From: Agromyces badenianii
Lineage (GTDB): Bacteria > Actinomycetota > Actinomycetes > Actinomycetales > Microbacteriaceae
Direction of reading: 5' to 3'
NCBI RefSeq assembly: GCF_003070885.1
Contig: NZ_CP028913.1
Span: 744,001-808,000, forward strand
DNA length: 64,000 nucleotides
This document shows, one piece after another, positions 1 through 64,000 of the stretch; the stretch's first letter is position 1; the number at the start of each line of letters is the position of its first letter. The translations under genes were made by a program, and so were the position numbers. Under the pieces are notes generated by a model. It saw only the letters and a program-made list of their open reading frames with translations. It did no database searches and was not told the origin of the DNA.

Positions 1-1677
1 GCCCCAGCTCGGCAACCAGAAGTGGAGTTGCCGGAACGTCGGAGTGACCGGCACGCCCGACCAGATCGGGAAGAAGAAGGCCGAGACGAGCAGCACGAAT
101 CCGAGGAAGATGGCGACGACGGCGATGCCCCGCTCACGCCGCCACGTCGGATCGTCGCGCCGGCCGAGCACGAGGCCGACCACGAAGACGAGCGCGAGCA
201 CGGTGAACGGTTCGAAGGCGATCGAGTAGAACTGGAAGACCGTGCGGTTCAGGTACATGAGCCACGGCAGGTAGCCGGCCGCGAGCCCCATGAGGATCGC
301 GCCGACCTGCCACTCGCGGTAGCGCACCAGCCGGTAGACGAGGTAGATGGATGCCGCGGCCGCCGCCCACCAGATGAGCGGGTTGCCCACCTCGATGATC
401 GACGACCAGCAGGTGTCGGCGCCGCACCCGCCCGAGCCGTCGTCGCTCGCGGAGTAGTACATGTTCGTCGGGCGGATCATGAAGAGCCAGGTGAGCGGAT
501 TCGACTGCCACGGGTGGGGGTTGGCGACGCCCACGTGATAGCCGTAGGCCGCCTCGTGGTAGTGCCAGAGGTTCTGCAGGGCCAGCGGGATCCACGAGAA
601 CAGGCCGGTCGCGGCGTTGCCGGCCTCCTCGGCCCAGTGCCGGTAGTACCCGCCGTCGGTCACGAGCCAGCCCGTCCATGAGGCGAGGTAGACGACGGCG
701 GCGACGGGCACGAGCAGCACGAAGGTGACCGGCCCCTGTTTCAGGAGCGCCGCGGTGAGCCAGAACGGCACGCCGGCGCGGCGACGGGCGACCGCATCGA
801 CGACGACGAGGTAGATGCCGAACGCGGCGAGGAACCAGAGTCCCGACCACTTCACCGCGCAGGCGGCGCCGAACGCGACACCGGCGGCGGCGACCCAGGG
901 GCGCGCCCAGAGCGCCGGGCCGTAGTGCGGCTCGCGGCCCGCGGCGCGCGCCTCGCCGATCGCCGAGTCGAGCATTCGCCGCGTTCGCTCGCGATCGAGC
1001 AGCACGAACCAGAACCCGAGGAGGGCGAAGAGCATGAGCCAGTTGTCGAGCAGGGCGACGCGGGACATCACGATCGCGTTGCCGTCGACGGCGAACAGCA
1101 GGCCGGCGATGACCGCGAGGATCGTCGAGGCGAAGAGCCGGCGTGCGACGAGGGTCATCAGGAAGACCGCGATCGTGCCGGCGAGCGCCGTGGACGCGCG
1201 CCACCAGAACGCGTCGCCGGCGCCGAAGGCGGCCATGCCCAGCGAGATCATCCACTTGCCGAGCGGCGGGTGCACGACGTACGCGGGGGAGTCCTGGTAG
1301 ATGCCCGTGTCGCCCTCGGCGAAGTCGGCGTCGGCGCCCTCGGGCCAGCTCGACTCGTAGCCGTTCTGCAGTAGCGTCCACGCGTCTTTCACGTAGTACG
1401 TCTCGTCGAAGACGATCGTGCTCGGATGACCCAGATTCCAGAACCGCAGCACCGCCGCGATGAGGGTGACGATGATCGGGCCGCCCCAGTACCAGAGCGC
1501 GCGTCGACGGGGGGTCGAGAGCACCCGCGCCCACCGGTCGTCGAGCCGGGTGCCCCGGCGCTCCTCGACGGGCGCGTGGGTTCGCTCATCGCTCGGCGCG
1601 TCGGTGCGCTCGTCGCGGGCGGATGCCCCGTCGGCGTGCTCCTCGCGCGTCTCGGCGGCGCCCGGCTCCACTCCCAT
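1..1677 (-). CDS. pmt: Polyprenol-phosphate-mannose--protein O-mannosyltransferase (C-terminus cut by window edge)
   Basis: GT39-family integral membrane enzyme that transfers mannose from polyprenyl-phosphate-mannose to Ser/Thr of exported proteins. The visible 559 codons start at ATG 1677 with a charged cytosolic N-terminus (about 60 residues, many Asp/Glu/Arg), then a first membrane helix. A FDETYY motif sits near residues 90-95; the Asp-Glu pair is the expected catalytic site in the first extracellular loop. HPPLGK follows near 136-141, and further hydrophobic helices after that. The last visible residues (FWLPSW) match the usual C-terminal end of actinobacterial Pmt, so only a few codons are probably missing. 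It is divergent from rsmI with about 50 bp between them, the standard arrangement in Actinobacteria. A long open frame within 134-1534 on the same strand is a shadow. Confidence 0.9.
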   Translation of the reverse strand, partial: MGVEPGAAETREEHADGASARDERTDAPSDERTHAPVEERRGTRLDDRWARVLSTPRRRALWYWGGPIIVTLIAAVLRFWNLGHPSTIVFDETYYVKDAWTLLQNGYESSWPEGADADFAEGDTGIYQDSPAYVVHPPLGKWMISLGMAAFGAGDAFWWRASTALAGTIAVFLMTLVARRLFASTILAVIAGLLFAVDGNAIVMSRVALLDNWLMLFALLGFWFVLLDRERTRRMLDSAIGEARAAGREPHYGPALWARPWVAAAGVAFGAACAVKWSGLWFLAAFGIYLVVVDAVARRRAGVPFWLTAALLKQGPVTFVLLVPVAAVVYLASWTGWLVTDGGYYRHWAEEAGNAATGLFSWIPLALQNLWHYHEAAYGYHVGVANPHPWQSNPLTWLFMIRPTNMYYSASDDGSGGCGADTCWSSIIEVGNPLIWWAAAAASIYLVYRLVRYREWQVGAILMGLAAGYLPWLMYLNRTVFQFYSIAFEPFTVLALVFVVGLVLGRRDDPTWRRERGIAVVAIFLGFVLLVSAFFFPIWSGVPVTPTFRQLHFWLPSWG

Positions 1678-1728
1678 GGGCCAACCCTAAACGAGTCGAG
1701 CCGACCGGCGGATGTCATGCTTGGGGCC

Positions 1729-2553
1729 ATGATCATCCTCGCGGCGACGCCCATCGGCAACCTCGGCGACGCTTCAGCCCGGCTTCGAGACGCCCTCGAG
1801 ACGGCCCCCGTCATCGCCTCGGAGGACACGAGGGTGACGCAGCGTCTGCTCGCGGGGCTCGGCATCGCCAATCGCCCGCGACTCATCGCGCTGCACGAGC
1901 ACAACGAGCGGCAGAAGGCGGCCGAGCTCGTCGCTCTCGCCCGCGACGCCGACCTGCTCGTACTGAGCGACGCGGGAATGCCGACCGTCTCCGACCCGGG
2001 CTTTCCGCTCGTCGCCGCCGCGGCCGCCGCCGGGGTGCAGGTGACCGCGATCCCCGGCCCCTCTGCCGTGATCACCGCGCTCGCCGTCTCAGGGCTGCCG
2101 ACGGATCGTTTCGCCTTCGAGGGGTTCCTGCCCCGCAAGCCGGGGGAGCGCAGTCGGCGACTCGCCGAGCTGGCCGGCGACCGCCGCACGCTGCTGTTCT
2201 TCGAGGCGCCGTCGCGGCTGGCGGCGAGCCTCTCGGCGCTCGCGGAGGCGTTCGGCGCCGACCGTCCGGCCGCGGTCTGCCGGGAACTCACGAAGCTCTA
2301 CGAGGAGGTGCGCCGCGGTCCGCTCGGCGAACTCGCGACGTGGGCCGAGGGCGGGGTGCGTGGCGAGATCGTCATCGTCGTCGGTGGTGCGGCCGAACAG
2401 GAGGCGAACCCCGAGCGCGCGCTCGAACGGGTGCTCGAGCTCGCGGCATCCGGAACCCGGCTGAAGGAGGCCGCCGCCCTCGTCGCCGCCGAGAGCGGCC
2501 TCAGCACCCGCGACCTCTACGAGGCGGCACTGCAGGCTCGCAAGCGCGGCTGA
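1729..2553 (+). CDS. rsmI: 16S rRNA (cytidine-1402-2'-O)-methyltransferase
   Basis: RsmI 2'-O-methylates C1402 in the ribosomal P site using S-adenosylmethionine. The 274-residue protein shows the family N-terminus ILAATPIGNLGDAS, the SEDTR motif (about residues 34-38) and the SDAGMPTVSDPG loop of tetrapyrrole-methylase-fold enzymes, with GxxGEIVIVVGG near 205-215. ATG 1729 was chosen because it places the conserved IILAATPIGN strand at the N-terminus; an in-frame ATG at 1717 would add only four residues. Its length is typical. It is divergent from the mannosyltransferase gene. Confidence 0.95.
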   Translation: MIILAATPIGNLGDASARLRDALETAPVIASEDTRVTQRLLAGLGIANRPRLIALHEHNERQKAAELVALARDADLLVLSDAGMPTVSDPGFPLVAAAAAAGVQVTAIPGPSAVITALAVSGLPTDRFAFEGFLPRKPGERSRRLAELAGDRRTLLFFEAPSRLAASLSALAEAFGADRPAAVCRELTKLYEEVRRGPLGELATWAEGGVRGEIVIVVGGAAEQEANPERALERVLELAASGTRLKEAAALVAAESGLSTRDLYEAALQARKRG

Positions 2554-2672
2554 CGCGGGCACTCCGGCACCGGAGCGCAGACGCCCGGGAGTCGGTACGC
2601 CACCCGAACCCTGTCGGAATCCATGCCGCAGGCGGAGAATGGCACTGTCCCCCCGAGCGGTGGAGGTGCGAG

Positions 2673-3785
2673 ATGTCTCACGACCCGTCTCACGACCTTG
2701 TTCATGCTGTTCGATTCGCCGAGTACGGCGGACCCGAGGTACTCGAGATCGTCGAGCTGCCGATGCCCGAACCGGGCGAGGGCGAGGTGCTCGTCGAGGT
2801 GTTCGCCACTGGGCTCAACCCCGTCGAGAGCGCGATCCGCCGCGGCGATCATCCCGAGCGGTGGCCGGTGAGCTTCCCCTCGCTGCAGGGCCGCGACCTG
2901 GCGGGCGTCGTCGTGGCGGCCGGCCCCGGTACCTCGGCGTTCGCGCGCGGCGACGAGGTCATGGGGTACGTCGACCGGGGCGCCCATGCCACCCACGTCG
3001 TGGTGCCCGAGCGGCAGCTGCTGCGCAAGCCGCCCGAGCTCACCTGGGAGGTGGCCGGTTCCCTCTATGTCGCGGGCACGACGGCGTGGACCGCGGTCGA
3101 AGGGCTCGCCCTCGGGCCGTCGGACACGATCATCGTCACCGCGGCAGCGGGCGGCGTCGGATGCCTCGCCGCCCAGTTCGCCCGGATGCGCGGGGCGACC
3201 GTGATCGGCACCAGCGCCGAGATGCGCTTCGACTTCCTCCGGCAGTTCGGCGTGCTGCCCGTGGTGTACGGTCCCGACCTCGCCGAACGGGTGCGGCCCG
3301 TCGCTCCCGGGCCGATCACGGCCTTCCTCGACTTCCTCGGCGGGCAGACCGACGAGGCGATCGCCCTCGGCGTTCCCCGATCGAGGATCCTCACGGTGCT
3401 CGACTGGGACGCCGTGGAGGCGCAGGAGGCGGTGAAGCTCTACGCCGGCGACGTCGTCGCCCTCAGCAGGGTGGCCGCCCTCGCCGCCGCTCGCCGCATC
3501 CGTCTCCCGATCGCCGACGTGTTCTCCCTCGACTCCGTCGCCGATGCGTATCGTGCCCTCGATCGCCGGGAGGCGCCGGGCAAGATCGTGCTCGGGCTGC
3601 GCATCGTCGGATATGCCGGCCAGCGCGTGCAGGAGCCGGCGTTCAAGGAGCAGGACGTGACGCTCGGCGTGCCCACGCCGCACGAGCACCTCGAGGTCGA
3701 GGAAGCGGTGCCGCCGGCCATCGGCGACGGGAGCGTACGTCGTCGCCGGCGTAACCGCGACATCGGCACATCCGCTCGCCCATAG
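2673..3785 (+). CDS. Zinc-independent quinone oxidoreductase/enoyl reductase-like NADP-dependent oxidoreductase (MDR family)
   Basis: Medium-chain dehydrogenase/reductase. The N-terminal GroES-like domain (about 1-120) has FAEYGGPEVLEI and GRDLAGVV. The Rossmann domain has AAAGGVG near residues 157-163 for NAD(P)H. The catalytic zinc cysteines are absent, as in quinone oxidoreductases. The substrate cannot be told from sequence. The family normally ends around GKIVLGL (about residue 309), but here the frame stays open for another 60 residues. That tail is Glu/Pro-rich and then Arg-rich (five arginines in a row) and runs up to 11 bp before metG. ATG 2673 has a GGAGG-like site (about 2662-2666) in front. 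The tail may be a real extension or simply loss of an earlier stop. Confidence 0.8.
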   Translation: MSHDPSHDLVHAVRFAEYGGPEVLEIVELPMPEPGEGEVLVEVFATGLNPVESAIRRGDHPERWPVSFPSLQGRDLAGVVVAAGPGTSAFARGDEVMGYVDRGAHATHVVVPERQLLRKPPELTWEVAGSLYVAGTTAWTAVEGLALGPSDTIIVTAAAGGVGCLAAQFARMRGATVIGTSAEMRFDFLRQFGVLPVVYGPDLAERVRPVAPGPITAFLDFLGGQTDEAIALGVPRSRILTVLDWDAVEAQEAVKLYAGDVVALSRVAALAAARRIRLPIADVFSLDSVADAYRALDRREAPGKIVLGLRIVGYAGQRVQEPAFKEQDVTLGVPTPHEHLEVEEAVPPAIGDGSVRRRRRNRDIGTSARP

Positions 3786-3795
3786 GATTGGGGGC
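3783..3795 (+). promoter_or_regulatory. Leaderless promoter -10 element of metG
   Basis: TAGGAT at 3783-3788 lies seven bases before the metG start codon, so transcription probably begins at or next to the ATG. No Shine-Dalgarno sequence is present. No convincing -35 box is visible. Confidence 0.5.
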
Positions 3796-5355
3796 ATGGC
3801 CGACGGCTCCTCGTTCTATATCACCACGCCCATTTTCTATGTGAATGACGTGCCCCACATCGGGCACGCCTACACGGAGGTGGCCGCCGACGTGCTCGCG
3901 CGCTGGCACCGCCAGGCGGGTGAAGACACGTGGATGCTCACGGGCACCGACGAGCACGGCCAGAAGATCCTGCGCACGGCGACCGCCAACGGCGTGACCC
4001 CGAAGGAGTGGGCCGACAAGCTCGTCGCCGAGGCATGGAAGCCCCTGCTCCAGACGGTCGACATCGCCAACGACGACTTCATCCGCACGACCGACGAGCG
4101 TCACGAACGTAATGTGCAGAAGTTCCTGCAGAAGCTCTACGACGACGGCCACATCTACACCGGTGAGTACGAGGGGTACTACTGCGTGGGCTGCGAGGAG
4201 TACAAGCAGGAGTCCGAGCTCGTGGCGGGCGCGGGGGAGTACGAGGGGCAGCTCGTCTGCGCGATCCACTCGAAGCCGGTCGAGCTGCTGCACGAGAAGA
4301 ACTACTTCTTCCGCACCTCGGCGTTCGCCGATCGCCTGCTCGCCCTCTACGAGGAGCAGCCCGAGTTCGTGCAGCCAGAGTCGGCGCGCAACGAGGTGCT
4401 CGGCTGGGTTCGCTCTGGGCTCGCCGACCTCTCGATCTCGCGGTCGACGTTCGACTGGGGCGTCAAGGTGCCGTGGGACGAGACGCACGTCGTCTACGTC
4501 TGGTTCGACGCGCTGCTGAACTACATCACCGCGGTCGGGTACGGCCAAGACGAGGCGGAGTTCGCCCGCCGCTGGCCGGCTCAGCACGTCGTCGGCAAAG
4601 ACATCCTCCGCTTCCACGCCGTGATCTGGCCGGCGATGCTGATGGCTGCGGGCCTCGAGGTTCCGCGCGGCGTGTTCGGCCACGGCTGGCTCCTCGTCGG
4701 CGGCGAGAAGATGTCGAAGTCCAAGCTCACCGGCATCGCCCCAGAGCAGATCACCGAGACGTTCGGCTCCGACGCGTTCCGGTACTATTTCCTTCGCGCC
4801 ATCGCCTTCGGCCAAGACGGTTCCTTCTCGTGGGAGGACCTGGCGGCGCGCTACCAGGCCGAGCTCGCGAACGGCTTCGGCAACCTCGCCTCGCGCGTGG
4901 TCGCGATGATCACCCGGTACTGCGAGGGCGAGGTTCCCTCGGCGGGCACGCTGACGGCGGCCGACCTCGAGATCGCCGCGGTCGAGCGACGGGCGACGGA
5001 TGCCTCGTGGGATGCCATCGGCCGTCTCGCGATCCACGACGCGATCGGCGCCGCCTGGGAACTCGTCGACGCGCTCAACGGCTACCTCACGATCGAGGAG
5101 CCGTGGACCCTCGCGAAGGACCCGGCGAAGCGCGACCGCCTCGAGACCGTGCTCGCCACGGCGTACCACGGGCTCGGCACGCTGGCCGTGCTGCTCTCGC
5201 CCGTGCTGCCGGTCGCGACGGCGAAGCTCTGGACCGCGCTCGGGGCCCCCGGCACCGTGCAGGAGCAGCGCATCGACCGTGCCGACGCCTGGACCCTCGG
5301 CACGCAGGTCGCGCCGCTCGAGGCGCTCTTCCCGCGCGTCGAGGTGGCCGAATGA
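3796..5355 (+). CDS. metG: Methionine--tRNA ligase
   Basis: Charges tRNA-Met (class I aminoacyl-tRNA synthetase, cytosolic). HIGH is at residues 21-24 and KMSKSK near 305-310; the Rossmann catalytic domain and anticodon-binding helical bundle follow in the normal order. A Cys-x2-Cys (CVGC) and a Cys-x2-His (CAIH) pair around residues 134-160 correspond to the zinc-knuckle insertion. At 519 residues it has the short form without the C-terminal dimerisation/tRNA-binding domain. It starts a head-to-tail run metG-tatD-rsmA, a common order in bacteria. Confidence 0.97.
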   Translation: MADGSSFYITTPIFYVNDVPHIGHAYTEVAADVLARWHRQAGEDTWMLTGTDEHGQKILRTATANGVTPKEWADKLVAEAWKPLLQTVDIANDDFIRTTDERHERNVQKFLQKLYDDGHIYTGEYEGYYCVGCEEYKQESELVAGAGEYEGQLVCAIHSKPVELLHEKNYFFRTSAFADRLLALYEEQPEFVQPESARNEVLGWVRSGLADLSISRSTFDWGVKVPWDETHVVYVWFDALLNYITAVGYGQDEAEFARRWPAQHVVGKDILRFHAVIWPAMLMAAGLEVPRGVFGHGWLLVGGEKMSKSKLTGIAPEQITETFGSDAFRYYFLRAIAFGQDGSFSWEDLAARYQAELANGFGNLASRVVAMITRYCEGEVPSAGTLTAADLEIAAVERRATDASWDAIGRLAIHDAIGAAWELVDALNGYLTIEEPWTLAKDPAKRDRLETVLATAYHGLGTLAVLLSPVLPVATAKLWTALGAPGTVQEQRIDRADAWTLGTQVAPLEALFPRVEVAE

Positions 5356-5377
5356 CGGTTCGCGAACCGAGGTCGGC

Positions 5378-6343
5378 GTGACGGCGGCGTCGCCCGATCA
5401 CCTGCGCACGAGGTCCGACGGCGGCCGCGCCGCCGAGTATCCGCCGGCGCCCGAGCCGCTGCCGCTCGTCGTCTACGACAACCACACGCACCTCGAGATC
5501 GCCGACGGGGCGCTCCCGATCGACGTGCACGAGCACCTCGAGCGGGCGGCATCGGTCGGGGTCGCCGGGGCCGTGCAGGTCGGCACGGATGTCGCGACGA
5601 GCCGCTGGTCGGCCGAGGTCGCCGCTCGCGAGCCGAGACTCCTCGCCGCGGTCGCACTGCACCCGAACGAGGCGCCCGAGCTCGAGGCATCCGGCACCCT
5701 CGACGACGCGCTCGCGGTGATCGACGAACTCGCCGCCCAGCCGCGCGTGCGCGCGATCGGTGAGACCGGGCTCGACTTCTTCCGCACCGGGGAAGACGGC
5801 AGGAGCGCCCAGTTCCGGTCGTTCGAGGCGCACCTCGACATCGCGAAGCGGCACGGGCTGGCCCTGCAGATCCACGACCGCGACGCGCACGACGACGTCG
5901 TGGCGACGCTGCGCCGCGTCGGTGCGCCCGATCGCACGGTCTTCCACTGCTTCTCGGGGGGCGAGGAGCTCGCCCGGCTCGCGGCCGACGCGGGCTGGTA
6001 CCTCTCCTTCGCCGGCAATGTCACGTTCAAGAACGCCGAGAATCTCCGTCAGGCGCTCAGGGTCGCCCCGCGCGAGCGGATCCTCGTCGAGACGGATGCC
6101 CCGTACCTCACGCCGGTGCCGCTCCGCGGACGCCCGAATGCGCCGTATCTCGTGCCGCACACCGTGCGATTCATGGCCGAGGCGCTCGGCACCGATCTGG
6201 ACGGATTCTGCGAACAGCTTGCGGCCAACACCGAGCGCGTGTATGGCTCGTGGCATGATGAGCCCGTGGTGGGGCCAGCAGAAGCGAACGGGCGACGCAG
6301 CCGGGCAGTCGGCCGTGCGGCCGACGGGGGCGCAGAGGCGTGA
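5378..6343 (+). CDS. tatD: TatD family metal-dependent deoxyribonuclease
   Basis: TIM-barrel metallo-hydrolase of the TatD/YcfH type, associated with 3'-5' DNA exonuclease activity in repair. Visible metal-site motifs are DNHTHLE near the N-terminus, GETGLDFF, HCFSGG and VETDAPYL. GTG 5378 is chosen because it is the first in-frame start after metG; an out-of-frame ATG overlapping the metG stop leads only to a 9-codon dead end. The conserved domain begins about 30 residues in, so this protein has a slightly long N-terminus. Its stop overlaps the GTG of rsmA (GTGA at 6340-6343), implying translational coupling. Confidence 0.92.
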   Translation: MTAASPDHLRTRSDGGRAAEYPPAPEPLPLVVYDNHTHLEIADGALPIDVHEHLERAASVGVAGAVQVGTDVATSRWSAEVAAREPRLLAAVALHPNEAPELEASGTLDDALAVIDELAAQPRVRAIGETGLDFFRTGEDGRSAQFRSFEAHLDIAKRHGLALQIHDRDAHDDVVATLRRVGAPDRTVFHCFSGGEELARLAADAGWYLSFAGNVTFKNAENLRQALRVAPRERILVETDAPYLTPVPLRGRPNAPYLVPHTVRFMAEALGTDLDGFCEQLAANTERVYGSWHDEPVVGPAEANGRRSRAVGRAADGGAEA

Positions 6344-7212
6344 ACGCGCACCGGCATGAGGCCGAGGGCGTCGACGTCGCCCCGCGCCTGCTCGGCCCGG
6401 CCGAGATCCGCGATCTCGCCGAGCTGCTCGACGTCACGCCGACGAAGAAGCTCGGCCAGAACTTCGTGCACGACGGCAACACCGTGCGCCGCATCGTGCA
6501 GACCGCGGGCGTGCGACCCGGCGAGACGGTGCTCGAGATCGGTCCGGGCCTCGGGTCGTTGACGCTGGGCCTCCTCGAGGCCGGGGCATCCGTCGTCGCC
6601 GTCGAGATCGACAAGCGCCTCGCCGCCCAGCTGCCGCACACCGCCGACATCATGCAGCCGGGCACCTCGCTCACGGTCGTGACCGGCGACGCGATGCGCG
6701 TCACCGAGCTGCCCGGCATCCCGACCCGACTCGTCGCGAACCTCCCGTACAACATCTCGGTGCCCGTGCTCCTGCACCTGCTCGAGCACTTCGACTCGAT
6801 GCAGTCGGGCATCGTGATGGTGCAGGCCGAGGTCGGCTACCGCCTCGCGGCAGAGCCCGGTTCGAAGGTCTACGGCGCCCCGAGCGTCAAGGCGGCCTGG
6901 TACGGCCGTTGGCGCACCGCGGGTCAGGTCTCCCGCATGGTGTTCTGGCCGGTGCCGAACGTCGACTCCGTGCTCGTCGGCTTTGAGCGAGGGGATGCCC
7001 CCGGCACCGAGGCCGAACGCGTCGCCACGTTCGCGCTCGTCGACGCGGCATTCCAGCAGCGGCGCAAGATGCTGCGTCAATCGCTGTCGACGGTGCTCGG
7101 CGGCGGCTCCGCGCGGGCCACGGCCGTGCTGGAGTCCGCCGGCGTCGATCCGCAGGCACGCGGCGAGCAGCTCACCGTCGCGGACTTCCTCCGCATCGCC
7201 CGCGCGGCCTGA
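6340..7212 (+). CDS. rsmA: 16S rRNA (adenine-1518-N6/1519-N6)-dimethyltransferase
   Basis: RsmA/KsgA dimethylates two adenines of the 3'-terminal hairpin of 16S rRNA late in 30S assembly. Motifs: KKLGQNFVHD before the SAM fold, EIGPGLGSLT (motif I), VEIDKRLA (motif II) and the catalytic NLPYNIS (motif IV). The C-terminal part, with FQQRRKMLRQSL, is the usual helical domain. At 290 residues the length is typical. The GTG start overlaps the tatD stop. Confidence 0.96.
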   Translation: MNAHRHEAEGVDVAPRLLGPAEIRDLAELLDVTPTKKLGQNFVHDGNTVRRIVQTAGVRPGETVLEIGPGLGSLTLGLLEAGASVVAVEIDKRLAAQLPHTADIMQPGTSLTVVTGDAMRVTELPGIPTRLVANLPYNISVPVLLHLLEHFDSMQSGIVMVQAEVGYRLAAEPGSKVYGAPSVKAAWYGRWRTAGQVSRMVFWPVPNVDSVLVGFERGDAPGTEAERVATFALVDAAFQQRRKMLRQSLSTVLGGGSARATAVLESAGVDPQARGEQLTVADFLRIARAA

Positions 7213-7220
7213 TCTCGCGC

Positions 7221-7232
7221 TAGCGTGGTGCC
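7221..7232 (+). promoter_or_regulatory. Leaderless promoter -10 element of the DUF4287 gene
   Basis: TAGCGT at 7221-7226 is six bases upstream of GTG 7233, the same geometry as at several other genes in this window. Confidence 0.45.
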
Positions 7233-7802
7233 GTGGGGACGGACATGGGGAGCCGAGGGGTCGGGGCGCACGCCGACGGCGTCGGCGACGACGCCCTCGC
7301 GAGTGCGACGGGCCGATCGCGCGACGACTGGTTCGCGCTCCTCGATGCGGCCGGCGCGACCGGCTGGAAGCACCGGGCGACGGCCACCTGGCTCGTGGCC
7401 GAGCACGGCGTCGATCCGTGGTGGGCGCAGGCCGTCACCGTCGGGTACGAGCAGGCACGCGGCACCCGGCAGCCCGGCCAGCGTCAAGACGGCACGTTCG
7501 AGGTGAGCGTCAGCCGCACGGTCGCCGCCGAGGTCGAACCGGCATTGCGAGCGCTCGCCGAGGTCGTCACCGCTCGAACCGGGGTCGAACCCCTCGCCCT
7601 GAACCTCGCCGCGAAGCATCCGACCGCCAGGTTCCCGCTCGAGGGCGGCGAGTTCGTGCTCGCCTCGGCGACGGCGCGCGGGGCGGGCAAGACCTCGCTC
7701 AATCTCGTCCGCGGGCGGATGACGAGCGGCGACCGCCTGGCCGAGGCGAAGGCGACACTTCGGAGCTGGCTCGAATCGGTGGCCGTCGGGCCGGTCGGTT
7801 AG
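7233..7802 (+). CDS. DUF4287 domain-containing protein
   Basis: A 189-residue soluble protein of unknown function. After a low-complexity N-terminus (about 30 residues), the block with WFALLDAAGATGWKHR and VDPWWAQAVTVGYEQARG is characteristic of DUF4287. The C-terminal half looks like a small alpha/beta (SRPBCC-like) fold with a final helix, which is inference from pattern only. GTG 7233 is placed six bases after a TAGCGT hexamer; ATG 7245 is an alternative start. It sits between rsmA and ispE without obvious functional linkage. Confidence 0.7.
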   Translation: MGTDMGSRGVGAHADGVGDDALASATGRSRDDWFALLDAAGATGWKHRATATWLVAEHGVDPWWAQAVTVGYEQARGTRQPGQRQDGTFEVSVSRTVAAEVEPALRALAEVVTARTGVEPLALNLAAKHPTARFPLEGGEFVLASATARGAGKTSLNLVRGRMTSGDRLAEAKATLRSWLESVAVGPVG

Positions 7803-7811
7803 CGTGGACTC
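7800..7811 (+). promoter_or_regulatory. Leaderless promoter -10 element of ispE
   Basis: TAGCGT at 7800-7805, overlapping the stop codon of the preceding gene, is six bases before ATG 7812. Confidence 0.45.
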
Positions 7812-8744
7812 ATGACGATCGCGGCGACCGACGAGGCAGTGCACGTTCGGGCGCCCGGCAAGATCAACCTCTTCATGCGTGTGGGCGCGGTTCAGCGCGA
7901 CGGCTACCACGACGTGGCCACCGCGTACCAGGCCGTGTCGCTCTACGAAGACGTGCGGGCCTGGCCCGACGACGCGTTCAGCGTCTCGTTCGGCGGCAGC
8001 GTCGACACCTCGGGTCTGCCGACCGACCGTTCCAACCTCGCCATCAAGGCCGCGAAGCTCCTCGCGCGCACGGCCGGCGTGCCCGGCGGCGTGCACCTCG
8101 AGATCGACAAGCACGTGCCGATCGCGGGCGGCATGGGCGGCGGTTCGGCGGATGCCGCGGCCACCCTCGTCGCGTGCGACGCGCTGTGGGGCACGGCGCT
8201 CTCGAAAGAGGAGCTGCACGCCCTCGCGGCCAAGCTCGGCGCCGACGTGCCGTTCGCCCTCTCGGGCGGCACGGCGATCGGCACCGGCCGCGGCGACCGG
8301 CTGAGCCCCGCACTCGCGACCGGTTCGTTCCACTGGGTGCTCGCGGTCGCCGAGTTCGGCCTGTCGACACCGGCGGTCTACAACGAGCTCGATCGTCAGC
8401 GCGAGTCCCGGCTCGCCATCGTGGCCGACGACGCGCAACCCGTCGTCGACACGGCGGTGCTGCAGGCCCTGCGCGCCGGCGACCCGCGGCGGCTCGCCGC
8501 GGCGCTGCACAACGACCTGCAGGCCGCTGCGCTGAGCCTCGCGCCGGGGCTCGGCGGCATCCTCGAACTCGGCGAGGCGCACGGCGCGCTCGCCGGGCTC
8601 GTCTCGGGGTCTGGGCCGACCGTCGCCTTCCTCGTCGACGACACCGACTCCGCCCTCGAACTGCAGGTCGCCCTCTCCGCGGCCCGCCTGCACGCGGTGC
8701 ACGTGCACGGGCCGGTGCACGGGGCCCGCATCATCTCGGGCTGA
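7812..8744 (+). CDS. ispE: 4-(cytidine-5'-diphospho)-2-C-methyl-D-erythritol kinase
   Basis: GHMP-family kinase that phosphorylates CDP-methylerythritol in the MEP isoprenoid pathway; ispH, the last enzyme of the pathway, is at 62779. The N-terminal [12 protein letters not shown] block and the ATP-binding loop [15 protein letters not shown] (about residues 100-114) are clear. The third GHMP motif [10 protein letters not shown] is near 260-270. At 310 residues it is full length. Confidence 0.95.
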
Positions 8745-8755
8745 GCAACTGCAAC

Positions 8756-8770
8756 TAGGCTCGTGAAGAC
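8756..8770 (+). promoter_or_regulatory. Promoter -10 element of the ABC-F gene
   Basis: TAGGCT at 8756-8761 followed nine bases later by ATG 8771, leaving at most a very short leader. Confidence 0.4.
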
Positions 8771-10618
<1,848 letters not shown>

Positions 10619-10799
10619 CCTCGCAGAAGCTGTGACGCTCTGTGACCCAGTTGGCGAACAAGTAAAGAATCTTCGCCTAACGTGGTGATGCACCGCGATC
10701 GCGGCATCGAAGCCCCCACTGTCACCAACCGTGGCGGAGCCATGCCTGCTCCATCCATCAGCACTCGATCGCGTGCGCCGGAAGCGAAAGGGAATCCTC
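10619..10799. promoter_or_regulatory. metQ upstream region with a possible promoter and inverted repeat
   Basis: TTGGCGAA (10651-10658) and TTCGCCTAA (10672-10680) form an imperfect inverted repeat, with TAACGT at 10678-10683 as a possible -10 box. I searched for SAM-riboswitch core elements because methionine importers are often SAM-controlled and did not recognise one. A GAAAGGGA Shine-Dalgarno-like stretch lies just before the metQ ATG. Confidence 0.3.
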
Positions 10800-11711
10800 A
10801 TGTCACAGCACTCGTCACGTCACACCAAGCTCATCGCCGCGCTCGCCGCAGTGCCGCTCATCTTCGGTCTCGCCGGGTGCGCCACGCCGGCCGCCGGTGA
10901 AGGCGGAGAGGCCTCGAACGAGGTCATCACGATCGGCGTCGTCGGCAAGGCCGACCCCCAGTGGACCGCCTTCGAGGAGGCCGCCGCTGACGAGGGCATC
11001 GAGATCGAGATCGTCGACTTCTCCGACTACGCGCAGCCGAACCCGGCGACGACGGAGGGCGAGCTCGACCTCAACCAGTTCCAGCACATCGTCTACCTCG
11101 CCGACTACAACGTCTCGAGCGGCGAAGACCTGACGCCGATCGGTGCGACCGCGATCTACCCGCTCGGCCTCTACTCGACGAAGTACGACTCGGTGAAGGA
11201 CATTCCCGCCGGTGCGACCGTCGCCGTGCCGAACGACGCGTCGAACCAGGCGCGTGCGCTGCTCGTGCTGCAGTCGGCCGGCCTCATCGAGCTTTCGAGC
11301 GGCGGCACGATCTTCTCCGACCTCGCCGACATCGACGAGTCGGCGTCGAAGGTGAAGGTCACCGCGCTCGAGGCCTCGCTCACGCCGACCTCGCTGCCCG
11401 ACCTCGCCGCTGCCGTCATCAACAACGACTTCGTCGAAGACGCGGGCCTCACCTTCGACGACGCGATCGCGAAAGACGACGCGAGCGACCCCAACGCCCT
11501 GCCGTACGTCAACATCTTCGCGACCCGCGCGGCCGACAAGGACAACGCGACCTACCTGAAGCTCGTCGAGATCTTCCAGACCGACCCCGAGGTGCAGGCA
11601 GGCCTCATCGAGTCGTCGGGCGGCACCGGCGTCGCGGTGCAGACCCCCGTCGCCGACCTCGAGAAGTCCCTCGCCAAGGTCGAGGCCGACACCAAGGCCG
11701 CCAAGGGCTGA
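10800..11711 (+). CDS. metQ: D-/L-methionine ABC importer, substrate-binding lipoprotein
   Basis: NlpA/MetQ-family periplasmic-type binding protein anchored by a lipid. The N-terminus has a short basic region, a hydrophobic h-region and a lipobox ending LAGC (Cys near residue 27). The mature part carries the family patterns DFSDYAQPN, LDLNQFQH, YPLGLYS, VAVPNDASNQARAL and AAAVINNDF. ATG 10800 is preferred over an upstream in-frame start because it gives a standard signal peptide and has a purine-rich ribosome site. It is the first gene of metQ-metN-metI. It is 303 residues long. Confidence 0.94.
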   Translation: MSQHSSRHTKLIAALAAVPLIFGLAGCATPAAGEGGEASNEVITIGVVGKADPQWTAFEEAAADEGIEIEIVDFSDYAQPNPATTEGELDLNQFQHIVYLADYNVSSGEDLTPIGATAIYPLGLYSTKYDSVKDIPAGATVAVPNDASNQARALLVLQSAGLIELSSGGTIFSDLADIDESASKVKVTALEASLTPTSLPDLAAAVINNDFVEDAGLTFDDAIAKDDASDPNALPYVNIFATRAADKDNATYLKLVEIFQTDPEVQAGLIESSGGTGVAVQTPVADLEKSLAKVEADTKAAKG

Positions 11712-11793
11712 TCGCCCGGCCCTGCTCGGCGCGGCGCGATTCTGCGCGGCGTGCCCAGCGGTTCAGTGGATCGATCACCCGCCGCACGGGCGG

Positions 11794-11815
11794 CGAGCAC
11801 CGATACCGGTGCTCG
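11794..11815. terminator. Hairpin between metQ and metN
   Basis: Nine-base perfect stem CGAGCACCG / CGGTGCTCG with an ATAC loop (11794-11802, 11807-11815) in the 136-bp metQ-metN gap. No T-tract follows, so it may attenuate rather than end transcription, or protect the abundant metQ message from 3' decay. Confidence 0.45.
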
Positions 11816-11847
11816 TCGCCCCGTTCGGCGTTGAAGAGGAGAAGAAC

Positions 11848-12876
11848 ATGGCGCTCGTCGCCCTGCGCAACGTCACCAAGACGTACCCGGCATCCGAGAA
11901 GGGCGGCGCGCCGGTCGTCGCGATCGACGGTGTGAGCCTCGAGGTGGAGCCCGGTGACGTCTACGGCATCATCGGCTACTCGGGGGCCGGCAAGTCCACG
12001 CTCGTGCGACTCGTGAACGCGCTCGAGCCCGCGACGTCGGGCTCGATCGAGGTCGACGGCCGCGAGATCACCACGATGCCCGAACGCGAACTGCGCGGCA
12101 TCCGACTCGGCATCGGCATGATCTTCCAGCAGTTCAACCTCTTCAACTCGAAGACGGTGTGGGCCAACATCGCCTACCCGCTGACGGTCGCCGGGGCCAC
12201 GAAGGCGGAGATCGCGGCGCGGGTCACCGAACTGCTCGAGTTCGTCGGCCTCGCCGACAAGGCGAAGAACTACCCCGACCAGCTCTCGGGCGGGCAGAAG
12301 CAGCGCGTCGGCATCGCCCGCGCGCTCGCCACCTCACCGCGGCTGTTGCTCGCCGACGAGGCCACGAGCGCACTCGACCCCGAGACCACGGGGGAGGTGC
12401 TCGAACTCCTGAAGCGCGTGAACCGCGAGTTCGGCGTGACGATCATCGTGATCACCCACGAGATGGACGTGATCCAGTCGATCGCGACGAAGGTCGCGGT
12501 CATGGACGGCGGCCGGGTCATCGAGCACGGCGACGTCTTCGACGTCTTCTCGAATCCGCAGAACCCGTCGTCGCAGCGCTTCGTCGCGACCGTCGTCAAG
12601 GGCATCCCGTCGCCGGCTGAGCTCGCGGTGCTGCGCGAGCGGCACGAGGGCCGCATCGTCACGATCTCGTTCCGCGACGGCGACGCATCGCAGGCCGCCG
12701 TCTTCGTGGCACTCGCGACCGCCGGCGTCGAGTTCGAGCTCGTCTACGGCGGCATCAACGACATCCAGGGCCGGGCCTTCGGTCACCTCACCCTCGCGAT
12801 CAGGGGCGCGGATGCCGCGGTCGACACCGTGCTCGCCGAGATATCCGCCCGTGTCGACGTGACGGAGGTGTCGTGA
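11848..12876 (+). CDS. metN: Methionine ABC importer, ATP-binding protein
   Basis: ATPase that energises methionine uptake through MetI. Walker A GYSGAGKS, Q-loop FQQFNLF, signature LSGGQKQR, Walker B LLLADEATSALD and the switch His in VITHEMD are all present. The last 100 residues form a NIL domain (VTISFRDG ... GGINDIQGRAFGHL), which in MetN binds methionine and shuts the transporter down (trans-inhibition). ATG 11848 follows a GAAGAGGAG ribosome site. The stop overlaps the metI GTG (GTGA at 12873-12876). Confidence 0.95.
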   Translation: MALVALRNVTKTYPASEKGGAPVVAIDGVSLEVEPGDVYGIIGYSGAGKSTLVRLVNALEPATSGSIEVDGREITTMPERELRGIRLGIGMIFQQFNLFNSKTVWANIAYPLTVAGATKAEIAARVTELLEFVGLADKAKNYPDQLSGGQKQRVGIARALATSPRLLLADEATSALDPETTGEVLELLKRVNREFGVTIIVITHEMDVIQSIATKVAVMDGGRVIEHGDVFDVFSNPQNPSSQRFVATVVKGIPSPAELAVLRERHEGRIVTISFRDGDASQAAVFVALATAGVEFELVYGGINDIQGRAFGHLTLAIRGADAAVDTVLAEISARVDVTEVS

Positions 12877-13535
12877 TGGATCGCCTCTTCGAACTCGGCA
12901 GCGAGTTCTGGGTCGCCGCAGCCGAGACCCTCTACATGGTGGGGCTCACTCTCGTCTTCGGCGGCATCGCCGGACTCCTCCTCGGCACGGTGCTCTACAC
13001 GACGCGGCCCGGCAGCCTGCTGTCGAATCGCGCGGTGTTCAACGTCGTGAACGTCGTCATCAACTTCTTCCGGCCGATTCCGTTCATCATCTTCATCGCC
13101 GCGGTGCAACCGCTCTCGCGGATCGTGATCGGCACCGGCATCGGCAACGACGCCCTCGTGTTCGCGCTCTCGATCGCGGCGTCCTTCGCGATCGCCCGCA
13201 TCGTCGAGCAGAACCTGCTCACGGTCACCCCGGGCGTCATCGAGGCGGCCCGCGCGATGGGGGCCGGCCCCTTCCGCATCCTGCGCACCGTCGTGCTGCC
13301 CGAGGCGCTCGGGCCGCTCATCCTCGGCTACACCTTCGTGCTCGTCGCGATCATCGACATGACGGCCGTCGCCGGCCTCATCGGCGGCGGCGGACTCGGC
13401 AACTTCGCCCAGGTCTACGGCTACCGCCAGTTCGAGCCGGTGATCACGTGGGCGGCCGTCATCCTGATCGTCGTGTTCGTGCAGTGCGCGCAGTTCCTCG
13501 GCAACTGGCTCGCCCGCAAGGTCATGCGGCGGTAG
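12873..13535 (+). CDS. metI: Methionine ABC importer, permease
   Basis: A 220-residue inner-membrane permease with about five hydrophobic segments. The EAA coupling loop is visible as EAARAMGAGPFRILRTVVLPEA (about residues 125-146), followed by GGGGLGNFAQVYGYRQFE typical of MetI. The GTG start at 12873 is coupled to the metN stop. A second start (ATG) directly follows at the next codon. Confidence 0.94.
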   Translation: MMDRLFELGSEFWVAAAETLYMVGLTLVFGGIAGLLLGTVLYTTRPGSLLSNRAVFNVVNVVINFFRPIPFIIFIAAVQPLSRIVIGTGIGNDALVFALSIAASFAIARIVEQNLLTVTPGVIEAARAMGAGPFRILRTVVLPEALGPLILGYTFVLVAIIDMTAVAGLIGGGGLGNFAQVYGYRQFEPVITWAAVILIVVFVQCAQFLGNWLARKVMRR

Positions 13536-13544
13536 TCGCCGCGA

Positions 13545-14036
13545 TCAGTCGAACCCGAGGCTGAGCTTCCTGAGCAGGTCGGCGAGCCGCTTCTGCTCCG
13601 CCGCGGGCAGGCTCCTGAGCAGCTCCGCCTCGGCGTCGACGAGGCGCGTGATCGCGGCATCGACGCGGGTGAGCCCCGCCGAGGTCATCTCGACGAGGAT
13701 GCCGCGCCCGTCGTTCGGGTCGGTCTGCCGGTTGACGAGGCCCCGTTCGACCAGCCGGTCGATGCGGTTCGTCATCGTGCCGCTCGAGACGAGCGTCTGC
13801 TGCAGCAACTGCTTCGGTGAGAGGCGGTACGGCGTACCGGCGCGGCGGAGGGCCGAGAGCACGTCGAACTCCGACGACTCGAGTTCCGAACGGGCGAAGG
13901 CCTGCCGTCTCGCACGGTCGAGGTGCTTCGAGAGCCGCGCGACGCGCGAGAGCACCTGGAGCGGGGAGAAATCGAGGTCGGGGCGCTCGCGTTCCCAGTC
14001 GTCGACGATCCGGTCGACCTCGTCAGCATCCGTCAT
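13545..14036 (-). CDS. MarR family transcriptional regulator
   Basis: A 163-residue winged-helix regulator. Helix-turn-helix and wing: FDVLSALRRAGTPYRLSPKQL, then SSGTMTNRIDRLVERGLVNR (recognition helix), then the wing QTDPNDGRGILVEMT, followed by the C-terminal dimer helices. It converges on metI with a 9-bp gap, so it is not part of that operon. Its target is unknown; no clear palindromic operator is seen in the 116 bp upstream, which run to tRNA-Gln. ATG 14036 is chosen over an upstream in-frame start that would add 19 unconserved residues. Confidence 0.85.
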   Translation of the reverse strand: MTDADEVDRIVDDWERERPDLDFSPLQVLSRVARLSKHLDRARRQAFARSELESSEFDVLSALRRAGTPYRLSPKQLLQQTLVSSGTMTNRIDRLVERGLVNRQTDPNDGRGILVEMTSAGLTRVDAAITRLVDAEAELLRSLPAAEQKRLADLLRKLSLGFD

Positions 14037-14152
14037 CCAGTCATTATCGCGTGGTCGATCAGAATGAGGCCGCGAGAGTTCGACGCATACCACGGGGTGC
14101 CCGCCAGCTCATGGCAGACTGGTTCTCGCAGACGGGCCTCGGCCCCGAGCGG

Positions 14153-14224
14153 TCCGCCATAGTGTAACGGCAGCACGGCAGCCTTTGGAGCTGTTCGGTC
14201 CAGGTTCGAATCCTGGTGGCGGAG
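14153..14224 (+). tRNA. tRNA-Gln (anticodon UUG)
   Basis: Cloverleaf with acceptor TCCGCCA/TGGCGGA, D-arm GTGTAACGGCAGCAC, anticodon stem GCAGC/GCTGT with loop CTTTGGA (anticodon TTG) and T-arm CCAGG-TTCGAAT-CCTGG. The discriminator base is G, as expected for glutamine. The 3' CCA is not encoded. It is upstream of glmU, a common actinobacterial arrangement. Confidence 0.96.
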
Positions 14225-14266
14225 CTGGAACCGCCGTGCCCTTTGCATCCCACCAGGAAGACGCGA

Positions 14267-15712
14267 ATGACCGACCAGAACCTTGCCATCATCGTCCTCG
14301 CCGCCGGGCAGGGCACACGCATGAAGTCCGCGGTGCCGAAGCTCCTGCACCCGCTCGCCGGAGCGCCGATCGTCGCCCACGTGCTCGCCACGGCGCGCGC
14401 GCTCGACGCGGAGCACATCGTCGCCGTGGTGCGCCACGAACGCGACCTCGTCGCCGCGGTGATCGAGGCCGAACTGCCGGGCACCGTGATCGTCGACCAA
14501 GACGAGATTCCGGGCACGGGCCGCGCCGTCGAGCAGGCGATCGCCGCGATCCCCGCCGATTTCGGTGGTGAGGTGCTCGTGCTGAACGGCGACGTGCCGC
14601 TCCTGAACGCCGACACGCTCGCCGCGTTCCTCGAACAGCACCGGGCGGATGCTGCGGCGGCATCCGTGCTCTCCGCGGTCTACGACGACCCCTCCGGTTA
14701 CGGCCGCATCGTGCGCGACACCGCCGGCCGCTTCGACCGCATCGTCGAGCAGAAGGACGCGAGCGACGACGAGCGCGCCATCGCCGAGATCAACGCGGGC
14801 ATCTACGCCTTCGGTGCAGCGGCGCTCCGCGACCAGCTCGCGAACCTCACGACCGACAACGCGCAGGGCGAGAAGTACCTCACCGACGTGATCGGCCTGC
14901 TCCGCGCAGCGGGGTCCGAGGTCGAGGCGGTGCCGGTCTCCGAGCCGTGGCTCGTCGCCGGCATCAACGACCGGGCCCAGCTCTCCGAGACCGCGGCCCG
15001 GCTGAACGCCCTCATCGTGCGCGGCTGGCAGCTGAGCGGCGTCACCATCGAAGACCCCGCGACGACGTGGATCGATCTCGCCGTGCGCATCGAGCGCGAT
15101 GTGACCATTCGCCCCGGCACGCAGCTGAAGGGGGCGACCGCCATCGCCACCGGAGCCATCATCGGGCCCGATACGACCCTCCGCGACTGCGAGATCGGCG
15201 AGAACGCCGACGTGAAGCGCACGGACGCCACCCTCGCGGTCGTCGGCCCCGGGGCATCCGTCGGCCCGTTCTCGTTCCTGCGGCCGGGCACCGTGCTCGG
15301 CGCCGACGGCAAGATCGGGGCCTTCGTCGAGACGAAGAACGCCGACATCGGCGCGGGCAGCAAGGTGCCGCACCTCTCGTACATCGGCGACACGACGATC
15401 GGCGAGCACTCGAACGTCGGCGCCGGTTCCATCACGGCCAACTACGACGGGGTGAGCAAGCACCGCACCGAGATCGGCTCGCACGTGCGCACCGGGTCGC
15501 ACGGGGTGTTCGTCGCGCCCGTTAGGATTGCTGACGGGGTCTATACGGGCGCCGGAACCGTCGTCCGCAAAGACGTTCCCATGGGTGCGCTCGCCGTGAA
15601 CGTGGCCCCGCAACGCAATATCGAGGGATGGGTCCAGAAGCACCGAGCAGGTACCGCGGCTGCAGAGGCAGCTGATGGCGCCGTCGTGGCCTCCGGCCCC
15701 GCCGCCGACTGA
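14267..15712 (+). CDS. glmU: Bifunctional UDP-N-acetylglucosamine pyrophosphorylase / glucosamine-1-phosphate N-acetyltransferase
   Basis: Makes UDP-GlcNAc for peptidoglycan precursors. The N-terminal uridyltransferase domain (about 1-230) has VLAAGQGTRMKS, the nucleotidyltransferase signature, and LNGDVPLL. The C-terminal left-handed beta-helix acetyltransferase domain has repeated hexapeptides (for example IGPDTTLRDCEIGENADV and NVGAGSITANYDG). At 481 residues it is full length with an Ala-rich tail. It is followed 34 bp later by prs, as in many Actinobacteria. Confidence 0.96.
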   Translation: MTDQNLAIIVLAAGQGTRMKSAVPKLLHPLAGAPIVAHVLATARALDAEHIVAVVRHERDLVAAVIEAELPGTVIVDQDEIPGTGRAVEQAIAAIPADFGGEVLVLNGDVPLLNADTLAAFLEQHRADAAAASVLSAVYDDPSGYGRIVRDTAGRFDRIVEQKDASDDERAIAEINAGIYAFGAAALRDQLANLTTDNAQGEKYLTDVIGLLRAAGSEVEAVPVSEPWLVAGINDRAQLSETAARLNALIVRGWQLSGVTIEDPATTWIDLAVRIERDVTIRPGTQLKGATAIATGAIIGPDTTLRDCEIGENADVKRTDATLAVVGPGASVGPFSFLRPGTVLGADGKIGAFVETKNADIGAGSKVPHLSYIGDTTIGEHSNVGAGSITANYDGVSKHRTEIGSHVRTGSHGVFVAPVRIADGVYTGAGTVVRKDVPMGALAVNVAPQRNIEGWVQKHRAGTAAAEAADGAVVASGPAAD

Positions 15713-15746
15713 CGCACCGGCTGAGGCGGGTGGAGAGGACAACCAC

Positions 15747-16724
15747 ATGTCGGGAATCGAGACCACCGGATCCAAACGCCTCGTCTTGGTGTCAGGGCGC
15801 GCGCACCCCGCGCTCGCCCAGGAGATCGCCGAGGAGCTCGGGTCCGAGCTCGTGCCGACCGATGCACGCACCTTCGCCAACGGCGAGATCTACGCTCGCT
15901 ACGACGAGAGCGTGCGTGGCTCCGACGCCTTCGTCATCCAGTCGCACACCTCGCCCATCAACGAGTGGCTCATGGAGCAGCTCATCATGATCGACGCGCT
16001 CAAGCGCGCGTCGGCCAAGCGCATCACCGTCGTGGCGCCCTTCTACCCCTACGCCAGGCAAGACAAGAAGGGCCGCGGCCGCGAGCCGATCTCAGCCCGT
16101 CTCGTCGCCGACCTGTTCAAGGCGGCGGGCGCCAACCGCATCATGTCGATCGACCTGCACGCGGCGCAGATCCAGGGCTTCTTCGACGGCCCCGTCGACC
16201 ACCTCTTCGCCATGCCGGTGCTGCTCGAGTACTTCAAGGAGAAGCTCGACCCGGCGACCCTCGCAGTGGTCTCGCCCGACATGGGCCGGGTGCGCGTCGC
16301 CGACATCTGGAGCGACAAGCTCGGCGCCCCGCTCGCCATCATCCACAAGCGCCGCGACCCCCTCGTGCCGAACCAGGTCTCGGTGCACGAGATCGTCGGA
16401 GAGGTCGAGGGCCGGGTGTGCCTGCTCGTCGACGACCTCATCGACACGGGTCGCACGATCGTGAGGGCCGCCGAGGCGCTCAAGGCCAACGGCGCGCTCG
16501 GCGTCGTCGTCGCGGCGACGCACGCGGTCTTCTCCGCTCCGGCCACGGAGATCCTGCAGAGCGAGTTCATCGACCGGGTCGTCGTCACCGACACCCTGCC
16601 GGTTCCCGAAGAGAAGCGCTGGGACCGCCTCACCATCCTGCCGATCGCGCCGCTGCTCGCGCGCGCCATCCACGAGGTGTTCGAAGACGGTTCGGTCACG
16701 AGCATGTTCGACGGCGCGGCGTAG
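15747..16724 (+). CDS. prs: Ribose-phosphate pyrophosphokinase
   Basis: Makes PRPP from ribose-5-phosphate and ATP for nucleotide, His and Trp synthesis. The 325-residue protein carries FANGEIYARYDESVRG, the pyrophosphate-binding YPYARQDKKGRGREPISA loop, and the PRPP/ribose-phosphate loop LVDDLIDTGRTI (about 220-231). ATG 15747 has GGAGAGGAC upstream. Confidence 0.96.
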   Translation: MSGIETTGSKRLVLVSGRAHPALAQEIAEELGSELVPTDARTFANGEIYARYDESVRGSDAFVIQSHTSPINEWLMEQLIMIDALKRASAKRITVVAPFYPYARQDKKGRGREPISARLVADLFKAAGANRIMSIDLHAAQIQGFFDGPVDHLFAMPVLLEYFKEKLDPATLAVVSPDMGRVRVADIWSDKLGAPLAIIHKRRDPLVPNQVSVHEIVGEVEGRVCLLVDDLIDTGRTIVRAAEALKANGALGVVVAATHAVFSAPATEILQSEFIDRVVVTDTLPVPEEKRWDRLTILPIAPLLARAIHEVFEDGSVTSMFDGAA

Positions 16725-16734
16725 CCGGCCGCCC

Positions 16735-18435
16735 ATGGCGATCACGACGCCTCGCCCCTGGCTCACGAGCTACGCCGACGGCGTGCCGAGCGACCTCCCG
16801 GCCGAGACGGGGTCGCTCGCCGACCTCATCAGCGCCTCGGTCGAGGCGTACCCCGACCACGTCGCCCTCGAGTTCTTCGGGCGCACCACGAGCTACGCCG
16901 AGCTCGGCGAGCAGATCGAGCGCGCCGCCGAGGGGCTGCGGCTGCTCGGCGTGCAGAAGGGCGACCCGGTCGGGCTCGTGCTGCCCAACTGCCCGCAGCA
17001 CATCGTCGCGTTCTACGCGGTGCTGCGCCTCGGGGCGATCGTCGTCGAGCACAACCCGCTGTACACGCCGCGCGAGCTGCGTCACCAGTTCGAAGACCAC
17101 GGCGCGCGCGTCGTCATCGCGTGGAACAACGTCGTCGAGACGATTCAGGCGTTCCCGGCGGATGTCGCGGTGCAGACGATCGTCTCGGTCGACGTGACCC
17201 GGGCGATGCCCTTCTCGATGCGGGCGATGCTGCGCCTGCCGATCGCGAAGGCCCGCGAGTCGCGCGCGGCGCTCACGACGAGCGTGCGCGGCACGACGAA
17301 CTGGGAGAAGATCGTCGGCGCCGAGCCGGTCGACGCGCACATCATCGGCCCGGTCGTCTCGGATGTCGCCGTGATCCAGTACACGAGCGGCACGACCGGC
17401 AGCCCGAAGGGCGCGGCGCTCACGCACGCGAACCTCGGTGCGAACGCCGCGCAGGCCCGCGCGTGGGTGCCCGAGATCGAGCGCGGCACGGCCGTCGTCT
17501 ACGCGGTGCTGCCGATGTTCCACGCCTACGGCCTCACGCTCTGCCTCACCTTCGCGATGAGCATGGGCGCCCGGCTCGTGCTCTTCCCGAAGTTCGAGCC
17601 CGATCTCGTGCTGAAGGTCGTGAAGCGGCACCCGCCGACGTTCCTGCCGGCAGTGCCGCCGATCTACGAACGGCTCACGAAGGCCGCGGCCGCCGAGGGC
17701 GTCTCGCTCGACGGCATCCGCATCGCGATCTCGGGGGCGATGCCGCTCTCGGCCGACGTCGTCGAGCCGTGGGAGGCCGCGACGGGCGGCTACCTCGTCG
17801 AGGGCTACGGCCTCTCGGAGTGCTCGCCCGTGCTCATGGCGAATCCGGTCGCGCCGAACCGCAAGGCGGGCACGGTCGGCCTGCCGCTGCCGTCGACCGA
17901 GGTGCGCGTCGTCGACCCCGAGTCCCCGGGCACCGATGTCGCGACCGGCGCCGAGGGCGAGCTCATCGTGCGCGGCCCGCAGGTGTTCTCCGGGTACTGG
18001 CTGAAACCCGAAGAGACCGAGGCGGTCTTCGTGCCGGCGACCGACGGCGGCGCCGACTGGTTCCGCACCGGCGACATCGTCTCGATCGACGACGACGGCT
18101 TCGTGAGCATCGTCGACCGCATCAAGGAGCTCATCATCACGGGCGGCTTCAACGTCGCGCCGAGCGAGGTCGAAGAGGCGCTCCGGGCGCATCCCGACGT
18201 CGACGACGTCGCCGTGGTCGGCCTCCCCGATGCGCACTCGGGCGAGCAGGTCGTCGCGGTCGTCGTGCTTCGCGACGGAGCCGCGCTCGACGAGCGGGCG
18301 CTGCGCGACTTCGCCCGCGACGGGCTGACGCCCTACAAGGTGCCGAAGCGCATCGTGCAGGCCGACGAGCTGCCGAAGTCGCTCATCGGCAAGGTGCTGC
18401 GCCGAGAGGTGCGCAACGAGCTCCTGAACGGCTGA
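16735..18435 (+). CDS. Long-chain fatty-acid--CoA ligase family (AMP-forming)
   Basis: ANL-superfamily adenylating enzyme, 566 residues. The phosphate-binding loop YTSGTTGSPKGAALTH is near residues 215-230. The adenine/acyl motif EGYGLSECSPV is near 357-367. The hinge YWLKPEETEAVF precedes FRTGDIVSIDDDG, and the C-terminal Lys within SLIGKVLRREVR closes the active site. It probably activates fatty acids as CoA thioesters; the exact chain length cannot be inferred. It starts 10 bp after prs and may be cotranscribed with it, without obvious metabolic connection. Confidence 0.87.
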   Translation: MAITTPRPWLTSYADGVPSDLPAETGSLADLISASVEAYPDHVALEFFGRTTSYAELGEQIERAAEGLRLLGVQKGDPVGLVLPNCPQHIVAFYAVLRLGAIVVEHNPLYTPRELRHQFEDHGARVVIAWNNVVETIQAFPADVAVQTIVSVDVTRAMPFSMRAMLRLPIAKARESRAALTTSVRGTTNWEKIVGAEPVDAHIIGPVVSDVAVIQYTSGTTGSPKGAALTHANLGANAAQARAWVPEIERGTAVVYAVLPMFHAYGLTLCLTFAMSMGARLVLFPKFEPDLVLKVVKRHPPTFLPAVPPIYERLTKAAAAEGVSLDGIRIAISGAMPLSADVVEPWEAATGGYLVEGYGLSECSPVLMANPVAPNRKAGTVGLPLPSTEVRVVDPESPGTDVATGAEGELIVRGPQVFSGYWLKPEETEAVFVPATDGGADWFRTGDIVSIDDDGFVSIVDRIKELIITGGFNVAPSEVEEALRAHPDVDDVAVVGLPDAHSGEQVVAVVVLRDGAALDERALRDFARDGLTPYKVPKRIVQADELPKSLIGKVLRREVRNELLNG

Positions 18436-18438
18436 GAC

Positions 18439-18972
18439 GTGCCGTTCCTCTCCGCCGACACCGCCCGCGCACTCGCCGAACTCGTAGCGCTCGATGCGCT
18501 CGACGGGCACGAAGGGCACGACGGGCACGCCTCGAATGCAGACGACGAAGCGGATGCCTCGGCGCTCGAGCGGCTCCGCGGCATCCGCTCGCTCGTCGCC
18601 GCCCTCGAAGCCGACCCCGCATCGCTCGCCTCGGTGCGCGAGTCGCTCCGGGCCGGGCGCAGCTGGGAGGAGATCGCGGATGCCGCGGGCCTCAGCCCCT
18701 CGGCGGCGAAGTACCGATGGGCGGGCGACGACGACGAGATCGCCGCGCGACACGAGGCGAGCCGCAAGCGCAAGCGCGAACGGCCCTCGAGCGTGCCGAC
18801 CGACCTGCCCGGACTCTCGGTCGCCGAGGCCGCCGAGCGGCTCGGAGTGACGCCGCAGGCGATCTACCAGCGGGTCACCCGCGGGCTGCTGCGCGCCGAG
18901 ACCGTGGAGCTGCCCGACGGGCGCAAGTACAAGCGGGTCTTCCCCGAGGAACCGAGACCCGACGAGCCGTGA
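18439..18972 (+). CDS. Hypothetical protein with two helix-turn-helix-like segments and a His-rich stretch
   Basis: A 177-residue acidic protein I do not recognise. Residues about 20-35 contain a GH-repeat (GHEGHDGH) encoded by a short internal DNA repeat. Around 70-100 there is a first helix-turn-helix pattern (RSWEEIADAAGLSPSAAKYRW), then a basic linker (RKRKRERP). Near 120-150 a second, MerR/excisionase-like pattern (LSVAEAAERLGVTPQAIYQRV) is followed by a beta-hairpin-like end (ETVELPDGRKYKRVF). It could be a DNA-binding accessory protein. GTG 18439 lies 3 bp after the acyl-CoA ligase stop. Confidence 0.65.
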   Translation: MPFLSADTARALAELVALDALDGHEGHDGHASNADDEADASALERLRGIRSLVAALEADPASLASVRESLRAGRSWEEIADAAGLSPSAAKYRWAGDDDEIAARHEASRKRKRERPSSVPTDLPGLSVAEAAERLGVTPQAIYQRVTRGLLRAETVELPDGRKYKRVFPEEPRPDEP

Positions 18973-18996
18973 CCCGGTCGTCGCGCGCGCTCGCGC

Positions 18997-19365
18997 TCAG
19001 GCGTCGCGCTCGTCGTCGTCGATCGGGCGAGGCGCACCGGGCAGCAGCCCGAGTTCGGCGATGAGCGTCTCGCCCCCGCTCGCGGCGACCGAGTAGCACT
19101 GCCAACCCGCGCCGGTGCGGCCGAACAGCTCGAACGAGACCCGGGCGCCGGTGGCATCCGTGTCGAACTGCGCGACGTACACGGCGCAGGCGCGCTGCGC
19201 CGCCGAGTGCGCCGTGCCGTACACCGAGAGCACGAGCGGCAGCAGCAGGGCGCCGAGCGCGACGAGCACCGTGATGCGCAGGGCACGGCGGCGTCGCTCG
19301 CCGTAGACGGGACCCCGCGAGTCGTCGTCGTCGGCCCCATGCAACTCGGGGTGCGGCTCGATCAC
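18997..19365 (-). CDS. Hypothetical single-pass membrane protein
   Basis: A 122-residue protein with an acidic then Arg-rich N-terminus, one hydrophobic helix (VLVALGALLLPLVLSVYG, about residues 30-48) and an extracytoplasmic domain. The domain contains two Cys (ACAVYV and WQCYSVA) that could form a disulphide. No family recognised. The GTG start at 19365 overlaps the stop of the upstream DUF202 gene (GTGA-type coupling). An in-frame extension upstream is merely a shadow of that gene. Confidence 0.55.
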   Translation of the reverse strand: MIEPHPELHGADDDDSRGPVYGERRRRALRITVLVALGALLLPLVLSVYGTAHSAAQRACAVYVAQFDTDATGARVSFELFGRTGAGWQCYSVAASGGETLIAELGLLPGAPRPIDDDERDA

Positions 19366-19700
19366 GACGTGCCGCCGGAGAAGATCGAGGCGATGCCGCC
19401 GATGCTCGCGAGCAGGGTGGCGACCGCGACGCCGATGAGCGCGCCGCGCGGGGGAGTGATCACGAGCCGGTGCCCCGTGAGCTGACGGCGCCGCACCGTG
19501 CCGACCGCCACGGCGGCACCGGATGCCGCGAACAGCAGCGCCCCGACCGCGACGAGCCCGGCGTCGCCGGCCACGAAGCCCGCCCGCATCGAGAGCAGGG
19601 CGTTGATCGCGATGGTCAGGGCGGTGCGGCTCCACGCGAGCGCGGTGCGCTCGGGCTGCAGCGCGGGATCGCCCGGGGCGGGGATGCTGTAGACGGCCAT
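19362..19700 (-). CDS. DUF202 domain membrane protein
   Basis: A 112-residue protein with three hydrophobic segments. The N-terminal QPERTALAWSRTALTIAINALL pattern is the DUF202 hallmark (ERT-x-LAW-x-RT). Function unknown. It lies 24 bp downstream of a second DUF202 gene and overlaps the start of a single-pass membrane protein gene, forming a three-gene cluster. Confidence 0.8.
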   Translation of the reverse strand: MAVYSIPAPGDPALQPERTALAWSRTALTIAINALLSMRAGFVAGDAGLVAVGALLFAASGAAVAVGTVRRRQLTGHRLVITPPRGALIGVAVATLLASIGGIASIFSGGTS

Positions 19701-19724
19701 GTCAGTCGTTCACCGGATCGGCAC

Positions 19725-20078
19725 TCAGGTCACGAGCAGCATCACGACGAGTACGGCGCTCGTCAGGAGGCACACCGCGGCCAGCGCCGGCAGCACCCAG
19801 CTGAACGGCAGCGGCCGACCGGTGCGGATCGCGATCTCGTTGCCGCGCCATCGCGTGTAGGAGACGACGCTGAGCACGGCGGCCACGACGCCGAGGCCGG
19901 TCGACAGCACCGTGACGACCAGACGCGGGTCGAGCTCGGTCGCGAACTGGTGCAGCAGCACCCCGCCCGCGAGGAGCGCCAGCGCCGTGCGGATCCAGGC
20001 GAGGAACGTGCGTTCGTTCGCGAGGGTGAACCGGTAATCGGGCTGATGGCCCTCTTCATGCCACTTCGGCTCGCGCAT
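19725..20078 (-). CDS. DUF202/YidH family membrane protein
   Basis: A 117-residue protein. A short charged N-terminus is followed by RFTLANERTFLAWIRTALALLAG, the YidH/DUF202 signature, and three membrane segments in total. It resembles E. coli YidH; pairs of YidH/YidG-like genes are common. First gene of the cluster 20078-18997. Function unknown. Confidence 0.82.
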   Translation of the reverse strand: MREPKWHEEGHQPDYRFTLANERTFLAWIRTALALLAGGVLLHQFATELDPRLVVTVLSTGLGVVAAVLSVVSYTRWRGNEIAIRTGRPLPFSWVLPALAAVCLLTSAVLVVMLLVT

Positions 20079-20174
20079 GCACCTGCTCCATCTCGCTCAG
20101 CTCGATCTCGTCAGCTCGCCTCGGTCGATCCCGGTCGGCCCCGCCGCGGTCGGCTCGACTCCGGCCAGCCCGCC

Positions 20175-21635
20175 TCAGTGCGAGGAGGGCGTCGTCTCGA
20201 TCTCCGAGCGGTCGCCCGACCAGAGGGTGTGGAAGACGCCGGGCTTGTCGACCCGCATGTAGGTGTGGGCGCCGAAGAAGTCGCGCTGCCCCTGGATGAG
20301 CGCGGCGGGCAGCCGCGGTGCGCGCAGGCCGTCGTAGTACGCGAGCGACGACGAGAACGCGGGCGTCGGGATGCCGGCCTGCGCCGCGATCGCGACGACC
20401 CGGCGCCAGGCCTCCTGCGTGCCGGCGACGGCGTCGCGGAAGTACGGCGCGACGACGAGCGCGACGAGCGAGGGGTCATCGGCGTACGCCTCGGCGATGC
20501 GGTTCAGGAACCGGGCGCGGATGATGCATCCGGCACGCCAGATCTTGGCGATGTCGCCCTTCTTGACGTCCCAGCCGTACTGCTCGGCGCCCGCGACGAT
20601 CTCGTCGAAGCCCTGCGAGTACGCGATGATCTTCGAGGCGTAGAGCGCACGGCGCACGTCTTCGATGAAGGCGTCGGCCTCGGCGCCCGCGACGCTCCAC
20701 TCGGTCGACGGGCCCGGCAGGTCGACGGATGCCTCGCGCTGGGCGCGCTTCGAGGAGAGGCTGCGTGCGAACACCGCCTCGGCGATGCCGGAGGTCGGCA
20801 CGCCGAGGTCGAGGGCGTTCTGCACGGTCCAGGCGCCGGTGCCCTTCGCGCCGGCCTCGTCGAGGATGACGTCGACGAGCGGAAGGCCCGTCGCGGCATC
20901 CGTCTGGCGGAGCACCTCGGCGGTGATCTCGATGAGGTAGCTCTCGAGCTCGCCCGTGTTCCACTCGGCGAAGATCTCGGCGATCTCGGCGGGGGACTTG
21001 CCGGTGCCCTGGCGGATGAGGTCGTAGGCCTCGGCGATGAGCTGCATGTCGGCGTACTCGATGCCGTTGTGCACCATCTTGACGAAGTGGCCGGCGCCGT
21101 CGGTGCCGACGTGGGTGACGCACGGCTCGCCCTCGGCTACCGCGGCGATCGACGCGAGGATCGGGCCCAGGGTCTCGTACGACTCGACCGAGCCGCCGGG
21201 CATGATCGAGGGGCCGTTCAACGCGCCCTCTTCGCCGCCCGAGATGCCGGTGCCGACGAAGTGGATGCCCGTGGGGCTGATCTCCGCCTCGCGGCGGATC
21301 GTGTCGTGGAAGTTCGCGTTGCCGCCGTCGACGATGATGTCGCCCGGCTCGAAGCGGGAGACGAGCTCGGAGATGACCGCGTCGGTGCCCTTGCCTGCCT
21401 GCACCATGATGATCGCCGTGCGGGGCTTCGCGAGCGAGGCCACGAAGTCGTCGTAGCTCTCGGAGGCGACGAAGCCGGCCTCGGGGTGCTCGCCCGTCAA
21501 CGTCTGCGTGCGCTCGGGCGAGCGGTTGAACACGGCGACCGTGTTGCCCTCGCGGCTCGCGAGGTTGCGGGCGAGGTTCGAGCCCATGACCGCGAGTCCG
21601 ACGACGCCGATGTTTGCTGATGGGGTGACAGGCAC
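20175..21635 (-). CDS. gnd: 6-phosphogluconate dehydrogenase (NADP-dependent, decarboxylating)
   Basis: Oxidative pentose-phosphate pathway: 6-phosphogluconate to ribulose-5-phosphate, CO2 and NADPH. The N-terminal NADP fold has GLAVMGSNLARNLA. FVGTGISGGEEGALNGPSIMPGG and HFVKMVHNGIEYADMQ carry the substrate-binding and catalytic residues. The C-terminal all-helical domain ends near the long-form length (486 aa). I prefer GTG 21635 because AGGAGA (21642-21647) is properly spaced before it. An in-frame GTG at 21653 would put that site inside the gene. Confidence 0.95.
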   Translation of the reverse strand: MPVTPSANIGVVGLAVMGSNLARNLASREGNTVAVFNRSPERTQTLTGEHPEAGFVASESYDDFVASLAKPRTAIIMVQAGKGTDAVISELVSRFEPGDIIVDGGNANFHDTIRREAEISPTGIHFVGTGISGGEEGALNGPSIMPGGSVESYETLGPILASIAAVAEGEPCVTHVGTDGAGHFVKMVHNGIEYADMQLIAEAYDLIRQGTGKSPAEIAEIFAEWNTGELESYLIEITAEVLRQTDAATGLPLVDVILDEAGAKGTGAWTVQNALDLGVPTSGIAEAVFARSLSSKRAQREASVDLPGPSTEWSVAGAEADAFIEDVRRALYASKIIAYSQGFDEIVAGAEQYGWDVKKGDIAKIWRAGCIIRARFLNRIAEAYADDPSLVALVVAPYFRDAVAGTQEAWRRVVAIAAQAGIPTPAFSSSLAYYDGLRAPRLPAALIQGQRDFFGAHTYMRVDKPGVFHTLWSGDRSEIETTPSSH

Positions 21636-21976
21636 GAATGTTCTCCTCGACACGGGATGGGTTCGTCATCCAGCGTAGTGTGAGCGGCCCTCACCGTTGC
21701 GCGGTATTGCCGGGGAGCTCGGGCGCACTCCGCGCCCGCGGCGGGCTGGTAGACTTCATGGTCGGTCATGTGCTCCCTCGGGTGCGATGACCGTGGACTT
21801 CGGCGAGGGAGGCCCTGGTTCGTCCGCGAGAGCGGGCGCGAGGGGCATCCGTGATCGACGCGGTAGGAGCAGGCTCCACGGCTTTTCCTCACGCCTCTGC
21901 GCAGCTCGGCTGCGCGCGTTCGAGTCGAGAACAACAGACACACGATCTGGGCCGTGAGCCCGCAAGGAGAGACATC
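21636..21976 (+). promoter_or_regulatory. Gene-free region with probable rplY promoter and long structured leader
   Basis: A 341-bp gap between the divergent gnd and rplY. TAGACT at 21750-21755 is a plausible -10 box pointing to rplY, which would leave an mRNA leader of about 210 nt. Potential hairpins: GGGCGC/GCGCCC (21721-21737, upstream of the -10), GGTCAT/ATGACC (in the first part of the leader), and GCGCAGC-TCG-GCTGCGC (21899-21915). AAGGAGAG at 21964-21971 is the rplY ribosome site. I see no convincing small gene. Confidence 0.4.
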
Positions 21977-22609
21977 ATGGACGAAGACAACAAGGTCATC
22001 GCAGACACGCGCGAATCCTTCGGCAAGGGCGCGGCCCGCAAGCTGCGCGCCACCGGCAAGATCCCCGCAGTGGTCTACGGCCACGGCACCGCCCCGAAGC
22101 ACATCGCGCTGCCCTCGCACCAGATCGGCCTGCTGCTGCGCAAGGCGAACGCCGTGCTCGACCTGCAGATCGACGGCGAGAGCCAGCTCGCCCTCGTGAA
22201 GGACGTGCAGAAGGACCCGGTGCACCAGATCATCGAGCACCTCGACCTCATCGTCATCAAGCGCGGCGAGAAGGTCCAGGTCGAGGTTCCCGTGCACGTC
22301 GAGGGTGAGACCGCGGCCGGCACGATCGCCGACCTCGACCAGCACACGCTCTCGCTCGAGGCCGAGGCGACCCACATCCCCGAGCGCGTCGTCGTCAACG
22401 TCGAGGGCCTCGAAGAGGGCACCCAGATCCTCGCCGGCGCCGTCGAGCTGCCCAAGGGCTCGACGCTCCTCTCCGACCCCGAGGCGCTCGTCGTCAACGT
22501 GCACACGCCGCAGAAGGTCGACCTGGGCGAAGAGGCCGCTGAGGCCGCAGCCGAGGGCGAGGCCACCGAGGCTGCCGCCGAAGCGGCTGCGGAAGAGTCG
22601 GCCGAGTAG
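21977..22609 (+). CDS. rplY: 50S ribosomal protein L25 / general stress protein Ctc
   Basis: 5S-rRNA-binding ribosomal protein. The N-terminal domain (about 1-95) has RESFGKGAARKLRATGKIPAVVYGHG; the C-terminal TL5/CTC domain (about 96-190) has VPVHVEGETAAGT and PERVVVNVEGLEEGTQI. The last 25 residues are an Ala/Glu tail typical of actinobacterial L25. 210 residues. ATG 21977 has a strong AAGGAGAG site. Followed by pth, the conserved order. Confidence 0.95.
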   Translation: MDEDNKVIADTRESFGKGAARKLRATGKIPAVVYGHGTAPKHIALPSHQIGLLLRKANAVLDLQIDGESQLALVKDVQKDPVHQIIEHLDLIVIKRGEKVQVEVPVHVEGETAAGTIADLDQHTLSLEAEATHIPERVVVNVEGLEEGTQILAGAVELPKGSTLLSDPEALVVNVHTPQKVDLGEEAAEAAAEGEATEAAAEAAAEESAE

Positions 22610-22709
22610 CACTCGCACCACCGCGTCGAGGCCCTGCCTCCCGCCACCCGGGTACGCTCGGAACGCGGGGTGCGGGGCCTCGCCCGTTCCACACTCGCTC
22701 GGAGGTCCG

Positions 22710-23339
22710 ATGGGAATCCTCGATCTGCTGCGCCCGCGACGGAAGGACGACGCCGTGCCCCAGAACACCTGGCTCGTGGTCGGCCTCGGCAACCCCGGCG
22801 CGCAGTACGCCGGCAACCGGCACAACGTCGGCCAGATGGTCGCCGACGAGCTCGCCTCGCGCATCGGCGCGCCCTTCAAGAGCCACAAGACGCCGTCGCG
22901 CGTCGCAGAGGGCTTCCTCCGGCCCGGCGGCCCGAAGCTCGTCATCGCCAAGCCCAACAGCTTCATGAACACCTCGGGCGGGCCGGTGTCGGCCCTGCTG
23001 AAGTTCTACTCGCTCGACCCCGAGCACCTCATCGTCGTGCACGACGAGCTCGACCTGCCGTTCGACACCGTACGACTGAAGCAGGGCGGCGGACACGGCG
23101 GGCACAACGGGCTCCGCGACATCCAGAAGGCGACGGATGGCGCGCCCTTCGTGCGTGTGCGGGTCGGCATCGGCCGCCCGCCGGGCCGTCAGGATCCGGC
23201 GGACTTCGTGCTCAAGGACTTCTCGGGCGCCGAGCGCGAGACGCTGCCGAACCTGCTGTCGGATGCCGCGGACGCCGTCGAGACGGTCGCGGGCGATGGC
23301 CTGGTCGCCGCGCAGCAGCGCTTCCACGCGCCGAGCTGA
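22710..23339 (+). CDS. pth: Peptidyl-tRNA hydrolase
   Basis: Releases peptides from peptidyl-tRNAs that drop off ribosomes. GLGNPGAQYAGNRHNVGQM (catalytic His of RHN), KPNSFMNTSG (active-site Asn), VVHDELDLPF (Asp) and GGGHGGHNGLRDI are all present. ATG 22710 has an excellent GGAGGT (22701-22706). Starting there adds about 16 residues before the conserved TWLVVGLGNPG strand. 209 residues. Confidence 0.95.
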   Translation: MGILDLLRPRRKDDAVPQNTWLVVGLGNPGAQYAGNRHNVGQMVADELASRIGAPFKSHKTPSRVAEGFLRPGGPKLVIAKPNSFMNTSGGPVSALLKFYSLDPEHLIVVHDELDLPFDTVRLKQGGGHGGHNGLRDIQKATDGAPFVRVRVGIGRPPGRQDPADFVLKDFSGAERETLPNLLSDAADAVETVAGDGLVAAQQRFHAPS

Positions 23340-23349
23340 CGACGCCCGT

Positions 23350-24090
23350 TCAGATCAGTCCGCGGAGGAAGTCCTCGGGCGGCACGCCCTCGGCCTGGGC
23401 TCTGACACGGAGGCGGTCGAGCTCTTCGGTCGACAGCTCGAGGGTGATGCTGTGCCAGGCCTCGGGCTCGTCGTCGAGGCTGAACAGGGCGTCGTCGAGC
23501 CTGGGCTCGCTCACGAGCTCGGGTGCACTCACGAGCTCGGGCGCACTGACGTCGAGCTCGGGGGCGCCGAGGTCGACCGGTTCGAGCATGACCGCATCGA
23601 GCGGCGCTGCCGCCGAGCCCGTCTCGCAGGCGCCGCTCCATCCCGGACCTGACGGAATCTCGAGGCCGCGCTGGTACGCCTCGGCGACCGCGCGGGCACG
23701 CACGTCGGCGGCCTCGTTGAGCTCGTGGCCGACATGCCCCTTGACCCACTGGAAGCGGTAGCGGCGACCGGCCAGCTCCTCGTCGAGCTCCTGCAGCAGT
23801 TCGACGTTCATGACCGCCTTGCCATCGGCCTTGCGCCAGCCCTTGCGCTTCCAGCCGGGCATCCACTTCGTCACCGAGTTGATCACGTACTGGCTGTCGC
23901 AGAGCACGAGCAGCTCGTCGTCGAGGTGCGCCGTCGCACGGAAGAGCTCGAGCACGGCCTTCAGCTCGCCCTGGTTGTTGGTGGCGTGCTTCCAGCCGCC
24001 GGCACCCCAGCATGTGGCGTCGACGTACCAGGCCCAGCCGGCCGGGCCGGGGTTTCCGAGGGCCGATCCGTCGGCGGCTGCGGTGATCAT
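23350..24090 (-). CDS. rnhA: Ribonuclease HI with long C-terminal extension
   Basis: Degrades the RNA strand of RNA-DNA hybrids. The RNase H fold occupies about residues 1-145, with the DEDD residues D7 (AADGSALG), E42 (NQGELKAV), D65 (CDSQYV) and D129 (NEAADV). The remaining 100 residues are unusual for RnhA: an acidic linker with the repeat APEL (three times) and then a compact 35-residue segment, SITLELSTEELDRLRVRAQ onward. That segment resembles a ribbon-helix-helix or short helical pair. The start has AGGAGG 8-9 bases upstream. Divergent from mfd. Confidence 0.88.
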   Translation of the reverse strand: MITAAADGSALGNPGPAGWAWYVDATCWGAGGWKHATNNQGELKAVLELFRATAHLDDELLVLCDSQYVINSVTKWMPGWKRKGWRKADGKAVMNVELLQELDEELAGRRYRFQWVKGHVGHELNEAADVRARAVAEAYQRGLEIPSGPGWSGACETGSAAAPLDAVMLEPVDLGAPELDVSAPELVSAPELVSEPRLDDALFSLDDEPEAWHSITLELSTEELDRLRVRAQAEGVPPEDFLRGLI

Positions 24091-24215
24091 TGCGGAGGGC
24101 CTCCTGGCGTTTCGTCTGCGGCGCCCATCGTATCGGCCGGTACCGACGTGCGCCCGGCGGCGGGACCACCGGTGCTGCCGCAGCGCGCCCCGGCCGCCGT
24201 GTCGGATGCGCCGCG

Positions 24216-24227
24216 TAGACTCGACGG
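24216..24227 (+). promoter_or_regulatory. Leaderless promoter -10 element of mfd
   Basis: TAGACT at 24216-24221, six bases before GTG 24228. Confidence 0.5.
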
Positions 24228-27200
24228 GTGAACCTCCAGGGCTTTCTCACGGCGCTTTCGCGCGCCTCGACCGTCGATGCAGCGCTCGCCGAAGCCCTGA
24301 GAAACGCGGACTTCTCGGCTCCCGCAGGACTCGACGCCCCGCTCCTCGCCGGTCTGCTGCAGCGTCGCGCCGAAGCCGGCCTTCCGCCGGCGCTGCTCGT
24401 CATCACCGCCACGAGTCGCGAGGGCGAGTCGCTGAGGGCCTCCCTCGCGCCGTACCTGCCGGGCGGTGAGCTGCTCGAGTTCCCCGCGTGGGAGACGCTG
24501 CCGCACGAGCGGCTCAGCCCCTCGGCCGAGACCGTCGGCCGCCGGCTGCATGCGCTGCGGCGCATGCACGACTGGGCGGCGGCGGGCTCGCAGCATCCGC
24601 TCGTCGTCGTGGCCTCGGTGCGCGCGGCGCTGCAGCCGCTCGCCGACAACCTCGCCTCGCTCGAACCGGTCGAGCTCGTCGCCGGCGGGCGCGGTTACAA
24701 CCTTGCCGAGCTCGCGGTCAAGCTCGTCGACCTCGCATATGCGCGAGTCGACATGGTCGCCCGTCGCGGTGAGTTCGCCGTGCGCGGCGGCATCCTCGAT
24801 GTCTTCCCGCCCACCGCCGACCACCCCGTTCGCGTCGAGTTCTTCGGCGACGAGGTCGAAGAGCTGCGCGCGTTCTCGGTGGCCGACCAGCGTTCGCTGC
24901 CCGATCCGATCGAACGCGTGACCCTGCCGCCGAGTCGCGAGCTGCTGCTCACCGAGCCGGTGCGGCAGCGGGCCCGCGAGATGGTGCACGAGTTCCCGAG
25001 CCTCTCGGCGCTGCTCGAGAAGGTGTCGGAGGGCATCCCCGTCGAGGGCATGGAGTCGCTCGCGCCGGCGCTGCTCGACCGGCTCGTGCCGCTCAGCCAC
25101 TATCTTCCCGAGGGTGCGGCCGTGGCGGTGCTCGAGCCCGAGCGGGTCGCCGGCCGGGCGGTCAGCCTCGGCGAGACGAACCGCGAGTTCCTCGGCGCTG
25201 CATGGAGCGCCGCGACGGCCGGCGCCGACGCGCCCATCGACCTCGCGGCCGGCGACTTCCTCACTGTTCGCCAGCTTCGGGATGCCGCGCTGTTCAGCGC
25301 TCCCGGCGAGCCCGATCCGCGACGCGTGTGGTGGAACTTCTCCGGCTTCGACATCGGCGACGCGGCCGAGGTGGTGGCCGCCGCCGGCGGTGAGGCCGCG
25401 GCTCACGTCGCCGGCGCATCCACGACCGTGCGGGTCGCCGCGAACGCAATGCCGAGCTTCCAGGGCAATGTGGCCGGCGCCGTCGACCACGCGGCCGAAC
25501 GCCTGCGCGAGGGGTGGAGCCTCGTCGTGGCCGCCGCCGGTCACGGCCTCGTCGAGCGCGCACGCGACGTGCTCGCCGAGGCCGGGCTCGCCGCCCGCAT
25601 CGTCGACGAGGTGCCGCCCGAGCTCGAGCCCGGCGTGGCGTACCTCGTGCAGGCCGACGCCGCGCACGGCTACGAGGTGCCCGAGGTGAAGCTCGGCCTG
25701 CTCGCCGAGGCCGAGTTCTACGGGCGCGCGGCCGGCTACGACGCCCGCCAGGGCAAGAAGCTCGCGAGCCGCCGCCGCAACGTCGTCGACCCGTTGCAAC
25801 TGAAGGCCGGCGACTACGTCGTGCACCAGACGCACGGCATCGGCAAGTTCATCGAAATGGTCCAGCGCGAGGTGGCCACGGGCTCGCGGCCCACCGGCCC
25901 GAGCCGCACCGCCGGCATTCAGCAGCAGCCGACCGCGGTGCGCGAGTACCTCGTGATCGAGTACGCCCCGTCGAAACGCGGCCAGCCCGGCGACCGGCTC
26001 TTCGTACCGACCGACCAGCTCGACCTGCTCTCACGGTACGTCGGCGGCGAGGCGCCGTCGCTCTCGAAGATGGGCGGCAGCGACTGGTCGCAGACCAAGG
26101 GCCGTGCGCGCAAGGCGGTGCGCGACATCGCGGTCGAGCTCGTGAAGCTCTATTCGGCGCGCATGGCGTCGAAGGGCCACGCGTTCGGCCCCGACACCCC
26201 GTGGCAGCACGAGCTCGAAGAGGCCTTCCCGTTCACCGAGACGCCCGACCAGGTGCAGACCATCGACGAAGTGAAGGCCGACATGGAACGGTCGATCCCG
26301 ATGGATCGCCTGCTCGCGGGCGACGTCGGCTTCGGCAAGACCGAGGTCGCGGTGCGCGCGGCGTTCAAGGCGATCCAAGACGGCAAGCAGGTCGCGATGC
26401 TCGTGCCGACGACCCTGCTCGTCAAGCAGCACCTCGAGACCTTCAGCGAGCGGTTCGCGGGCTTCCCCGTGCACGTGCGCGCCCTCAGCCGCTTCCAGTC
26501 CGACAAAGAGGCGCGCGAGACGATCGCAGGTCTGGCCGACGGCACGGTCGACATGGTCATCGGCACGCACCGCATCCTCACCGAGAAGGTGAAGTTCAAA
26601 GACGTCGGCCTCGTCATCATCGATGAGGAGCAGCGCTTCGGCGTCGAGCACAAAGACGCTCTGAAGAAGCTGAAGACCAACGTCGACATCCTCGCGATGA
26701 GCGCGACGCCGATCCCGCGGTCACTCGAGATGGCGGTCACGGGCATCCGCGAGATGTCGACGCTCGCGACACCGCCCGAAGACCGGCACCCGATCCTCAC
26801 CTTCGTCGGGCCGTACTCCGAGCAGCAGGTCGCCGCGGCGATCCGCCGCGAGATGCTGCGCGAAGGCCAGGTCTTCTTCGTGCACAATCGTGTCTCGTCG
26901 ATCAACCGGGCCGCGGCCCAGCTCGCCGAGCTCGTGCCCGAGGCGCGCATCGCGGTGGCGCACGGGCAGCTGAACGAACACGTGCTCGAGCAGATCGTGG
27001 TCGACTTCTGGGAGCGCAAGTTCGACGTGCTCGTCTCGACGACGATCATCGAGACCGGCCTCGACATCTCGAACGCCAACACGATCATCATCGACCGCGC
27101 CGACAAGTACGGGCTCTCGCAGCTGCACCAGTTGCGCGGTCGCGTCGGTCGCGGCCGCGAGCGGGCGTACGCGTACTTCCTCTACGATCCCGCCAAGCCG

Positions 27201-27941
27201 CTCTCCGAGACCGCCCACGACCGGCTGTCGACGATCGCCGCGAACAACGAGCTCGGCAGCGGCATGCAGGTCGCGCTGAAAGACCTCGAGATCCGCGGCG
27301 CCGGCAACCTGCTCGGAGCCGAGCAGGCCGGCCACATCGCAGGCGTCGGCTTCGACCTCTACCTGCGCATGATCGGCGAAGCCGTCTCGGCGTTCCGCGG
27401 CGACGTCGCCACCGGGCAGACCGAGCTGCGGCTCGAGCTGCCCGTCGACGCGCACATCCCCGAAGAGTACGTCGACTCCGAGCGGCTGCGCCTCGAGGCG
27501 TACCAGAAGCTCTCGGCCGCGAGCGGGCCCGCCGCGAAAGACGGGCAGATCGACCAGGTGCTCGACGAGCTCGTCGACCGGTACGGCGAGCCGCCCGAGC
27601 AGGTCGAGCACCTCGTTGCGATCTCGCGGCTGCGCCGCCTGGCGCAGCTCGCCGGCCTCTCCGACGTCATCGCCACTGGCTCGAAGCTGCGCATCGCACC
27701 CGCGCACATTCCCGACTCGCGCCGGGTGCGGCTCGAGCGCATGTACCCCGGCGCCAAGCACTTCGCCCAGAACGACGTGATCCTCGTGCCCTTCCCGACG
27801 ACGAACGGCGAACTGCCGGGCGACGCCGACCTCATCGAGTGGGTGTCACGACTGATCACGGCGATCTTCCCGATGCCCGAGGCGACGGCGACGGATGCCC
27901 CGGCGGCTGCGTCATCCGCGGCGGTGGCCGCGAGCGACTGA
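24228..27941 (+). CDS. mfd: Transcription-repair coupling factor
   Basis: DNA translocase that removes RNA polymerase stalled at lesions and recruits UvrA. 1237 residues with the expected order. UvrB-homology N-terminal region: LLEFPAWETLPHERLSPS and the RRGEFAVRGGILDVFPP block. RNAP-interaction domain around residues 520-590, with DYVVHQTHGIGKF at its start. RecG-like motor: Walker A LLAGDVGFGKTE, DEEQRFG, the SATPIPR motif III and the QLRGRVGRGRERAYAYF motif VI. A C-terminal TRCF domain (LRLELPVDAHIPEEYV) completes it. An insertion around residues 545-565 (with STGSRPTGPSRTAG-like residues) is typical of actinobacterial Mfd. Confidence 0.97.
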   Translation: MNLQGFLTALSRASTVDAALAEALRNADFSAPAGLDAPLLAGLLQRRAEAGLPPALLVITATSREGESLRASLAPYLPGGELLEFPAWETLPHERLSPSAETVGRRLHALRRMHDWAAAGSQHPLVVVASVRAALQPLADNLASLEPVELVAGGRGYNLAELAVKLVDLAYARVDMVARRGEFAVRGGILDVFPPTADHPVRVEFFGDEVEELRAFSVADQRSLPDPIERVTLPPSRELLLTEPVRQRAREMVHEFPSLSALLEKVSEGIPVEGMESLAPALLDRLVPLSHYLPEGAAVAVLEPERVAGRAVSLGETNREFLGAAWSAATAGADAPIDLAAGDFLTVRQLRDAALFSAPGEPDPRRVWWNFSGFDIGDAAEVVAAAGGEAAAHVAGASTTVRVAANAMPSFQGNVAGAVDHAAERLREGWSLVVAAAGHGLVERARDVLAEAGLAARIVDEVPPELEPGVAYLVQADAAHGYEVPEVKLGLLAEAEFYGRAAGYDARQGKKLASRRRNVVDPLQLKAGDYVVHQTHGIGKFIEMVQREVATGSRPTGPSRTAGIQQQPTAVREYLVIEYAPSKRGQPGDRLFVPTDQLDLLSRYVGGEAPSLSKMGGSDWSQTKGRARKAVRDIAVELVKLYSARMASKGHAFGPDTPWQHELEEAFPFTETPDQVQTIDEVKADMERSIPMDRLLAGDVGFGKTEVAVRAAFKAIQDGKQVAMLVPTTLLVKQHLETFSERFAGFPVHVRALSRFQSDKEARETIAGLADGTVDMVIGTHRILTEKVKFKDVGLVIIDEEQRFGVEHKDALKKLKTNVDILAMSATPIPRSLEMAVTGIREMSTLATPPEDRHPILTFVGPYSEQQVAAAIRREMLREGQVFFVHNRVSSINRAAAQLAELVPEARIAVAHGQLNEHVLEQIVVDFWERKFDVLVSTTIIETGLDISNANTIIIDRADKYGLSQLHQLRGRVGRGRERAYAYFLYDPAKPLSETAHDRLSTIAANNELGSGMQVALKDLEIRGAGNLLGAEQAGHIAGVGFDLYLRMIGEAVSAFRGDVATGQTELRLELPVDAHIPEEYVDSERLRLEAYQKLSAASGPAAKDGQIDQVLDELVDRYGEPPEQVEHLVAISRLRRLAQLAGLSDVIATGSKLRIAPAHIPDSRRVRLERMYPGAKHFAQNDVILVPFPTTNGELPGDADLIEWVSRLITAIFPMPEATATDAPAAASSAAVAASD

Positions 27942-27979
27942 GCTGCTCCGACGGGCGGGCGCCGTCGCCGCGGCATCCG

Positions 27980-28276
27980 CTACGACGCCAGGTGGCCCCA
28001 CTCGGCGAGGAACTCCTCGACCGTCATCCGTTCGAGGTCGGCATTGATCGCGCGGAGCAGCGCGTCGGCCTCATCCAGCGTGCCCGCCTTCGTGCGGATC
28101 ACCGGGGCGTCCGAGTCCCTGCGTACGACGACGAGGTCGGCGATCGACGGGCCCCCGAGACCGCTCGTCTCGCCGGCGAGCAGCAACGCCGTGTGCACCG
28201 CCTTTCGGATGCCGTGAAGTCGACGTTCCTGGAGTTCAGCGCGAAGGTAGCGGGCGGCGGGCGTGCTGTCGCTCAT
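27980..28276 (-). CDS. Hypothetical small soluble protein
   Basis: A 98-residue protein, no family recognised. An Arg-rich N-terminal helix (RYLRAELQERRLHGIRKAVHTALLLAGE) is followed by DLVVVRRDSDAPVIRTKAG, then two helices (TLDEADALLRAINADLERMTVEEFLAEWGHL). It converges on mfd and lies 20 bp downstream of nhaA, so it could be the second gene of an nhaA operon. ATG 28276 is used; a longer upstream frame is a shadow of nhaA. Confidence 0.55.
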   Translation of the reverse strand: MSDSTPAARYLRAELQERRLHGIRKAVHTALLLAGETSGLGGPSIADLVVVRRDSDAPVIRTKAGTLDEADALLRAINADLERMTVEEFLAEWGHLAS

Positions 28277-28296
28277 CCGGCAAGTCTGGCACGGGC

Positions 28297-29496
28297 TCAG
28301 CGGGAGAACGCCCCGCCGACGCCCGCATGCCCGCCGCGACGGCGGTACTGCGCCGAGCGCACGCTCACGACGATGCCGGAGGCGACGATCGCGATGCCCG
28401 AGCCGAGCAGCACGGCGAGCGTGCCCTCGTCGGCGACCTCGGGGAGCCCGGCGAACGCGAGCTCGTTCATGAGCAGCGACACCGTGAAGCCGATGCCGCC
28501 GAGCGTGCCCACGACGAACAGGTCGCCGAAGGTGAGCGGGATCCCGGAGCGTCGCCGCGCCACGAGCACCCCGAGTCCGCCGGCCACCATGATGCCGATG
28601 ATCTTGCCCACCGGCAGTCCGATGAGGATGCCCCAGAACGCCGGGTCGAGCTCGCTCGGCCGCACTTGCGGAATCGCGACCATGGCCGCCGAGAACGCGA
28701 AGAGGGGCAGGATGATGCCGTTCGACCACGGCTCGAGCGCGTGCACCGCGCGGCCGCCCGGCCGACGGGCCATGACGAGCCCGAGCGCGACGCCGGCGAT
28801 CGTCGCGTGCACGCCCGACCGGTAGACGAAGTACCAGGCGAGCACCGCGAGCACGGTGAGCACGACGGCGATCGGCCACTGCGGGCGGCGGGCGAGGATC
28901 CATGCGGACCGGGGCTTCAGCATGCGACTGACCGCGCCGAAGAGCGCGATCGCGATGCCCGCGAATCCGAGCGACGCGAGATCGGCATCGCTCGTGAAGA
29001 AGAAGGCGATGATCAGGATCGCGATGAGGTCGTCGAGCACGGCGAGCGCGAGCAGGAACACGCGCACCCGGGTCGGGATCCAGGTGCCGAACATCGCGAG
29101 CACTCCGAGCGCGAAGGCGATGTCGGTCGCCGTGGGGATGGGCCATCCGTTCGCCGTCTCGGTGCCCCCCGTGAAGGCGAGGAAGATGAGCGCCGGCGCG
29201 ACGACGCCGCCGACCGCGGCGATCGCCGGAAGCAGCGCCTTCGAGAGCGAGTTGAGCTCGCCGATGACGAGCTCGCGTTTGAGCTCCACGGCGACGATGA
29301 AGAAGAAGACCGCGAGCAGCCCGTCGCTGATCCAGTGCCCGGCCGAGAGGTCGAGGCCGAGCCACGGCAGCTCGATGTGCTCGTTCTTCAGTTCGATGAG
29401 CGCGGGCCCGAACGACAGGTTCGCGATCACGAGGCCGAGCATCGCGGCGATGAGGAGGAGGGCTGCCGACCAGCGCTCCGAGCGGAGGAAGTTCAT
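28297..29496 (-). CDS. nhaA: Na+/H+ antiporter NhaA
   Basis: Electrogenic sodium/proton antiporter for pH and sodium homeostasis, about 11-12 membrane helices in 399 residues. Family motifs: ISDGLLAVFFFIVAVELKRE (helix II), PTATDIAFALGVLAMFG (helix IV, with the TDIAF unwound segment) and LALAVLDDLIAILIIAFFF (the essential Asp pair of helix V). GTLGGIGFTVSLLMNELAF is near 320-340. ATG 29496 has a GGAG site in front. The 179 bp upstream is shared with mazG; no known ion-responsive riboswitch was recognised there. Confidence 0.95.
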   Translation of the reverse strand: MNFLRSERWSAALLLIAAMLGLVIANLSFGPALIELKNEHIELPWLGLDLSAGHWISDGLLAVFFFIVAVELKRELVIGELNSLSKALLPAIAAVGGVVAPALIFLAFTGGTETANGWPIPTATDIAFALGVLAMFGTWIPTRVRVFLLALAVLDDLIAILIIAFFFTSDADLASLGFAGIAIALFGAVSRMLKPRSAWILARRPQWPIAVVLTVLAVLAWYFVYRSGVHATIAGVALGLVMARRPGGRAVHALEPWSNGIILPLFAFSAAMVAIPQVRPSELDPAFWGILIGLPVGKIIGIMVAGGLGVLVARRRSGIPLTFGDLFVVGTLGGIGFTVSLLMNELAFAGLPEVADEGTLAVLLGSGIAIVASGIVVSVRSAQYRRRGGHAGVGGAFSR

Positions 29497-29663
29497 GTGG
29501 GACTCCAGGAAGTCTCGTGCACGAGCTCTGCGGAGAACGCGTGCGACGTCGGTTGGGCGATGACGGCGGTCTCCCGCCGGCCGACCAGACTTCCCGGCGC
29601 TCCTGAAGGAACTCTACCGGCCACGTGCGCCCGTGCCCCGGCGCATCGCGGCCGCGCCCGACG

Positions 29664-29675
29664 TAGGCTGGCCGC
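29664..29675 (+). promoter_or_regulatory. Leaderless promoter -10 element of mazG
   Basis: TAGGCT at 29664-29669, six bases before ATG 29676. Confidence 0.5.
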
Positions 29676-30371
29676 ATGAGCGACGCCCGAGCCGACCGCG
29701 CATCCACCGACGCCGACGTCCGCGAGACGCACGACGGTCTCACCGAACTCATCGACACCGTGGCCCTGCTCCGTGCTCCGGGCGGCTGCCCGTGGGACGC
29801 CGAGCAGACGCATGAGAGCCTCGTGCAGTACCTCGTCGAGGAGAGCTGGGAGCTCATCGACGCGATCGAGTCGGGCAACCGCGAAGAGATGATCGAGGAG
29901 CTCGGCGACGTGCTCTACCAGGTGCTCTTCCACGCCGACATCGCGGCGCAGACGCCCCACGAGGCCTTCGACATCGACGATGTCGCGCGCCACATGACGG
30001 CGAAGATGGTGTCGCGGCATCCGCACGTCTTCGGCGATCGCGAGGCCGAGACCGCCGAAGACGTCGTGGCTTTCTGGGACGACCTCAAGGCCGACGAGAA
30101 GCCGCACCGCACGAGCGTGCTCGACGGTATCCCGCGCGGCATGCCCGCCCTCGCGCTCGCGCAGAAGGTGCTCGGCAAGGCCGAGAAGGTGGGCGTGACG
30201 GATGCCTCGGCGCAGGCGGCGCCCGCCACGGAGGACGAGCTCGGCCGGGTGCTGCTCGGGCTCGTGGCATCCGCTCGCTCGCAGGGGCTCGACGCCGAGC
30301 GCGCCCTGCGCGGCGCCGTGCGGAGCCTGGAAGACGAGGTGCGCACGGCCGAGCAGGCCCGCGCGGAGTAA
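29676..30371 (+). CDS. mazG: Nucleoside triphosphate pyrophosphohydrolase MazG
   Basis: Hydrolyses (d)NTPs to NMP and pyrophosphate, thought to clean the nucleotide pool. The all-alpha MazG domain shows CPWDAEQTHESLVQYLVEESWELIDAI (metal-binding ExxE) and EELGDVLYQVLFHADIA (ExxD). The second, degenerate half has HPHVFGD and a partial repeat around 150-225. 231 residues. In Actinobacteria mazG usually precedes eno; here hisS and a small accessory island intervene. Confidence 0.92.
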   Translation: MSDARADRASTDADVRETHDGLTELIDTVALLRAPGGCPWDAEQTHESLVQYLVEESWELIDAIESGNREEMIEELGDVLYQVLFHADIAAQTPHEAFDIDDVARHMTAKMVSRHPHVFGDREAETAEDVVAFWDDLKADEKPHRTSVLDGIPRGMPALALAQKVLGKAEKVGVTDASAQAAPATEDELGRVLLGLVASARSQGLDAERALRGAVRSLEDEVRTAEQARAE

Positions 30372-30415
30372 CCGGCGCACCGAGGGCGATGCCGCGTGCT
30401 GGAAGAATGGTCGGC

Positions 30416-31681
30416 ATGGCCGCATCCGTCACCCCTCCGCGCGGTATGCGCGACTTCCTCCCCGCCGAGAAAGCCCGTCGCGAGCACGCCCTCGGCGTGA
30501 TCCGCGGCGTGTACGCAGCGCACGGCTTCGACGAGATCGAGACGCCGGTCATGGAGGACTCCTCGCGGCTGCACGCCGGACTCGGCGGCGACAACGAGAA
30601 GCTCGCCTTCGCCGTCATGAAGCGCGGACTCGGCCCCCACGACCTGGCGCGCGCCGCGGCATCCGGCGATGCCCTCTCGCTCGCCGACCTCGGCCTGCGT
30701 TACGACCTCACGGTGCCGCTCGCCCGCTTCTACGCGACGCACCGGGCCGCCCTGCCGCCCGTGTTCCGTTCGATCCAGATCGCGCCGGTGTGGCGTGCCG
30801 AACGCCCGCAGAAGGGGCGGTACCGCCAGTTCGTGCAGTGCGACATCGACATCATCGGCGAGGCGGGGCAGCTCGCCGAGCTCGAGCTGCTCACCGCGAC
30901 CGTCGCGACGCTCGACGCGCTCGGCCTCTCGGGGTGCACGATCCGGCTCAACGACCGGCGCATCCTCGCCGGCATCCTCGGCTCGTGGGGCGTGCCCGAC
31001 GAACTCCGCGAACGCGCGCTCATCACGATCGACAAGCTCGACAAGATCGGCACCGGGGGAGTGGCGGCCGAACTCGCCGAGCTCGGCATCGTCACGGGCG
31101 ATGCGGATGTCGCGGCCGAGCTCGAGGCGCTCACCGCAGCCGATTGGCACCTGGCCGACGGTGTCGTCGCGCCGCCCTCGTGGCTCGACGGCGAGGCGTA
31201 CGCCGAGCTGCTCGCGCTGCGCGCGGCCCTGCCCGACGCCGCCATCGAATTCGACCCGACCCTCGTGCGCGGCATGGGCTACTACACCGGCACGATCTTC
31301 GAGATCGCCCACCCCGACTACGGCTACTCGCTCGGCGGCGGCGGCCGCTACGACCACATGATCGGGCGGTTCCTCGGCCAGGAGGTGCCGGCGTGCGGCT
31401 TCTCGATCGGGTTCGAGCGCATCGTCGACCTGCTCGCCGTGCGCGACGAGGAGCGCCCGCGCGCGGTCGTGCTCGTGTACGACGCGGATGTGGCGGCCGG
31501 TCGCCTGCTCGAGCTGAAGCGCGAGCTCGTGGCATCCGGTTCGCGGGTTCGGCTCGAGCGGCGGGTCAAGAACCTGCGCGCCCTGCTCGACCGGGTGACC
31601 GCCGACGGTTTCGACGCGTTCGCGCCGGTCGGCGCCGAGACCACGGATGCCGCGTCGCTCGAGTTCCGCGACCTCGGCTGA
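30416..31681 (+). CDS. hisS: Histidine--tRNA ligase
   Basis: Class II synthetase that charges tRNA-His. Motif 1 region TPPRGMRDFLPAEKARREH; RYDLTVPLARFYA; motif 2 RAERPQKGRYRQFVQCDIDIIG; His-specific RGMGYYTGTIFEI (about residues 282-294) and GGGRYDHMIGRF; motif 3 CGFSIGFERI; anticodon-binding C-terminus. 421 residues. HisZ paralogues lack parts of these, so a charging enzyme is favoured. ATG 30416 has GGAAG ten bases upstream; in-frame starts at 30389 and 30407 are alternatives. Confidence 0.92.
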   Translation: MAASVTPPRGMRDFLPAEKARREHALGVIRGVYAAHGFDEIETPVMEDSSRLHAGLGGDNEKLAFAVMKRGLGPHDLARAAASGDALSLADLGLRYDLTVPLARFYATHRAALPPVFRSIQIAPVWRAERPQKGRYRQFVQCDIDIIGEAGQLAELELLTATVATLDALGLSGCTIRLNDRRILAGILGSWGVPDELRERALITIDKLDKIGTGGVAAELAELGIVTGDADVAAELEALTAADWHLADGVVAPPSWLDGEAYAELLALRAALPDAAIEFDPTLVRGMGYYTGTIFEIAHPDYGYSLGGGGRYDHMIGRFLGQEVPACGFSIGFERIVDLLAVRDEERPRAVVLVYDADVAAGRLLELKRELVASGSRVRLERRVKNLRALLDRVTADGFDAFAPVGAETTDAASLEFRDLG

Positions 31682-31683
31682 CC

Positions 31684-31704
31684 GCGGCGCGCGCTCCGCG
31701 CCGC
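31684..31704. terminator. GC-rich hairpin after hisS
   Basis: GCGGCGCG / CGCGCCGC with a five-base loop begins three bases after the hisS stop. No T-run. Possibly a terminator; it merges into the tandem repeat that follows. Confidence 0.4.
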
Positions 31705-31764
31705 CCGCGTCTCGCCCGCGTCTCGCCCGCGCCGCCCGCGCCTCGCCCGCGCCTCGCCCGCGCC
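31703..31764. repeat. Two tandem copies of a 31-bp GC-rich repeat
   Basis: Units 31703-31733 and 31734-31764 each consist of sub-repeats GCCCGCGYCTC, GCCCGCGYCTC, GCCCGCGCC. The copies differ only where the first has T and the second C. It is non-coding, between hisS and the first palindrome. Confidence 0.75.
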
Positions 31765-31796
31765 GAGCCCGTATGCGTTCCTCCCAAAAGGGAGTC

Positions 31797-31850
31797 GATC
31801 CGTCGATCTTCGCCCTTTGCGAAGGATCGTGGGGCGAAGATCGACGGATC
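31797..31850. repeat. Long perfect inverted repeat (palindrome copy 1) upstream of the endonuclease gene
   Basis: Arms 31797-31815 and 31832-31850 are perfect 19-base reverse complements around a 16-base centre. The left arm core is CCGTCGATCTTCGCCCTT and the right arm core GGGCGAAGATCGACGG. The same core recurs at 32944-33005 on the other side of the gene. It could form a stable hairpin in RNA or extruded DNA. No T-tract follows on either strand, so a simple Rho-independent terminator is not the obvious reading. Confidence 0.85.
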
Positions 31851-31939
31851 AACGCGGCGCGTACGCGACTGAGTGGTGAGATCTCCGGGGGTGTGGAGAA
31901 CGCGCGGCCTGAAACGCCGCGATCGCGCATCATGTGACG

Positions 31940-32860
31940 ATGCCACGCCGCGTTCCGTTGCCCCAGCACGTGCACGGATCGGCCTTCCGCTCGAGCGATA
32001 CGGAGTATCACGGGCTCGGTCCGAAACGATTGCGCTCGGCCGATGTCGATCACCCGTTCACCGGCGTGAGCGCCGTTCGCCTCGACCTCGAGTCGGTGGT
32101 CGACCTCTGCCGTGCTTACGAGCCGCTGCTCCGGCGAGGCGAGGCGTTCTCCCACTCGACGGCGGCTCGATTGCACGGACTCCCGTTGCCCCCGGGTGTC
32201 CCGTTGCGACCGCTCCACGTGCTCGCCCCGCACGGGGTCGCGCGGGCCCGAACCGTGGGAACGACGGGCCACGAGGCATCCCGAGCCTTCGAGACGGACC
32301 TTCTCTTCGGGGTACCGGTCGTCTCCGCGGTGATCGCGTGGTGCCAGCTCGGATCGATGCTCGCGGTCGACGAGCTCGTCGCGATCGGTGATGCACTCGT
32401 CACGGGTCGGCGGAACGGACGTCACCGCGAGCCGCCTCGCGCGACCTTCGAGGATCTCGAGGCGGCGCGGCGCCGGTGGGGCCGGCGGCGCGGGGCCCGC
32501 TCCCTCGCGGAAGCGCTGCCTCGCGTGCGGCAGGGCGCCGAGTCGCGGCCCGAGACCCTCACCCGGCTGCTGCTCGTCGATTCCGGCCTGCCGGAACCCG
32601 CCATCGCGCTGCCGATCACAGTGGAGGACGGGAGCGAGGTGCTGCACCCCGATCTCGCGTACCCCGATTGGCGGATCGTCATCGAGTACGAGGGCGGGCG
32701 GCATCGCGATCCGGTGCGGTGGAAGCGGGACATCACGCGGCGCGAGAAGTTCGAGGCGGCAGGATGGCGCGTCGTCCGGGTCACCTCGGACGACTTGTTC
32801 CGCGAACCCGACGCGTTCGTCGCCCGGTTGCGTCGTGTCATCCGTTCGCGATCGGTGTGA
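31940..32860 (+). CDS. Putative DUF559/Vsr-like endonuclease-domain protein with AbiEi-like N-terminus
   Basis: A 306-residue protein. The N-terminal region (about 40-155) contains FSHSTAARLHGLPLP and AWCQLGSMLAVDELVAIGDALV. This pattern is seen in actinobacterial proteins annotated as AbiEi-like/DUF559, whose function is unproven. After an Arg-rich linker, the C-terminal 100 residues look like a very-short-patch-repair-type PD-(D/E)XK fold: E205, HPDLAYPDWRIVIEYEGGRH (D238, E249/E251), RDITRREKFEAAGWRVVRVTSDDL. ATG 31940 is preferred; GTG 31934 is possible. The gene stands alone between hisS and eno, with a palindrome 90 bp before and another 84 bp after it. A CGCGGC/GCCGCG hairpin (31903-31921) precedes the start. 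Nuclease activity is inference. Confidence 0.75.
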   Translation: MPRRVPLPQHVHGSAFRSSDTEYHGLGPKRLRSADVDHPFTGVSAVRLDLESVVDLCRAYEPLLRRGEAFSHSTAARLHGLPLPPGVPLRPLHVLAPHGVARARTVGTTGHEASRAFETDLLFGVPVVSAVIAWCQLGSMLAVDELVAIGDALVTGRRNGRHREPPRATFEDLEAARRRWGRRRGARSLAEALPRVRQGAESRPETLTRLLLVDSGLPEPAIALPITVEDGSEVLHPDLAYPDWRIVIEYEGGRHRDPVRWKRDITRREKFEAAGWRVVRVTSDDLFREPDAFVARLRRVIRSRSV

Positions 32861-32943
32861 AGGCCGGGCACGGTCACGCACGCACGCCCGCACACACGCC
32901 CGCCCACGCCCGAACGCTGCGTCCCGCGCGCCCGCTCGACCAT

Positions 32944-33005
32944 CCGCGAACCGTCGATCTTCGCCCTTCCCGGGCAATGCAAGGGCGAAGATCGACGGTT
33001 CGCGG
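32944..33005. repeat. Long perfect inverted repeat (palindrome copy 2) downstream of the endonuclease gene
   Basis: Arms 32944-32968 and 32981-33005 are perfect 25-base reverse complements around a 12-base loop (32969-32980). The arm includes the same CCGTCGATCTTCGCCCTT core as copy 1. Flanking bases differ from copy 1 but remain paired (GAA/TTC here, GAT/ATC there). It lies about 50 bp before the likely eno -10 box. Confidence 0.88.
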
Positions 33006-33055
33006 GGAGAGGGCTCGAACTCCGTAACGGCGTGAGCGCCAGTCGTGAGCATTAC

Positions 33056-34402
<1,347 letters not shown>

Positions 34403-34415
34403 ACAGTTCGGGTGT

Positions 34416-34445
34416 GACGGGGGCGGCCGAGTGGCCGCCCCCGTC
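34416..34445. terminator. Terminator after eno
   Basis: Thirteen-base perfect stem GACGGGGGCGGCC / GGCCGCCCCCGTC with loop GAGT, 14 bases after the eno stop. Only a weak T-rich tail follows (ATCGCATTT), as is usual for high-GC actinobacteria. Confidence 0.8.
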
Positions 34446-34479
34446 ATCGCATTTCCGGGTTCGAGGGTGAGGAGGGGCG

Positions 34480-35202
34480 ATGGAAGACACAGGTCGCTCC
34501 CGACGCGCCCCACGGCGCCCGACGGTTCCGAGCCCCAAGCCGAAGCCGGCCTCGGCGGCGGCGCCGCGCAGCACCGGCAAGAGCACCGGCAAGGGCGCCG
34601 CGAAGAGCACGGGCGGCGGCACGGGCGCGGGCCCTGGCAGGAAGACCAGCGCGGGCGAGGCCGCCCCGTCCGCCGCCTCGGCCCAGACAACCGGTTCCGT
34701 GCGAGCGGGATGGCTCAGTGGCATCCGTTTCTCAGGTTTCTCCATCATCATGATGGGAGTGCTCGTGCTCGCCGTCGTCGTGCTGGCGCCGACGATCGCG
34801 GCGTTCGCGCAGCAGCGGCAGCAGATCGCGGAACTCCGCGCCGCCGTCTCCGCGCAGGAGGAGGAAGTGCAGCGATTGCGCGACGAACGCGAGCGCTGGA
34901 ACGATGACACGTTCATCGTGACGCAGGCGCGCGAGCGCCTCTACTACGTGATGCCGGGCGAGGTGAGTTACCTCGTCATCGACGACCGAACTGCAGCGGC
35001 GAAGGCGGATGCCGCGGCCGAGGTCTCTGCCGATGTGACCGAATCGAAGGGCGACTGGATGGGCACGCTGCTCGACTCCGTGCTGACCGCCGGGTTGGCG
35101 CCCGAGGCCGTGCCGCCCGTGACCGATCCCGCGACGCCGACCGATCCGGCGACGCCGCCCGCCCCTGCCGACCCCGCGGCCCCCGCCGCCGAGGAGAACT
35201 GA
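34480..35202 (+). CDS. Septum formation initiator (DivIC/FtsB) family protein
   Basis: Single-pass divisome protein. Residues 1-75 are a disordered, Lys/Ala/Pro/Gly-rich cytoplasmic tail. One membrane helix (about 85-107) is followed directly by a coiled coil (QQRQQIAELRAAVSAQEEEVQRLRDE) and then the family motif QARERLYYVMPGE (about 148-160). The last 60 residues are an Ala/Pro/Thr-rich extracytoplasmic tail (PATPTDPATPP). At 240 residues it is longer than typical FtsB because of both tails. The neighbours eno upstream and DUF501 downstream are the conserved context. Its stop overlaps the next start (TGATG). Confidence 0.88.
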   Translation: MEDTGRSRRAPRRPTVPSPKPKPASAAAPRSTGKSTGKGAAKSTGGGTGAGPGRKTSAGEAAPSAASAQTTGSVRAGWLSGIRFSGFSIIMMGVLVLAVVVLAPTIAAFAQQRQQIAELRAAVSAQEEEVQRLRDERERWNDDTFIVTQARERLYYVMPGEVSYLVIDDRTAAAKADAAAEVSADVTESKGDWMGTLLDSVLTAGLAPEAVPPVTDPATPTDPATPPAPADPAAPAAEEN

Positions 35203-35738
35203 TGAGCCGCCCGCCCTTCGACCCGGTGATCGAGCGCGACGTGCGCATCGTCTCCGCGCAGCTCGGCCGCCCCGCCCGGAACGTCGTGGGCATCGCGGCG
35301 CGCTGCGTGTGCGGAGCGCCGACGGTCGTGGCGACGGCTCCGCGCCTCGACGACGGCACGCCGTTCCCCACCTTCTACTACCTCTCGCACCCCGTCGCGA
35401 CGGCGGCGATGTCGTTCCTCGAGGCCGCGCAGCTGATGGTCGAGTGCAGTGAGCTCCTCGAGAGCGACCCGGCGGTCGCCGAGGCCTACGGGCGCGCCCA
35501 CCGCGACTACCTCGCCGATCGCGAATCCATCGCGGTCGTCTCCGAGCTCGCCGGCATCTCCGCGGGCGGAATGCCGACGCGCGTCAAGTGCCTGCACGCG
35601 CTCGCCGCGCACGCCCTCGCCGCGGGCCCCGGGGCCAACCCGATGGGTGACATCGCGCTCGAGCGCTCGAGCTGGTCGCCCGCGGTGTGCCGCTGCCCCG
35701 ACTACGGCGTCGACGCAGCCGGAGGATCGACGGCGTGA
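35202..35738 (+). CDS. DUF501 domain-containing protein
   Basis: A 178-residue soluble protein of unknown function found next to eno and divIC across Actinobacteria. It has conserved-looking Cys/His residues: RCVCGAPTVV near 30-40, TRVKCLHALAAHALA near 128-142 and a C-terminal CRCPDYG. These suggest a metal or Fe-S site, which is inference. ATG 35202 overlaps the divIC stop by one base; its own stop overlaps the GTG of the protease gene, so the three are probably one operon. Confidence 0.85.
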   Translation: MSRPPFDPVIERDVRIVSAQLGRPARNVVGIAARCVCGAPTVVATAPRLDDGTPFPTFYYLSHPVATAAMSFLEAAQLMVECSELLESDPAVAEAYGRAHRDYLADRESIAVVSELAGISAGGMPTRVKCLHALAAHALAAGPGANPMGDIALERSSWSPAVCRCPDYGVDAAGGSTA

Positions 35739-37066
35739 ACCTCGCGCTCCGCACGCGACGCACCGAGCGCTCGACGCGTTCGGGTCGTTCCGGCCGCGCC
35801 CGCCGGCCGTTCGCGTTGCTCGCGCGGGCCACGGCGACGGTGGCGGCGGCGACGCTGCTCGCGCTCGCCGGTGCGGCACCCGCGCACGCCGATCTCGTGC
35901 GCGACTACGAGTACTGGCTCGGCGACTACGGCTTCACGACCGCGTGGAGCACCTCTCGCGGCAAGGGCGTCACGGTGGCGATCATCGACACCGGCGTCAA
36001 CGGCAACGTCACCGAGCTTCGAGGTGCGGTCGTCGGCGGCACGGATGTCTCTGGCCTCGGCACTCCCGACGGGCAGACCCCGGTCGGCGAGGACTCGACG
36101 CACGGCACCATGGTCGCCGGCCTCCTCGCCGGTCGCGGAACGGGCGAGGGCAACGGCATGATCGGCACGGCGCCCGAGGCATCCCTGCTCAGCATCTCGG
36201 TGGCCTTCGGGCAGGAGACGGGCGCTGTGAAGTCGAACGACGACCAGATCGCCGAGGCCGTGCGCTGGGCGGTCGACAACGGCGCCGACGTCATCAACAT
36301 GTCGCTGACCCGGAACACCCCCGATTGGCCCGAGAGCTGGGACGACGCGTTCATGTACGCGTTCGAGCACGATGTCGTCGTCGTGGCCGCGGCCGGCAAC
36401 CGCGGCAGCGGCACGAGCCAGGTGGGGGCGCCGGCGACGATCCCGGGCGTGCTGACGGTCGCGGGCGTCGACAAGGCGAAGAACGCGAGCCTCGACGCGA
36501 GCTCCCAGGGCATCACGATCGCCGTTGCGGCGCCGAGCGAAGACCTCGTCGGCCTGCTGCCCGACGGCGGTTACGTGCGCTGGAACGGCACGAGCGGGGC
36601 TGCGCCCATCGTGTCGGGACTCGTCGCGCTGATCCGCGCCGAGTACCCCGAGCTCGACGCGGCGAACGTCATCAACCGACTCATCGCGACGGCCGACCCC
36701 AACGGGCAGGCGGTGCCGAGCGCGCTCTACGGGTACGGCCTCATCGACCCCGTGACCGCCCTCAAGGCGAACGTGTCGAAGGTCGACGAGAACCCGCTCG
36801 ACAGCCTCGCCGATTGGATCACCCTGCATCGGCGTGCCGAGGTCGAGGCGCCCGAGCAGAGCGCTGAAGAGCAGCCGATCGTGCCGATCGCCGATCCGCC
36901 GTTGCCCCGCTCCGACGGCGCCCAGACGCTGCTGCCCACCCCGTGGACGCTGGCCTACATCACCGTGCCGCTCTCACTGGTCGCAGGGTTTGGTACGCTA
37001 GCAGCGCTGTTGGGCATCGGCGCCACTCGGCATACCAGGCGGACTGTCCGCACTCGCGAGCAGTGA
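35735..37066 (+). CDS. Subtilisin-family (S8) serine peptidase, exported and C-terminally anchored
   Basis: A 443-residue secreted protease with an Arg-rich n-region, a long hydrophobic h-region and an APAHA-type signal-peptidase site (about residue 50). The catalytic triad motifs are in order: AIIDTGVNG (Asp, about residue 84), STHGTMVAGLLAG (His, about 125) and WNGTSGAAPIVSG (Ser, about 290). VVVAAAGNRGSGT provides the oxyanion Asn. A hydrophobic helix near 408-430 and a basic end give a MycP-like membrane-anchored layout. However, no ESX secretion genes are nearby, so a mycosin role is not supported. GTG 35735 has GGAGG at 35721-35725 and overlaps the DUF501 stop. Confidence 0.87.
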   Translation: MNLALRTRRTERSTRSGRSGRARRPFALLARATATVAAATLLALAGAAPAHADLVRDYEYWLGDYGFTTAWSTSRGKGVTVAIIDTGVNGNVTELRGAVVGGTDVSGLGTPDGQTPVGEDSTHGTMVAGLLAGRGTGEGNGMIGTAPEASLLSISVAFGQETGAVKSNDDQIAEAVRWAVDNGADVINMSLTRNTPDWPESWDDAFMYAFEHDVVVVAAAGNRGSGTSQVGAPATIPGVLTVAGVDKAKNASLDASSQGITIAVAAPSEDLVGLLPDGGYVRWNGTSGAAPIVSGLVALIRAEYPELDAANVINRLIATADPNGQAVPSALYGYGLIDPVTALKANVSKVDENPLDSLADWITLHRRAEVEAPEQSAEEQPIVPIADPPLPRSDGAQTLLPTPWTLAYITVPLSLVAGFGTLAALLGIGATRHTRRTVRTREQ

Positions 37067-37112
37067 TCGCAGCGTCAGCCCGAACGTACAAAAACTGAGG
37101 AGTCCATTCACC

Positions 37113-38510
37113 GTGCCCAAGATTCTCATCGTCGGCGGGGGCTATGCGGGGTTCTACACGGCGTGGAAGCTCGAGAAGTGGCTGCGTCCCGGCGAGGCTG
37201 AGGTGACGATCGTCGACCCGCTGCCCTACATGACGTACCAGCCGTTCCTCCCCGAGGTCGCGGCAGGCTCGATCGAACCGCGTCACTCCGTGGTCGCGCA
37301 GCGTCGGCACCTGAAGAAGACGAACGTGGTGACCGCCAAGGTCACCCGCATCGATCACGCGGCCAAGACCGCGACGATCACGCCCGAGCTGGGCGAGCCG
37401 TGGCAGTTCGACTACGACGTCGTCGTGGTCACCGGCGGCGCGGTCTCGCGCACCTTCCCGATCCCGGGCATCGCCGACAACGCGATCGGCCTGAAGTCGA
37501 TCGAAGAGGCCGTCGCGATCCGCGACCGCGTGCTCACGAACTTCGACAAGGCGTCGAACCTGCCCCCCGGCCCCGAGCGCGAGCGACTGCTCACCTTCGT
37601 CGTCGTCGGCGGCGGCTTCGCCGGCATCGAGGTCTTCGCCGAGCTCCGCTCGTTCGCGAGCTCGCTGCTCGAGTACTACCCGCAGCTCACCTTCGACGAG
37701 ACGCACTTCCACCTCATCGAGGCCATGGGGCGCATCATGCCCGAGGTGTCGCTGCCCACGAGCCACTGGGTCATCAAGCACCTCGCCCAGCGCGGCGCCG
37801 AGATCCACCTCGACACGCAGCTCACGAGCGCCGTCGACGGCGTCATCGAGCTGTCGACGGGCGAGAGCTTCGAGACCGACCTCATCGTCTGGACCGCCGG
37901 CGTCATGGCGAACCCCGCCATCGTGCGATCGAGCGACCTGCCCGTCGAGGAGCGCGGCCGTCTTAAGACGCGCGCCGATCTGCGTATCGGCGATGACGAA
38001 GATGTCGTGGCCGACGCCTGGGCCGCCGGCGACATCGCCGCCGTGCCCGACCTCACCGGTGGGGGCGTCGGCGGCTACTGCGTGCCGAACGCCCAGCACG
38101 CGGTGCGCCAGGGCAAGCTGCTCGCGAAGAACATCGTCGCCGTGCTCCGCGGAGAAGAGCCCAAGCAGTACTTCCACAAGAACATGGGCGCGGTCGCCGG
38201 TCTCGGCGTCGGCTCGGGTGTCTTCCAGTCGGGCAAGCTCGCGCTCACGGGCCTCATCGCCTGGTTCGCCCACCGCGGCTACCACGGCCTCGCCATCCCG
38301 AGCTGGGAGCGCAAGTTCCGCGTGTTCTGGGGCTGGTGGAACAACTTCTGGCTCGGTCGCGACATCGTCTCGCTCGCCGCGGTGCAGCAGCCGCGTGCCC
38401 AGTTCGAGCTGTTCGCCGCACGCCCGAAGCCGCCGGTCATCGAGGCCCCCGTGCCGGCCGCGACGAATGCGAGCAAGACGACCAAGAAAGAGGCCGTCGC
38501 CGCCAAGTAG
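37113..38510 (+). CDS. ndh: Type II NADH dehydrogenase (NDH-2, FAD-dependent)
   Basis: Peripheral-membrane NADH:quinone oxidoreductase that does not pump protons. Two Rossmann motifs: ILIVGGGYAGFYTAWKLE (FAD, N-terminus) and VVVGGGFAGIEVFAELR (NADH, about 167-183). DAWAAGDIAAVPDL binds FAD. The C-terminal region (about 350-420) has amphipathic helices rich in Trp (WERKFRVFWGWWNNFWLGRD), which anchor NDH-2 to the membrane. A Pro/Lys tail ends the 465-residue protein. Confidence 0.93.
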   Translation: MPKILIVGGGYAGFYTAWKLEKWLRPGEAEVTIVDPLPYMTYQPFLPEVAAGSIEPRHSVVAQRRHLKKTNVVTAKVTRIDHAAKTATITPELGEPWQFDYDVVVVTGGAVSRTFPIPGIADNAIGLKSIEEAVAIRDRVLTNFDKASNLPPGPERERLLTFVVVGGGFAGIEVFAELRSFASSLLEYYPQLTFDETHFHLIEAMGRIMPEVSLPTSHWVIKHLAQRGAEIHLDTQLTSAVDGVIELSTGESFETDLIVWTAGVMANPAIVRSSDLPVEERGRLKTRADLRIGDDEDVVADAWAAGDIAAVPDLTGGGVGGYCVPNAQHAVRQGKLLAKNIVAVLRGEEPKQYFHKNMGAVAGLGVGSGVFQSGKLALTGLIAWFAHRGYHGLAIPSWERKFRVFWGWWNNFWLGRDIVSLAAVQQPRAQFELFAARPKPPVIEAPVPAATNASKTTKKEAVAAK

Positions 38511-38535
38511 CGACCGCCCCTGACTATGCTGTGAC

Positions 38536-38563
38536 GCGGCGCCGCCCTTCCGGGCGGCGCCGC
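38536..38563. terminator. Terminator after ndh, abutting the tRNA gene
   Basis: Twelve-base perfect stem GCGGCGCCGCCC / GGGCGGCGCCGC with loop TTCC. The right arm ends exactly one base before the first tRNA nucleotide, so terminator and tRNA 5' processing site are fused. Confidence 0.75.
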
Positions 38564-38637
38564 GCTCCCGTAGCCCAATCGGCAGAGGCAGGCGACTTAA
38601 AATCGCCTCAGTCTGGGTTCGAATCCCAGCGGGAGCA
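38564..38637 (+). tRNA. tRNA with anticodon UAA (Leu), short variable arm
   Basis: Acceptor GCTCCCG/CGGGAGC, D-arm starting GCCC, anticodon stem GGCGA/TCGCC with loop CTTAAAA (anticodon TAA), T-arm CTGGG-TTCGAAT-CCCAG, discriminator A. Bacterial leucine tRNAs normally have a long class II variable arm; here it is only five bases (TCAGT). The decoding assignment as Leu rests on the anticodon. CCA is not encoded at the first 3' end (ACCC) but is present in the duplicated copy 21 bp downstream. Confidence 0.88.
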
Positions 38638-38665
38638 CCCGCTCTCCCAGCGGGAGCACCAGCTC
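38624..38665. repeat. 21-bp tandem duplication of the tRNA 3' end
   Basis: Units 38624-38644 and 38645-38665 both begin TCCCAGCGGGAGCACC and match at 20 of 21 positions. The unit covers the 3' half of the T-arm and the 3' acceptor strand. Only the second copy reads ACCA. Confidence 0.9.
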
Positions 38666-38695
38666 AATCATCGAGCGCCGCGGCGTCGAGCAGAG

Positions 38696-39136
38696 TCAGC
38701 CGACGGCCTTGCGAACGAGCTCGGTGATCTTCTGCTCCACCGCCGGCGTCCAGTTGCGGATCGCGTAGCCGACCGGCCACAGCTCGCCGTCGTCGAGATG
38801 TGCCTTGTCTTCGAAGCCGATGGTCGCGTAGCGGGTGCCGAACTTCTTGGCGGGCTGGATGAAGAGCACGATCTTGCCCTCGGCGTTCGCGAAGCCGGGC
38901 ATGCCGTAGTAGGTCTTGGGAACGAGGTCGGGCGCGACCTCGGTGACGACCGCGTAGAGACCCTCGGCGAGCACCTTGTCTTCGGGCTCCAGCTGCGCGA
39001 TGGCGTCTTGCACCGCCTTCTCGCCGGCCGCGCGGCTCTTGCCGGCCTTCTCCTGCTCGCGAACCTCCTTGGCGCGCTGCTTGACCGCCTCGCGCTCCTC
39101 TTTGCTCAGCCCTCCGGACGTGTCGCTCGTGGCCAT
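38696..39136 (-). CDS. DUF1801-like (YdhG/iron chaperone-type) protein
   Basis: A 146-residue soluble protein. An N-terminal Lys/Glu-rich helix (about 10-45) is followed by the DUF1801 core: PDLVPKTYYGMPGFANAEGKIVLFIQPAKKFGTRYATIGF. Proteins of this fold have been linked to iron or small-molecule binding, but the role here is unknown. ATG 39136 has AAGGAGA upstream; an in-frame ATG 60 bases further up lacks one. Confidence 0.78.
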   Translation of the reverse strand: MATSDTSGGLSKEEREAVKQRAKEVREQEKAGKSRAAGEKAVQDAIAQLEPEDKVLAEGLYAVVTEVAPDLVPKTYYGMPGFANAEGKIVLFIQPAKKFGTRYATIGFEDKAHLDDGELWPVGYAIRNWTPAVEQKITELVRKAVG

Positions 39137-39252
39137 GCGTGTGTCTCCTTCCGGGATTGTCGTCGGTGACGCTGCGCTGGGCGAAGCATCGATCACAGGC
39201 TATGCGGGTGCATCCGTCGCGCGCTTCTCCGATCCTGATCGATTCGGGCTGA

Positions 39253-40179
39253 TCAGCTCAGCCGATCGAGCCGGCGGAGGATGAGGCCTTCGCGCAGCGC
39301 CCACGGCGACACCTCGAGCTCGTCGACGTCGAATGCGCGCATCGCCTCGGAGAGCACGACGGCTCCCGCGACGATCTGGAAGGTGCGGTCGACGGTGATG
39401 CCGGGCAGCGCCGGCCGCGCGTCGGCTGGGATGCGAGCGAGTCGCGGTGTCCAGTCGTCGAGCCCCTCACGGGTGAGGATGCTGCGGTCGGAGTCGCCGT
39501 AGCCGTCTTCGATGCTGCCGGCGAGCCGCGCGAGCGAGCGGATCGTCTTCGATGAACCGACGACGTGGTTCGGGGCGGGGAGGTCGCGGAAGGCCTCGAC
39601 GGCCTTCCCGAGCACCGCCCGCGCGTGGGCGCGGAGTCGCGCGACCTGTTCGGGCGAGGGCGGGTCGTCGGGCAGGAACGAGATCGTCGAGCGCCCGGCG
39701 CCGAGCGGCAGCGACCGCGCGACATCCGGAACCTCGTCGATGCCCTGCGCGATCTCGAGCGAACCGCCGCCGATGTCGAAGAGCAGCAGTCGCCCGGCCG
39801 ACCAGCCGTACCAGCGCCGCACGGCGAGGTAGGTGAGTCGGGACTCGTCGTCTCCGGAGAGCACCTGGAGTCGCACGCCCGTGTCGCGTTCGACGAGGTC
39901 GAGCACCGCCTCGCCGTTCGCGGCCTCGCGGATCGCCGAGGTCGCGAAGGCGAGCAACTCCTCGATACCGGCCTGTCGAGCAGCGGATGCCGCGTCGCCG
40001 ACGGCGGTCAGGATCGCGGCGACGCCCTCGGCGCTGATCGAGCCGTCGGGCTCGAGGTAGCGCATGAGCCGCAGCACGGACTTGTGCGAGGCTGTGGGAA
40101 TGGGGCGCGCGCCGGGATGGGCCTCGACCACCAGCAGGTGCACCGTGTTGGAACCGACATCGAGGACTCCGAGGCGCAT
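39253..40179 (-). CDS. Ppx/GppA family phosphatase (exopolyphosphatase-like)
   Basis: ASKHA-fold phosphatase acting on polyphosphate and/or pppGpp. The 308-residue protein shows LGVLDVGSNTVHLLV (phosphate 1 loop), LLLFDIGGGSLEIAQG (phosphate 2) and VVGSSKTIRSLARL. It ends near EVSPWALREGLILRRLD, characteristic of the short actinobacterial Ppx1-type form without C-terminal HD domain. Divergent from the TetR operon; the intergenic region contains the operator at 40218. Confidence 0.88.
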   Translation of the reverse strand: MRLGVLDVGSNTVHLLVVEAHPGARPIPTASHKSVLRLMRYLEPDGSISAEGVAAILTAVGDAASAARQAGIEELLAFATSAIREAANGEAVLDLVERDTGVRLQVLSGDDESRLTYLAVRRWYGWSAGRLLLFDIGGGSLEIAQGIDEVPDVARSLPLGAGRSTISFLPDDPPSPEQVARLRAHARAVLGKAVEAFRDLPAPNHVVGSSKTIRSLARLAGSIEDGYGDSDRSILTREGLDDWTPRLARIPADARPALPGITVDRTFQIVAGAVVLSEAMRAFDVDELEVSPWALREGLILRRLDRLS

Positions 40180-40203
40180 GCTGCGAGCGTAACGGTTTTC
40201 GTG

Positions 40204-40233
40204 CATACTGATGCGACTGGGACGATCGTCCCA
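40204..40233 (+). promoter_or_regulatory. TetR operator and promoter of the 40265-44769 operon
   Basis: Perfect 16-bp palindrome TGGGACGATCGTCCCA at 40218-40233, starting eight bases after a CATACT -10-like box (40204-40209) and 31 bases before the tetR start. A repressor bound here would block initiation, which fits autoregulation. Confidence 0.6.
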
Positions 40234-40264
40234 CTTCGTCGTCGATGGTGTCGAGAGGAGCAGC

Positions 40265-40861
40265 GTGGCTCGCATCCCCGCCTCCGAACGGCGCGCCGCG
40301 CTCGTGCAGGCGGCCCTCCGCGTCGTGTCACGGCGAGGCATCGCGCAGGCCACGACTCGAGCGATCGTCGCAGAGGCCGGAATGTCGCTCGCGAGCTTCC
40401 ACTACGCCTTCGACTCGCGTGACGAGCTCATCGACGAACTCATCACCACGGTCGTCGCCCGCGAGCAGGAGGCGGTGCTGCCCGAGCACCTCGAAGGGCA
40501 CGATCTGCGCGAGATGCTCGAGGCCGGGCTGCTGCGCTACTTCGATCACCTCAGGGCCGACCCCGAGCACGAGCAGGCGATGCTCGAGCTCACCCAGTAC
40601 GCCCTGCGCTCGCCCGAGCGGCACCCGCTCGCCCTCGCGCAGTACGCCCGTTACGCCGAACTCGGCGCCCGTTCGCTCGAGGCCGCAGCCGAACGCGCCG
40701 GTGTCGTGTGGCGCACCCCCGTCGAGCAGGTCGCCCGCGTGCTCATCGCGTTCACCGACGGGCTCACCCTCACCTGGCTCGTCGCGCGCGACGACGACGA
40801 TGCACGGGCGGTCGCGCACGCGGCCGCCGACGCCCTTTCGAGAATGGCCGACCCCCGATGA
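40265..40861 (+). CDS. TetR family transcriptional regulator
   Basis: A 198-residue repressor. N-terminal helix-turn-helix ALRVVSRRGIAQATTRAIVAEAGMSLASFHYAFDSRDELI, then a helical ligand/dimer domain. GTG 40265 is chosen because GAGAGGAG (40253-40260) is directly upstream and the helix-turn-helix then starts near residue 10. An in-frame ATG at 40211 would lie within the promoter. It is the first gene of an overlapping four-gene operon: its stop overlaps the MFS start (ATGA), and the product probably senses the transported or oxidised compound. Confidence 0.88.
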   Translation: MARIPASERRAALVQAALRVVSRRGIAQATTRAIVAEAGMSLASFHYAFDSRDELIDELITTVVAREQEAVLPEHLEGHDLREMLEAGLLRYFDHLRADPEHEQAMLELTQYALRSPERHPLALAQYARYAELGARSLEAAAERAGVVWRTPVEQVARVLIAFTDGLTLTWLVARDDDDARAVAHAAADALSRMADPR

Positions 40862-42150
40862 CGAGCCTCGACTCCGCGCAGCCCCCGCAGCCCGTGCCGC
40901 CATCGAAGCCGTCGTCGGCGCTCGGGGAGCCGGTCGCCCGAGTCTCGGCGGGCTGGATCGCCTCGTTCGCTACCGTCTGGCTCGGCGTCTGGATGGCGCA
41001 GCTCACCCCCGTGCAACTGCTGCTGCCCGCGCAGATCGACGCGCAGCTGCACCCCGAGAACTGGGTCGACAGCGTCGTCGCGTTCGGCGCGATCTCGGGC
41101 GTCGCAGCGATCGCGACGATCATCGCCTACCCGCTGACCGGTGCCCTCTCCGACCGCACGATGTCGCGGTTCGGCCGCCGTCGGCCGTGGATCGTGATCG
41201 GCGCGCTCGTCTTCGCGCTCTCGCTCGTCTCACTCGGCTTCCAGACCGAGATCTGGGCGATCGGCGCCGCGTGGGTCGCGTCATCCATCGGCTTCTGCAT
41301 CATGACCGCCGCCCTCACCGCGACGATCTCCGATCAGGTGCCTGTCAACCAGCGCGGGTTCGTCTCCGGCTGGATGTCGGCGCCGCAGGCGGCCGGCATC
41401 ATCGTCGGGCTCGTGCTCGTCACCGAACTCGTGACCGACGCGTCGCTCGGCTACATCCTGCTCGCGGCGATCCTGCTCGTGCTCGCCGTGCCGTTCCTCA
41501 CCCGCGCCGACCAGCCGCTCGCGCCGACCGAGCGATCGCGCGTCACGGCGCGGGGCATCATCGCCGGGTTCTGGATCAGCCCTCGCAAGCATCCCGACTT
41601 CGGCTGGACCCTGCTCAGCCGGGTGCTCGTCTCGGTCGGCAATGCGCTCGGCACGAGCCTGCTTCTGTACTTCCTGATGTTCCAGCTCGACGACGAGCAC
41701 GCCGAAGACGACCTCATCGTGCTGACCCTCATCTACATGGTGTTCGTGATCGCCGCTTCGCTGCTGCTCGGCAAGCTCTCCGACCGGCTCGGCCGGCGCA
41801 AGGTGTTCGTCTTCGTCGCCTCCGCCCTCCAGGGCATCGCGGCACTGCTCCTCGCCCTCTTCCCCGACCTGACCGTCGCGATGTTCGCGGCGGGGCTTCT
41901 CGGGCTCGGCTACGGATGCTTCCTCTCGGTGGACCAGGCCCTGGCGACACAGGTGCTGCCCGATGCGGCATCCCGCGGCAAAGACCTCGGCATCATGAAC
42001 ATCGCCTCGGCCGTGCCGCAGGCCGTCGCGCCGATGATCGGCGCCGCCGCGGTGGTCGTCTCAGGGTCCTTCATGCTCGTCTTCCTGCTCGGCGCGGCGT
42101 TCTCGTTCGCCGGGGCCTTCGCCGTCGCTCGCGTGAGGAGCGTGCGCTGA
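40858..42150 (+). CDS. MFS transporter
   Basis: A 430-residue permease with about 12 hydrophobic segments. The cytoplasmic loop between helices 2 and 3 reads GALSDRTMSRFGRRRPWI, and the equivalent loop in the second half is GKLSDRLGRRKVF, both MFS signature loops. The extended GRRRPW form recalls sugar/cation (GPH or sucrose-type) carriers. The substrate is unknown but is likely that of the two enzymes encoded downstream. The stop overlaps the next ATG (TGATG). Confidence 0.85.
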   Translation: MTSLDSAQPPQPVPPSKPSSALGEPVARVSAGWIASFATVWLGVWMAQLTPVQLLLPAQIDAQLHPENWVDSVVAFGAISGVAAIATIIAYPLTGALSDRTMSRFGRRRPWIVIGALVFALSLVSLGFQTEIWAIGAAWVASSIGFCIMTAALTATISDQVPVNQRGFVSGWMSAPQAAGIIVGLVLVTELVTDASLGYILLAAILLVLAVPFLTRADQPLAPTERSRVTARGIIAGFWISPRKHPDFGWTLLSRVLVSVGNALGTSLLLYFLMFQLDDEHAEDDLIVLTLIYMVFVIAASLLLGKLSDRLGRRKVFVFVASALQGIAALLLALFPDLTVAMFAAGLLGLGYGCFLSVDQALATQVLPDAASRGKDLGIMNIASAVPQAVAPMIGAAAVVVSGSFMLVFLLGAAFSFAGAFAVARVRSVR

Positions 42151-43397
42151 TGGCCCTCGATCTGCGAAAGACCGGCACGCCGGCAGCGGATGCCGCGGAG
42201 TGGCTGCGCCCCGAACGGTACTGGCCGGCCCTGACCGCCGCGACGGCGCATCTCGACGCTCCCGTTGGGGCGCTCCACCTCGGGGCGCTGCGGCACAACG
42301 CCCTCGACATGCTGCGCCGTGCGAACGGCACGCCCATTCGCGTGGCGTCGAAGTCTCTGCGGGTGCGCGGGGTCGTCGAGGCGCTCCTCGCGATGCCCGG
42401 CTACCACGGGGTGCTCGCATACACGCTCGCCGAGGCGCTCTGGCTCGCCGACACGGTCGACGACATCGTCGTCGGGTATCCGACCGCCGAGCGGGCGGGC
42501 ATCCGCCGGCTCGCGAGCGACCCCGACTTCGCGGCGCGGGTGACCCTCATGGTCGATTCGCCCGCGCAGCTCGACCTCGTCGACTCGGTGCTGCCGCCCG
42601 GCAAGCGCGAGTCAATCCGGGTGTGCCTCGAACTCGACGCCTCGTGGAACGCGCCGGTGCTCGGCCACCTCGGGGTGCGCCGCTCTCCTGTGCACACGCC
42701 CGAAGACGCCGCCGCGCTCGCCGCGTACATCGTGAACCGCCCCGGGTTCGACCTCGTCGGCATGATGGCGTACGAGGCGCAGATCGCGGGCGTGGTCAAT
42801 CGGCCGGCGGGCCGGCCGGTCGACGGCGCGGTCAATCGCTGGATGCAGTCGCGATCGATCCCCGAACTGCACGAACGTCGCGCGCGAGCGGTCGCCGCCG
42901 TGCGCGGGCTCGTCGATCTCGAGTTCGTGAACGGCGGCGGCACGGGGTCGCTCGAATCCACGGCGGCGGATGCCTCGGTGACCGAGATCGCGGCCGGCTC
43001 AGGCATCTTCGGCGGGCACCTCTTCGACGGGTACAAGCACTTCACGCCGGCACCCGCTGCGGCGTTCGCGCTCGACGTGGTGCGCCGCCCGAGCCGGGAT
43101 CACGCGACGATCCTCGGTGGCGGCTGGGTCGCCTCGGGACCGCCCGCCGGCGACCGGCTGCCGAAGATCGCCTGGCCCGAGGGGCTCGTGATGGAGCCGC
43201 GGGAGATGGCCGGCGAAGTGCAGACCCCGGTGCGCGGCGCCGCGGCCCGCGGGCTCGCGATCGGCGACCGGGTCTGGTTCCGGCACACGAAGTCGGGCGA
43301 ACTCGCCGAGCACCTGAACGAGTTCGCCGTGGTCGATGCCGGCGAAGTGGTCGAGACGATTCCGAGCTATCGAGGAGAAGGGAAGGCCTTCCTGTGA
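42150..43397 (+). CDS. PLP-dependent alanine-racemase-fold enzyme (amino acid deaminase/aldolase, D-threonine-aldolase-like)
   Basis: A 415-residue protein with an N-terminal PLP barrel. The probable PLP Lys lies in IRVASKSLRVRGV (about residue 68). MMAYEAQIAGV follows, and the Gly-rich phosphate-binding segment NGGGTGSLES is near 275. The C-terminal beta domain contains a possible metal-site His (AEHLNEF, about residue 393), as in DSD1/D-threonine aldolases. The reaction is not assignable by eye: D-amino-acid aldol cleavage, deamination or racemisation. It lies between the transporter and a lactone-oxidase-type flavoenzyme in one operon. Confidence 0.75.
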   Translation: MALDLRKTGTPAADAAEWLRPERYWPALTAATAHLDAPVGALHLGALRHNALDMLRRANGTPIRVASKSLRVRGVVEALLAMPGYHGVLAYTLAEALWLADTVDDIVVGYPTAERAGIRRLASDPDFAARVTLMVDSPAQLDLVDSVLPPGKRESIRVCLELDASWNAPVLGHLGVRRSPVHTPEDAAALAAYIVNRPGFDLVGMMAYEAQIAGVVNRPAGRPVDGAVNRWMQSRSIPELHERRARAVAAVRGLVDLEFVNGGGTGSLESTAADASVTEIAAGSGIFGGHLFDGYKHFTPAPAAAFALDVVRRPSRDHATILGGGWVASGPPAGDRLPKIAWPEGLVMEPREMAGEVQTPVRGAAARGLAIGDRVWFRHTKSGELAEHLNEFAVVDAGEVVETIPSYRGEGKAFL

Positions 43398-43480
43398 CGG
43401 CGACCGGAGCGACGTGGCACGTGCCGACCGGGCAGTGTCGAGGAAAGGCTCTCCTGTGACGGCGACCGGAGCGACGTGGC
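43391..43480. repeat. 28-bp direct repeat at the start of the flavoenzyme gene
   Basis: CCTGTGACGGCGACCGGAGC and the following GACGTGGC occur identically at 43391-43418 and 43453-43480, offset 62 bp. Each copy carries a GTGA start. From the first GTG (43394) the frame runs 21 codons and ends in a TGA (43457-43459) that overlaps the second GTG (43456). Confidence 0.9.
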
Positions 43481-44769
43481 GCAATTGGGGTCGTACGGAG
43501 TCGGTGCGGCCCCTGCGCGTGGAACGGCCGGCCACGGCTGACGCGGTGCAGCGGGCGGTCGTCTCCGCCGCGGCATCCGGCCTGCGCATCAAGCCCGTGG
43601 GCTCGGGGCACAGCTTCACGGGCATCGCCGTGGCGCCGGGCGTGCAGCTCGACATGACGGCGCTCTCGGGCGTCATCGATGCCGACATCGGCACCGCCCG
43701 GGTCACCCTCGGCGCGGGCACCCGGCTGCACGAGTTGCCGGCGCTGCTCGCGCCGTACGGACTCGCCCTCGCGAACATGGGCGACATCGACCGGCAGACG
43801 ATCTCGGGGGCGACCTCGACGGGAACCCACGGCACGGGGCTCGGATTCGGCGGTCTCGCGACGCAGGTCGTCGGCGCACGGATCGTCAGCGGCACCGGCG
43901 AACTCATCACGGTGAGCGAGACCGAGCGCCCCGAGCTGCTGCCCGCGGTGCGTCTCGGTCTGGGCGCGCTCGGCGTGCTCGTCGAGGTGACGTTGCAGCT
44001 CGTGCCGCGGTACGTGCTGCACGCCGTCGAGAAGCCGGCGCCGCTCGGCGAGGTGCTCGACGGCTGGCTCGATCGGGTGCGGTCGGCCGATCACTTCGAG
44101 TTCTACTGGTTCCCGCACACCGAGGCGGCGCTCACGAAGACCAACACCCGGCTGCCCGGCGACGCCCCGAGGCATCCGCTCGGCCGCCTCTCGCGGTGGG
44201 TCGACGACGAGCTGCTCGCCAATGGCCTGTACCGGGGCGTGTGCGCGCTCGGCACGGCGACCCCGGGCGTGATTCCGGGTTTCGCTCGGCAGGTCGAGAA
44301 GCTCACGGGCGACCGCGACTTCGCGGACTTCTCACCGAAGGTGTTCGTGACGAACCGCACGGTGCGATTCCGCGAGATGGAGTACGCGGTGCCGCTCGAG
44401 GCGGTGCCCGACGCGGTGCGAGAGGTGCGCGCCCTCATCGAGCGCAAGGGATGGCGCATCAGCTTCCCGATCGAGGTGCGCGCCGCGGCATCCGACGACA
44501 ACTGGCTGTCGACGGCGCACGGCCGTGCGACCGGGTACATCGCCGTGCACCGGTACTTCCGCGAAGATCCCGCCGAGTACTTCGCCGCGGTCGAGGCGAT
44601 CATGCGCGGGTTCGGCGGTCGGCCGCACTGGGGCAAGATGCACTCGCGCGATGCCGAGTCGCTCCGCGAGGTGTATCCGCACTTCGACGACTTCCTGCGT
44701 GTGCGCGACGAGCTCGATCCCGAGCGGCGCTTCGGCAACCCGTACCTCGAGCGGGTGCTCGGACCGTAA
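43456..44769 (+). CDS. FAD-binding D-arabinono-1,4-lactone oxidase-type oxidoreductase
   Basis: VAO/PCMH-fold flavoprotein of 437 residues. The FAD-binding N-terminus has VGSGHSFTGIAVAPGVQLDM. The PP-loop region is DIDRQTISGATSTGTHGTGLGFGGL. The C-terminal ALO domain ends in WGKMHSRDAESLREVYPHFDDFLRVRDELDPERRFGNPYLER; HWGKMH with the final DPxxxFxNPYL is typical of aldonolactone oxidases. It probably oxidises a sugar lactone or polyol, but the natural substrate is unknown. The GTG at 43456 is the second of two duplicated starts; translation may be coupled to a 21-codon minicistron. Confidence 0.87.
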   Translation: MTATGATWRNWGRTESVRPLRVERPATADAVQRAVVSAAASGLRIKPVGSGHSFTGIAVAPGVQLDMTALSGVIDADIGTARVTLGAGTRLHELPALLAPYGLALANMGDIDRQTISGATSTGTHGTGLGFGGLATQVVGARIVSGTGELITVSETERPELLPAVRLGLGALGVLVEVTLQLVPRYVLHAVEKPAPLGEVLDGWLDRVRSADHFEFYWFPHTEAALTKTNTRLPGDAPRHPLGRLSRWVDDELLANGLYRGVCALGTATPGVIPGFARQVEKLTGDRDFADFSPKVFVTNRTVRFREMEYAVPLEAVPDAVREVRALIERKGWRISFPIEVRAAASDDNWLSTAHGRATGYIAVHRYFREDPAEYFAAVEAIMRGFGGRPHWGKMHSRDAESLREVYPHFDDFLRVRDELDPERRFGNPYLERVLGP

Positions 44770-44802
44770 CCGGCCCAGGCCGGCCCGGCCCGGCACGGCC
44801 TG

Positions 44803-45537
44803 TTACGGCGTGCGCCGGCGCAGCGTCACCGAGCCGAGCACGATCGACCCGACGATCCAGGCGCAGATCACGAGGATCTTCGCGGTGATCCACTCGGCGC
44901 TCTCCGAGTCGGCCGCGACCGCCTGGAGGGCGTCGATCGCGAAGCTCAGCGGCAGCCACTCGCTGATCACCTCGAGCCCCTCGGGCAGCTGGTCGCGGGG
45001 GATGAAGATGCCGCCGAGGAGGATCTGCGGGAAGACGAGCAGCGGCATGAACTGCACGACCTGGAACTCGGAGCGGGCGAAGGCGCTCGCGAGGAGGCCG
45101 AGGGCGGTGCCGAGCAGGGCGTCGGCGACGGCGACGGCGAAGAGCAGCCAGATCGACCCCTCGATCTCGAGCCCGCACACCCACACCGCGAAGGAGACCG
45201 CGATCGCCGTCTGGAACACCGCGAGCAGGCCGAAGGCGAGGGCGTAGCCGAGGATGAAGTCGCCCTTGCCCGTCGGCATCGAGAGCAGCCGTTCGAGGGT
45301 GCCGCTGCGGCGCTCCCGCAGCGTCGAGATGCTCGTGACGAGGAACATCACGATGAACGGGAAGAGCGCGATCATCGCGGGGCCGATGTCGGAGAAGACG
45401 TCGGTGTCGGTGAAGATCCACGCGACGAGGCCGATGAGCAGGCTCGGCACCACGAGCAGCAGACCGACGGTGCGCGGGTCGTGGCGGATCTGGGTGAGCA
45501 CGCGGCCCGCGGTCGCGAAGGTGCGCGTGATGGTCAT
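44803..45537 (-). CDS. ABC-2 type exporter, permease
   Basis: A 244-residue protein with six hydrophobic segments, DrrB/NodJ-like. The cytoplasmic STLRERRSGTLERLLSMP segment (about residues 65-82) is the family's coupling motif. The start ATG 45537 overlaps the stop of the ATPase gene, so the two subunits are translationally coupled. Likely exports a drug or lipid; controlled by the adjacent TetR. Confidence 0.88.
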   Translation of the reverse strand: MTITRTFATAGRVLTQIRHDPRTVGLLLVVPSLLIGLVAWIFTDTDVFSDIGPAMIALFPFIVMFLVTSISTLRERRSGTLERLLSMPTGKGDFILGYALAFGLLAVFQTAIAVSFAVWVCGLEIEGSIWLLFAVAVADALLGTALGLLASAFARSEFQVVQFMPLLVFPQILLGGIFIPRDQLPEGLEVISEWLPLSFAIDALQAVAADSESAEWITAKILVICAWIVGSIVLGSVTLRRRTP

Positions 45538-46319
45538 CGTCGCGCCTCCCGCTCGGCCGTGGGCCGGAGGTCGGGCTCGCCGCGCTCGATGAGGCGCAGG
45601 AAGGCTTGCTCGACGTCGTCGGTGCCGGTGATCTCGAGCACGCCGCGCACCGTGTCGTCGGCGAGCAGCCGGCCGTCGCGCAGCAGCAGCAGGCGGTCGC
45701 AGCGCTTGGCCTCGTCCATGACGTGGCTGGAGATCAACAGCGTGGCGCCGTCGTCGGCGAGGCTGCGGAACAGGGCCCACAGTTCGACGCGGAGCACGGG
45801 GTCGAGCCCGACGGTGGGCTCGTCGAGCACGAGCACCTCGGGGTCGCCGAGCAGTGCCGCTGCGAGCGAGACGCGGCTGCGCTGCCCGCCCGAGAGCGAA
45901 CCGGCGAGGCGGCCGGTGACGGACGCGAGGTCGGTGCGTTCGATGACGCGATCGATGTCGGATGCCGGTGCGCCGATGATGCGGCGGAAGTAGGCGAGGT
46001 TCTGGCGCACCGTGAGGTCGTCGTACACGCTCGCCTGCTGGGTGACGTAGCCCATGCGCGTGCGCAGCGAGCGGTTGCCGGCCGGCAGGCCGAGCACTTC
46101 GATGGTGCCCGACTTCACGAGCTGCACGCCGACGATGGCGCGCATGAGACTCGTCTTGCCGCTCCCGCTCGGGCCCAGGAGACCCACGATGCGGCCGCGC
46201 GGCACTGCGAGCGAGAGGTGATCGAGCGCGGTCACCCCGCCCCTGACGACCGTGAGGTCTTCGACGATGATCGCGGCGCCGGGCACAGCGTCTGCTGCGG
46301 CATCCGAGTTATTCATCAT
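45534..46319 (-). CDS. ABC exporter, ATP-binding protein (DrrA-type)
   Basis: A 261-residue ATPase. Walker A GPSGSGKTS, Q-loop YVTQQASVYDDLT, signature LSGGQRSRV, Walker B VLVLDEPTVGLDP and the switch His in LLISSHVMDEA. ATG 46319 (followed by a second ATG) overlaps the end of the TetR gene by 11 bp, so tetR, ATPase and permease form one operon. Start choice is slightly uncertain (46316, 46319 or 46331). Confidence 0.9.
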   Translation of the reverse strand: MMNNSDAAADAVPGAAIIVEDLTVVRGGVTALDHLSLAVPRGRIVGLLGPSGSGKTSLMRAIVGVQLVKSGTIEVLGLPAGNRSLRTRMGYVTQQASVYDDLTVRQNLAYFRRIIGAPASDIDRVIERTDLASVTGRLAGSLSGGQRSRVSLAAALLGDPEVLVLDEPTVGLDPVLRVELWALFRSLADDGATLLISSHVMDEAKRCDRLLLLRDGRLLADDTVRGVLEITGTDDVEQAFLRLIERGEPDLRPTAEREARR

Positions 46320-46971
46320 GTGCCGAATCATGCGCCGGTCGCACTTCGCTGTCAAGCGCAGCCGGACGCCCGGTCAGGTGCCATTGCACCGCGGGTGCGA
46401 CCCGTCGCACGAGCTCGTCGACGTCGACGGAGGCGACCGGTTCGAACTCGAGCACGTACCGCACCATGATCACGCCCACGAGCTGCGACGCCGCGAGTTC
46501 CGCCCGAAGTTCGGCGTCGTCGGCGCCGCCGAGCGCCGACGCGATGCGCTGCATGATCTCTCGGCGCAAGAACTCGCGAAGCATGCGGGCGACGGGGCCC
46601 TGACCGATCGCCGAGCGGAGCGCCGCCACCGCGGCCGGTCGCACCGGGCCCGAATCCCACGCCCCCAGCACCGCCCGCACGAGGCGTTCGCCGAGCTCCT
46701 CGAGCGGGGCGTCGAGCGCTTCGCGCACCAGTCGATCGGGACGGAGCGGAACTTCGACGACCTCGGCGACGAGCGCCTGCTTGCCATCGAAGTAGTGGTG
46801 CACGAGGGCCGGATCGACACCCGCCCGCCTGGCGATCGCGCGCACCGATGCAGCTTCGTACCCGTGCTCGCCGAACTCGGCCGTTGCGGCCTCGAGGATG
46901 CGTGCCCGGGTGTCGCCGGCGGTGACGCCGCGCGGCCGGCCGCGACGCCGAGGTTCCGAGCGCTCCGTCAC
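46309..46971 (-). CDS. TetR family regulator of the adjacent ABC exporter
   Basis: A 220-residue protein. An Arg-rich start (RRRGRPRG) leads into the helix-turn-helix EHGYEAASVRAIARRAGVDPALVHHYFDGKQAL, and a C-terminal domain of the TetR_C type follows (REIMQRIASALGGADDAELRAELAASQLVGV). It heads the exporter operon and likely represses it in response to the exported compound. The upstream region holds a near-repeat (46979-47024) that could be the operator. Confidence 0.88.
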   Translation of the reverse strand: MTERSEPRRRGRPRGVTAGDTRARILEAATAEFGEHGYEAASVRAIARRAGVDPALVHHYFDGKQALVAEVVEVPLRPDRLVREALDAPLEELGERLVRAVLGAWDSGPVRPAAVAALRSAIGQGPVARMLREFLRREIMQRIASALGGADDAELRAELAASQLVGVIMVRYVLEFEPVASVDVDELVRRVAPAVQWHLTGRPAALDSEVRPAHDSAHDE

Positions 46972-46978
46972 ACGCCGA

Positions 46979-47024
46979 GCCTATGCCCGGAGACACGCAC
47001 GGCCTATGCCCGAGACGGCGCACG
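46979..47024. repeat. Imperfect tandem repeat between tetR and lemA
   Basis: GCCTATGCCCGGAGACACGC at 46979 is followed by GCCTATGCCCGAGACGGCGC at 47002, a 23-bp period with small differences, immediately upstream of the TetR start. A possible operator region. Confidence 0.5.
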
Positions 47025-47123
47025 GCTTCCTTTGAGTCTCATGAGAAGCACCGCGGACTCCGAACGTCGCTCGGTAAGATGGAGGACAGCAAACCGCCGC
47101 CCGAAGCGCTAGGAGTCCGTGCC

Positions 47124-47690
47124 ATGGAATGGCTCATCCCCGTCATCATCGTCGTTGCGCTCGTGGTGATCATCGGCATCTACCTTTGGGCCACCTACAA
47201 CTCCCTGGTCACGCTGAACGTGCGGGTCGACGAGGCCTGGAGCGACATCACGGTGCAGCTGAAGCGTCGTGCCGACCTGATTCCGAACCTCATCGAGGCG
47301 GTCAAGGGCTACGCCGCGCACGAGAAGTCGGTCTTCGAGTCCGTCACGCGGGCGCGCGCCGAGACGCTGTCGGCGCAGGGCCCCGCAGAGGCCGGTGCCG
47401 CTGAGAACCACATGCAGCAGGCGCTCAAGTCGATCTTCGCCGTCGCCGAGGCGTACCCGCAGCTGCAGGCCAGCCAGAACTTCCTGCAGCTGCAGTCCGA
47501 GCTCGTCGACACCGAAGACAAGATCCAGGCCTCGCGTCGGTTCTACAACGGCGGCGTCCGCGAGCTCAACACGAAGATCAAGGTCTTCCCGAACACCCTC
47601 TTCGTGCGCAGCCTCGGCTTCCACGAGCGCGACTTCTTCGAGGTCACCGAGCCGGCGGCGATCGCGGAGCCGCCGCGCGTGCAGTTCTAA
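47124..47690 (+). CDS. lemA: LemA family protein
   Basis: A 188-residue protein with one N-terminal membrane helix (IPVIIVVALVVIIGIYLWATYN) and a long helical domain with the family signature VDEAWSDITVQLKRRADLIPNLIEAVKGYAAHE and RRFYNGGVRELNTKIKVFPN. Function unclear. LemA commonly pairs with HtpX-type metalloproteases, as here. ATG 47124 has AGGAG at 47111-47115; TAAGAT near 47074 is a possible promoter -10. Confidence 0.93.
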   Translation: MEWLIPVIIVVALVVIIGIYLWATYNSLVTLNVRVDEAWSDITVQLKRRADLIPNLIEAVKGYAAHEKSVFESVTRARAETLSAQGPAEAGAAENHMQQALKSIFAVAEAYPQLQASQNFLQLQSELVDTEDKIQASRRFYNGGVRELNTKIKVFPNTLFVRSLGFHERDFFEVTEPAAIAEPPRVQF

Positions 47691-47699
47691 GGGCCGGCG

Positions 47700-48575
47700 T
47701 TGTACCGCGCGATCGCGAAGAACAAACGCAACACCGTCTTCATCATCCTCTTCTTCCTCGCCATCATCGGCGGGCTCGGGTGGCTGGCGGCGTACATCTA
47801 CGGCGATATCACGATCGTCATCGTGACCCTCGTCATCGCCAGCGCATACGCCCTGTTCCAGTACTTCACGGCCGACAAGCAGGCGATCTCGATGTCGGGG
47901 GCGATCGAACTGCAGTCCAAGGCCGACCACCCGAGGCTCTGGCGCACCGTCGAGAACCTCTCGATCACCACCGGCACCACCATGCCCCGGGTGTTCGTGA
48001 TCTCCGACCCGGCGCCGAACGCGTTCGCGACCGGACGCGACCCTGAGCACGCCGTCGTCGCAGCGACCACGGGCCTGCTCGAGATCATGGACGACGCCGA
48101 GCTCGAGGGCGTCATGGCCCACGAACTCGGGCACGTGCGCAACTACGACATCCGCCTGTCGATGGTCGTCTTCGGCCTCGTCGTGGCCGTCGGCTTCATC
48201 TCCGACATGCTCGTGCGCATGGCGTTCTTCGGCCGGGGCAACAACAACAGCAACCCGATCGTCATGATCTTCGGTCTCGTGGCGATGCTCATCGCACCGC
48301 TCGTCGCGAGCCTCGTGCAGCTCGCCGTCTCGCGACAGCGCGAATACCTCGCGGATGCCACGGGCGCGATGACCACGCGTCATCCCGACGCCCTCGCGAG
48401 CGCCCTCGAGAAGCTCGAGGCCTACGGTCGACCGATGAAGCGCCAGAACTCCTCGATGGCCCACCTCTGGATCGCCGACCCGCTGAAGCCCGGCATCGTG
48501 GACAAGCTCTTCGCGACCCACCCCCCGATCGCCGAGCGGGTCAAGCGCCTCGAGCAGATGGGCGGCGCGTTCTAG
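47700..48575 (+). CDS. htpX: M48 family membrane metalloprotease HtpX
   Basis: Membrane-protein quality-control zinc protease, 291 residues. There are two N-terminal membrane helices, then HELGH (about residues 140-144; zinc His and catalytic Glu). A second hydrophobic pair follows, with the third zinc ligand in REYLADATGA (about 215-224). The C-terminus has THPPIAERVKRL, a family hallmark. The start is a TTG at 47700, supported by the conserved MYRAIAKNKRNT-type beginning and the 9-bp distance from lemA. Confidence 0.93.
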   Translation: MYRAIAKNKRNTVFIILFFLAIIGGLGWLAAYIYGDITIVIVTLVIASAYALFQYFTADKQAISMSGAIELQSKADHPRLWRTVENLSITTGTTMPRVFVISDPAPNAFATGRDPEHAVVAATTGLLEIMDDAELEGVMAHELGHVRNYDIRLSMVVFGLVVAVGFISDMLVRMAFFGRGNNNSNPIVMIFGLVAMLIAPLVASLVQLAVSRQREYLADATGAMTTRHPDALASALEKLEAYGRPMKRQNSSMAHLWIADPLKPGIVDKLFATHPPIAERVKRLEQMGGAF

Positions 48576-48585
48576 CCGACGCCGC

Positions 48586-49797
48586 TCAGGCAGCGACCGA
48601 GAGTTCCGCCGCCAGGGCGGGGGAGAGGTCGCCGCGACCGGCGACGATCACCTCGCCCAGCCCCTGCCACGCGGCTGCCCGCCGCAGCACCGGCACGAGC
48701 CGCGCAGCGGTCTCGACTGGGGCCCCGGGCTCGCTCCACGCCGACTGCACCCGGAGCACTCCGGCCTGCCGGTCGCTCTTGAGGTCGACGCGGCCGACGA
48801 CGCGGTCATCGACGAGCACCGGCAACGAGTAGTAGCCGAATTTGCGGTCGGGCTCGGGGGTGTAGATCTCGATGCGGTAATGGAAGTCGAAGAGCCGCTC
48901 CGTGCGCGGCCGGAACCACACCACGGGGTCGAACGGCGAAAGCACCGCCGCCGTCTCGATGCGCCGTGGCCGCTTCGCGTCGCGTTGCAGCCACGCGGGC
49001 GTCTGCCGTGCTCCGGTCGTCCAGCCCGGTACCTCGACGGGCAGGAGCACCCCCGCTTCTTCGAGCTCGAGGATCGCTCGTCGCACCGGCTGGCGCTTCA
49101 TGCGCCAGTAGTCGGCGAGGTCGGCCTCGGTGGCGATGCCGAGCGCGGATGCCGCGAGGCCGACGAGCTCGCGCACGGCATCGGCCTCGACCGGCACCAC
49201 GCCGAGCACCTCGTCGGGCAAGGCCTGCTCGGGCAGCGCGTAGACGCGCTCGAAGCGGCGCCGCTCGATGCACACGACCTCGCCCGTGCGAAACATCATC
49301 TCGAGCGTGCGCTTGACGTCGGACCAGCCCCACCACGGCCCGCGCCGCTCGTTGGAATCGTGCTCGATCTCGCCCGCCCGCATGGGCCCGTTGGCGGCGA
49401 GCTCGGCTCGGAGCCAGTCGGCGAGCGTGCGGTTCTCGGCGACCCAGCCGCCCCAGTCGCTGCCCGTGGCGCGGTACGCCTCACGCCGGAACTCGAAGAG
49501 CGGCCAGAGCTCGCGGGGGATGTACGCCGCCTGGTGCGCCCAGTACTCGACCATCCGGCCGCGACGGCCGGTCGTGATGCGGTCGAGCGCACCCCGGTCG
49601 TAGGCGCCGACCCGGCTGAACGCCGGCAGGTAGTGACTGCGCTCGAACACGTTGACCGAGTCGATCTGCAGCAGCGAGAGCCGATCGATGACGCCGTTGA
49701 CGGCACGGGTGCCCGGCGCCTCGGGCAGCGGGCGGGCGAAACCCTGCGCGGCGAGTGCGATGCGGCGGGCGAGGGCGGGACTGACGACGTCGACCAT
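48586..49797 (-). CDS. Winged-helix DNA-binding protein, YcaQ-like (AlkX/DNA glycosylase family)
   Basis: A 403-residue protein of the HTH_42/YcaQ family, whose characterised members (AlkX, AlkZ) remove alkylated or crosslinked bases. Motifs: LLQIDSVNVFERSHYLPAFSRVG (with the QxD-type catalytic pattern of the family), WAHQAAYIPRELWP, SPFDPVVWFRPRTERLFDFHYRIEIYTP and FGYYSLPVLVDDRVVGRVDLKSDR. ATG 49797 is chosen because LARRIALAAQGF directly follows; upstream in-frame starts add 28 unconserved residues. Confidence 0.86.
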   Translation of the reverse strand: MVDVVSPALARRIALAAQGFARPLPEAPGTRAVNGVIDRLSLLQIDSVNVFERSHYLPAFSRVGAYDRGALDRITTGRRGRMVEYWAHQAAYIPRELWPLFEFRREAYRATGSDWGGWVAENRTLADWLRAELAANGPMRAGEIEHDSNERRGPWWGWSDVKRTLEMMFRTGEVVCIERRRFERVYALPEQALPDEVLGVVPVEADAVRELVGLAASALGIATEADLADYWRMKRQPVRRAILELEEAGVLLPVEVPGWTTGARQTPAWLQRDAKRPRRIETAAVLSPFDPVVWFRPRTERLFDFHYRIEIYTPEPDRKFGYYSLPVLVDDRVVGRVDLKSDRQAGVLRVQSAWSEPGAPVETAARLVPVLRRAAAWQGLGEVIVAGRGDLSPALAAELSVAA

Positions 49798-49891
49798 GAT
49801 GGAGTCGACGATAGCGGGAGCAACCGACACGGGAGCATGCCATCGGCGTGCGGCATCCGCACGCCATGCCGTTCGGTTCATGCGACCCGCC

Positions 49892-49903
49892 TAGACTGGA
49901 GCG
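49892..49903 (+). promoter_or_regulatory. Leaderless promoter -10 element of the AI-2E-family gene
   Basis: TAGACT at 49892-49897, six bases before ATG 49904. Confidence 0.5.
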
Positions 49904-51130
49904 ATGACGGACTCCACGGGGCGGGAACGGGGCCGGACACCGCGGCGCACGACGGATGCGACGACACCCGTGCAGCAGGCGCAGGTCGCGCCGCACGAGG
50001 CCACCGACTCCATCCCGTTCGGGGTGCGGCTCGCGGCGGGGTGGTCGTGGCGGCTCCTGCTCATCGGCGGGGTGCTCGCGGTCGTCGTCTTCCTCATCAT
50101 CCAGCTGCGACTCATCGTCATCCCGATTCTCGTCGCGGTCTTGATCGGCGCGCTGCTCGTGCCCTTCTCGAGCTTCCTGCAGAGGCACCGCTGGCCGAAG
50201 TGGCTCGCCGTCACGACCGCGATGCTCTCGGCGCTCGTCGTCGTGGGCGGACTCCTGACGCTCGGCATCACACAGATCGTGCGCGGCTCCGACGAGCTCG
50301 CCGCGCAGTCGCTCGTGGCGTGGGACAGGTTCCGCGAGTGGCTGCTCGAGGGGCCGTTCCACATCACCGAAACCCAACTGAACGACTGGGTCGCTCAGAT
50401 CGTCGAGTCGGTGCAGCAGGACAGCGGCCTGCTCGTGAGCGGTGCCCTCTCGCTGAGCTCGAGCCTCGGGCACTTCCTCGCCGGCATGCTGCTCGCGCTG
50501 TTCGCGACGCTCTTCATCCTGATCGACGGCCGCGGCATCTGGAACTGGATCGTCGGCATCTTTCCGCGCCGGGGCAGGGTCGCCATCGACCATGCCGGTC
50601 AGGCCGGCTGGGCGACGCTCCAGAACTTCGTGAAGGTGCAGATCCTCGTCGCGACGATCGATGCCATCGGCATCGGGCTCGGCGCGTTCTTCCTCGGAGT
50701 TCCGCTCGCGGTGCCGATCGCGATCCTCGTCTTCCTCGGTTCCTTCATCCCGATCGTCGGTGCGGTCGCGACCGGCGCGCTCGCGGTGTTCGTCGCGCTC
50801 GTCTACAACGGCCCGGTCATCGCCCTCGTCATGCTCGGCATCGTGCTGCTCGTGCAGCAGGTCGAGGGCCACGTGCTGCAGCCGCTCATCATGGGAACGG
50901 CCGTGAAGGTGCATCCGCTCGGCGTGGTCGTGGCCGTGGCGACCGGATCCCTCCTCGCCGGCATCCCCGGAGCCCTGTTCGCCGTGCCGGTGGCCGCCGT
51001 CGTCAACGTCATGATCCTCTCGGTCGCGAGCGGGGCATGGAAGAACGAGGCGAATCCGCCGCCGGCCACCGCACGGGCGCCGCTCTGGCGCACCGTACCG
51101 AAACGCCCGGGTTACAAGCGAGGAGAATGA
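49904..51130 (+). CDS. AI-2E family transporter (TqsA/PerM-like)
   Basis: A 408-residue membrane protein with a disordered 45-residue N-terminus and about eight membrane helices. Family features are GSFIPIVGAVATGALAVFVAL (about residues 280-300) and QQVEGHVLQPLIMGTAVKVHPLGV (about 320-345). Members export autoinducer-2, sodium or other substrates; the cargo here is unknown. The stop overlaps the ilvA start (ATGA). Confidence 0.9.
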   Translation: MTDSTGRERGRTPRRTTDATTPVQQAQVAPHEATDSIPFGVRLAAGWSWRLLLIGGVLAVVVFLIIQLRLIVIPILVAVLIGALLVPFSSFLQRHRWPKWLAVTTAMLSALVVVGGLLTLGITQIVRGSDELAAQSLVAWDRFREWLLEGPFHITETQLNDWVAQIVESVQQDSGLLVSGALSLSSSLGHFLAGMLLALFATLFILIDGRGIWNWIVGIFPRRGRVAIDHAGQAGWATLQNFVKVQILVATIDAIGIGLGAFFLGVPLAVPIAILVFLGSFIPIVGAVATGALAVFVALVYNGPVIALVMLGIVLLVQQVEGHVLQPLIMGTAVKVHPLGVVVAVATGSLLAGIPGALFAVPVAAVVNVMILSVASGAWKNEANPPPATARAPLWRTVPKRPGYKRGE

Positions 51131-52374
51131 ACGAGTTGACGACTGCGATCCCCGGGCCGGGGCTTGTCGATTTCGAGCGTGCGCGAGAGGTGGTCTCGGC
51201 CGTCGCCCGGCAGACCCCGATGGAGTCGTCGCGATTCCTCGCCGAGATGCTCGGCGTGCCCGTGCACCTCAAGTGCGAGAACCTGCAGCGCACGGGCTCC
51301 TACAAGCTCCGCGGCGCGTACCACCGCATCTCGGCGCTGACCGAGTCGGAACGCGCCCGCGGCGTCGTCGCCGCCTCGGCGGGCAACCACGCCCAGGGCG
51401 TCGCGTTCGCGGCCCGCGAGCTCGGCATCCGGGCGACGATCTTCATGCCGGTGGGCGTCGCGCTTCCGAAGCTCGAGGCGACCCGGGCGTACGGCGCCGA
51501 CGTCGTGCTTCGGGGCGACTCGGTGGGCGAGACGCTCGAGGCCGCGGCCGCCTTCGCCGAAGAGACCGGCGCGGTCATCATCCCGCCCTTCGATCACCCC
51601 GATGTGATCGCGGGGCAGGGCACGCTCGGCCTCGAGATCATCGAACAGGCGCCCGATGTCGAGACCATCGTCGTGCCGATCGGCGGCGGCGGCCTCGCCG
51701 CGGGCATCGCGAGTGCCGTCAAGCAACGTGCCGCCGAACTCGGGCGCACCATCAGGGTGATCGGGGTGCAGGCCGAGAACGCCGCACCATACGTCGCCTC
51801 GCTCGCCGCGGGGTCGCCCCAGCGGGTGCCGGTCGTGCCGACGATCGCCGACGGCATCGCCGTCTACCGTCCGGGCGAGTTGAACTTCGAGATCATCCGC
51901 GATGCGGTCGACGAGGTGGTGACGGTCTCCGAAGACGACATCGCCCGGGCGCTGCTCGTGCTGCTCGAACGCGCCAAGCTCGTCGTCGAGCCCGCGGGCG
52001 CGGTCTCGGTGGCCGCGATCATGACCGGCCAGATCGCCTCCGACGGCCCGGTGGTCGCGCTGCTCTCGGGCGGCAACATCGACCCCCTGCTCATGCAGCG
52101 CGTGATCGCGCACGGCCTCGCGGCCTCCGACCGGTACCTCACGCTCGGCATCGGGCTGCCCGATCGTCCGGGCCAGCTCGCCCGCATCGCGGAACTCCTG
52201 GCCGAGGCGAACGCCAACGTGATCGAGGTGCTGCACACGCGGCACGGATCAGGACTGCAGATCTCCGAGGTCGAGCTGAAGCTCTCGGTCGAGACCCGCG
52301 GCCCCGATCATCGCGCCGAGGTCGTCGAGGTGCTGCGCCGTGCCGGCTACGAGCCGGTCGTCTACAACGAGTAG
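51127..52374 (+). CDS. ilvA: Threonine ammonia-lyase (IlvA/TdcB-type with ACT domain)
   Basis: PLP enzyme converting threonine to 2-oxobutanoate for isoleucine synthesis. The PLP-Lys is in LKCENLQRTGSYKLRGAY (about residue 58), SAGNHAQGVA binds substrate, and GGGGLAAGIASAVK binds the PLP phosphate. The C-terminus (about 335-415) is one ACT domain (LTLGIGLPDRPGQLARIAELLAEANANVIEV), the layout of the catabolic/short biosynthetic form. 415 residues. The ribosome site AGGAGA lies at 51121-51126. Confidence 0.92.
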   Translation: MNELTTAIPGPGLVDFERAREVVSAVARQTPMESSRFLAEMLGVPVHLKCENLQRTGSYKLRGAYHRISALTESERARGVVAASAGNHAQGVAFAARELGIRATIFMPVGVALPKLEATRAYGADVVLRGDSVGETLEAAAAFAEETGAVIIPPFDHPDVIAGQGTLGLEIIEQAPDVETIVVPIGGGGLAAGIASAVKQRAAELGRTIRVIGVQAENAAPYVASLAAGSPQRVPVVPTIADGIAVYRPGELNFEIIRDAVDEVVTVSEDDIARALLVLLERAKLVVEPAGAVSVAAIMTGQIASDGPVVALLSGGNIDPLLMQRVIAHGLAASDRYLTLGIGLPDRPGQLARIAELLAEANANVIEVLHTRHGSGLQISEVELKLSVETRGPDHRAEVVEVLRRAGYEPVVYNE

Positions 52375-52381
52375 GCGGGGT

Positions 52382-52399
52382 CGGCGCGTCTCGGCGCCG
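52382..52399. terminator. Possible bidirectional hairpin between ilvA and greA
   Basis: CGGCGC / GCGCCG with a six-base loop in the short gap between two convergent genes. Confidence 0.3.
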
Positions 52400-52412
52400 T
52401 GATGGTGCTCGG

Positions 52413-52904
52413 CTACTCGCCGCCCCACGTCGCGACACCGGTGATCTCCACCGGGATCTCACGACCGTTGGGTGCGGTGTAGCTGGTCTTCTCACCGATC
52501 TTGAGGCCGAGGATCGCGGCGCCGAGCGGGCTCTGCTCGCTCCACACGTCGAGCTCGGAGTCTCCGGCGATCTCGCGGCTGCCGATGAGGAACGTCTCTT
52601 CGTCGCCCGCGATGATCGCGGTGATGACGGTGCCGGTCTCGACGACGCCTGAGGACTGCGGTGCTTCGCCGACCTCGGCGGTGCGGAGGAGCCCCTTCAG
52701 CTGACGGATGCGGGCCTCCTGCTTGCCCTGCTCGTCTTTGGCGGCGTGGTAGCCGCCGTTCTCCTTGAGGTCGCCCTCCTCGCGCGCGGCCTCGATGCGC
52801 TTCGCGATCTCCTCGCGGCCGTGGGTGGAGAGGTGCTCGAGCTCCGCCGCGAGGCGGTCGTAGGCCTCCTGGGTGAGCCAGGTGACGGTGGCGTCCTGCG
52901 CCAT
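52413..52904 (-). CDS. greA: Transcription elongation factor GreA
   Basis: Rescues backtracked RNA polymerase by stimulating transcript cleavage. The N-terminal coiled coil with TQEAYDRLAAELEHLSTHGREEIAKRI carries, at its tip, the acidic EEGDLKENGGYHAAKDEQ (the catalytic Asp/Glu pair). The C-terminal FKBP-like domain includes SPLGAAILGLKIGEKTSYTAPNG. 163 residues. ATG 52904 is chosen over an in-frame start 15 codons upstream because homologues begin here. Confidence 0.96.
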   Translation of the reverse strand: MAQDATVTWLTQEAYDRLAAELEHLSTHGREEIAKRIEAAREEGDLKENGGYHAAKDEQGKQEARIRQLKGLLRTAEVGEAPQSSGVVETGTVITAIIAGDEETFLIGSREIAGDSELDVWSEQSPLGAAILGLKIGEKTSYTAPNGREIPVEITGVATWGGE

Positions 52905-53011
52905 GATGCACACTCCCGTGTATGGGTACCCGTCTTGGCGGGTACACACTGTCTCAGATGCACGCCGTATAGACGTGTCGCCCCGACGACTGTCGGAGCG
53001 AATGTCCCATG

Positions 53012-53425
53012 TTAGGTGAGCCAGCAGCTGTAAATCAAACCCGTGTTGGCCTCTTGCGCGACCCGCACCGTTTCGGTGAGGCTGCGGATGTGGCGCGTCG
53101 ATGCCGGCACTTCGACGACCTTCCAGCCGACGACCGTGAAATCCTCGTTGAGCGCCTGCACGATGCAGGCGGTGTCGTTGCCGGGCGGCACCGAGAGGTT
53201 CCAGCTGACCTCGACCAGGCGCTCCTCGTTGATCAGGCGGTGGCCCGTGTCGGTGGCCTCGACCTGCGGCTTCTGGCCGTCGAGGCCCGCCCAGACGACC
53301 CAGGCGACGAGCACGATCGCGAATGCCACCGCGCCGCCGGCGAGCAGCAGCCGGTCGCGCGTGCGATGGGTGCGAGTGCGCCCGTACCGCGCGTCGAGCG
53401 CGTCGGTCTCGGCCTCTGCCACCAC
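53012..53425 (-). CDS. DUF4307 domain-containing membrane protein
   Basis: A 137-residue protein. A short basic N-terminus (DARYGRTRTHRTRDR) and one membrane helix (about 27-46) are followed by an extracytoplasmic beta domain with LVEVSWNLSVPPGNDTACIVQALNEDFTVVGWKVVEVP. Two Cys are present (TACIV and YSCWLT). DUF4307 genes commonly sit beside greA and mca in Actinobacteria; function unknown. An AAGGAG site precedes the GTG pair at 53425. Confidence 0.85.
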   Translation of the reverse strand: MVAEAETDALDARYGRTRTHRTRDRLLLAGGAVAFAIVLVAWVVWAGLDGQKPQVEATDTGHRLINEERLVEVSWNLSVPPGNDTACIVQALNEDFTVVGWKVVEVPASTRHIRSLTETVRVAQEANTGLIYSCWLT

Positions 53426-53451
53426 GCGGCTCCTTCGGGTCGATCGTCTAG

Positions 53452-53465
53452 GCTTGAATTCAAGC
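53452..53465. promoter_or_regulatory. AT-rich palindrome in a divergent promoter region
   Basis: GCTTGAATTCAAGC is a perfect 14-bp palindrome between the DUF4307 gene and the following small membrane protein gene. It overlaps a TAGGCT hexamer on the plus strand (53449-53454). AT-rich palindromes are rare in this GC-rich sequence; possible operator. Confidence 0.4.
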
Positions 53466-53520
53466 TTAACGCGCCCCCGTGACGCCGAAGCCCGCCCGTG
53501 ACAGCGTGAAAGAGAGTCCG

Positions 53521-53832
53521 ATGCTCGTCGTGCCCGCCCTGACCTTCCTGGCAGAAGACGAGGAGTTCGACCCCAACACTGTGACCCCGGGCATCTGGGG
53601 CTTCCTCGTGACCTTCCTCATCATGGTCGTGGTGGTGCTCTTGATCCTCGACATGGTGCGGCGCATCCGGCGCACCAACTACCGGGCCGAGGTGCGCGAG
53701 CAGCTCGAGGCCGAGGCGCGCGATGCCGAGATCGCCGAGGCCGACGGCCAGGCGACGGATGCCTCGGGCGAGGCGCCGCGCGGCGACAACGACCCGAACG
53801 ACGACGAACCCGACGGGGCATCCTCCCGCTAG
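53521..53832 (+). CDS. Small single-pass membrane protein, hypothetical
   Basis: A 103-residue protein. A short acidic start (EDEEFDPNTVTPG) precedes one helix (GFLVTFLIMVVVVLLILDMVRRIRR, about residues 24-48) with positive residues on its C-terminal side. An acidic, low-complexity tail follows (EAEARDAEIAEADGQATD). No family recognised. ATG 53521 has GAGAG upstream. It occupies the position where mca (mycothiol conjugate amidase) often lies in other Actinobacteria. Confidence 0.65.
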   Translation: MLVVPALTFLAEDEEFDPNTVTPGIWGFLVTFLIMVVVVLLILDMVRRIRRTNYRAEVREQLEAEARDAEIAEADGQATDASGEAPRGDNDPNDDEPDGASSR

Positions 53833-53890
53833 CGGTCGCGCCGGACGCGGCGGTCGCCTCGAACCTCTTCGACGTGCGCCCGCCGCACGA

Positions 53891-54694
53891 TCAGCCGAGG
53901 TGGTAGGCCGGGGCGATCGCGATGAGCAGCGTCGCCGTCCAGTGGCATATGAAGGCGAGCACCGTGCAGGCGTGGAAGATCTCGTGGAAGCCGAAGACGC
54001 CCGGCCAGGGGTTCGGCCGCTTGAGCCCGTAGACGACGGCGCCGGCCGTGTAGAAGAGTCCGCCGACGATGACGAGCACCATCATCGCGGCGTTGACGGC
54101 GAGCAGGTCGCCGAGGTACATCACGGCGGCCCAGCCGAGCAGCAGGTACAGCGCCACGTAGAGCCAGCGCGGTGCGGCGATCCAGAACACCCGGAACCCG
54201 ATGCCCACGAGCGCGCCGCTCCAGACGATGCCGAGCAGCAGCCAGCCCTTGTCGGGCGGCAGGGCCAGGATCGCGAGCGGCGTGTAGGTGCCGGCGATCA
54301 GCAGGAAGATGTTGGCGTGGTCGACCCGCTTCAGCAGGAGCTTCGTCTTCGGCTCCCAGTCGAACCGGTGGTAGAGCGCCGAGTTGCCGAAGAGCAGCAT
54401 CGACGAGAGCACGAACACGGCCGAGGCCCACTTCGCCGGCGCGCCCTCGGCGAGCACGATGAGCACGACGCCCGCCACGATCGTCGCGGGGAAGGTGCCG
54501 GCGTGGATCCAGCCGCGCCAGGTCGGCTTGACCTCGACGGGGTGCGCGAGCGAGTCGTCGAGCAGCGGGATGTTCGGCAGGTCGGGGCCGTGTTCGGCAC
54601 GCGAGACCGCGGTATCGCCCGGGTCTTCCGCCGCGACGGGACGGGAGAGTTCTTCCATGGCGTCGTGCGGTCCCTGACGGGGCTTCGAGGTCAT
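53891..54694 (-). CDS. trhA: Hemolysin III / PAQR family membrane protein (TrhA-like)
   Basis: A 267-residue protein with a 50-residue cytosolic N-terminus and seven predicted membrane helices. PAQR metal-site residues are recognisable as SSMLLFGNSALYHRFDW (Ser and His) and the C-terminal GFHEIFHACTVLAFICHW (HxxxH). TrhA-type proteins affect membrane lipid homeostasis; the hemolysin name is historical. ATG 54694 is preferred over a start seven codons upstream. Confidence 0.87.
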   Translation of the reverse strand: MTSKPRQGPHDAMEELSRPVAAEDPGDTAVSRAEHGPDLPNIPLLDDSLAHPVEVKPTWRGWIHAGTFPATIVAGVVLIVLAEGAPAKWASAVFVLSSMLLFGNSALYHRFDWEPKTKLLLKRVDHANIFLLIAGTYTPLAILALPPDKGWLLLGIVWSGALVGIGFRVFWIAAPRWLYVALYLLLGWAAVMYLGDLLAVNAAMMVLVIVGGLFYTAGAVVYGLKRPNPWPGVFGFHEIFHACTVLAFICHWTATLLIAIAPAYHLG

Positions 54695-54755
54695 GCACAC
54701 AGCGTAGGGCGTCACCGGTCACGAGCGGCTGTGAGTGTCGGATGCCTCGGAGCGG

Positions 54756-54767
54756 TAGCGTAGTCCC
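54756..54767 (+). promoter_or_regulatory. Leaderless promoter -10 element of the isoprenyl transferase gene
   Basis: TAGCGT at 54756-54761, six bases before GTG 54768. Confidence 0.5.
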
Positions 54768-55553
54768 GTGCAGACGAGCGATCAGCCCCTCGGTCGCGGC
54801 CTCCTCTACCGCCTCTACCAGAACCGGCTCCGACGCGGCCTCGACCCGGCCGCGATGCCGCGCCATGTGGCCATGATCATCGACGGCAATCGCCGCTGGG
54901 CGAAGCAGCTCGGCTACGACACGGCCGCCCACGGTCACCGCGCCGGTGCCGCGAAGATGCGCGAATTCCTCGAGTGGTGCGACGACGCCGGCCTCTCCAC
55001 CGTCACCCTCTACCTGCTCTCGAGCGACAACCTCGGCAATCGTCCGAGTGCCGAGCTCGCCGACCTCATCGAGATCATCGCCGAACTCGCCGAAGAGCTC
55101 TCGCACTACCGCGACTGGCGGGTGCAGCACGTCGGATCGGACGCCGGTCTTCCCGCCCCGCTCGTCGCGGCCCTCGACGCCGCAGAGCACCGCACCGCCG
55201 ACAAGCGCGGACTGCACGTCAACCTCGCGGTCGGCTACGGCGGGCGCAAGGAGATCACCGATGCGATGCGCTCGATCGTCGCCGCCCATCACGCCGAGGG
55301 GCGCAGCCTCGACGACCTCGCCGAGCGACTGACGCCCGACCTCATCGGGCAGCACCTCTACACGGGCGGCCAGCCCGACCCCGACCTCGTCATCCGCACC
55401 TCGGGTGAGCAACGGCTCAGCGACTTCATGCTCTGGCAGGCCGCTCACAGCGAGTTCTACTTCGTCGAGGCCCTCGGCCCCGACCTTCGCAAGGTCGACT
55501 TCCTGCGGGCGCTTCGCGACTACGCGAAGCGCCACCGTCGTTTCGGCGGATGA
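54768..55553 (+). CDS. uppS: Isoprenyl transferase (cis-prenyl diphosphate synthase, UppS family)
   Basis: Condenses isopentenyl diphosphate units in the Z configuration for polyprenyl carriers. Motifs: HVAMIIDGNRRWAKQLGY (catalytic Asp), HRAGAAKMREFLEWC, LYLLSSDNLGNRP, VNLAVGYGGRKEI, DPDLVIRTSGEQRLSDFMLWQAAHSEFYF (region V). 261 residues. Actinobacteria carry two such genes, a Z-FPP synthase and a decaprenyl-PP synthase. The SSDN motif instead of the more usual STEN is typical of the short Z,E-farnesyl type, so this may make the shorter product. Confidence 0.9.
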   Translation: MQTSDQPLGRGLLYRLYQNRLRRGLDPAAMPRHVAMIIDGNRRWAKQLGYDTAAHGHRAGAAKMREFLEWCDDAGLSTVTLYLLSSDNLGNRPSAELADLIEIIAELAEELSHYRDWRVQHVGSDAGLPAPLVAALDAAEHRTADKRGLHVNLAVGYGGRKEITDAMRSIVAAHHAEGRSLDDLAERLTPDLIGQHLYTGGQPDPDLVIRTSGEQRLSDFMLWQAAHSEFYFVEALGPDLRKVDFLRALRDYAKRHRRFGG

Positions 55554-55622
55554 CCGCCACCATCGCTTACTGAAGGCCCGCCGGGTCTGCCAAACTATGC
55601 CTCGGAGAAGGGGGCCGCACAC

Positions 55623-56741
55623 GTGACCATCGACGATTTCACCGCGGGGTTCACCGAAGAACCGGGCTACCTCGACTACGGCCGCGTGGGGCCCCTCTCG
55701 ACCGCTGCCGCCGAAGAGGCCCTCGTGTTCACGCAGGTGCTGCAACGCGCCCGGCACGGCAGCCTCGACGCGTTCGCCGAACAAGACAGCCGGTTGCGCG
55801 AGGCGGCCTCGGCCGTCACCGGGTTCCCCGCAGACCAGATCGTCTTCCAGCCCAACACCACGACGGGCATCATGCACGCGATGTTCGGCCTGACGGGCGG
55901 CGTGCTGCTCTCGGCCGGGGAGTTCCCGAGCCTGCCCATCGCCGCGGTGCGCGCGCAAGAGGCCCTGCACACCGTGCAGCCGGTCTGGCTCGAGACCGAT
56001 CACGGCAAGGTGACGCCCGGCCAGATCCGGGAGCAACTCGAGTCGAACGTCGCCGCCGTCGCGGTGAGCCTCGTCGACTCGCGCACGGGGTACCTCTGCG
56101 ACATCGAGGGCATCAGGCAGGTCATCGGCGACCGCCTGCTGATCGTCGACGCCATCCAGGGCTTCGGCGTGGTCGACGCGCCGTGGGATGCCGCGGACGT
56201 CGTGCTGACCGGTGGGCAGAAGTGGTGCCGGGCCGGGTGGGGCACGGGCATGATGGCCCTGTCGGCGCGTGCGCTCGAACAGTTGACCCCCGTGTTCTCG
56301 GGCTTCAGCGGCACAGAGGAGCCCGAACCCTGGGGTGAGGTGCCGCCGCCCGCATCCGATGCCCGCGCATTCCGGGTCGCCAATCCCGACCCCCTCGCCG
56401 AAGCCCGGTTCGCCGCGAGCCTCGAGGAGATCGCCGACGTCGGCGTCGCCGCGATCAATGCGGTCGTCGCCGATCGGGTCAGCCAGACGATCGAGCTCGC
56501 CGACGAGTTCGCGATCGCCGTGGTCTCCTCGCGCGCCGAGCGCGAGCGGGCCGGCATCATCGTGCTCGAGCCGCCGACGGAACAGGTCACCCTGCTGTCG
56601 GCATCCCTGCACAACCACGGGGTCACGGCGACGACCAGGCTCGGGCAGGTGCGGTTGTCGGTGCACGCCGCAACCTCCGAGGAGACGCTCGAGATGCTCC
56701 GTGCGGCGTTCGTCTCGTACGGCACAGCGGCGACCTACTGA
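55623..56741 (+). CDS. Class V aminotransferase-fold PLP enzyme
   Basis: A 372-residue SufS/kynureninase-like protein. VFQPNTTTGIMHAMFGL is a cofactor-binding segment, IVDAIQGFGVVDAP contains the PLP-nitrogen Asp, and VLTGGQKWCRAGWGTGMM carries the Schiff-base Lys (about residue 200). The usual SufS catalytic Cys loop (near the C-terminus) is not obvious, so a cysteine desulfurase role is doubtful. Substrate unknown. It stands alone between uppS and phoH. Confidence 0.8.
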   Translation: MTIDDFTAGFTEEPGYLDYGRVGPLSTAAAEEALVFTQVLQRARHGSLDAFAEQDSRLREAASAVTGFPADQIVFQPNTTTGIMHAMFGLTGGVLLSAGEFPSLPIAAVRAQEALHTVQPVWLETDHGKVTPGQIREQLESNVAAVAVSLVDSRTGYLCDIEGIRQVIGDRLLIVDAIQGFGVVDAPWDAADVVLTGGQKWCRAGWGTGMMALSARALEQLTPVFSGFSGTEEPEPWGEVPPPASDARAFRVANPDPLAEARFAASLEEIADVGVAAINAVVADRVSQTIELADEFAIAVVSSRAERERAGIIVLEPPTEQVTLLSASLHNHGVTATTRLGQVRLSVHAATSEETLEMLRAAFVSYGTAATY

Positions 56742-56940
56742 GCCGAGCGCGCGGCTGAGGCATCCGCTCGCGATGTGAACGGCACGTGTCGCACCGCGTG
56801 TCGGTCAAGCGGTTTCGGCGGTGCAGTCGTAGCGTCTGAGGCATCGGACAAGGTGTCTGATCGAGCCGGCTGATGAACCGCTCGTGGGAGGATCGCCGCC
56901 GGCCCGGAATGCCGAGCTGATGCTCGGGGCGGGAGCTGGC

Positions 56941-58287
56941 GTGTCACTCTCTACCTCCAAGTCGACCGATCTCGCGGCGGATGCCGCAGCAGCACAGCAG
57001 GAGCGCACGTACGTGCTCGACACCTCGGTGCTGCTCTCGGATCCCAAGGCCCTGTTCCGTTTCGACGAGCACGCGGTCGTGCTGCCCGTCGTGGTGATCA
57101 CGGAACTCGAGGCCAAACGGAACGACCCCGAGATCGGCTACTTCGCCCGTCAGTCGCTGCGCATTCTCGACGAGCTGCGCGTCGAACACGAGCGACTCGA
57201 CTTCCCGATCCCCGTCGGCGACGGCGGGTCGTTGCGAGTCGAGCTGAACCACAGCGACCAGAACGTGCTGCCGTCGGGACTTCGGCTCTCCGACAACGAC
57301 TCCCGCATCCTCGCCTGTGCGCTCAACCTCGCCAACGACGGCCTTGCCGTCACGGTCGTCTCGAAAGACCTGCCGCTGCGCGTGAAGGCGGCCTCCGTCG
57401 GCCTCGACGCGCAGGAGTACCGGCACGAGCTCGCGATCGACTCGGGGTGGAACGGCATGGCCGAACTCGACCTCGGGTCCAACGACATGGCCAAGCTCTA
57501 CGAACACGAGCACCTCACCTTGCCGGCCGACGTCGGGCAGCCGATCAACACCGGTCTCGTCATCCACTCCGATCGGGGCTCCGCACTCGCCCGGGTGGTC
57601 GGCGAGCGCGAGGTGCGGCTCGTGCGCGGCGACCGCGAGGTCTTCGGACTGCACGGGCGTTCGGCCGAGCAGCGGCTCGCGATCGACCTGCTGCTCGACC
57701 CCGAGATCGGCATCCTCTCGCTCGGCGGCCGGGCCGGCACCGGCAAGTCGGCGCTGGCGCTGTGCGCCGGCCTCGAGGCGGTGCTCGAGCGCCAGCAGCA
57801 CAAGAAGATCATGGTGTTCCGCCCGCTGTACGCCGTCGGCGGCCAGGAGCTCGGCTACCTGCCGGGCGACCAGGGCGAGAAGATGAACCCCTGGGGCCAG
57901 GCCGTCTTCGACACCCTCGGCTCGGTCGTCTCCGACAACGTGCTCGAGGAGGTCGTCGACCGCGGCATCCTCGAGGTGCTGCCGCTCACCCACATCCGCG
58001 GGCGTTCCCTGCATGACGCGTTCGTGATCGTCGACGAGGCGCAGTCGCTCGAACGCAACGTGCTGCTCACGGTGCTCTCCCGCATCGGGCAGAACTCTCG
58101 GGTCGTGCTCACCCATGACGTCGCCCAGCGCGACAACCTGCGAGTCGGCCGCCACGACGGCGTCGCGAGTGTCATCGAGACGCTGAAGGGGCATGCGCTG
58201 TTCGCCCACATCACGCTCAACCGCTCGGAGCGCTCCGCGATCGCTGCGCTCGTCGCCGAGATGCTCGACGGGCACGAACTGGCGTAA
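56941..58287 (+). CDS. PIN-domain / PhoH-like ATPase (PhoH2 type)
   Basis: A 448-residue fusion. The N-terminal PIN nuclease domain (about 15-150) has [25 protein letters not shown] and the acidic pair in [12 protein letters not shown] and [12 protein letters not shown]. The C-terminal PhoH ATPase has Walker [14 protein letters not shown] (about residue 263) and Walker [15 protein letters not shown]. PhoH2 proteins of mycobacteria act as sequence-specific RNA helicase/RNases. GTG 56941 has GGGAG five bases upstream; ATG 56920 in frame is an alternative. No phoAT-like antitoxin gene could be supported in the 199 bp upstream. Confidence 0.88.
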
Positions 58288-58308
58288 CGCCGCGATCGAC
58301 GCCGGTGC

Positions 58309-58334
58309 GCGGGCCCCGGTGAACCGGGGCCCGC
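58309..58334. terminator. Terminator after phoH-like gene
   Basis: Perfect 11-base stem GCGGGCCCCGG / CCGGGGCCCGC with loop TGAA, 21 bases after the stop codon. Confidence 0.7.
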
Positions 58335-58374
58335 GTCACGACCTCGAGCACGAAGCCGGCCCCCCAGGAAGACG

Positions 58375-58405
58375 GAAGCGCCCCGCCGGATCGGCGGGGC
58401 GCTTC
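58375..58405. terminator. Bidirectional terminator between phoH-like gene and fumC
   Basis: Perfect 14-base stem GAAGCGCCCCGCCG / CGGCGGGGCGCTTC with loop GAT, 17 bases beyond the fumC stop. Together with the preceding hairpin it insulates two convergent genes. Confidence 0.75.
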
Positions 58406-58421
58406 GTCACGTCGGCGAGGC

Positions 58422-59834
58422 TCAGGCCTGCGGCGGACGCGTCATCGAGAGCAGGTCGAGGGCCGTGTCGAGCTGCTCGATCGTGAGGTCGCCGCGCTCG
58501 ACGTGACCCAGATCGATCACCGCTTCGCGCACCGTGATGCCCTTGGCCACCGAGTGCTTCGCGATCTTCGCGGCGGCCTCGTAGCCGATGAGCTTGTTGA
58601 GCGGCGTCACGATCGACGGCGACATGCCCGCGAGGGCCGTGGCGCGCTCGACGTCGGCCTCGAGGCCGTCGATGGTCTTGTCGGCGAGCACGCGCACGGA
58701 GCTTGCGAGCAGGCGGATCGACTCGAGCAACGCCGTACCCATGACGGGGATCTGCACGTTGAGCTCGAACGCGCCGGATGCCCCGGCCCACGCGATCGTC
58801 GCGTCGTTGCCGATGACCCGCGCGCAGACCATGAGCACGGCCTCGGGCACGACGGGGTTGACCTTGCCCGGCATGATCGAGGAGCCGGGCTGCAGGTCGG
58901 GGATGCGCAGCTCGCCGAGGCCGGTGTTCGGTCCGGAGCCCATCCAGCGCAGGTCGTTCGAGATCTTCGTGAGGCTCACGGCGATCGTGCGCAGCGCGCC
59001 TGACGCGTCGACGAGCCCGTCGCGGTTGGCCTGGGCCTCGAAGTGGTCGGCGGCTTCGGTGATCGGCAACTCGGTCTCGGCCTGCAGCAGCGAGATGACG
59101 AGCTGGGGGAACCCGGCCGGGGTGTTGATGCCGGTGCCGACGGCCGTGCCGCCGAGCGGGACCTCGGCGACGCGGGGGAGCGCCGTGCGGACGCGCTCGA
59201 TGCCGAGGCGGATCTGGCGGGCGTAGCCGCCGAACTCCTGGCCGAGCGTGACCGGGGTGGCGTCCATGAGGTGGGTGCGGCCGGCCTTCACCACGCCCGC
59301 CCACTCGACGGACTTCGTCTCGAGGGCGACCGCGAGGTGGTCGAGCGCCGGGATCAGCTCGTCGATGAGCGCTGCGGTGACGGCGATGTGCACCGAGGTC
59401 GGGAAGACGTCGTTCGACGACTGCGACGCGTTCACGTGATCGTTCGGGTGCACGGGGCTGCCGAGCTTCGCGGTCGCGATCGTGGCGAGCACCTCGTTCA
59501 TGTTCATGTTCGAGGAGGTGCCGGAGCCGGTCTGGTAGACGTCGACCGGGAAGTGCTCGGCGAAGTCGTGCACTCCCGAGATGACCTCGTCGGCAGCGTC
59601 TTCGATCGCCTTCGCGATCGCCGGGTCGAGCACGCCGAGCTGCGCGTTGGCCTGCGCGGCGGCCTTCTTGATGCGCGCGAGCGCCTGGATCTGCTGGGGC
59701 TCGAGGCCTGCACCCGAGATCGGGAAGTTCTCGACGGCGCGCTGCGTCTGCGCCCGGTAGAGCGCCGATGCGGGCACCCGCACCTCGCCCATCGTGTCGT
59801 GCTCGATACGGTAGTCGGCGGCGTTGTCCACCAC
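58422..59834 (-). CDS. fumC: Class II fumarate hydratase
   Basis: TCA-cycle enzyme, fumarate to malate, iron-independent. Motifs: [15 protein letters not shown] (about 100-114), [36 protein letters not shown] (catalytic His), and the superfamily signature [11 protein letters not shown] (about 315-325). 470 residues from GTG 59834, preceded by an AAGGGAT ribosome site. Confidence 0.96.
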
Positions 59835-59893
59835 GGTGTGATCCCTTTCGGTTGTCGCCGGGGCGCGCCCGGCAGATGCCGCGAACGCGGCGG

Positions 59894-60550
59894 TCAGATG
59901 CGACCGACGACGATGTCGGTCTCGGCACGACCTTCGAACAGTCGGTAGTTCGCGCCGACGATAGCCAGCGTACCCGCTGCGATCGCGTCGCTGATCATCT
60001 CGGAACTGTCGAGCAGCTCGGCCACGGTGTCGCGCAGGTGCTCACGGCCGACGAAGGCCGCGTCGACGTCGGACGGTTCGATGGGAGCGTCGGGGTTGCG
60101 GCCCGCCACGCGGCGCACGGCCGGCACGATGCGATCGACGATCGAGGTGATGTGCGCCGGCAGGGGCGCCGCGTCGGGGGCCTGCGAGTCGATCGCGGCG
60201 CGGACCGCACCGCACTCGTCGTGACCAAGCACGAGGATGAGCGGCACTCCGAGCACGCCGACGGCGTACTCGAGCGAGCCGAGCACCGACTCGGAGATGA
60301 CCTGGCCGGCGTTGCGCACGACGAAGGCGTCGCCGAGGCCGACGTCGAAGATGATCTCTGCCGAGAGGCGGGAGTCGCTGCATCCGAAGATCGCGACGAG
60401 CGGCCGCTGGGAGTGCGCCAGCGACGCGCGGTGCTCGACGTCTTGTCGCGGATGCTGCGGCTCGCCCGCGATGAAGCGCTCGTTGCCGCGCCGTAGCTCG
60501 CGCCACGTCTCGGCCGGGGTCTGAGGACGATCGTTCGGCTGCGTGGTCAC
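59894..60550 (-). CDS. Beta-class carbonic anhydrase
   Basis: Interconverts CO2 and bicarbonate. The zinc ligands are in [15 protein letters not shown] (Cys; Asp-Arg dyad) and [15 protein letters not shown] (His-x2-Cys). VVRNAGQV and [14 protein letters not shown] are family blocks. 218 residues. It is ten bases downstream of the DUF4245 gene, last of the xseA-xseB-DUF4245-CA run. Confidence 0.93.
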
Positions 60551-60560
60551 GGCATACCCC

Positions 60561-61202
60561 TCACTTCTGCGCCTCGATCGTCGGCGTGAGTGCCGACGCG
60601 AGCGTCTCGAATTCTTCCGGTGTCGCGGTGCCGAGCAGCACGAAGGTGCTGCCGCCCGCTTCGGCGGTGAGCCCGTATCGGGCGTTGCCCACGTCGTCGT
60701 CGGACTCGCGGTTGTCGTACACCGTCCACTCGATGCCGTCGATCGTGACGGTTCCCGCGGCGAGCGTGCGGGCGAGGAGCCCGGCCACCCAGGTCGGGTT
60801 CGCGTCGAGCCCCTGGTAGAACCCGACGAACTCGTCGCTCGGGGTGAGATAGCCCACGTACCACGCGGTGACCTCGTCGGCCTGGCTCGTGCGGAGCTCG
60901 GCGGCGTTGGCGCGCCAGCCCTCGGGCATGTCGGGAACCGCGAGGGGGTCGTCGCTCGCGATCTGAGCCTGCTCGGCGAGGGCGACCACGTCGACGTCGC
61001 GCTCGATGGGCGTGTCGCTGCGCGGAACGAGCAGCACGATGACGAGCACCAGGATGAGGCTCGCGCCGAGCGCGAGCAGCAGGTTGTTGAGCGTCTGTCG
61101 CTGGCGGTGCTTCAGCGAGTTCTCGGCCTTGCGCGCCGCGGTCTCTTCGGGGGTCTCGGGCCGGCCGAGTTCGGCGACCACGCGCGGCGACTGCTCGGCC
61201 AT
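60561..61202 (-). CDS. DUF4245 domain-containing membrane protein
   Basis: A 213-residue protein. A 45-residue cytosolic part (Glu/Arg-rich) and one helix (NLLLALGASLILVLVIVLLVP, about 42-62) are followed by an extracytoplasmic domain with VPDMPEGWRANAAELR and WYVGYLTPSDEFVGFYQGL. This is the conserved DUF4245 seen beside xseAB in Actinobacteria. Function unknown. ATG 61202 overlaps the xseB stop. Confidence 0.86.
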   Translation of the reverse strand: MAEQSPRVVAELGRPETPEETAARKAENSLKHRQRQTLNNLLLALGASLILVLVIVLLVPRSDTPIERDVDVVALAEQAQIASDDPLAVPDMPEGWRANAAELRTSQADEVTAWYVGYLTPSDEFVGFYQGLDANPTWVAGLLARTLAAGTVTIDGIEWTVYDNRESDDDVGNARYGLTAEAGGSTFVLLGTATPEEFETLASALTPTIEAQK

Positions 61203-61450
61203 CAGCGGATGCCGGCGTCGCCGGAGGCTGCGCGCGAGGCGCCGGCACGCGCTGCGTCGAGGCGCGCCTTCGCGCCGATGAGCCACTCCTCGCAGCGCGC
61301 CGCGAGGGCCTCGCCGCGCTCCCAGAGCGCGAGTGACTGCTCGAGGGTCGCCGAGCCCTGCTCGAGTTCGCCGACGACCTGCACGAGTTCGTCTCGCGCC
61401 TGCTCGTAGCTCAGTTCGGCGACGTCGGTGGGGGTGGGCATGGCATCCAT
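61202..61450 (-). CDS. xseB: Exodeoxyribonuclease VII small subunit
   Basis: An 82-residue helical subunit with [45 protein letters not shown], the whole-family signature. It binds XseA to form the single-strand exonuclease. ATG 61450 starts one base after the xseA stop; ATG 61441 is an alternative start. Followed in overlap by DUF4245. Confidence 0.93.
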
Positions 61451-61451
61451 T

Positions 61452-62729
61452 CTATTCGCCGTCGTCGACCGCGCGGCTCGAACCCGACCCTGGTCGCGGC
61501 GCCGCATCGTGCACCGACGGCACCGCACCTCTGGAGACCGCAGCGAGAGCGCCCTCGGCGAGCGTCACGGTGAGTTCGGCGCCATCGGGTGCGTCGTTCG
61601 GACCGCGCACCACATGACCGTCGGCTCCCTGCACGATCGCGTAGCCGCGGTCGAGCGTCGCCTGCGGCGAGAGTGCGCGCAGATGCCCGCGCAGTTCGGC
61701 GATGCGATGCGTCTGCCGGTCGATCGTGCGCTCGACGAGCTCGGCGCCGCGGGCGACCCAGCGGGTGAGGTCTTCGGCGCGCCGGTCGACGATCCATGCC
61801 GTCTCGGCGAGGGCCGGCCGGGAACGCAGGTGACCGATGCGGTCGATCTCGCGGGAGAGGATCGTCTGGAGGCGCATGCCGAGCCGGGCCCTGGCCTGCT
61901 CGACGCGCACGAGCTCTTCGTTGACGTCTGGGACGACGCGCTTCGCGGCATCCGTCGGCGTCGAGGCGCGCAGGTCGGCGACCTCGTCGAGCAGCGGCCG
62001 GTCTGCCTCGTGGCCGATCGCCGAGACGATCGGCGTGGTCGCCGCTGCCGCCGCCCGCACGACGCGTTCATCGCTGAACCCCAGCAGGTTCTGGAAGTCG
62101 CCGCCGCCGCGAGCGACGACGATGACCTCGACCTGTGGGTCGGCGTCGAGGCGTTCGATCGCGGCCACGACCTCGGCGACCGTGCGTTCGCCCTGCACGG
62201 CGGCGTGCACGACGCGGAACTCGACGGCAGGCCAGCGCAGGCGGGCGTTGCGCAGCACGTCTTTCTCGGCATCGCTGTCTTTGCCGGTGATGAGGCCGAC
62301 GACGCCCGGCAGGAACGGCAGCCGGCGCTTGCGTGCGGCATCGAAGAGCCCCTCGGCAGCGAGCTGGGTGCGCAGTCGCTCGAGCCGCTCGAGCAGGTCG
62401 CCGAGGCCGACGTGCTTCAGCTCGAACACCTGCATCGACAGCGAGCCGCCCTTGACCCACCAGTTGGGCTTGACGAGCGCGATCACCCGGTCGCCCTGCT
62501 TGAACTGCTCGTCGAAGCGCGCCCGCACCGAGGACCACACCTGGAACGACAGGGTCGCCTCGGCATCGAGGTCTTTCAGCTTGCCGTAGACGTTGCCCCC
62601 CGAGACGCCCCACTGGGTGATCTCACCCTCGACCCACACCGTGCCGAGGCGGTCGATGTACTGCTTGAGCTTGCCCGAGAGGAGCGCGACCGGCCACGGT
62701 GCATCTCGTGTCGCCGGTGCATCCGTCAT
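61452..62729 (-). CDS. xseA: Exodeoxyribonuclease VII large subunit
   Basis: Degrades single-stranded DNA from both ends with XseB. The N-terminal OB fold has [23 protein letters not shown]. The catalytic domain has [48 protein letters not shown] and [29 protein letters not shown] coiled coil and LDRGYAIVQ follow. 425 residues. ATG 62729 has a good GGGAGG site; upstream in-frame starts overlap the ispH promoter. Confidence 0.95.
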
Positions 62730-62765
62730 CTGGGCCTCCCAGCCGCCCCCCGTCATTCGGCCGCG

Positions 62766-62778
62766 TAGGATGGGCACC
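62766..62778 (+). promoter_or_regulatory. Leaderless promoter -10 element of ispH
   Basis: TAGGAT at 62766-62771, seven bases before GTG 62779. Confidence 0.5.
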
Positions 62779-63858
62779 GTGACGAGCACTACGGAAACCC
62801 CGCGAATCGGCCTCGGCATGCCCAGAGTTCCGGGCGTGCGCGGCCGGCTCAAGGATAACCCGGTCCCCGGACACAAGCGCGTGCTGCTCGCCGCCCCGCG
62901 CGGCTATTGCGCGGGCGTCGATCGTGCGGTGATCGCCGTCGAGAAGGCGCTCGAGCACTACGGAGCGCCGGTCTACGTGCGCAAGCAGATCGTGCACAAC
63001 ATCCACGTGGTCACCGAACTCGAAGCACAGGGTGCGATCTTCGTCGAAGAGGTCGACGAGGTGCCGGCCGGTGCCCACATCGTGTTCAGCGCGCACGGCG
63101 TCTCACCGGCCGTGGTGAACGCCGCCGCCGACCGGGGCCTGCATGCGATCGACGCGACGTGCCCGCTCGTCACGAAGGTGCACCGCGAGGCCGTGCGCTT
63201 CGCGCGCGACGACTTCGAGATCCTGCTTATCGGCCACGAGGGCCACGAAGAGGTCGAGGGCACCGCGGGCGAGGCGCCCGACCACGTCACGATCGTGAAC
63301 AGCCCCGACGACGTCGACAACATCGAGGTGCAAGATCCCGACAAGGTCGTCTGGCTCTCGCAGACGACGCTCTCGGTCGACGAGACCATGGAGACGGTGC
63401 GACGGCTGCGCGAGCGATTCCCGAACCTGCAGGACCCGCCCTCCGACGACATCTGCTACGCCACCCAGAACCGTCAGGTCGCGATCAAGAAGGTCGCCCA
63501 AGACGCCGACCTCGTCATCGTGGTGGGCTCGGCCAACAGCTCGAACAGCGTGCGGCTCGTCGAGGTCGCCCTGGAGTACGGCGCGAAGGCCGCCTACCGG
63601 GTCGACTACGCGAGCGAGGTGCGGCAGGAGTGGCTCGACGGCGTCGAGACGGTCGGCGTGACGAGCGGGGCATCCGTGCCCGAAGGTCTCGTGAAGGAGC
63701 TGCTCGAGGCGCTCGCCGACGCCGGCTACGGCGAGGTCGCCGAGGTCAAGACGGCCGAGGAAGACCTGATGTTCTCGCTGCCGAAGGAGCTGCGCAAAGA
63801 CCTCGCGGGCAAGCCCGACGCACGGGCGCTCGGCGGTCGCGGCAGCGCGCAGCGCTGA
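62779..63858 (+). CDS. ispH: 4-hydroxy-3-methylbut-2-enyl diphosphate reductase
   Basis: Last step of the MEP pathway, an Fe-S enzyme making IPP and DMAPP. The three cluster Cys are in [12 protein letters not shown] (about residue 43), [12 protein letters not shown] (about 127) and [11 protein letters not shown] (about 225). [19 protein letters not shown] and [11 protein letters not shown] complete the signature. 359 residues from GTG 62779, including about 30 extra N-terminal residues. ATG 62770 in frame is an alternative but overlaps the probable -10 box. Confidence 0.95.
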
Positions 63859-63894
63859 CCCGCGACGGTTGGGCGCGCGAGCGTTCGACGCGCG

Positions 63895-64000
63895 CTATGG
63901 TCGGGCGGGGCTCAGCGACTGCAGGAACAAGGGGTCGCTCGAGAACACGATCATGCCGACGATCAACATCACGACGAACGCCGCGACGCCCGCGAGGAGC
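63895..64000 (-). CDS. C-terminal end of a membrane protein gene (partial)
   Basis: The minus strand is open from the window edge to a TAG at 63895-63897. The visible 35 codons encode a hydrophobic helix (LLAGVAAFVVMLIVGMIVF) followed by SSDPLFLQSLSPARP. It converges on ispH with a 36-bp gap. The family cannot be named from this piece; a DUF6264-type protein often lies next to ispH in Microbacteriaceae, which is only a suggestion. Confidence 0.55.
   Translation of the reverse strand, partial: LLAGVAAFVVMLIVGMIVFSSDPLFLQSLSPARP

What the first reader, a model, noticed from the sequence alone, without database searches (positions are those of the whole stretch)
31797..33005. Palindrome-flanked putative endonuclease gene: candidate undescribed repeat/nuclease element
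A solitary gene for a DUF559/Vsr-like PD-(D/E)XK protein (31940-32860) is bracketed by two long perfect inverted repeats (31797-31850 and 32944-33005) sharing an 18-base arm core, CCGTCGATCTTCGCCCTT. The unit sits between hisS and eno in an otherwise core region. The arrangement resembles REP sequences and their associated tyrosine transposases, but with an endonuclease-type protein instead. It suggests either a non-autonomous palindrome family mobilised by this protein, or a nuclease that recognises the palindrome. Known: DUF559 proteins are related to very-short-patch repair nucleases. Seen: the palindromes and the gene. Inferred: that they belong together.
Basis: partly seen in the sequence, partly recalled or inferred. 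Interest (0 to 1): 0.85.

Follow-up and report, generated by a model that had tools for sequence, protein, structure and literature searches.

The report
Palindrome-bracketed AbiEi-Vsr nuclease element
A bacterial nuclease gene sits between two copies of a long DNA palindrome, and across many actinobacteria related genes have their own matching palindrome pair, which can also lie scattered through the genome, suggesting an undescribed kind of mobile element.

Summary
Two long palindromes flank an AbiEi-like/Vsr-like fusion nuclease between hisS and eno; no other hairpin in the 64-kb window is as strong. In 118 homologue loci from Microbacteriaceae, strong palindromes are about 86 times denser beside the gene than further out. 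In 40 of 41 loci with both sides, the two palindromes match each other better than those of any homologue under 50% identity, although palindrome sequence differs between subfamilies. Solo copies are dispersed: 7 palindromes in this genome, 66/69 arm hits in one Jiangella genome. One Jiangella site is empty in 7 of 12 genomes and holds the intact unit in opposite orientations in two. The gene diverges faster than its neighbours, under purifying selection. The predicted structure joins an AbiEi fold (AbiEi binds 23-bp inverted repeats) to an EDxHD/Vsr nuclease; EDxHD I-Bth0305I dimerises on nearly 60 bp. Palindromes here: median stem 23, length 59. Best reading: a self-propagating element convergent on REP/RAYT, with an unrelated enzyme. 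Binding, cleavage and transposition are inferred. Orphan palindromes and homologues without palindromes exist.

The parts
30389..31681 (+). hisS (histidyl-tRNA synthetase), left neighbour; not part of the element
   Evidence: ORF (name from my reading of the translation); found upstream of eno in 26 of 30 loci read
31797..31850 (.). upstream palindrome: 19-bp perfect arms, 16-nt loop
   Evidence: same family at 7 places in the genome
31934..32860 (+). AbiEi-Vsr fusion nuclease gene, 308 aa
   Evidence: homologues at E 1e-15 or better in 204 of 299 genomes of the family search, where up to 7 candidates per genome were scored
31934..32533 (+). residues 1-200: AbiEi-like domain (proposed palindrome-binding part)
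32537..32857 (+). residues 202-308: EDxHD/Vsr-like nuclease domain
32552..32731 (+). span holding invariant E207 (32552-32554), D240 (32651-32653), H257 (32702-32704), D266 (32729-32731): read as the E-D-x-H-D pattern
   Evidence: invariant in 73 aligned homologues; assignment of these four to the EDxHD signature is my inference
32944..33005 (.). downstream palindrome: 25-bp perfect arms, 12-nt loop
33122..34402 (+). eno (enolase), right neighbour; not part of the element
   Evidence: the eno start was used to find the site in 60 genomes

Best explanation
The palindrome-gene-palindrome unit is an autonomous mobile element of a so far undescribed type. Its protein is an AbiEi-like DNA-binding domain fused to an EDxHD/Vsr nuclease. 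Two subunits bind the two arms of its own cognate palindrome (each arm one AbiEi-type half-site of about 23 bp), which places the two nuclease domains over the variable centre. Cutting there would let repair copy the unit into new places, flip it, or collapse it to one palindrome, much as a solo LTR is left behind; solo palindromes are then the dispersed, non-autonomous copies. Because arms and DNA-binding domain must match, both diversify together and fast. Shown: the association, the matching of the two palindromes, co-diversification, dispersal, presence/absence of the unit at a site, and both orientations at one site. Inferred: binding geometry, cutting, copying route, and that this protein drives the dispersal.
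For: Flank enrichment: 135 hairpins in 82.6 kb within 350 bp of the gene, 4 in 209 kb further out, 0 in 104 kb inside genes; both sides 41, one side 47, none 30 of 118 loci. Same-locus pairs score 37.0 on average, pairs between proteins of at least 60% identity 28.4, under 50% identity 8.5, shuffled palindromes 7.3; 40 of 41 beat all such distant partners. Relaxed test 77 of 118 against 17 of 590. Outside the family, 17 loci (threshold 13): 11 with both sides, 5 with one, 1 none, by my count; the 10 further loci of that call lie inside the family (2 both, 4 one, 4 none). Dispersal: 7 copies here; 12 of 12 Jiangella genomes have 11-156 arm hits against 0-3 in 8 genomes of other genera of the same family. 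Presence/absence: one Jiangella site empty in 7 of 12 genomes, intact in 2 (opposite orientations), remnants in 2, unresolved in 1. hisS-eno, 30 loci fetched: 9 occupied, 1 solo palindrome, 18 without the gene, 1 other gene, 1 unclear. Related genes (74-86% identity) with no shared flank found. dN/dS 0.12-0.27 in 14 pairs; gene 56% identical where hisS is 86.5% and eno 87.9% (15 loci). Fold: AbiEi plus EDxHD/Vsr. AbiEi binds two 23-bp inverted repeats 3 bp apart (passages of PMC7319586); I-Bth0305I dimerises on nearly 60 bp (passages of PMC3943268); palindromes here: median stem 23, loop 12, length 59, n = 164.
Against: No binding, cleavage or transposition was observed. Orphans: G026 and G503 carry the palindromes without a close gene found; G008 carries this palindrome family while its hisS-eno gene has another. 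21 of 118 loci show neither a strong palindrome nor a weak matched pair. Much of the hisS-eno occurrence fits vertical inheritance at one site. The Jiangella insertion carries GC-rich extra bases outside the palindromes and no clear target duplication, so the true ends are uncertain. The relative orientation of the two loops is not fixed (23 direct, 12 inverted, 27 ties of 62). How a site without a palindrome is entered is unexplained. The co-occurrence count is partly circular because the flanking palindromes are counted.
Confidence: 0.6

Rival explanations
1. Autoregulation only: the palindromes are operators (and perhaps bidirectional terminators) of an AbiEi-like repressor that happens to carry a nuclease domain; scattered copies are regulon sites. 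No mobility is driven by the protein.
For: AbiEi and Rv2827c autoregulate through 23-bp inverted repeats in their promoters (passages of PMC7319586). The upstream palindrome lies a median 91 nt before the gene match, where an operator could be. Of the five solo copies in G000, I looked at the context of four; three lie clearly between genes by my reading, the fourth probably.
Against: Does not predict a matching palindrome behind the gene, about 65 copies in one genome, clean empty sites, or both orientations at a fixed site. The nuclease residues are invariant.
Confidence: 0.17
2. Single-strand hairpin route as in IS200/IS605 and RAYT: the nuclease recognises the palindrome folded as a ssDNA hairpin during replication and moves it as single strand.
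For: The organisation matches REP-rayt-REP (abstract and passages of PMC2817692); loops vary freely while arms pair.
Against: Arm spacing is nearly fixed within a genome although loop sequence is free, which fits two protein half-sites on duplex DNA: all six arm pairs found in G000 without a gap constraint are 31 nt apart (the gapped search fixes the gap and is no evidence for it), and most pairs in the listed part of G503 are 45-46 nt apart. A hydrolytic EDxHD nuclease forms no covalent 5'-tyrosyl intermediate (recalled chemistry). Unpaired stem positions are G-T 65, A-C 45, other 115, no strong sign of a single-strand fold.
Confidence: 0.13
3. Passenger: the palindromes are REPs moved by another enzyme (for example a RAYT elsewhere in the genome), and these genes merely sit beside them.
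For: Most palindromes of a family are not beside the gene; some genomes have palindromes without a close gene found.
Against: Paralogues in one genome have their own, different, palindromes (G000: the gene here, L026 on one side, and the weak homologue L027 on both); pairing with the gene is specific over 118 loci. I did not search these genomes for RAYTs.
Confidence: 0.05
4. Defence or toxin-type nuclease: a free-standing AbiEi-Vsr protein that attacks foreign DNA, with palindromes as titration or self-marking sites.
For: PADLOC gives weak matches for 3 of 5 proteins (mREase_II E 8.8e-4 for P0115; others 0.013 or weaker); a DUF559 Vsr-like enzyme can cause a DNA-damage response (VsrA of Caulobacter, passages of PMC12907096).
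Against: No toxin, methyltransferase or defence partner is apparent next to the gene, which lies between hisS and eno; subfamily-specific palindromes on both sides are not explained.
Confidence: 0.05

Closest known systems
REP sequences with REP-associated tyrosine transposases (RAYT, REPtrons)
   Same: Gene bracketed by two palindromes; palindrome and protein diversify together; dispersed copies abundant where the gene is; gene evolves faster than its neighbours (abstract and passages of PMC2817692).
   Different: The enzyme is unrelated by predicted fold (AbiEi + EDxHD/Vsr, not a Y1 HUH transposase); palindromes about 59 nt rather than 20-40 bp (REP size from PMC3733652 abstract); no GTAG tag rule seen; loop orientation not fixed.
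CGTC-tagged REPs
   Same: Dispersed palindromes reported to lack a dedicated transposase (passages of PMC3733652).
   Different: 20-40 bp; no partner enzyme known. No link to the present family was tested.
EDxHD homing endonucleases (I-Bth0305I) and Vsr
   Same: Nuclease fold and, by my reading, the E-D-x-H-D residues; dimer on a target of nearly 60 bp.
   Different: Here the presumed target is a palindrome carried at both ends of the gene itself, not an intron or gene target site; the DNA-binding part is AbiEi-like.
AbiEi antitoxins (AbiE type IV toxin-antitoxin)
   Same: N-terminal 200 residues share the two-domain fold; AbiEi binds paired 23-bp inverted repeats; the relative P0221 passes the PF09407 cut-off.
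   Different: No AbiEii-type toxin gene seen beside it; fused to a nuclease; palindromes on both sides of the gene and dispersed.
MTES_1575-type Vsr REase (PF18741)
   Same: Nuclease domain family (passages of PMC3710099).
   Different: MTES_1575 itself is a giant helicase/HEPN fusion. Of the 30 loci fetched for the strongest PF18741 matches, 3 had a hairpin scoring 15 or more.

Membership tests
REP/RAYT | Y1 (HUH) tyrosine transposase of the IS200/IS605 type | tested here: not met
   Pfam gives only PF18741 and PF04480; the model matches EDxHD/Vsr and AbiEi folds
REP/RAYT | gene flanked by two palindromes that match each other | tested here: met
   41 of 118 with both sides, 40 of 41 pairs match; 77 of 118 by the relaxed test
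REP/RAYT | flanking palindromes in inverted orientation | tested here: not met
   not the rule: 23 direct, 12 inverted, 27 ties of 62 loci
REP/RAYT | cognate palindromes dispersed and abundant where the gene is | tested here: met
   three palindrome families tested, with orphans in G026 and G503
EDxHD/Vsr nucleases | fold of the catalytic domain | tested here: met
EDxHD/Vsr nucleases | conserved E, D, H, D active-site residues | tested here: met
   E207, D240, H257, D266 invariant in 73 sequences; equivalence to the named motif inferred, not superposed
EDxHD/Vsr nucleases | DNA cleavage | not testable with these tools
   needs protein
AbiE toxin-antitoxin | AbiEi fold | tested here: met
AbiE toxin-antitoxin | operon with an AbiEii nucleotidyltransferase toxin | tested here: not met
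   neighbours are hisS and eno; no other clear gene in the unit by reading the ORFs
Homing endonuclease gene | inserted inside its own recognition site in an intron, intein or intergenic target | tested here: inconclusive
   the Jiangella empty site holds no palindrome, so the presumed target is carried by the element; the cut site is unknown
Transposable element (general) | related units at different sites, and empty sites in relatives | tested here: met
Transposable element (general) | defined ends with target-site duplication | tested here: inconclusive
   GC-rich extra bases outside both palindromes, no clear duplication

The most novel reading that the evidence does not exclude
Actinobacteria carry a large, unrecognised class of mobile elements in which an AbiEi-type operator pair has become the element's own end: each AbiEi-Vsr nuclease recognises only its own roughly 60-bp palindrome as two half-sites, cuts it, and thereby spreads, flips and converts palindrome-gene-palindrome units and REP-like solo palindromes, an independent invention of the REP/RAYT arrangement.
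Probability: 0.5. Interest if true: 0.93.

Novelty: categorically new. Interest (0 to 1): 0.86.

Why it matters
If right, hundreds of proteins named 'DUF559' or 'endonuclease domain-containing' in actinobacteria are the enzymes of a mobile-element class that I found no name for, and palindrome families of unknown origin gain a maker. It would show that a REP-like arrangement arose more than once with unrelated enzymes, speaking to the open question of which enzyme moves palindromes that lack a tyrosine transposase. It also gives a natural series of dozens of nuclease/target pairs, already co-diversified, from which the recognition code of a compact nuclease with a site of about 60 bp could be read.

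Tried and rejected
An early idea that the gene was inverted between G008 and G061 was wrong: loci from the genome search are not turned to the gene's strand. Real orientation differences at other sites were found later with strands handled.

tblastx of flanks gave spurious matches in this GC-rich DNA and was replaced by blastn.

RNA reading: Rfam gave only two matches, far under their gathering scores, and mismatches show little G-T excess. Pairing beyond the Jiangella palindromes was tested and not found (observed 6.41 of 16 against 6.37 for shuffled pairs), though left flanks are C-rich and right flanks G-rich. Fixed terminal inverted repeats were tested and are not the rule.

hisS-eno junctions were too diverged to give exact ends. 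No AbiEi domain is called by Pfam in the window protein itself. Foldseek alone gave no PDB match at E 0.001 or better. No PDB sequence matched at E 1.

Literature: searches for DUF559 with palindrom, DUF559, MTES_1575, REP/RAYT/endonuclease/Actinobacteria, very short patch repair/palindromic/REP, an arm sequence, AbiEi/inverted repeats, EDxHD, flanked by palindromic/Vsr/mobile element, and REP/Actinobacteria/endonuclease/transposase listed no title or abstract describing this association. Only open-licence PMC papers are covered; I saw listings and, for seven papers, passages, no whole paper.

Sampling: the 118 loci were taken by similarity rank before their flanks were seen, with some rows skipped; they include close relatives of each other and are not independent. 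The copy counts use a fixed gap and miss copies of other spacing. Searches scored at most 7 candidates per genome.

Full report
1. What is there. In the window, two perfect palindromes at 31797-31850 and 32944-33005 flank a 308-aa gene at 31934-32860, between hisS and eno. Their arm core is found 4 times in the window against 0.18 expected. They are the only hairpins of the 64 kb scoring above 14 (25 and 19), while 40 Markov shuffles reached 15 at most.

2. Copies in the genome. The whole genome (3.05 Mb, one contig) holds 7 palindromes of this family at up to 3 mismatches; the backward-read control gave none. An arm search without gap constraint shows six pairs, all 31 nt apart; the seventh was found with the gap fixed. 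Two flank the gene. The other five have no clear homologue within about 3 kb (the weak matches have E 0.044 or more). Of 60 genomes searched, this one included, 5 have the palindrome at that spacing: G000 7, G015 7, G008 4, G026 3, G028 3. G015 and G028 carry the closest relatives of the gene found in the genus (70% and 69%), again with the palindrome beside it: both sides in G015; upstream in G028, with a degenerate one behind. G008 has a 59% relative with a different palindrome, and G026 no close relative (best 36%).

3. The association is general. I took 118 homologue loci (51 Agromyces, 67 other genera of the family) by similarity rank, partly fetched by place, without knowing their flanks. 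Ungapped hairpins scoring at least 14 within 350 bp: 135 in 82.6 kb; more than 600 bp away: 4 in 209 kb; inside genes: 0 in 104 kb. Both sides 41, one side 47, none 30. In the other genera 28 of 67 have both sides, in Agromyces 13 of 51. In 27 further loci from a class-wide search, at threshold 13, the flank count is 35 in 18.9 kb against 4 in 48.6 kb. By my count 17 of these 27 lie outside the family (11 both sides, 5 one, 1 none) and 10 inside it (2 both, 4 one, 4 none; a few repeat earlier genomes); some of the single hairpins may be ordinary ones. As a contrast, of the 30 loci fetched for the strongest PF18741 matches, many of them giant proteins, 3 have a hairpin scoring 15 or more.

4. 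The pair belongs to its gene. For the 41 loci with both sides, upstream and downstream palindromes align with mean score 37.0. Palindromes of different loci align at 28.4 when the proteins are at least 60% identical (n = 28), 10.0 at 50-60% (n = 87) and 8.5 below 50% (n = 1525); shuffled palindromes give 7.3. In 40 of 41 loci the own partner beats every partner from a protein below 50% identity; in the exception, which by list order is L181, the downstream hairpin looks like an ordinary short one. A relaxed test finds a matched pair in 77 of 118 loci and in 17 of 590 random cross-locus pairs, some of which may be true relatives. So palindrome sequence turns over completely between subfamilies while the two copies beside one gene stay alike.

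5. Dispersal elsewhere. In Jiangella (genus inferred from equal contig length and protein names) an arm of the gene's palindrome was counted with up to 1 mismatch in 20 genomes: 12 of 12 Jiangella genomes have 11 to 156 hits (both strands summed), 8 genomes of other genera of that family 0 to 3, and the control pattern none. One of the 8, G473, carries a related gene with a variant palindrome. G503 has 66 forward and 69 reverse hits, mostly pairs 45-46 nt apart in the part listed. Yet its best profile match is E 1.4e-11 (7 of 94 candidates scored), and two of its palindromes about 585 bp apart hold no homologue. It looks like an orphan population. In Agromyces the arm of another subfamily occurs in all 8 genomes in which I had seen the cognate gene (2 to 13 hits) and at a mean of 0.5 in the 52 others, 39 of which have none; the control pattern gave one hit in all. 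This count includes the flanking copies.

6. Mobility. A Jiangella site was read in 12 genomes. In 7 (G594, G556, G512, G503, G483, G578, G493) the two flanks run on without palindrome or gene. G539 and G414 hold the intact unit in opposite orientations. G447 and G521 hold decayed pieces, and G431 is unresolved. The insertion starts at the same point in these four and brings GC-rich bases outside the palindromes; I see no clear target duplication. This fits one old insertion, later flipped in one line. At hisS-eno, 30 loci were read: 9 occupied, 18 without the gene (gaps of 90-471 bp), 1 with a solo palindrome (L269, genome G036), 1 with an unrelated gene (L267), 1 unclear (L252). In G036 the gene of that palindrome family lies on another contig (L064), behind three tandem palindromes. 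By coordinates, 18 of 60 Agromyces genomes have the gene or pieces of it next to eno, and in 5 of them (G007, G029, G073, G075, G081) it points the other way. Relatives of 74-86% identity, for example L222, L223, L224 and L234, share no flank that blastn finds, and several other sites show both orientations. Much of the hisS-eno occurrence nevertheless fits vertical descent.

8. How it most likely works. AbiEi binds two 23-bp inverted repeats separated by 3 bp (passages of PMC7319586). EDxHD I-Bth0305I is described as dimerising on a target of nearly 60 bp (passages of PMC3943268). The palindromes here have median stem 23, loop 12 and length 59 (164 palindromes). The simplest fit is two AbiEi-like domains on the two arms and two nuclease domains over the centre. 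Nearly constant spacing within a genome with free loop sequence favours duplex half-sites over a ss hairpin. A cut in a symmetric site, repaired from a palindrome-gene-palindrome copy, would explain both orientations, the likeness of the two palindromes, and solo remnants. Insertion at a site without a palindrome needs a further step that I cannot name. All of this paragraph beyond the cited facts is inference.

9. Known or new. It works like REP/RAYT (abstract and passages of PMC2817692) but fails that family's defining feature, the Y1 HUH transposase. It has the EDxHD/Vsr nuclease fold and the AbiEi fold, but is not an AbiE toxin-antitoxin operon. PMC3733652 (passages) notes REPs without a dedicated transposase; I did not test a link. 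Ten paper searches (named under Tried and rejected) listed no description. I rate it categorically new because the enzyme is unrelated to the one known to serve palindromes in this way; a reader who counts by arrangement alone would call it a new variant of REP/RAYT.

Noticed in passing
L064 1184-1400; L065 before the gene: Tandem palindromes before the gene: three at an 83-bp step in L064, two in L065, L144, L147 and L208, reminiscent of clustered REPs (BIMEs).
   Followed up: partly
G000:C1:345445-345912 (L027) and G000:C1:838953-839819 (L026): Two further homologues in the same genome (one weak, 28% over 160 residues) have their own, different long palindromes beside them (L027 both sides, L026 one side).
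   Followed up: partly
L267 284-1500 (G082, hisS-eno): An apparently unrelated gene, by eye glycosyltransferase-like, occupies the hisS-eno gap in one Agromyces genome; the hairpin scan printed none there.
   Followed up: no
L255 after the hisS end (G079): A stretch resembling a decayed half of this palindrome family in a hisS-eno gap without the gene.
   Followed up: no
31700-31772: Direct repeats of about 11 bp (CTCGCCCGCG-like) between hisS and the first palindrome.
   Followed up: no
L275-L289, L292, L293 (17 Jiangella G503 solo palindromes): The 16 bases left of the solo palindromes are C-rich (0.52) and those right G-rich (0.50), against a background of 0.36/0.37, without pairing between them.
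   Followed up: partly
L130, L150, L231: Some homologues carry in-frame stops, so decayed copies seem to exist.
   Followed up: no
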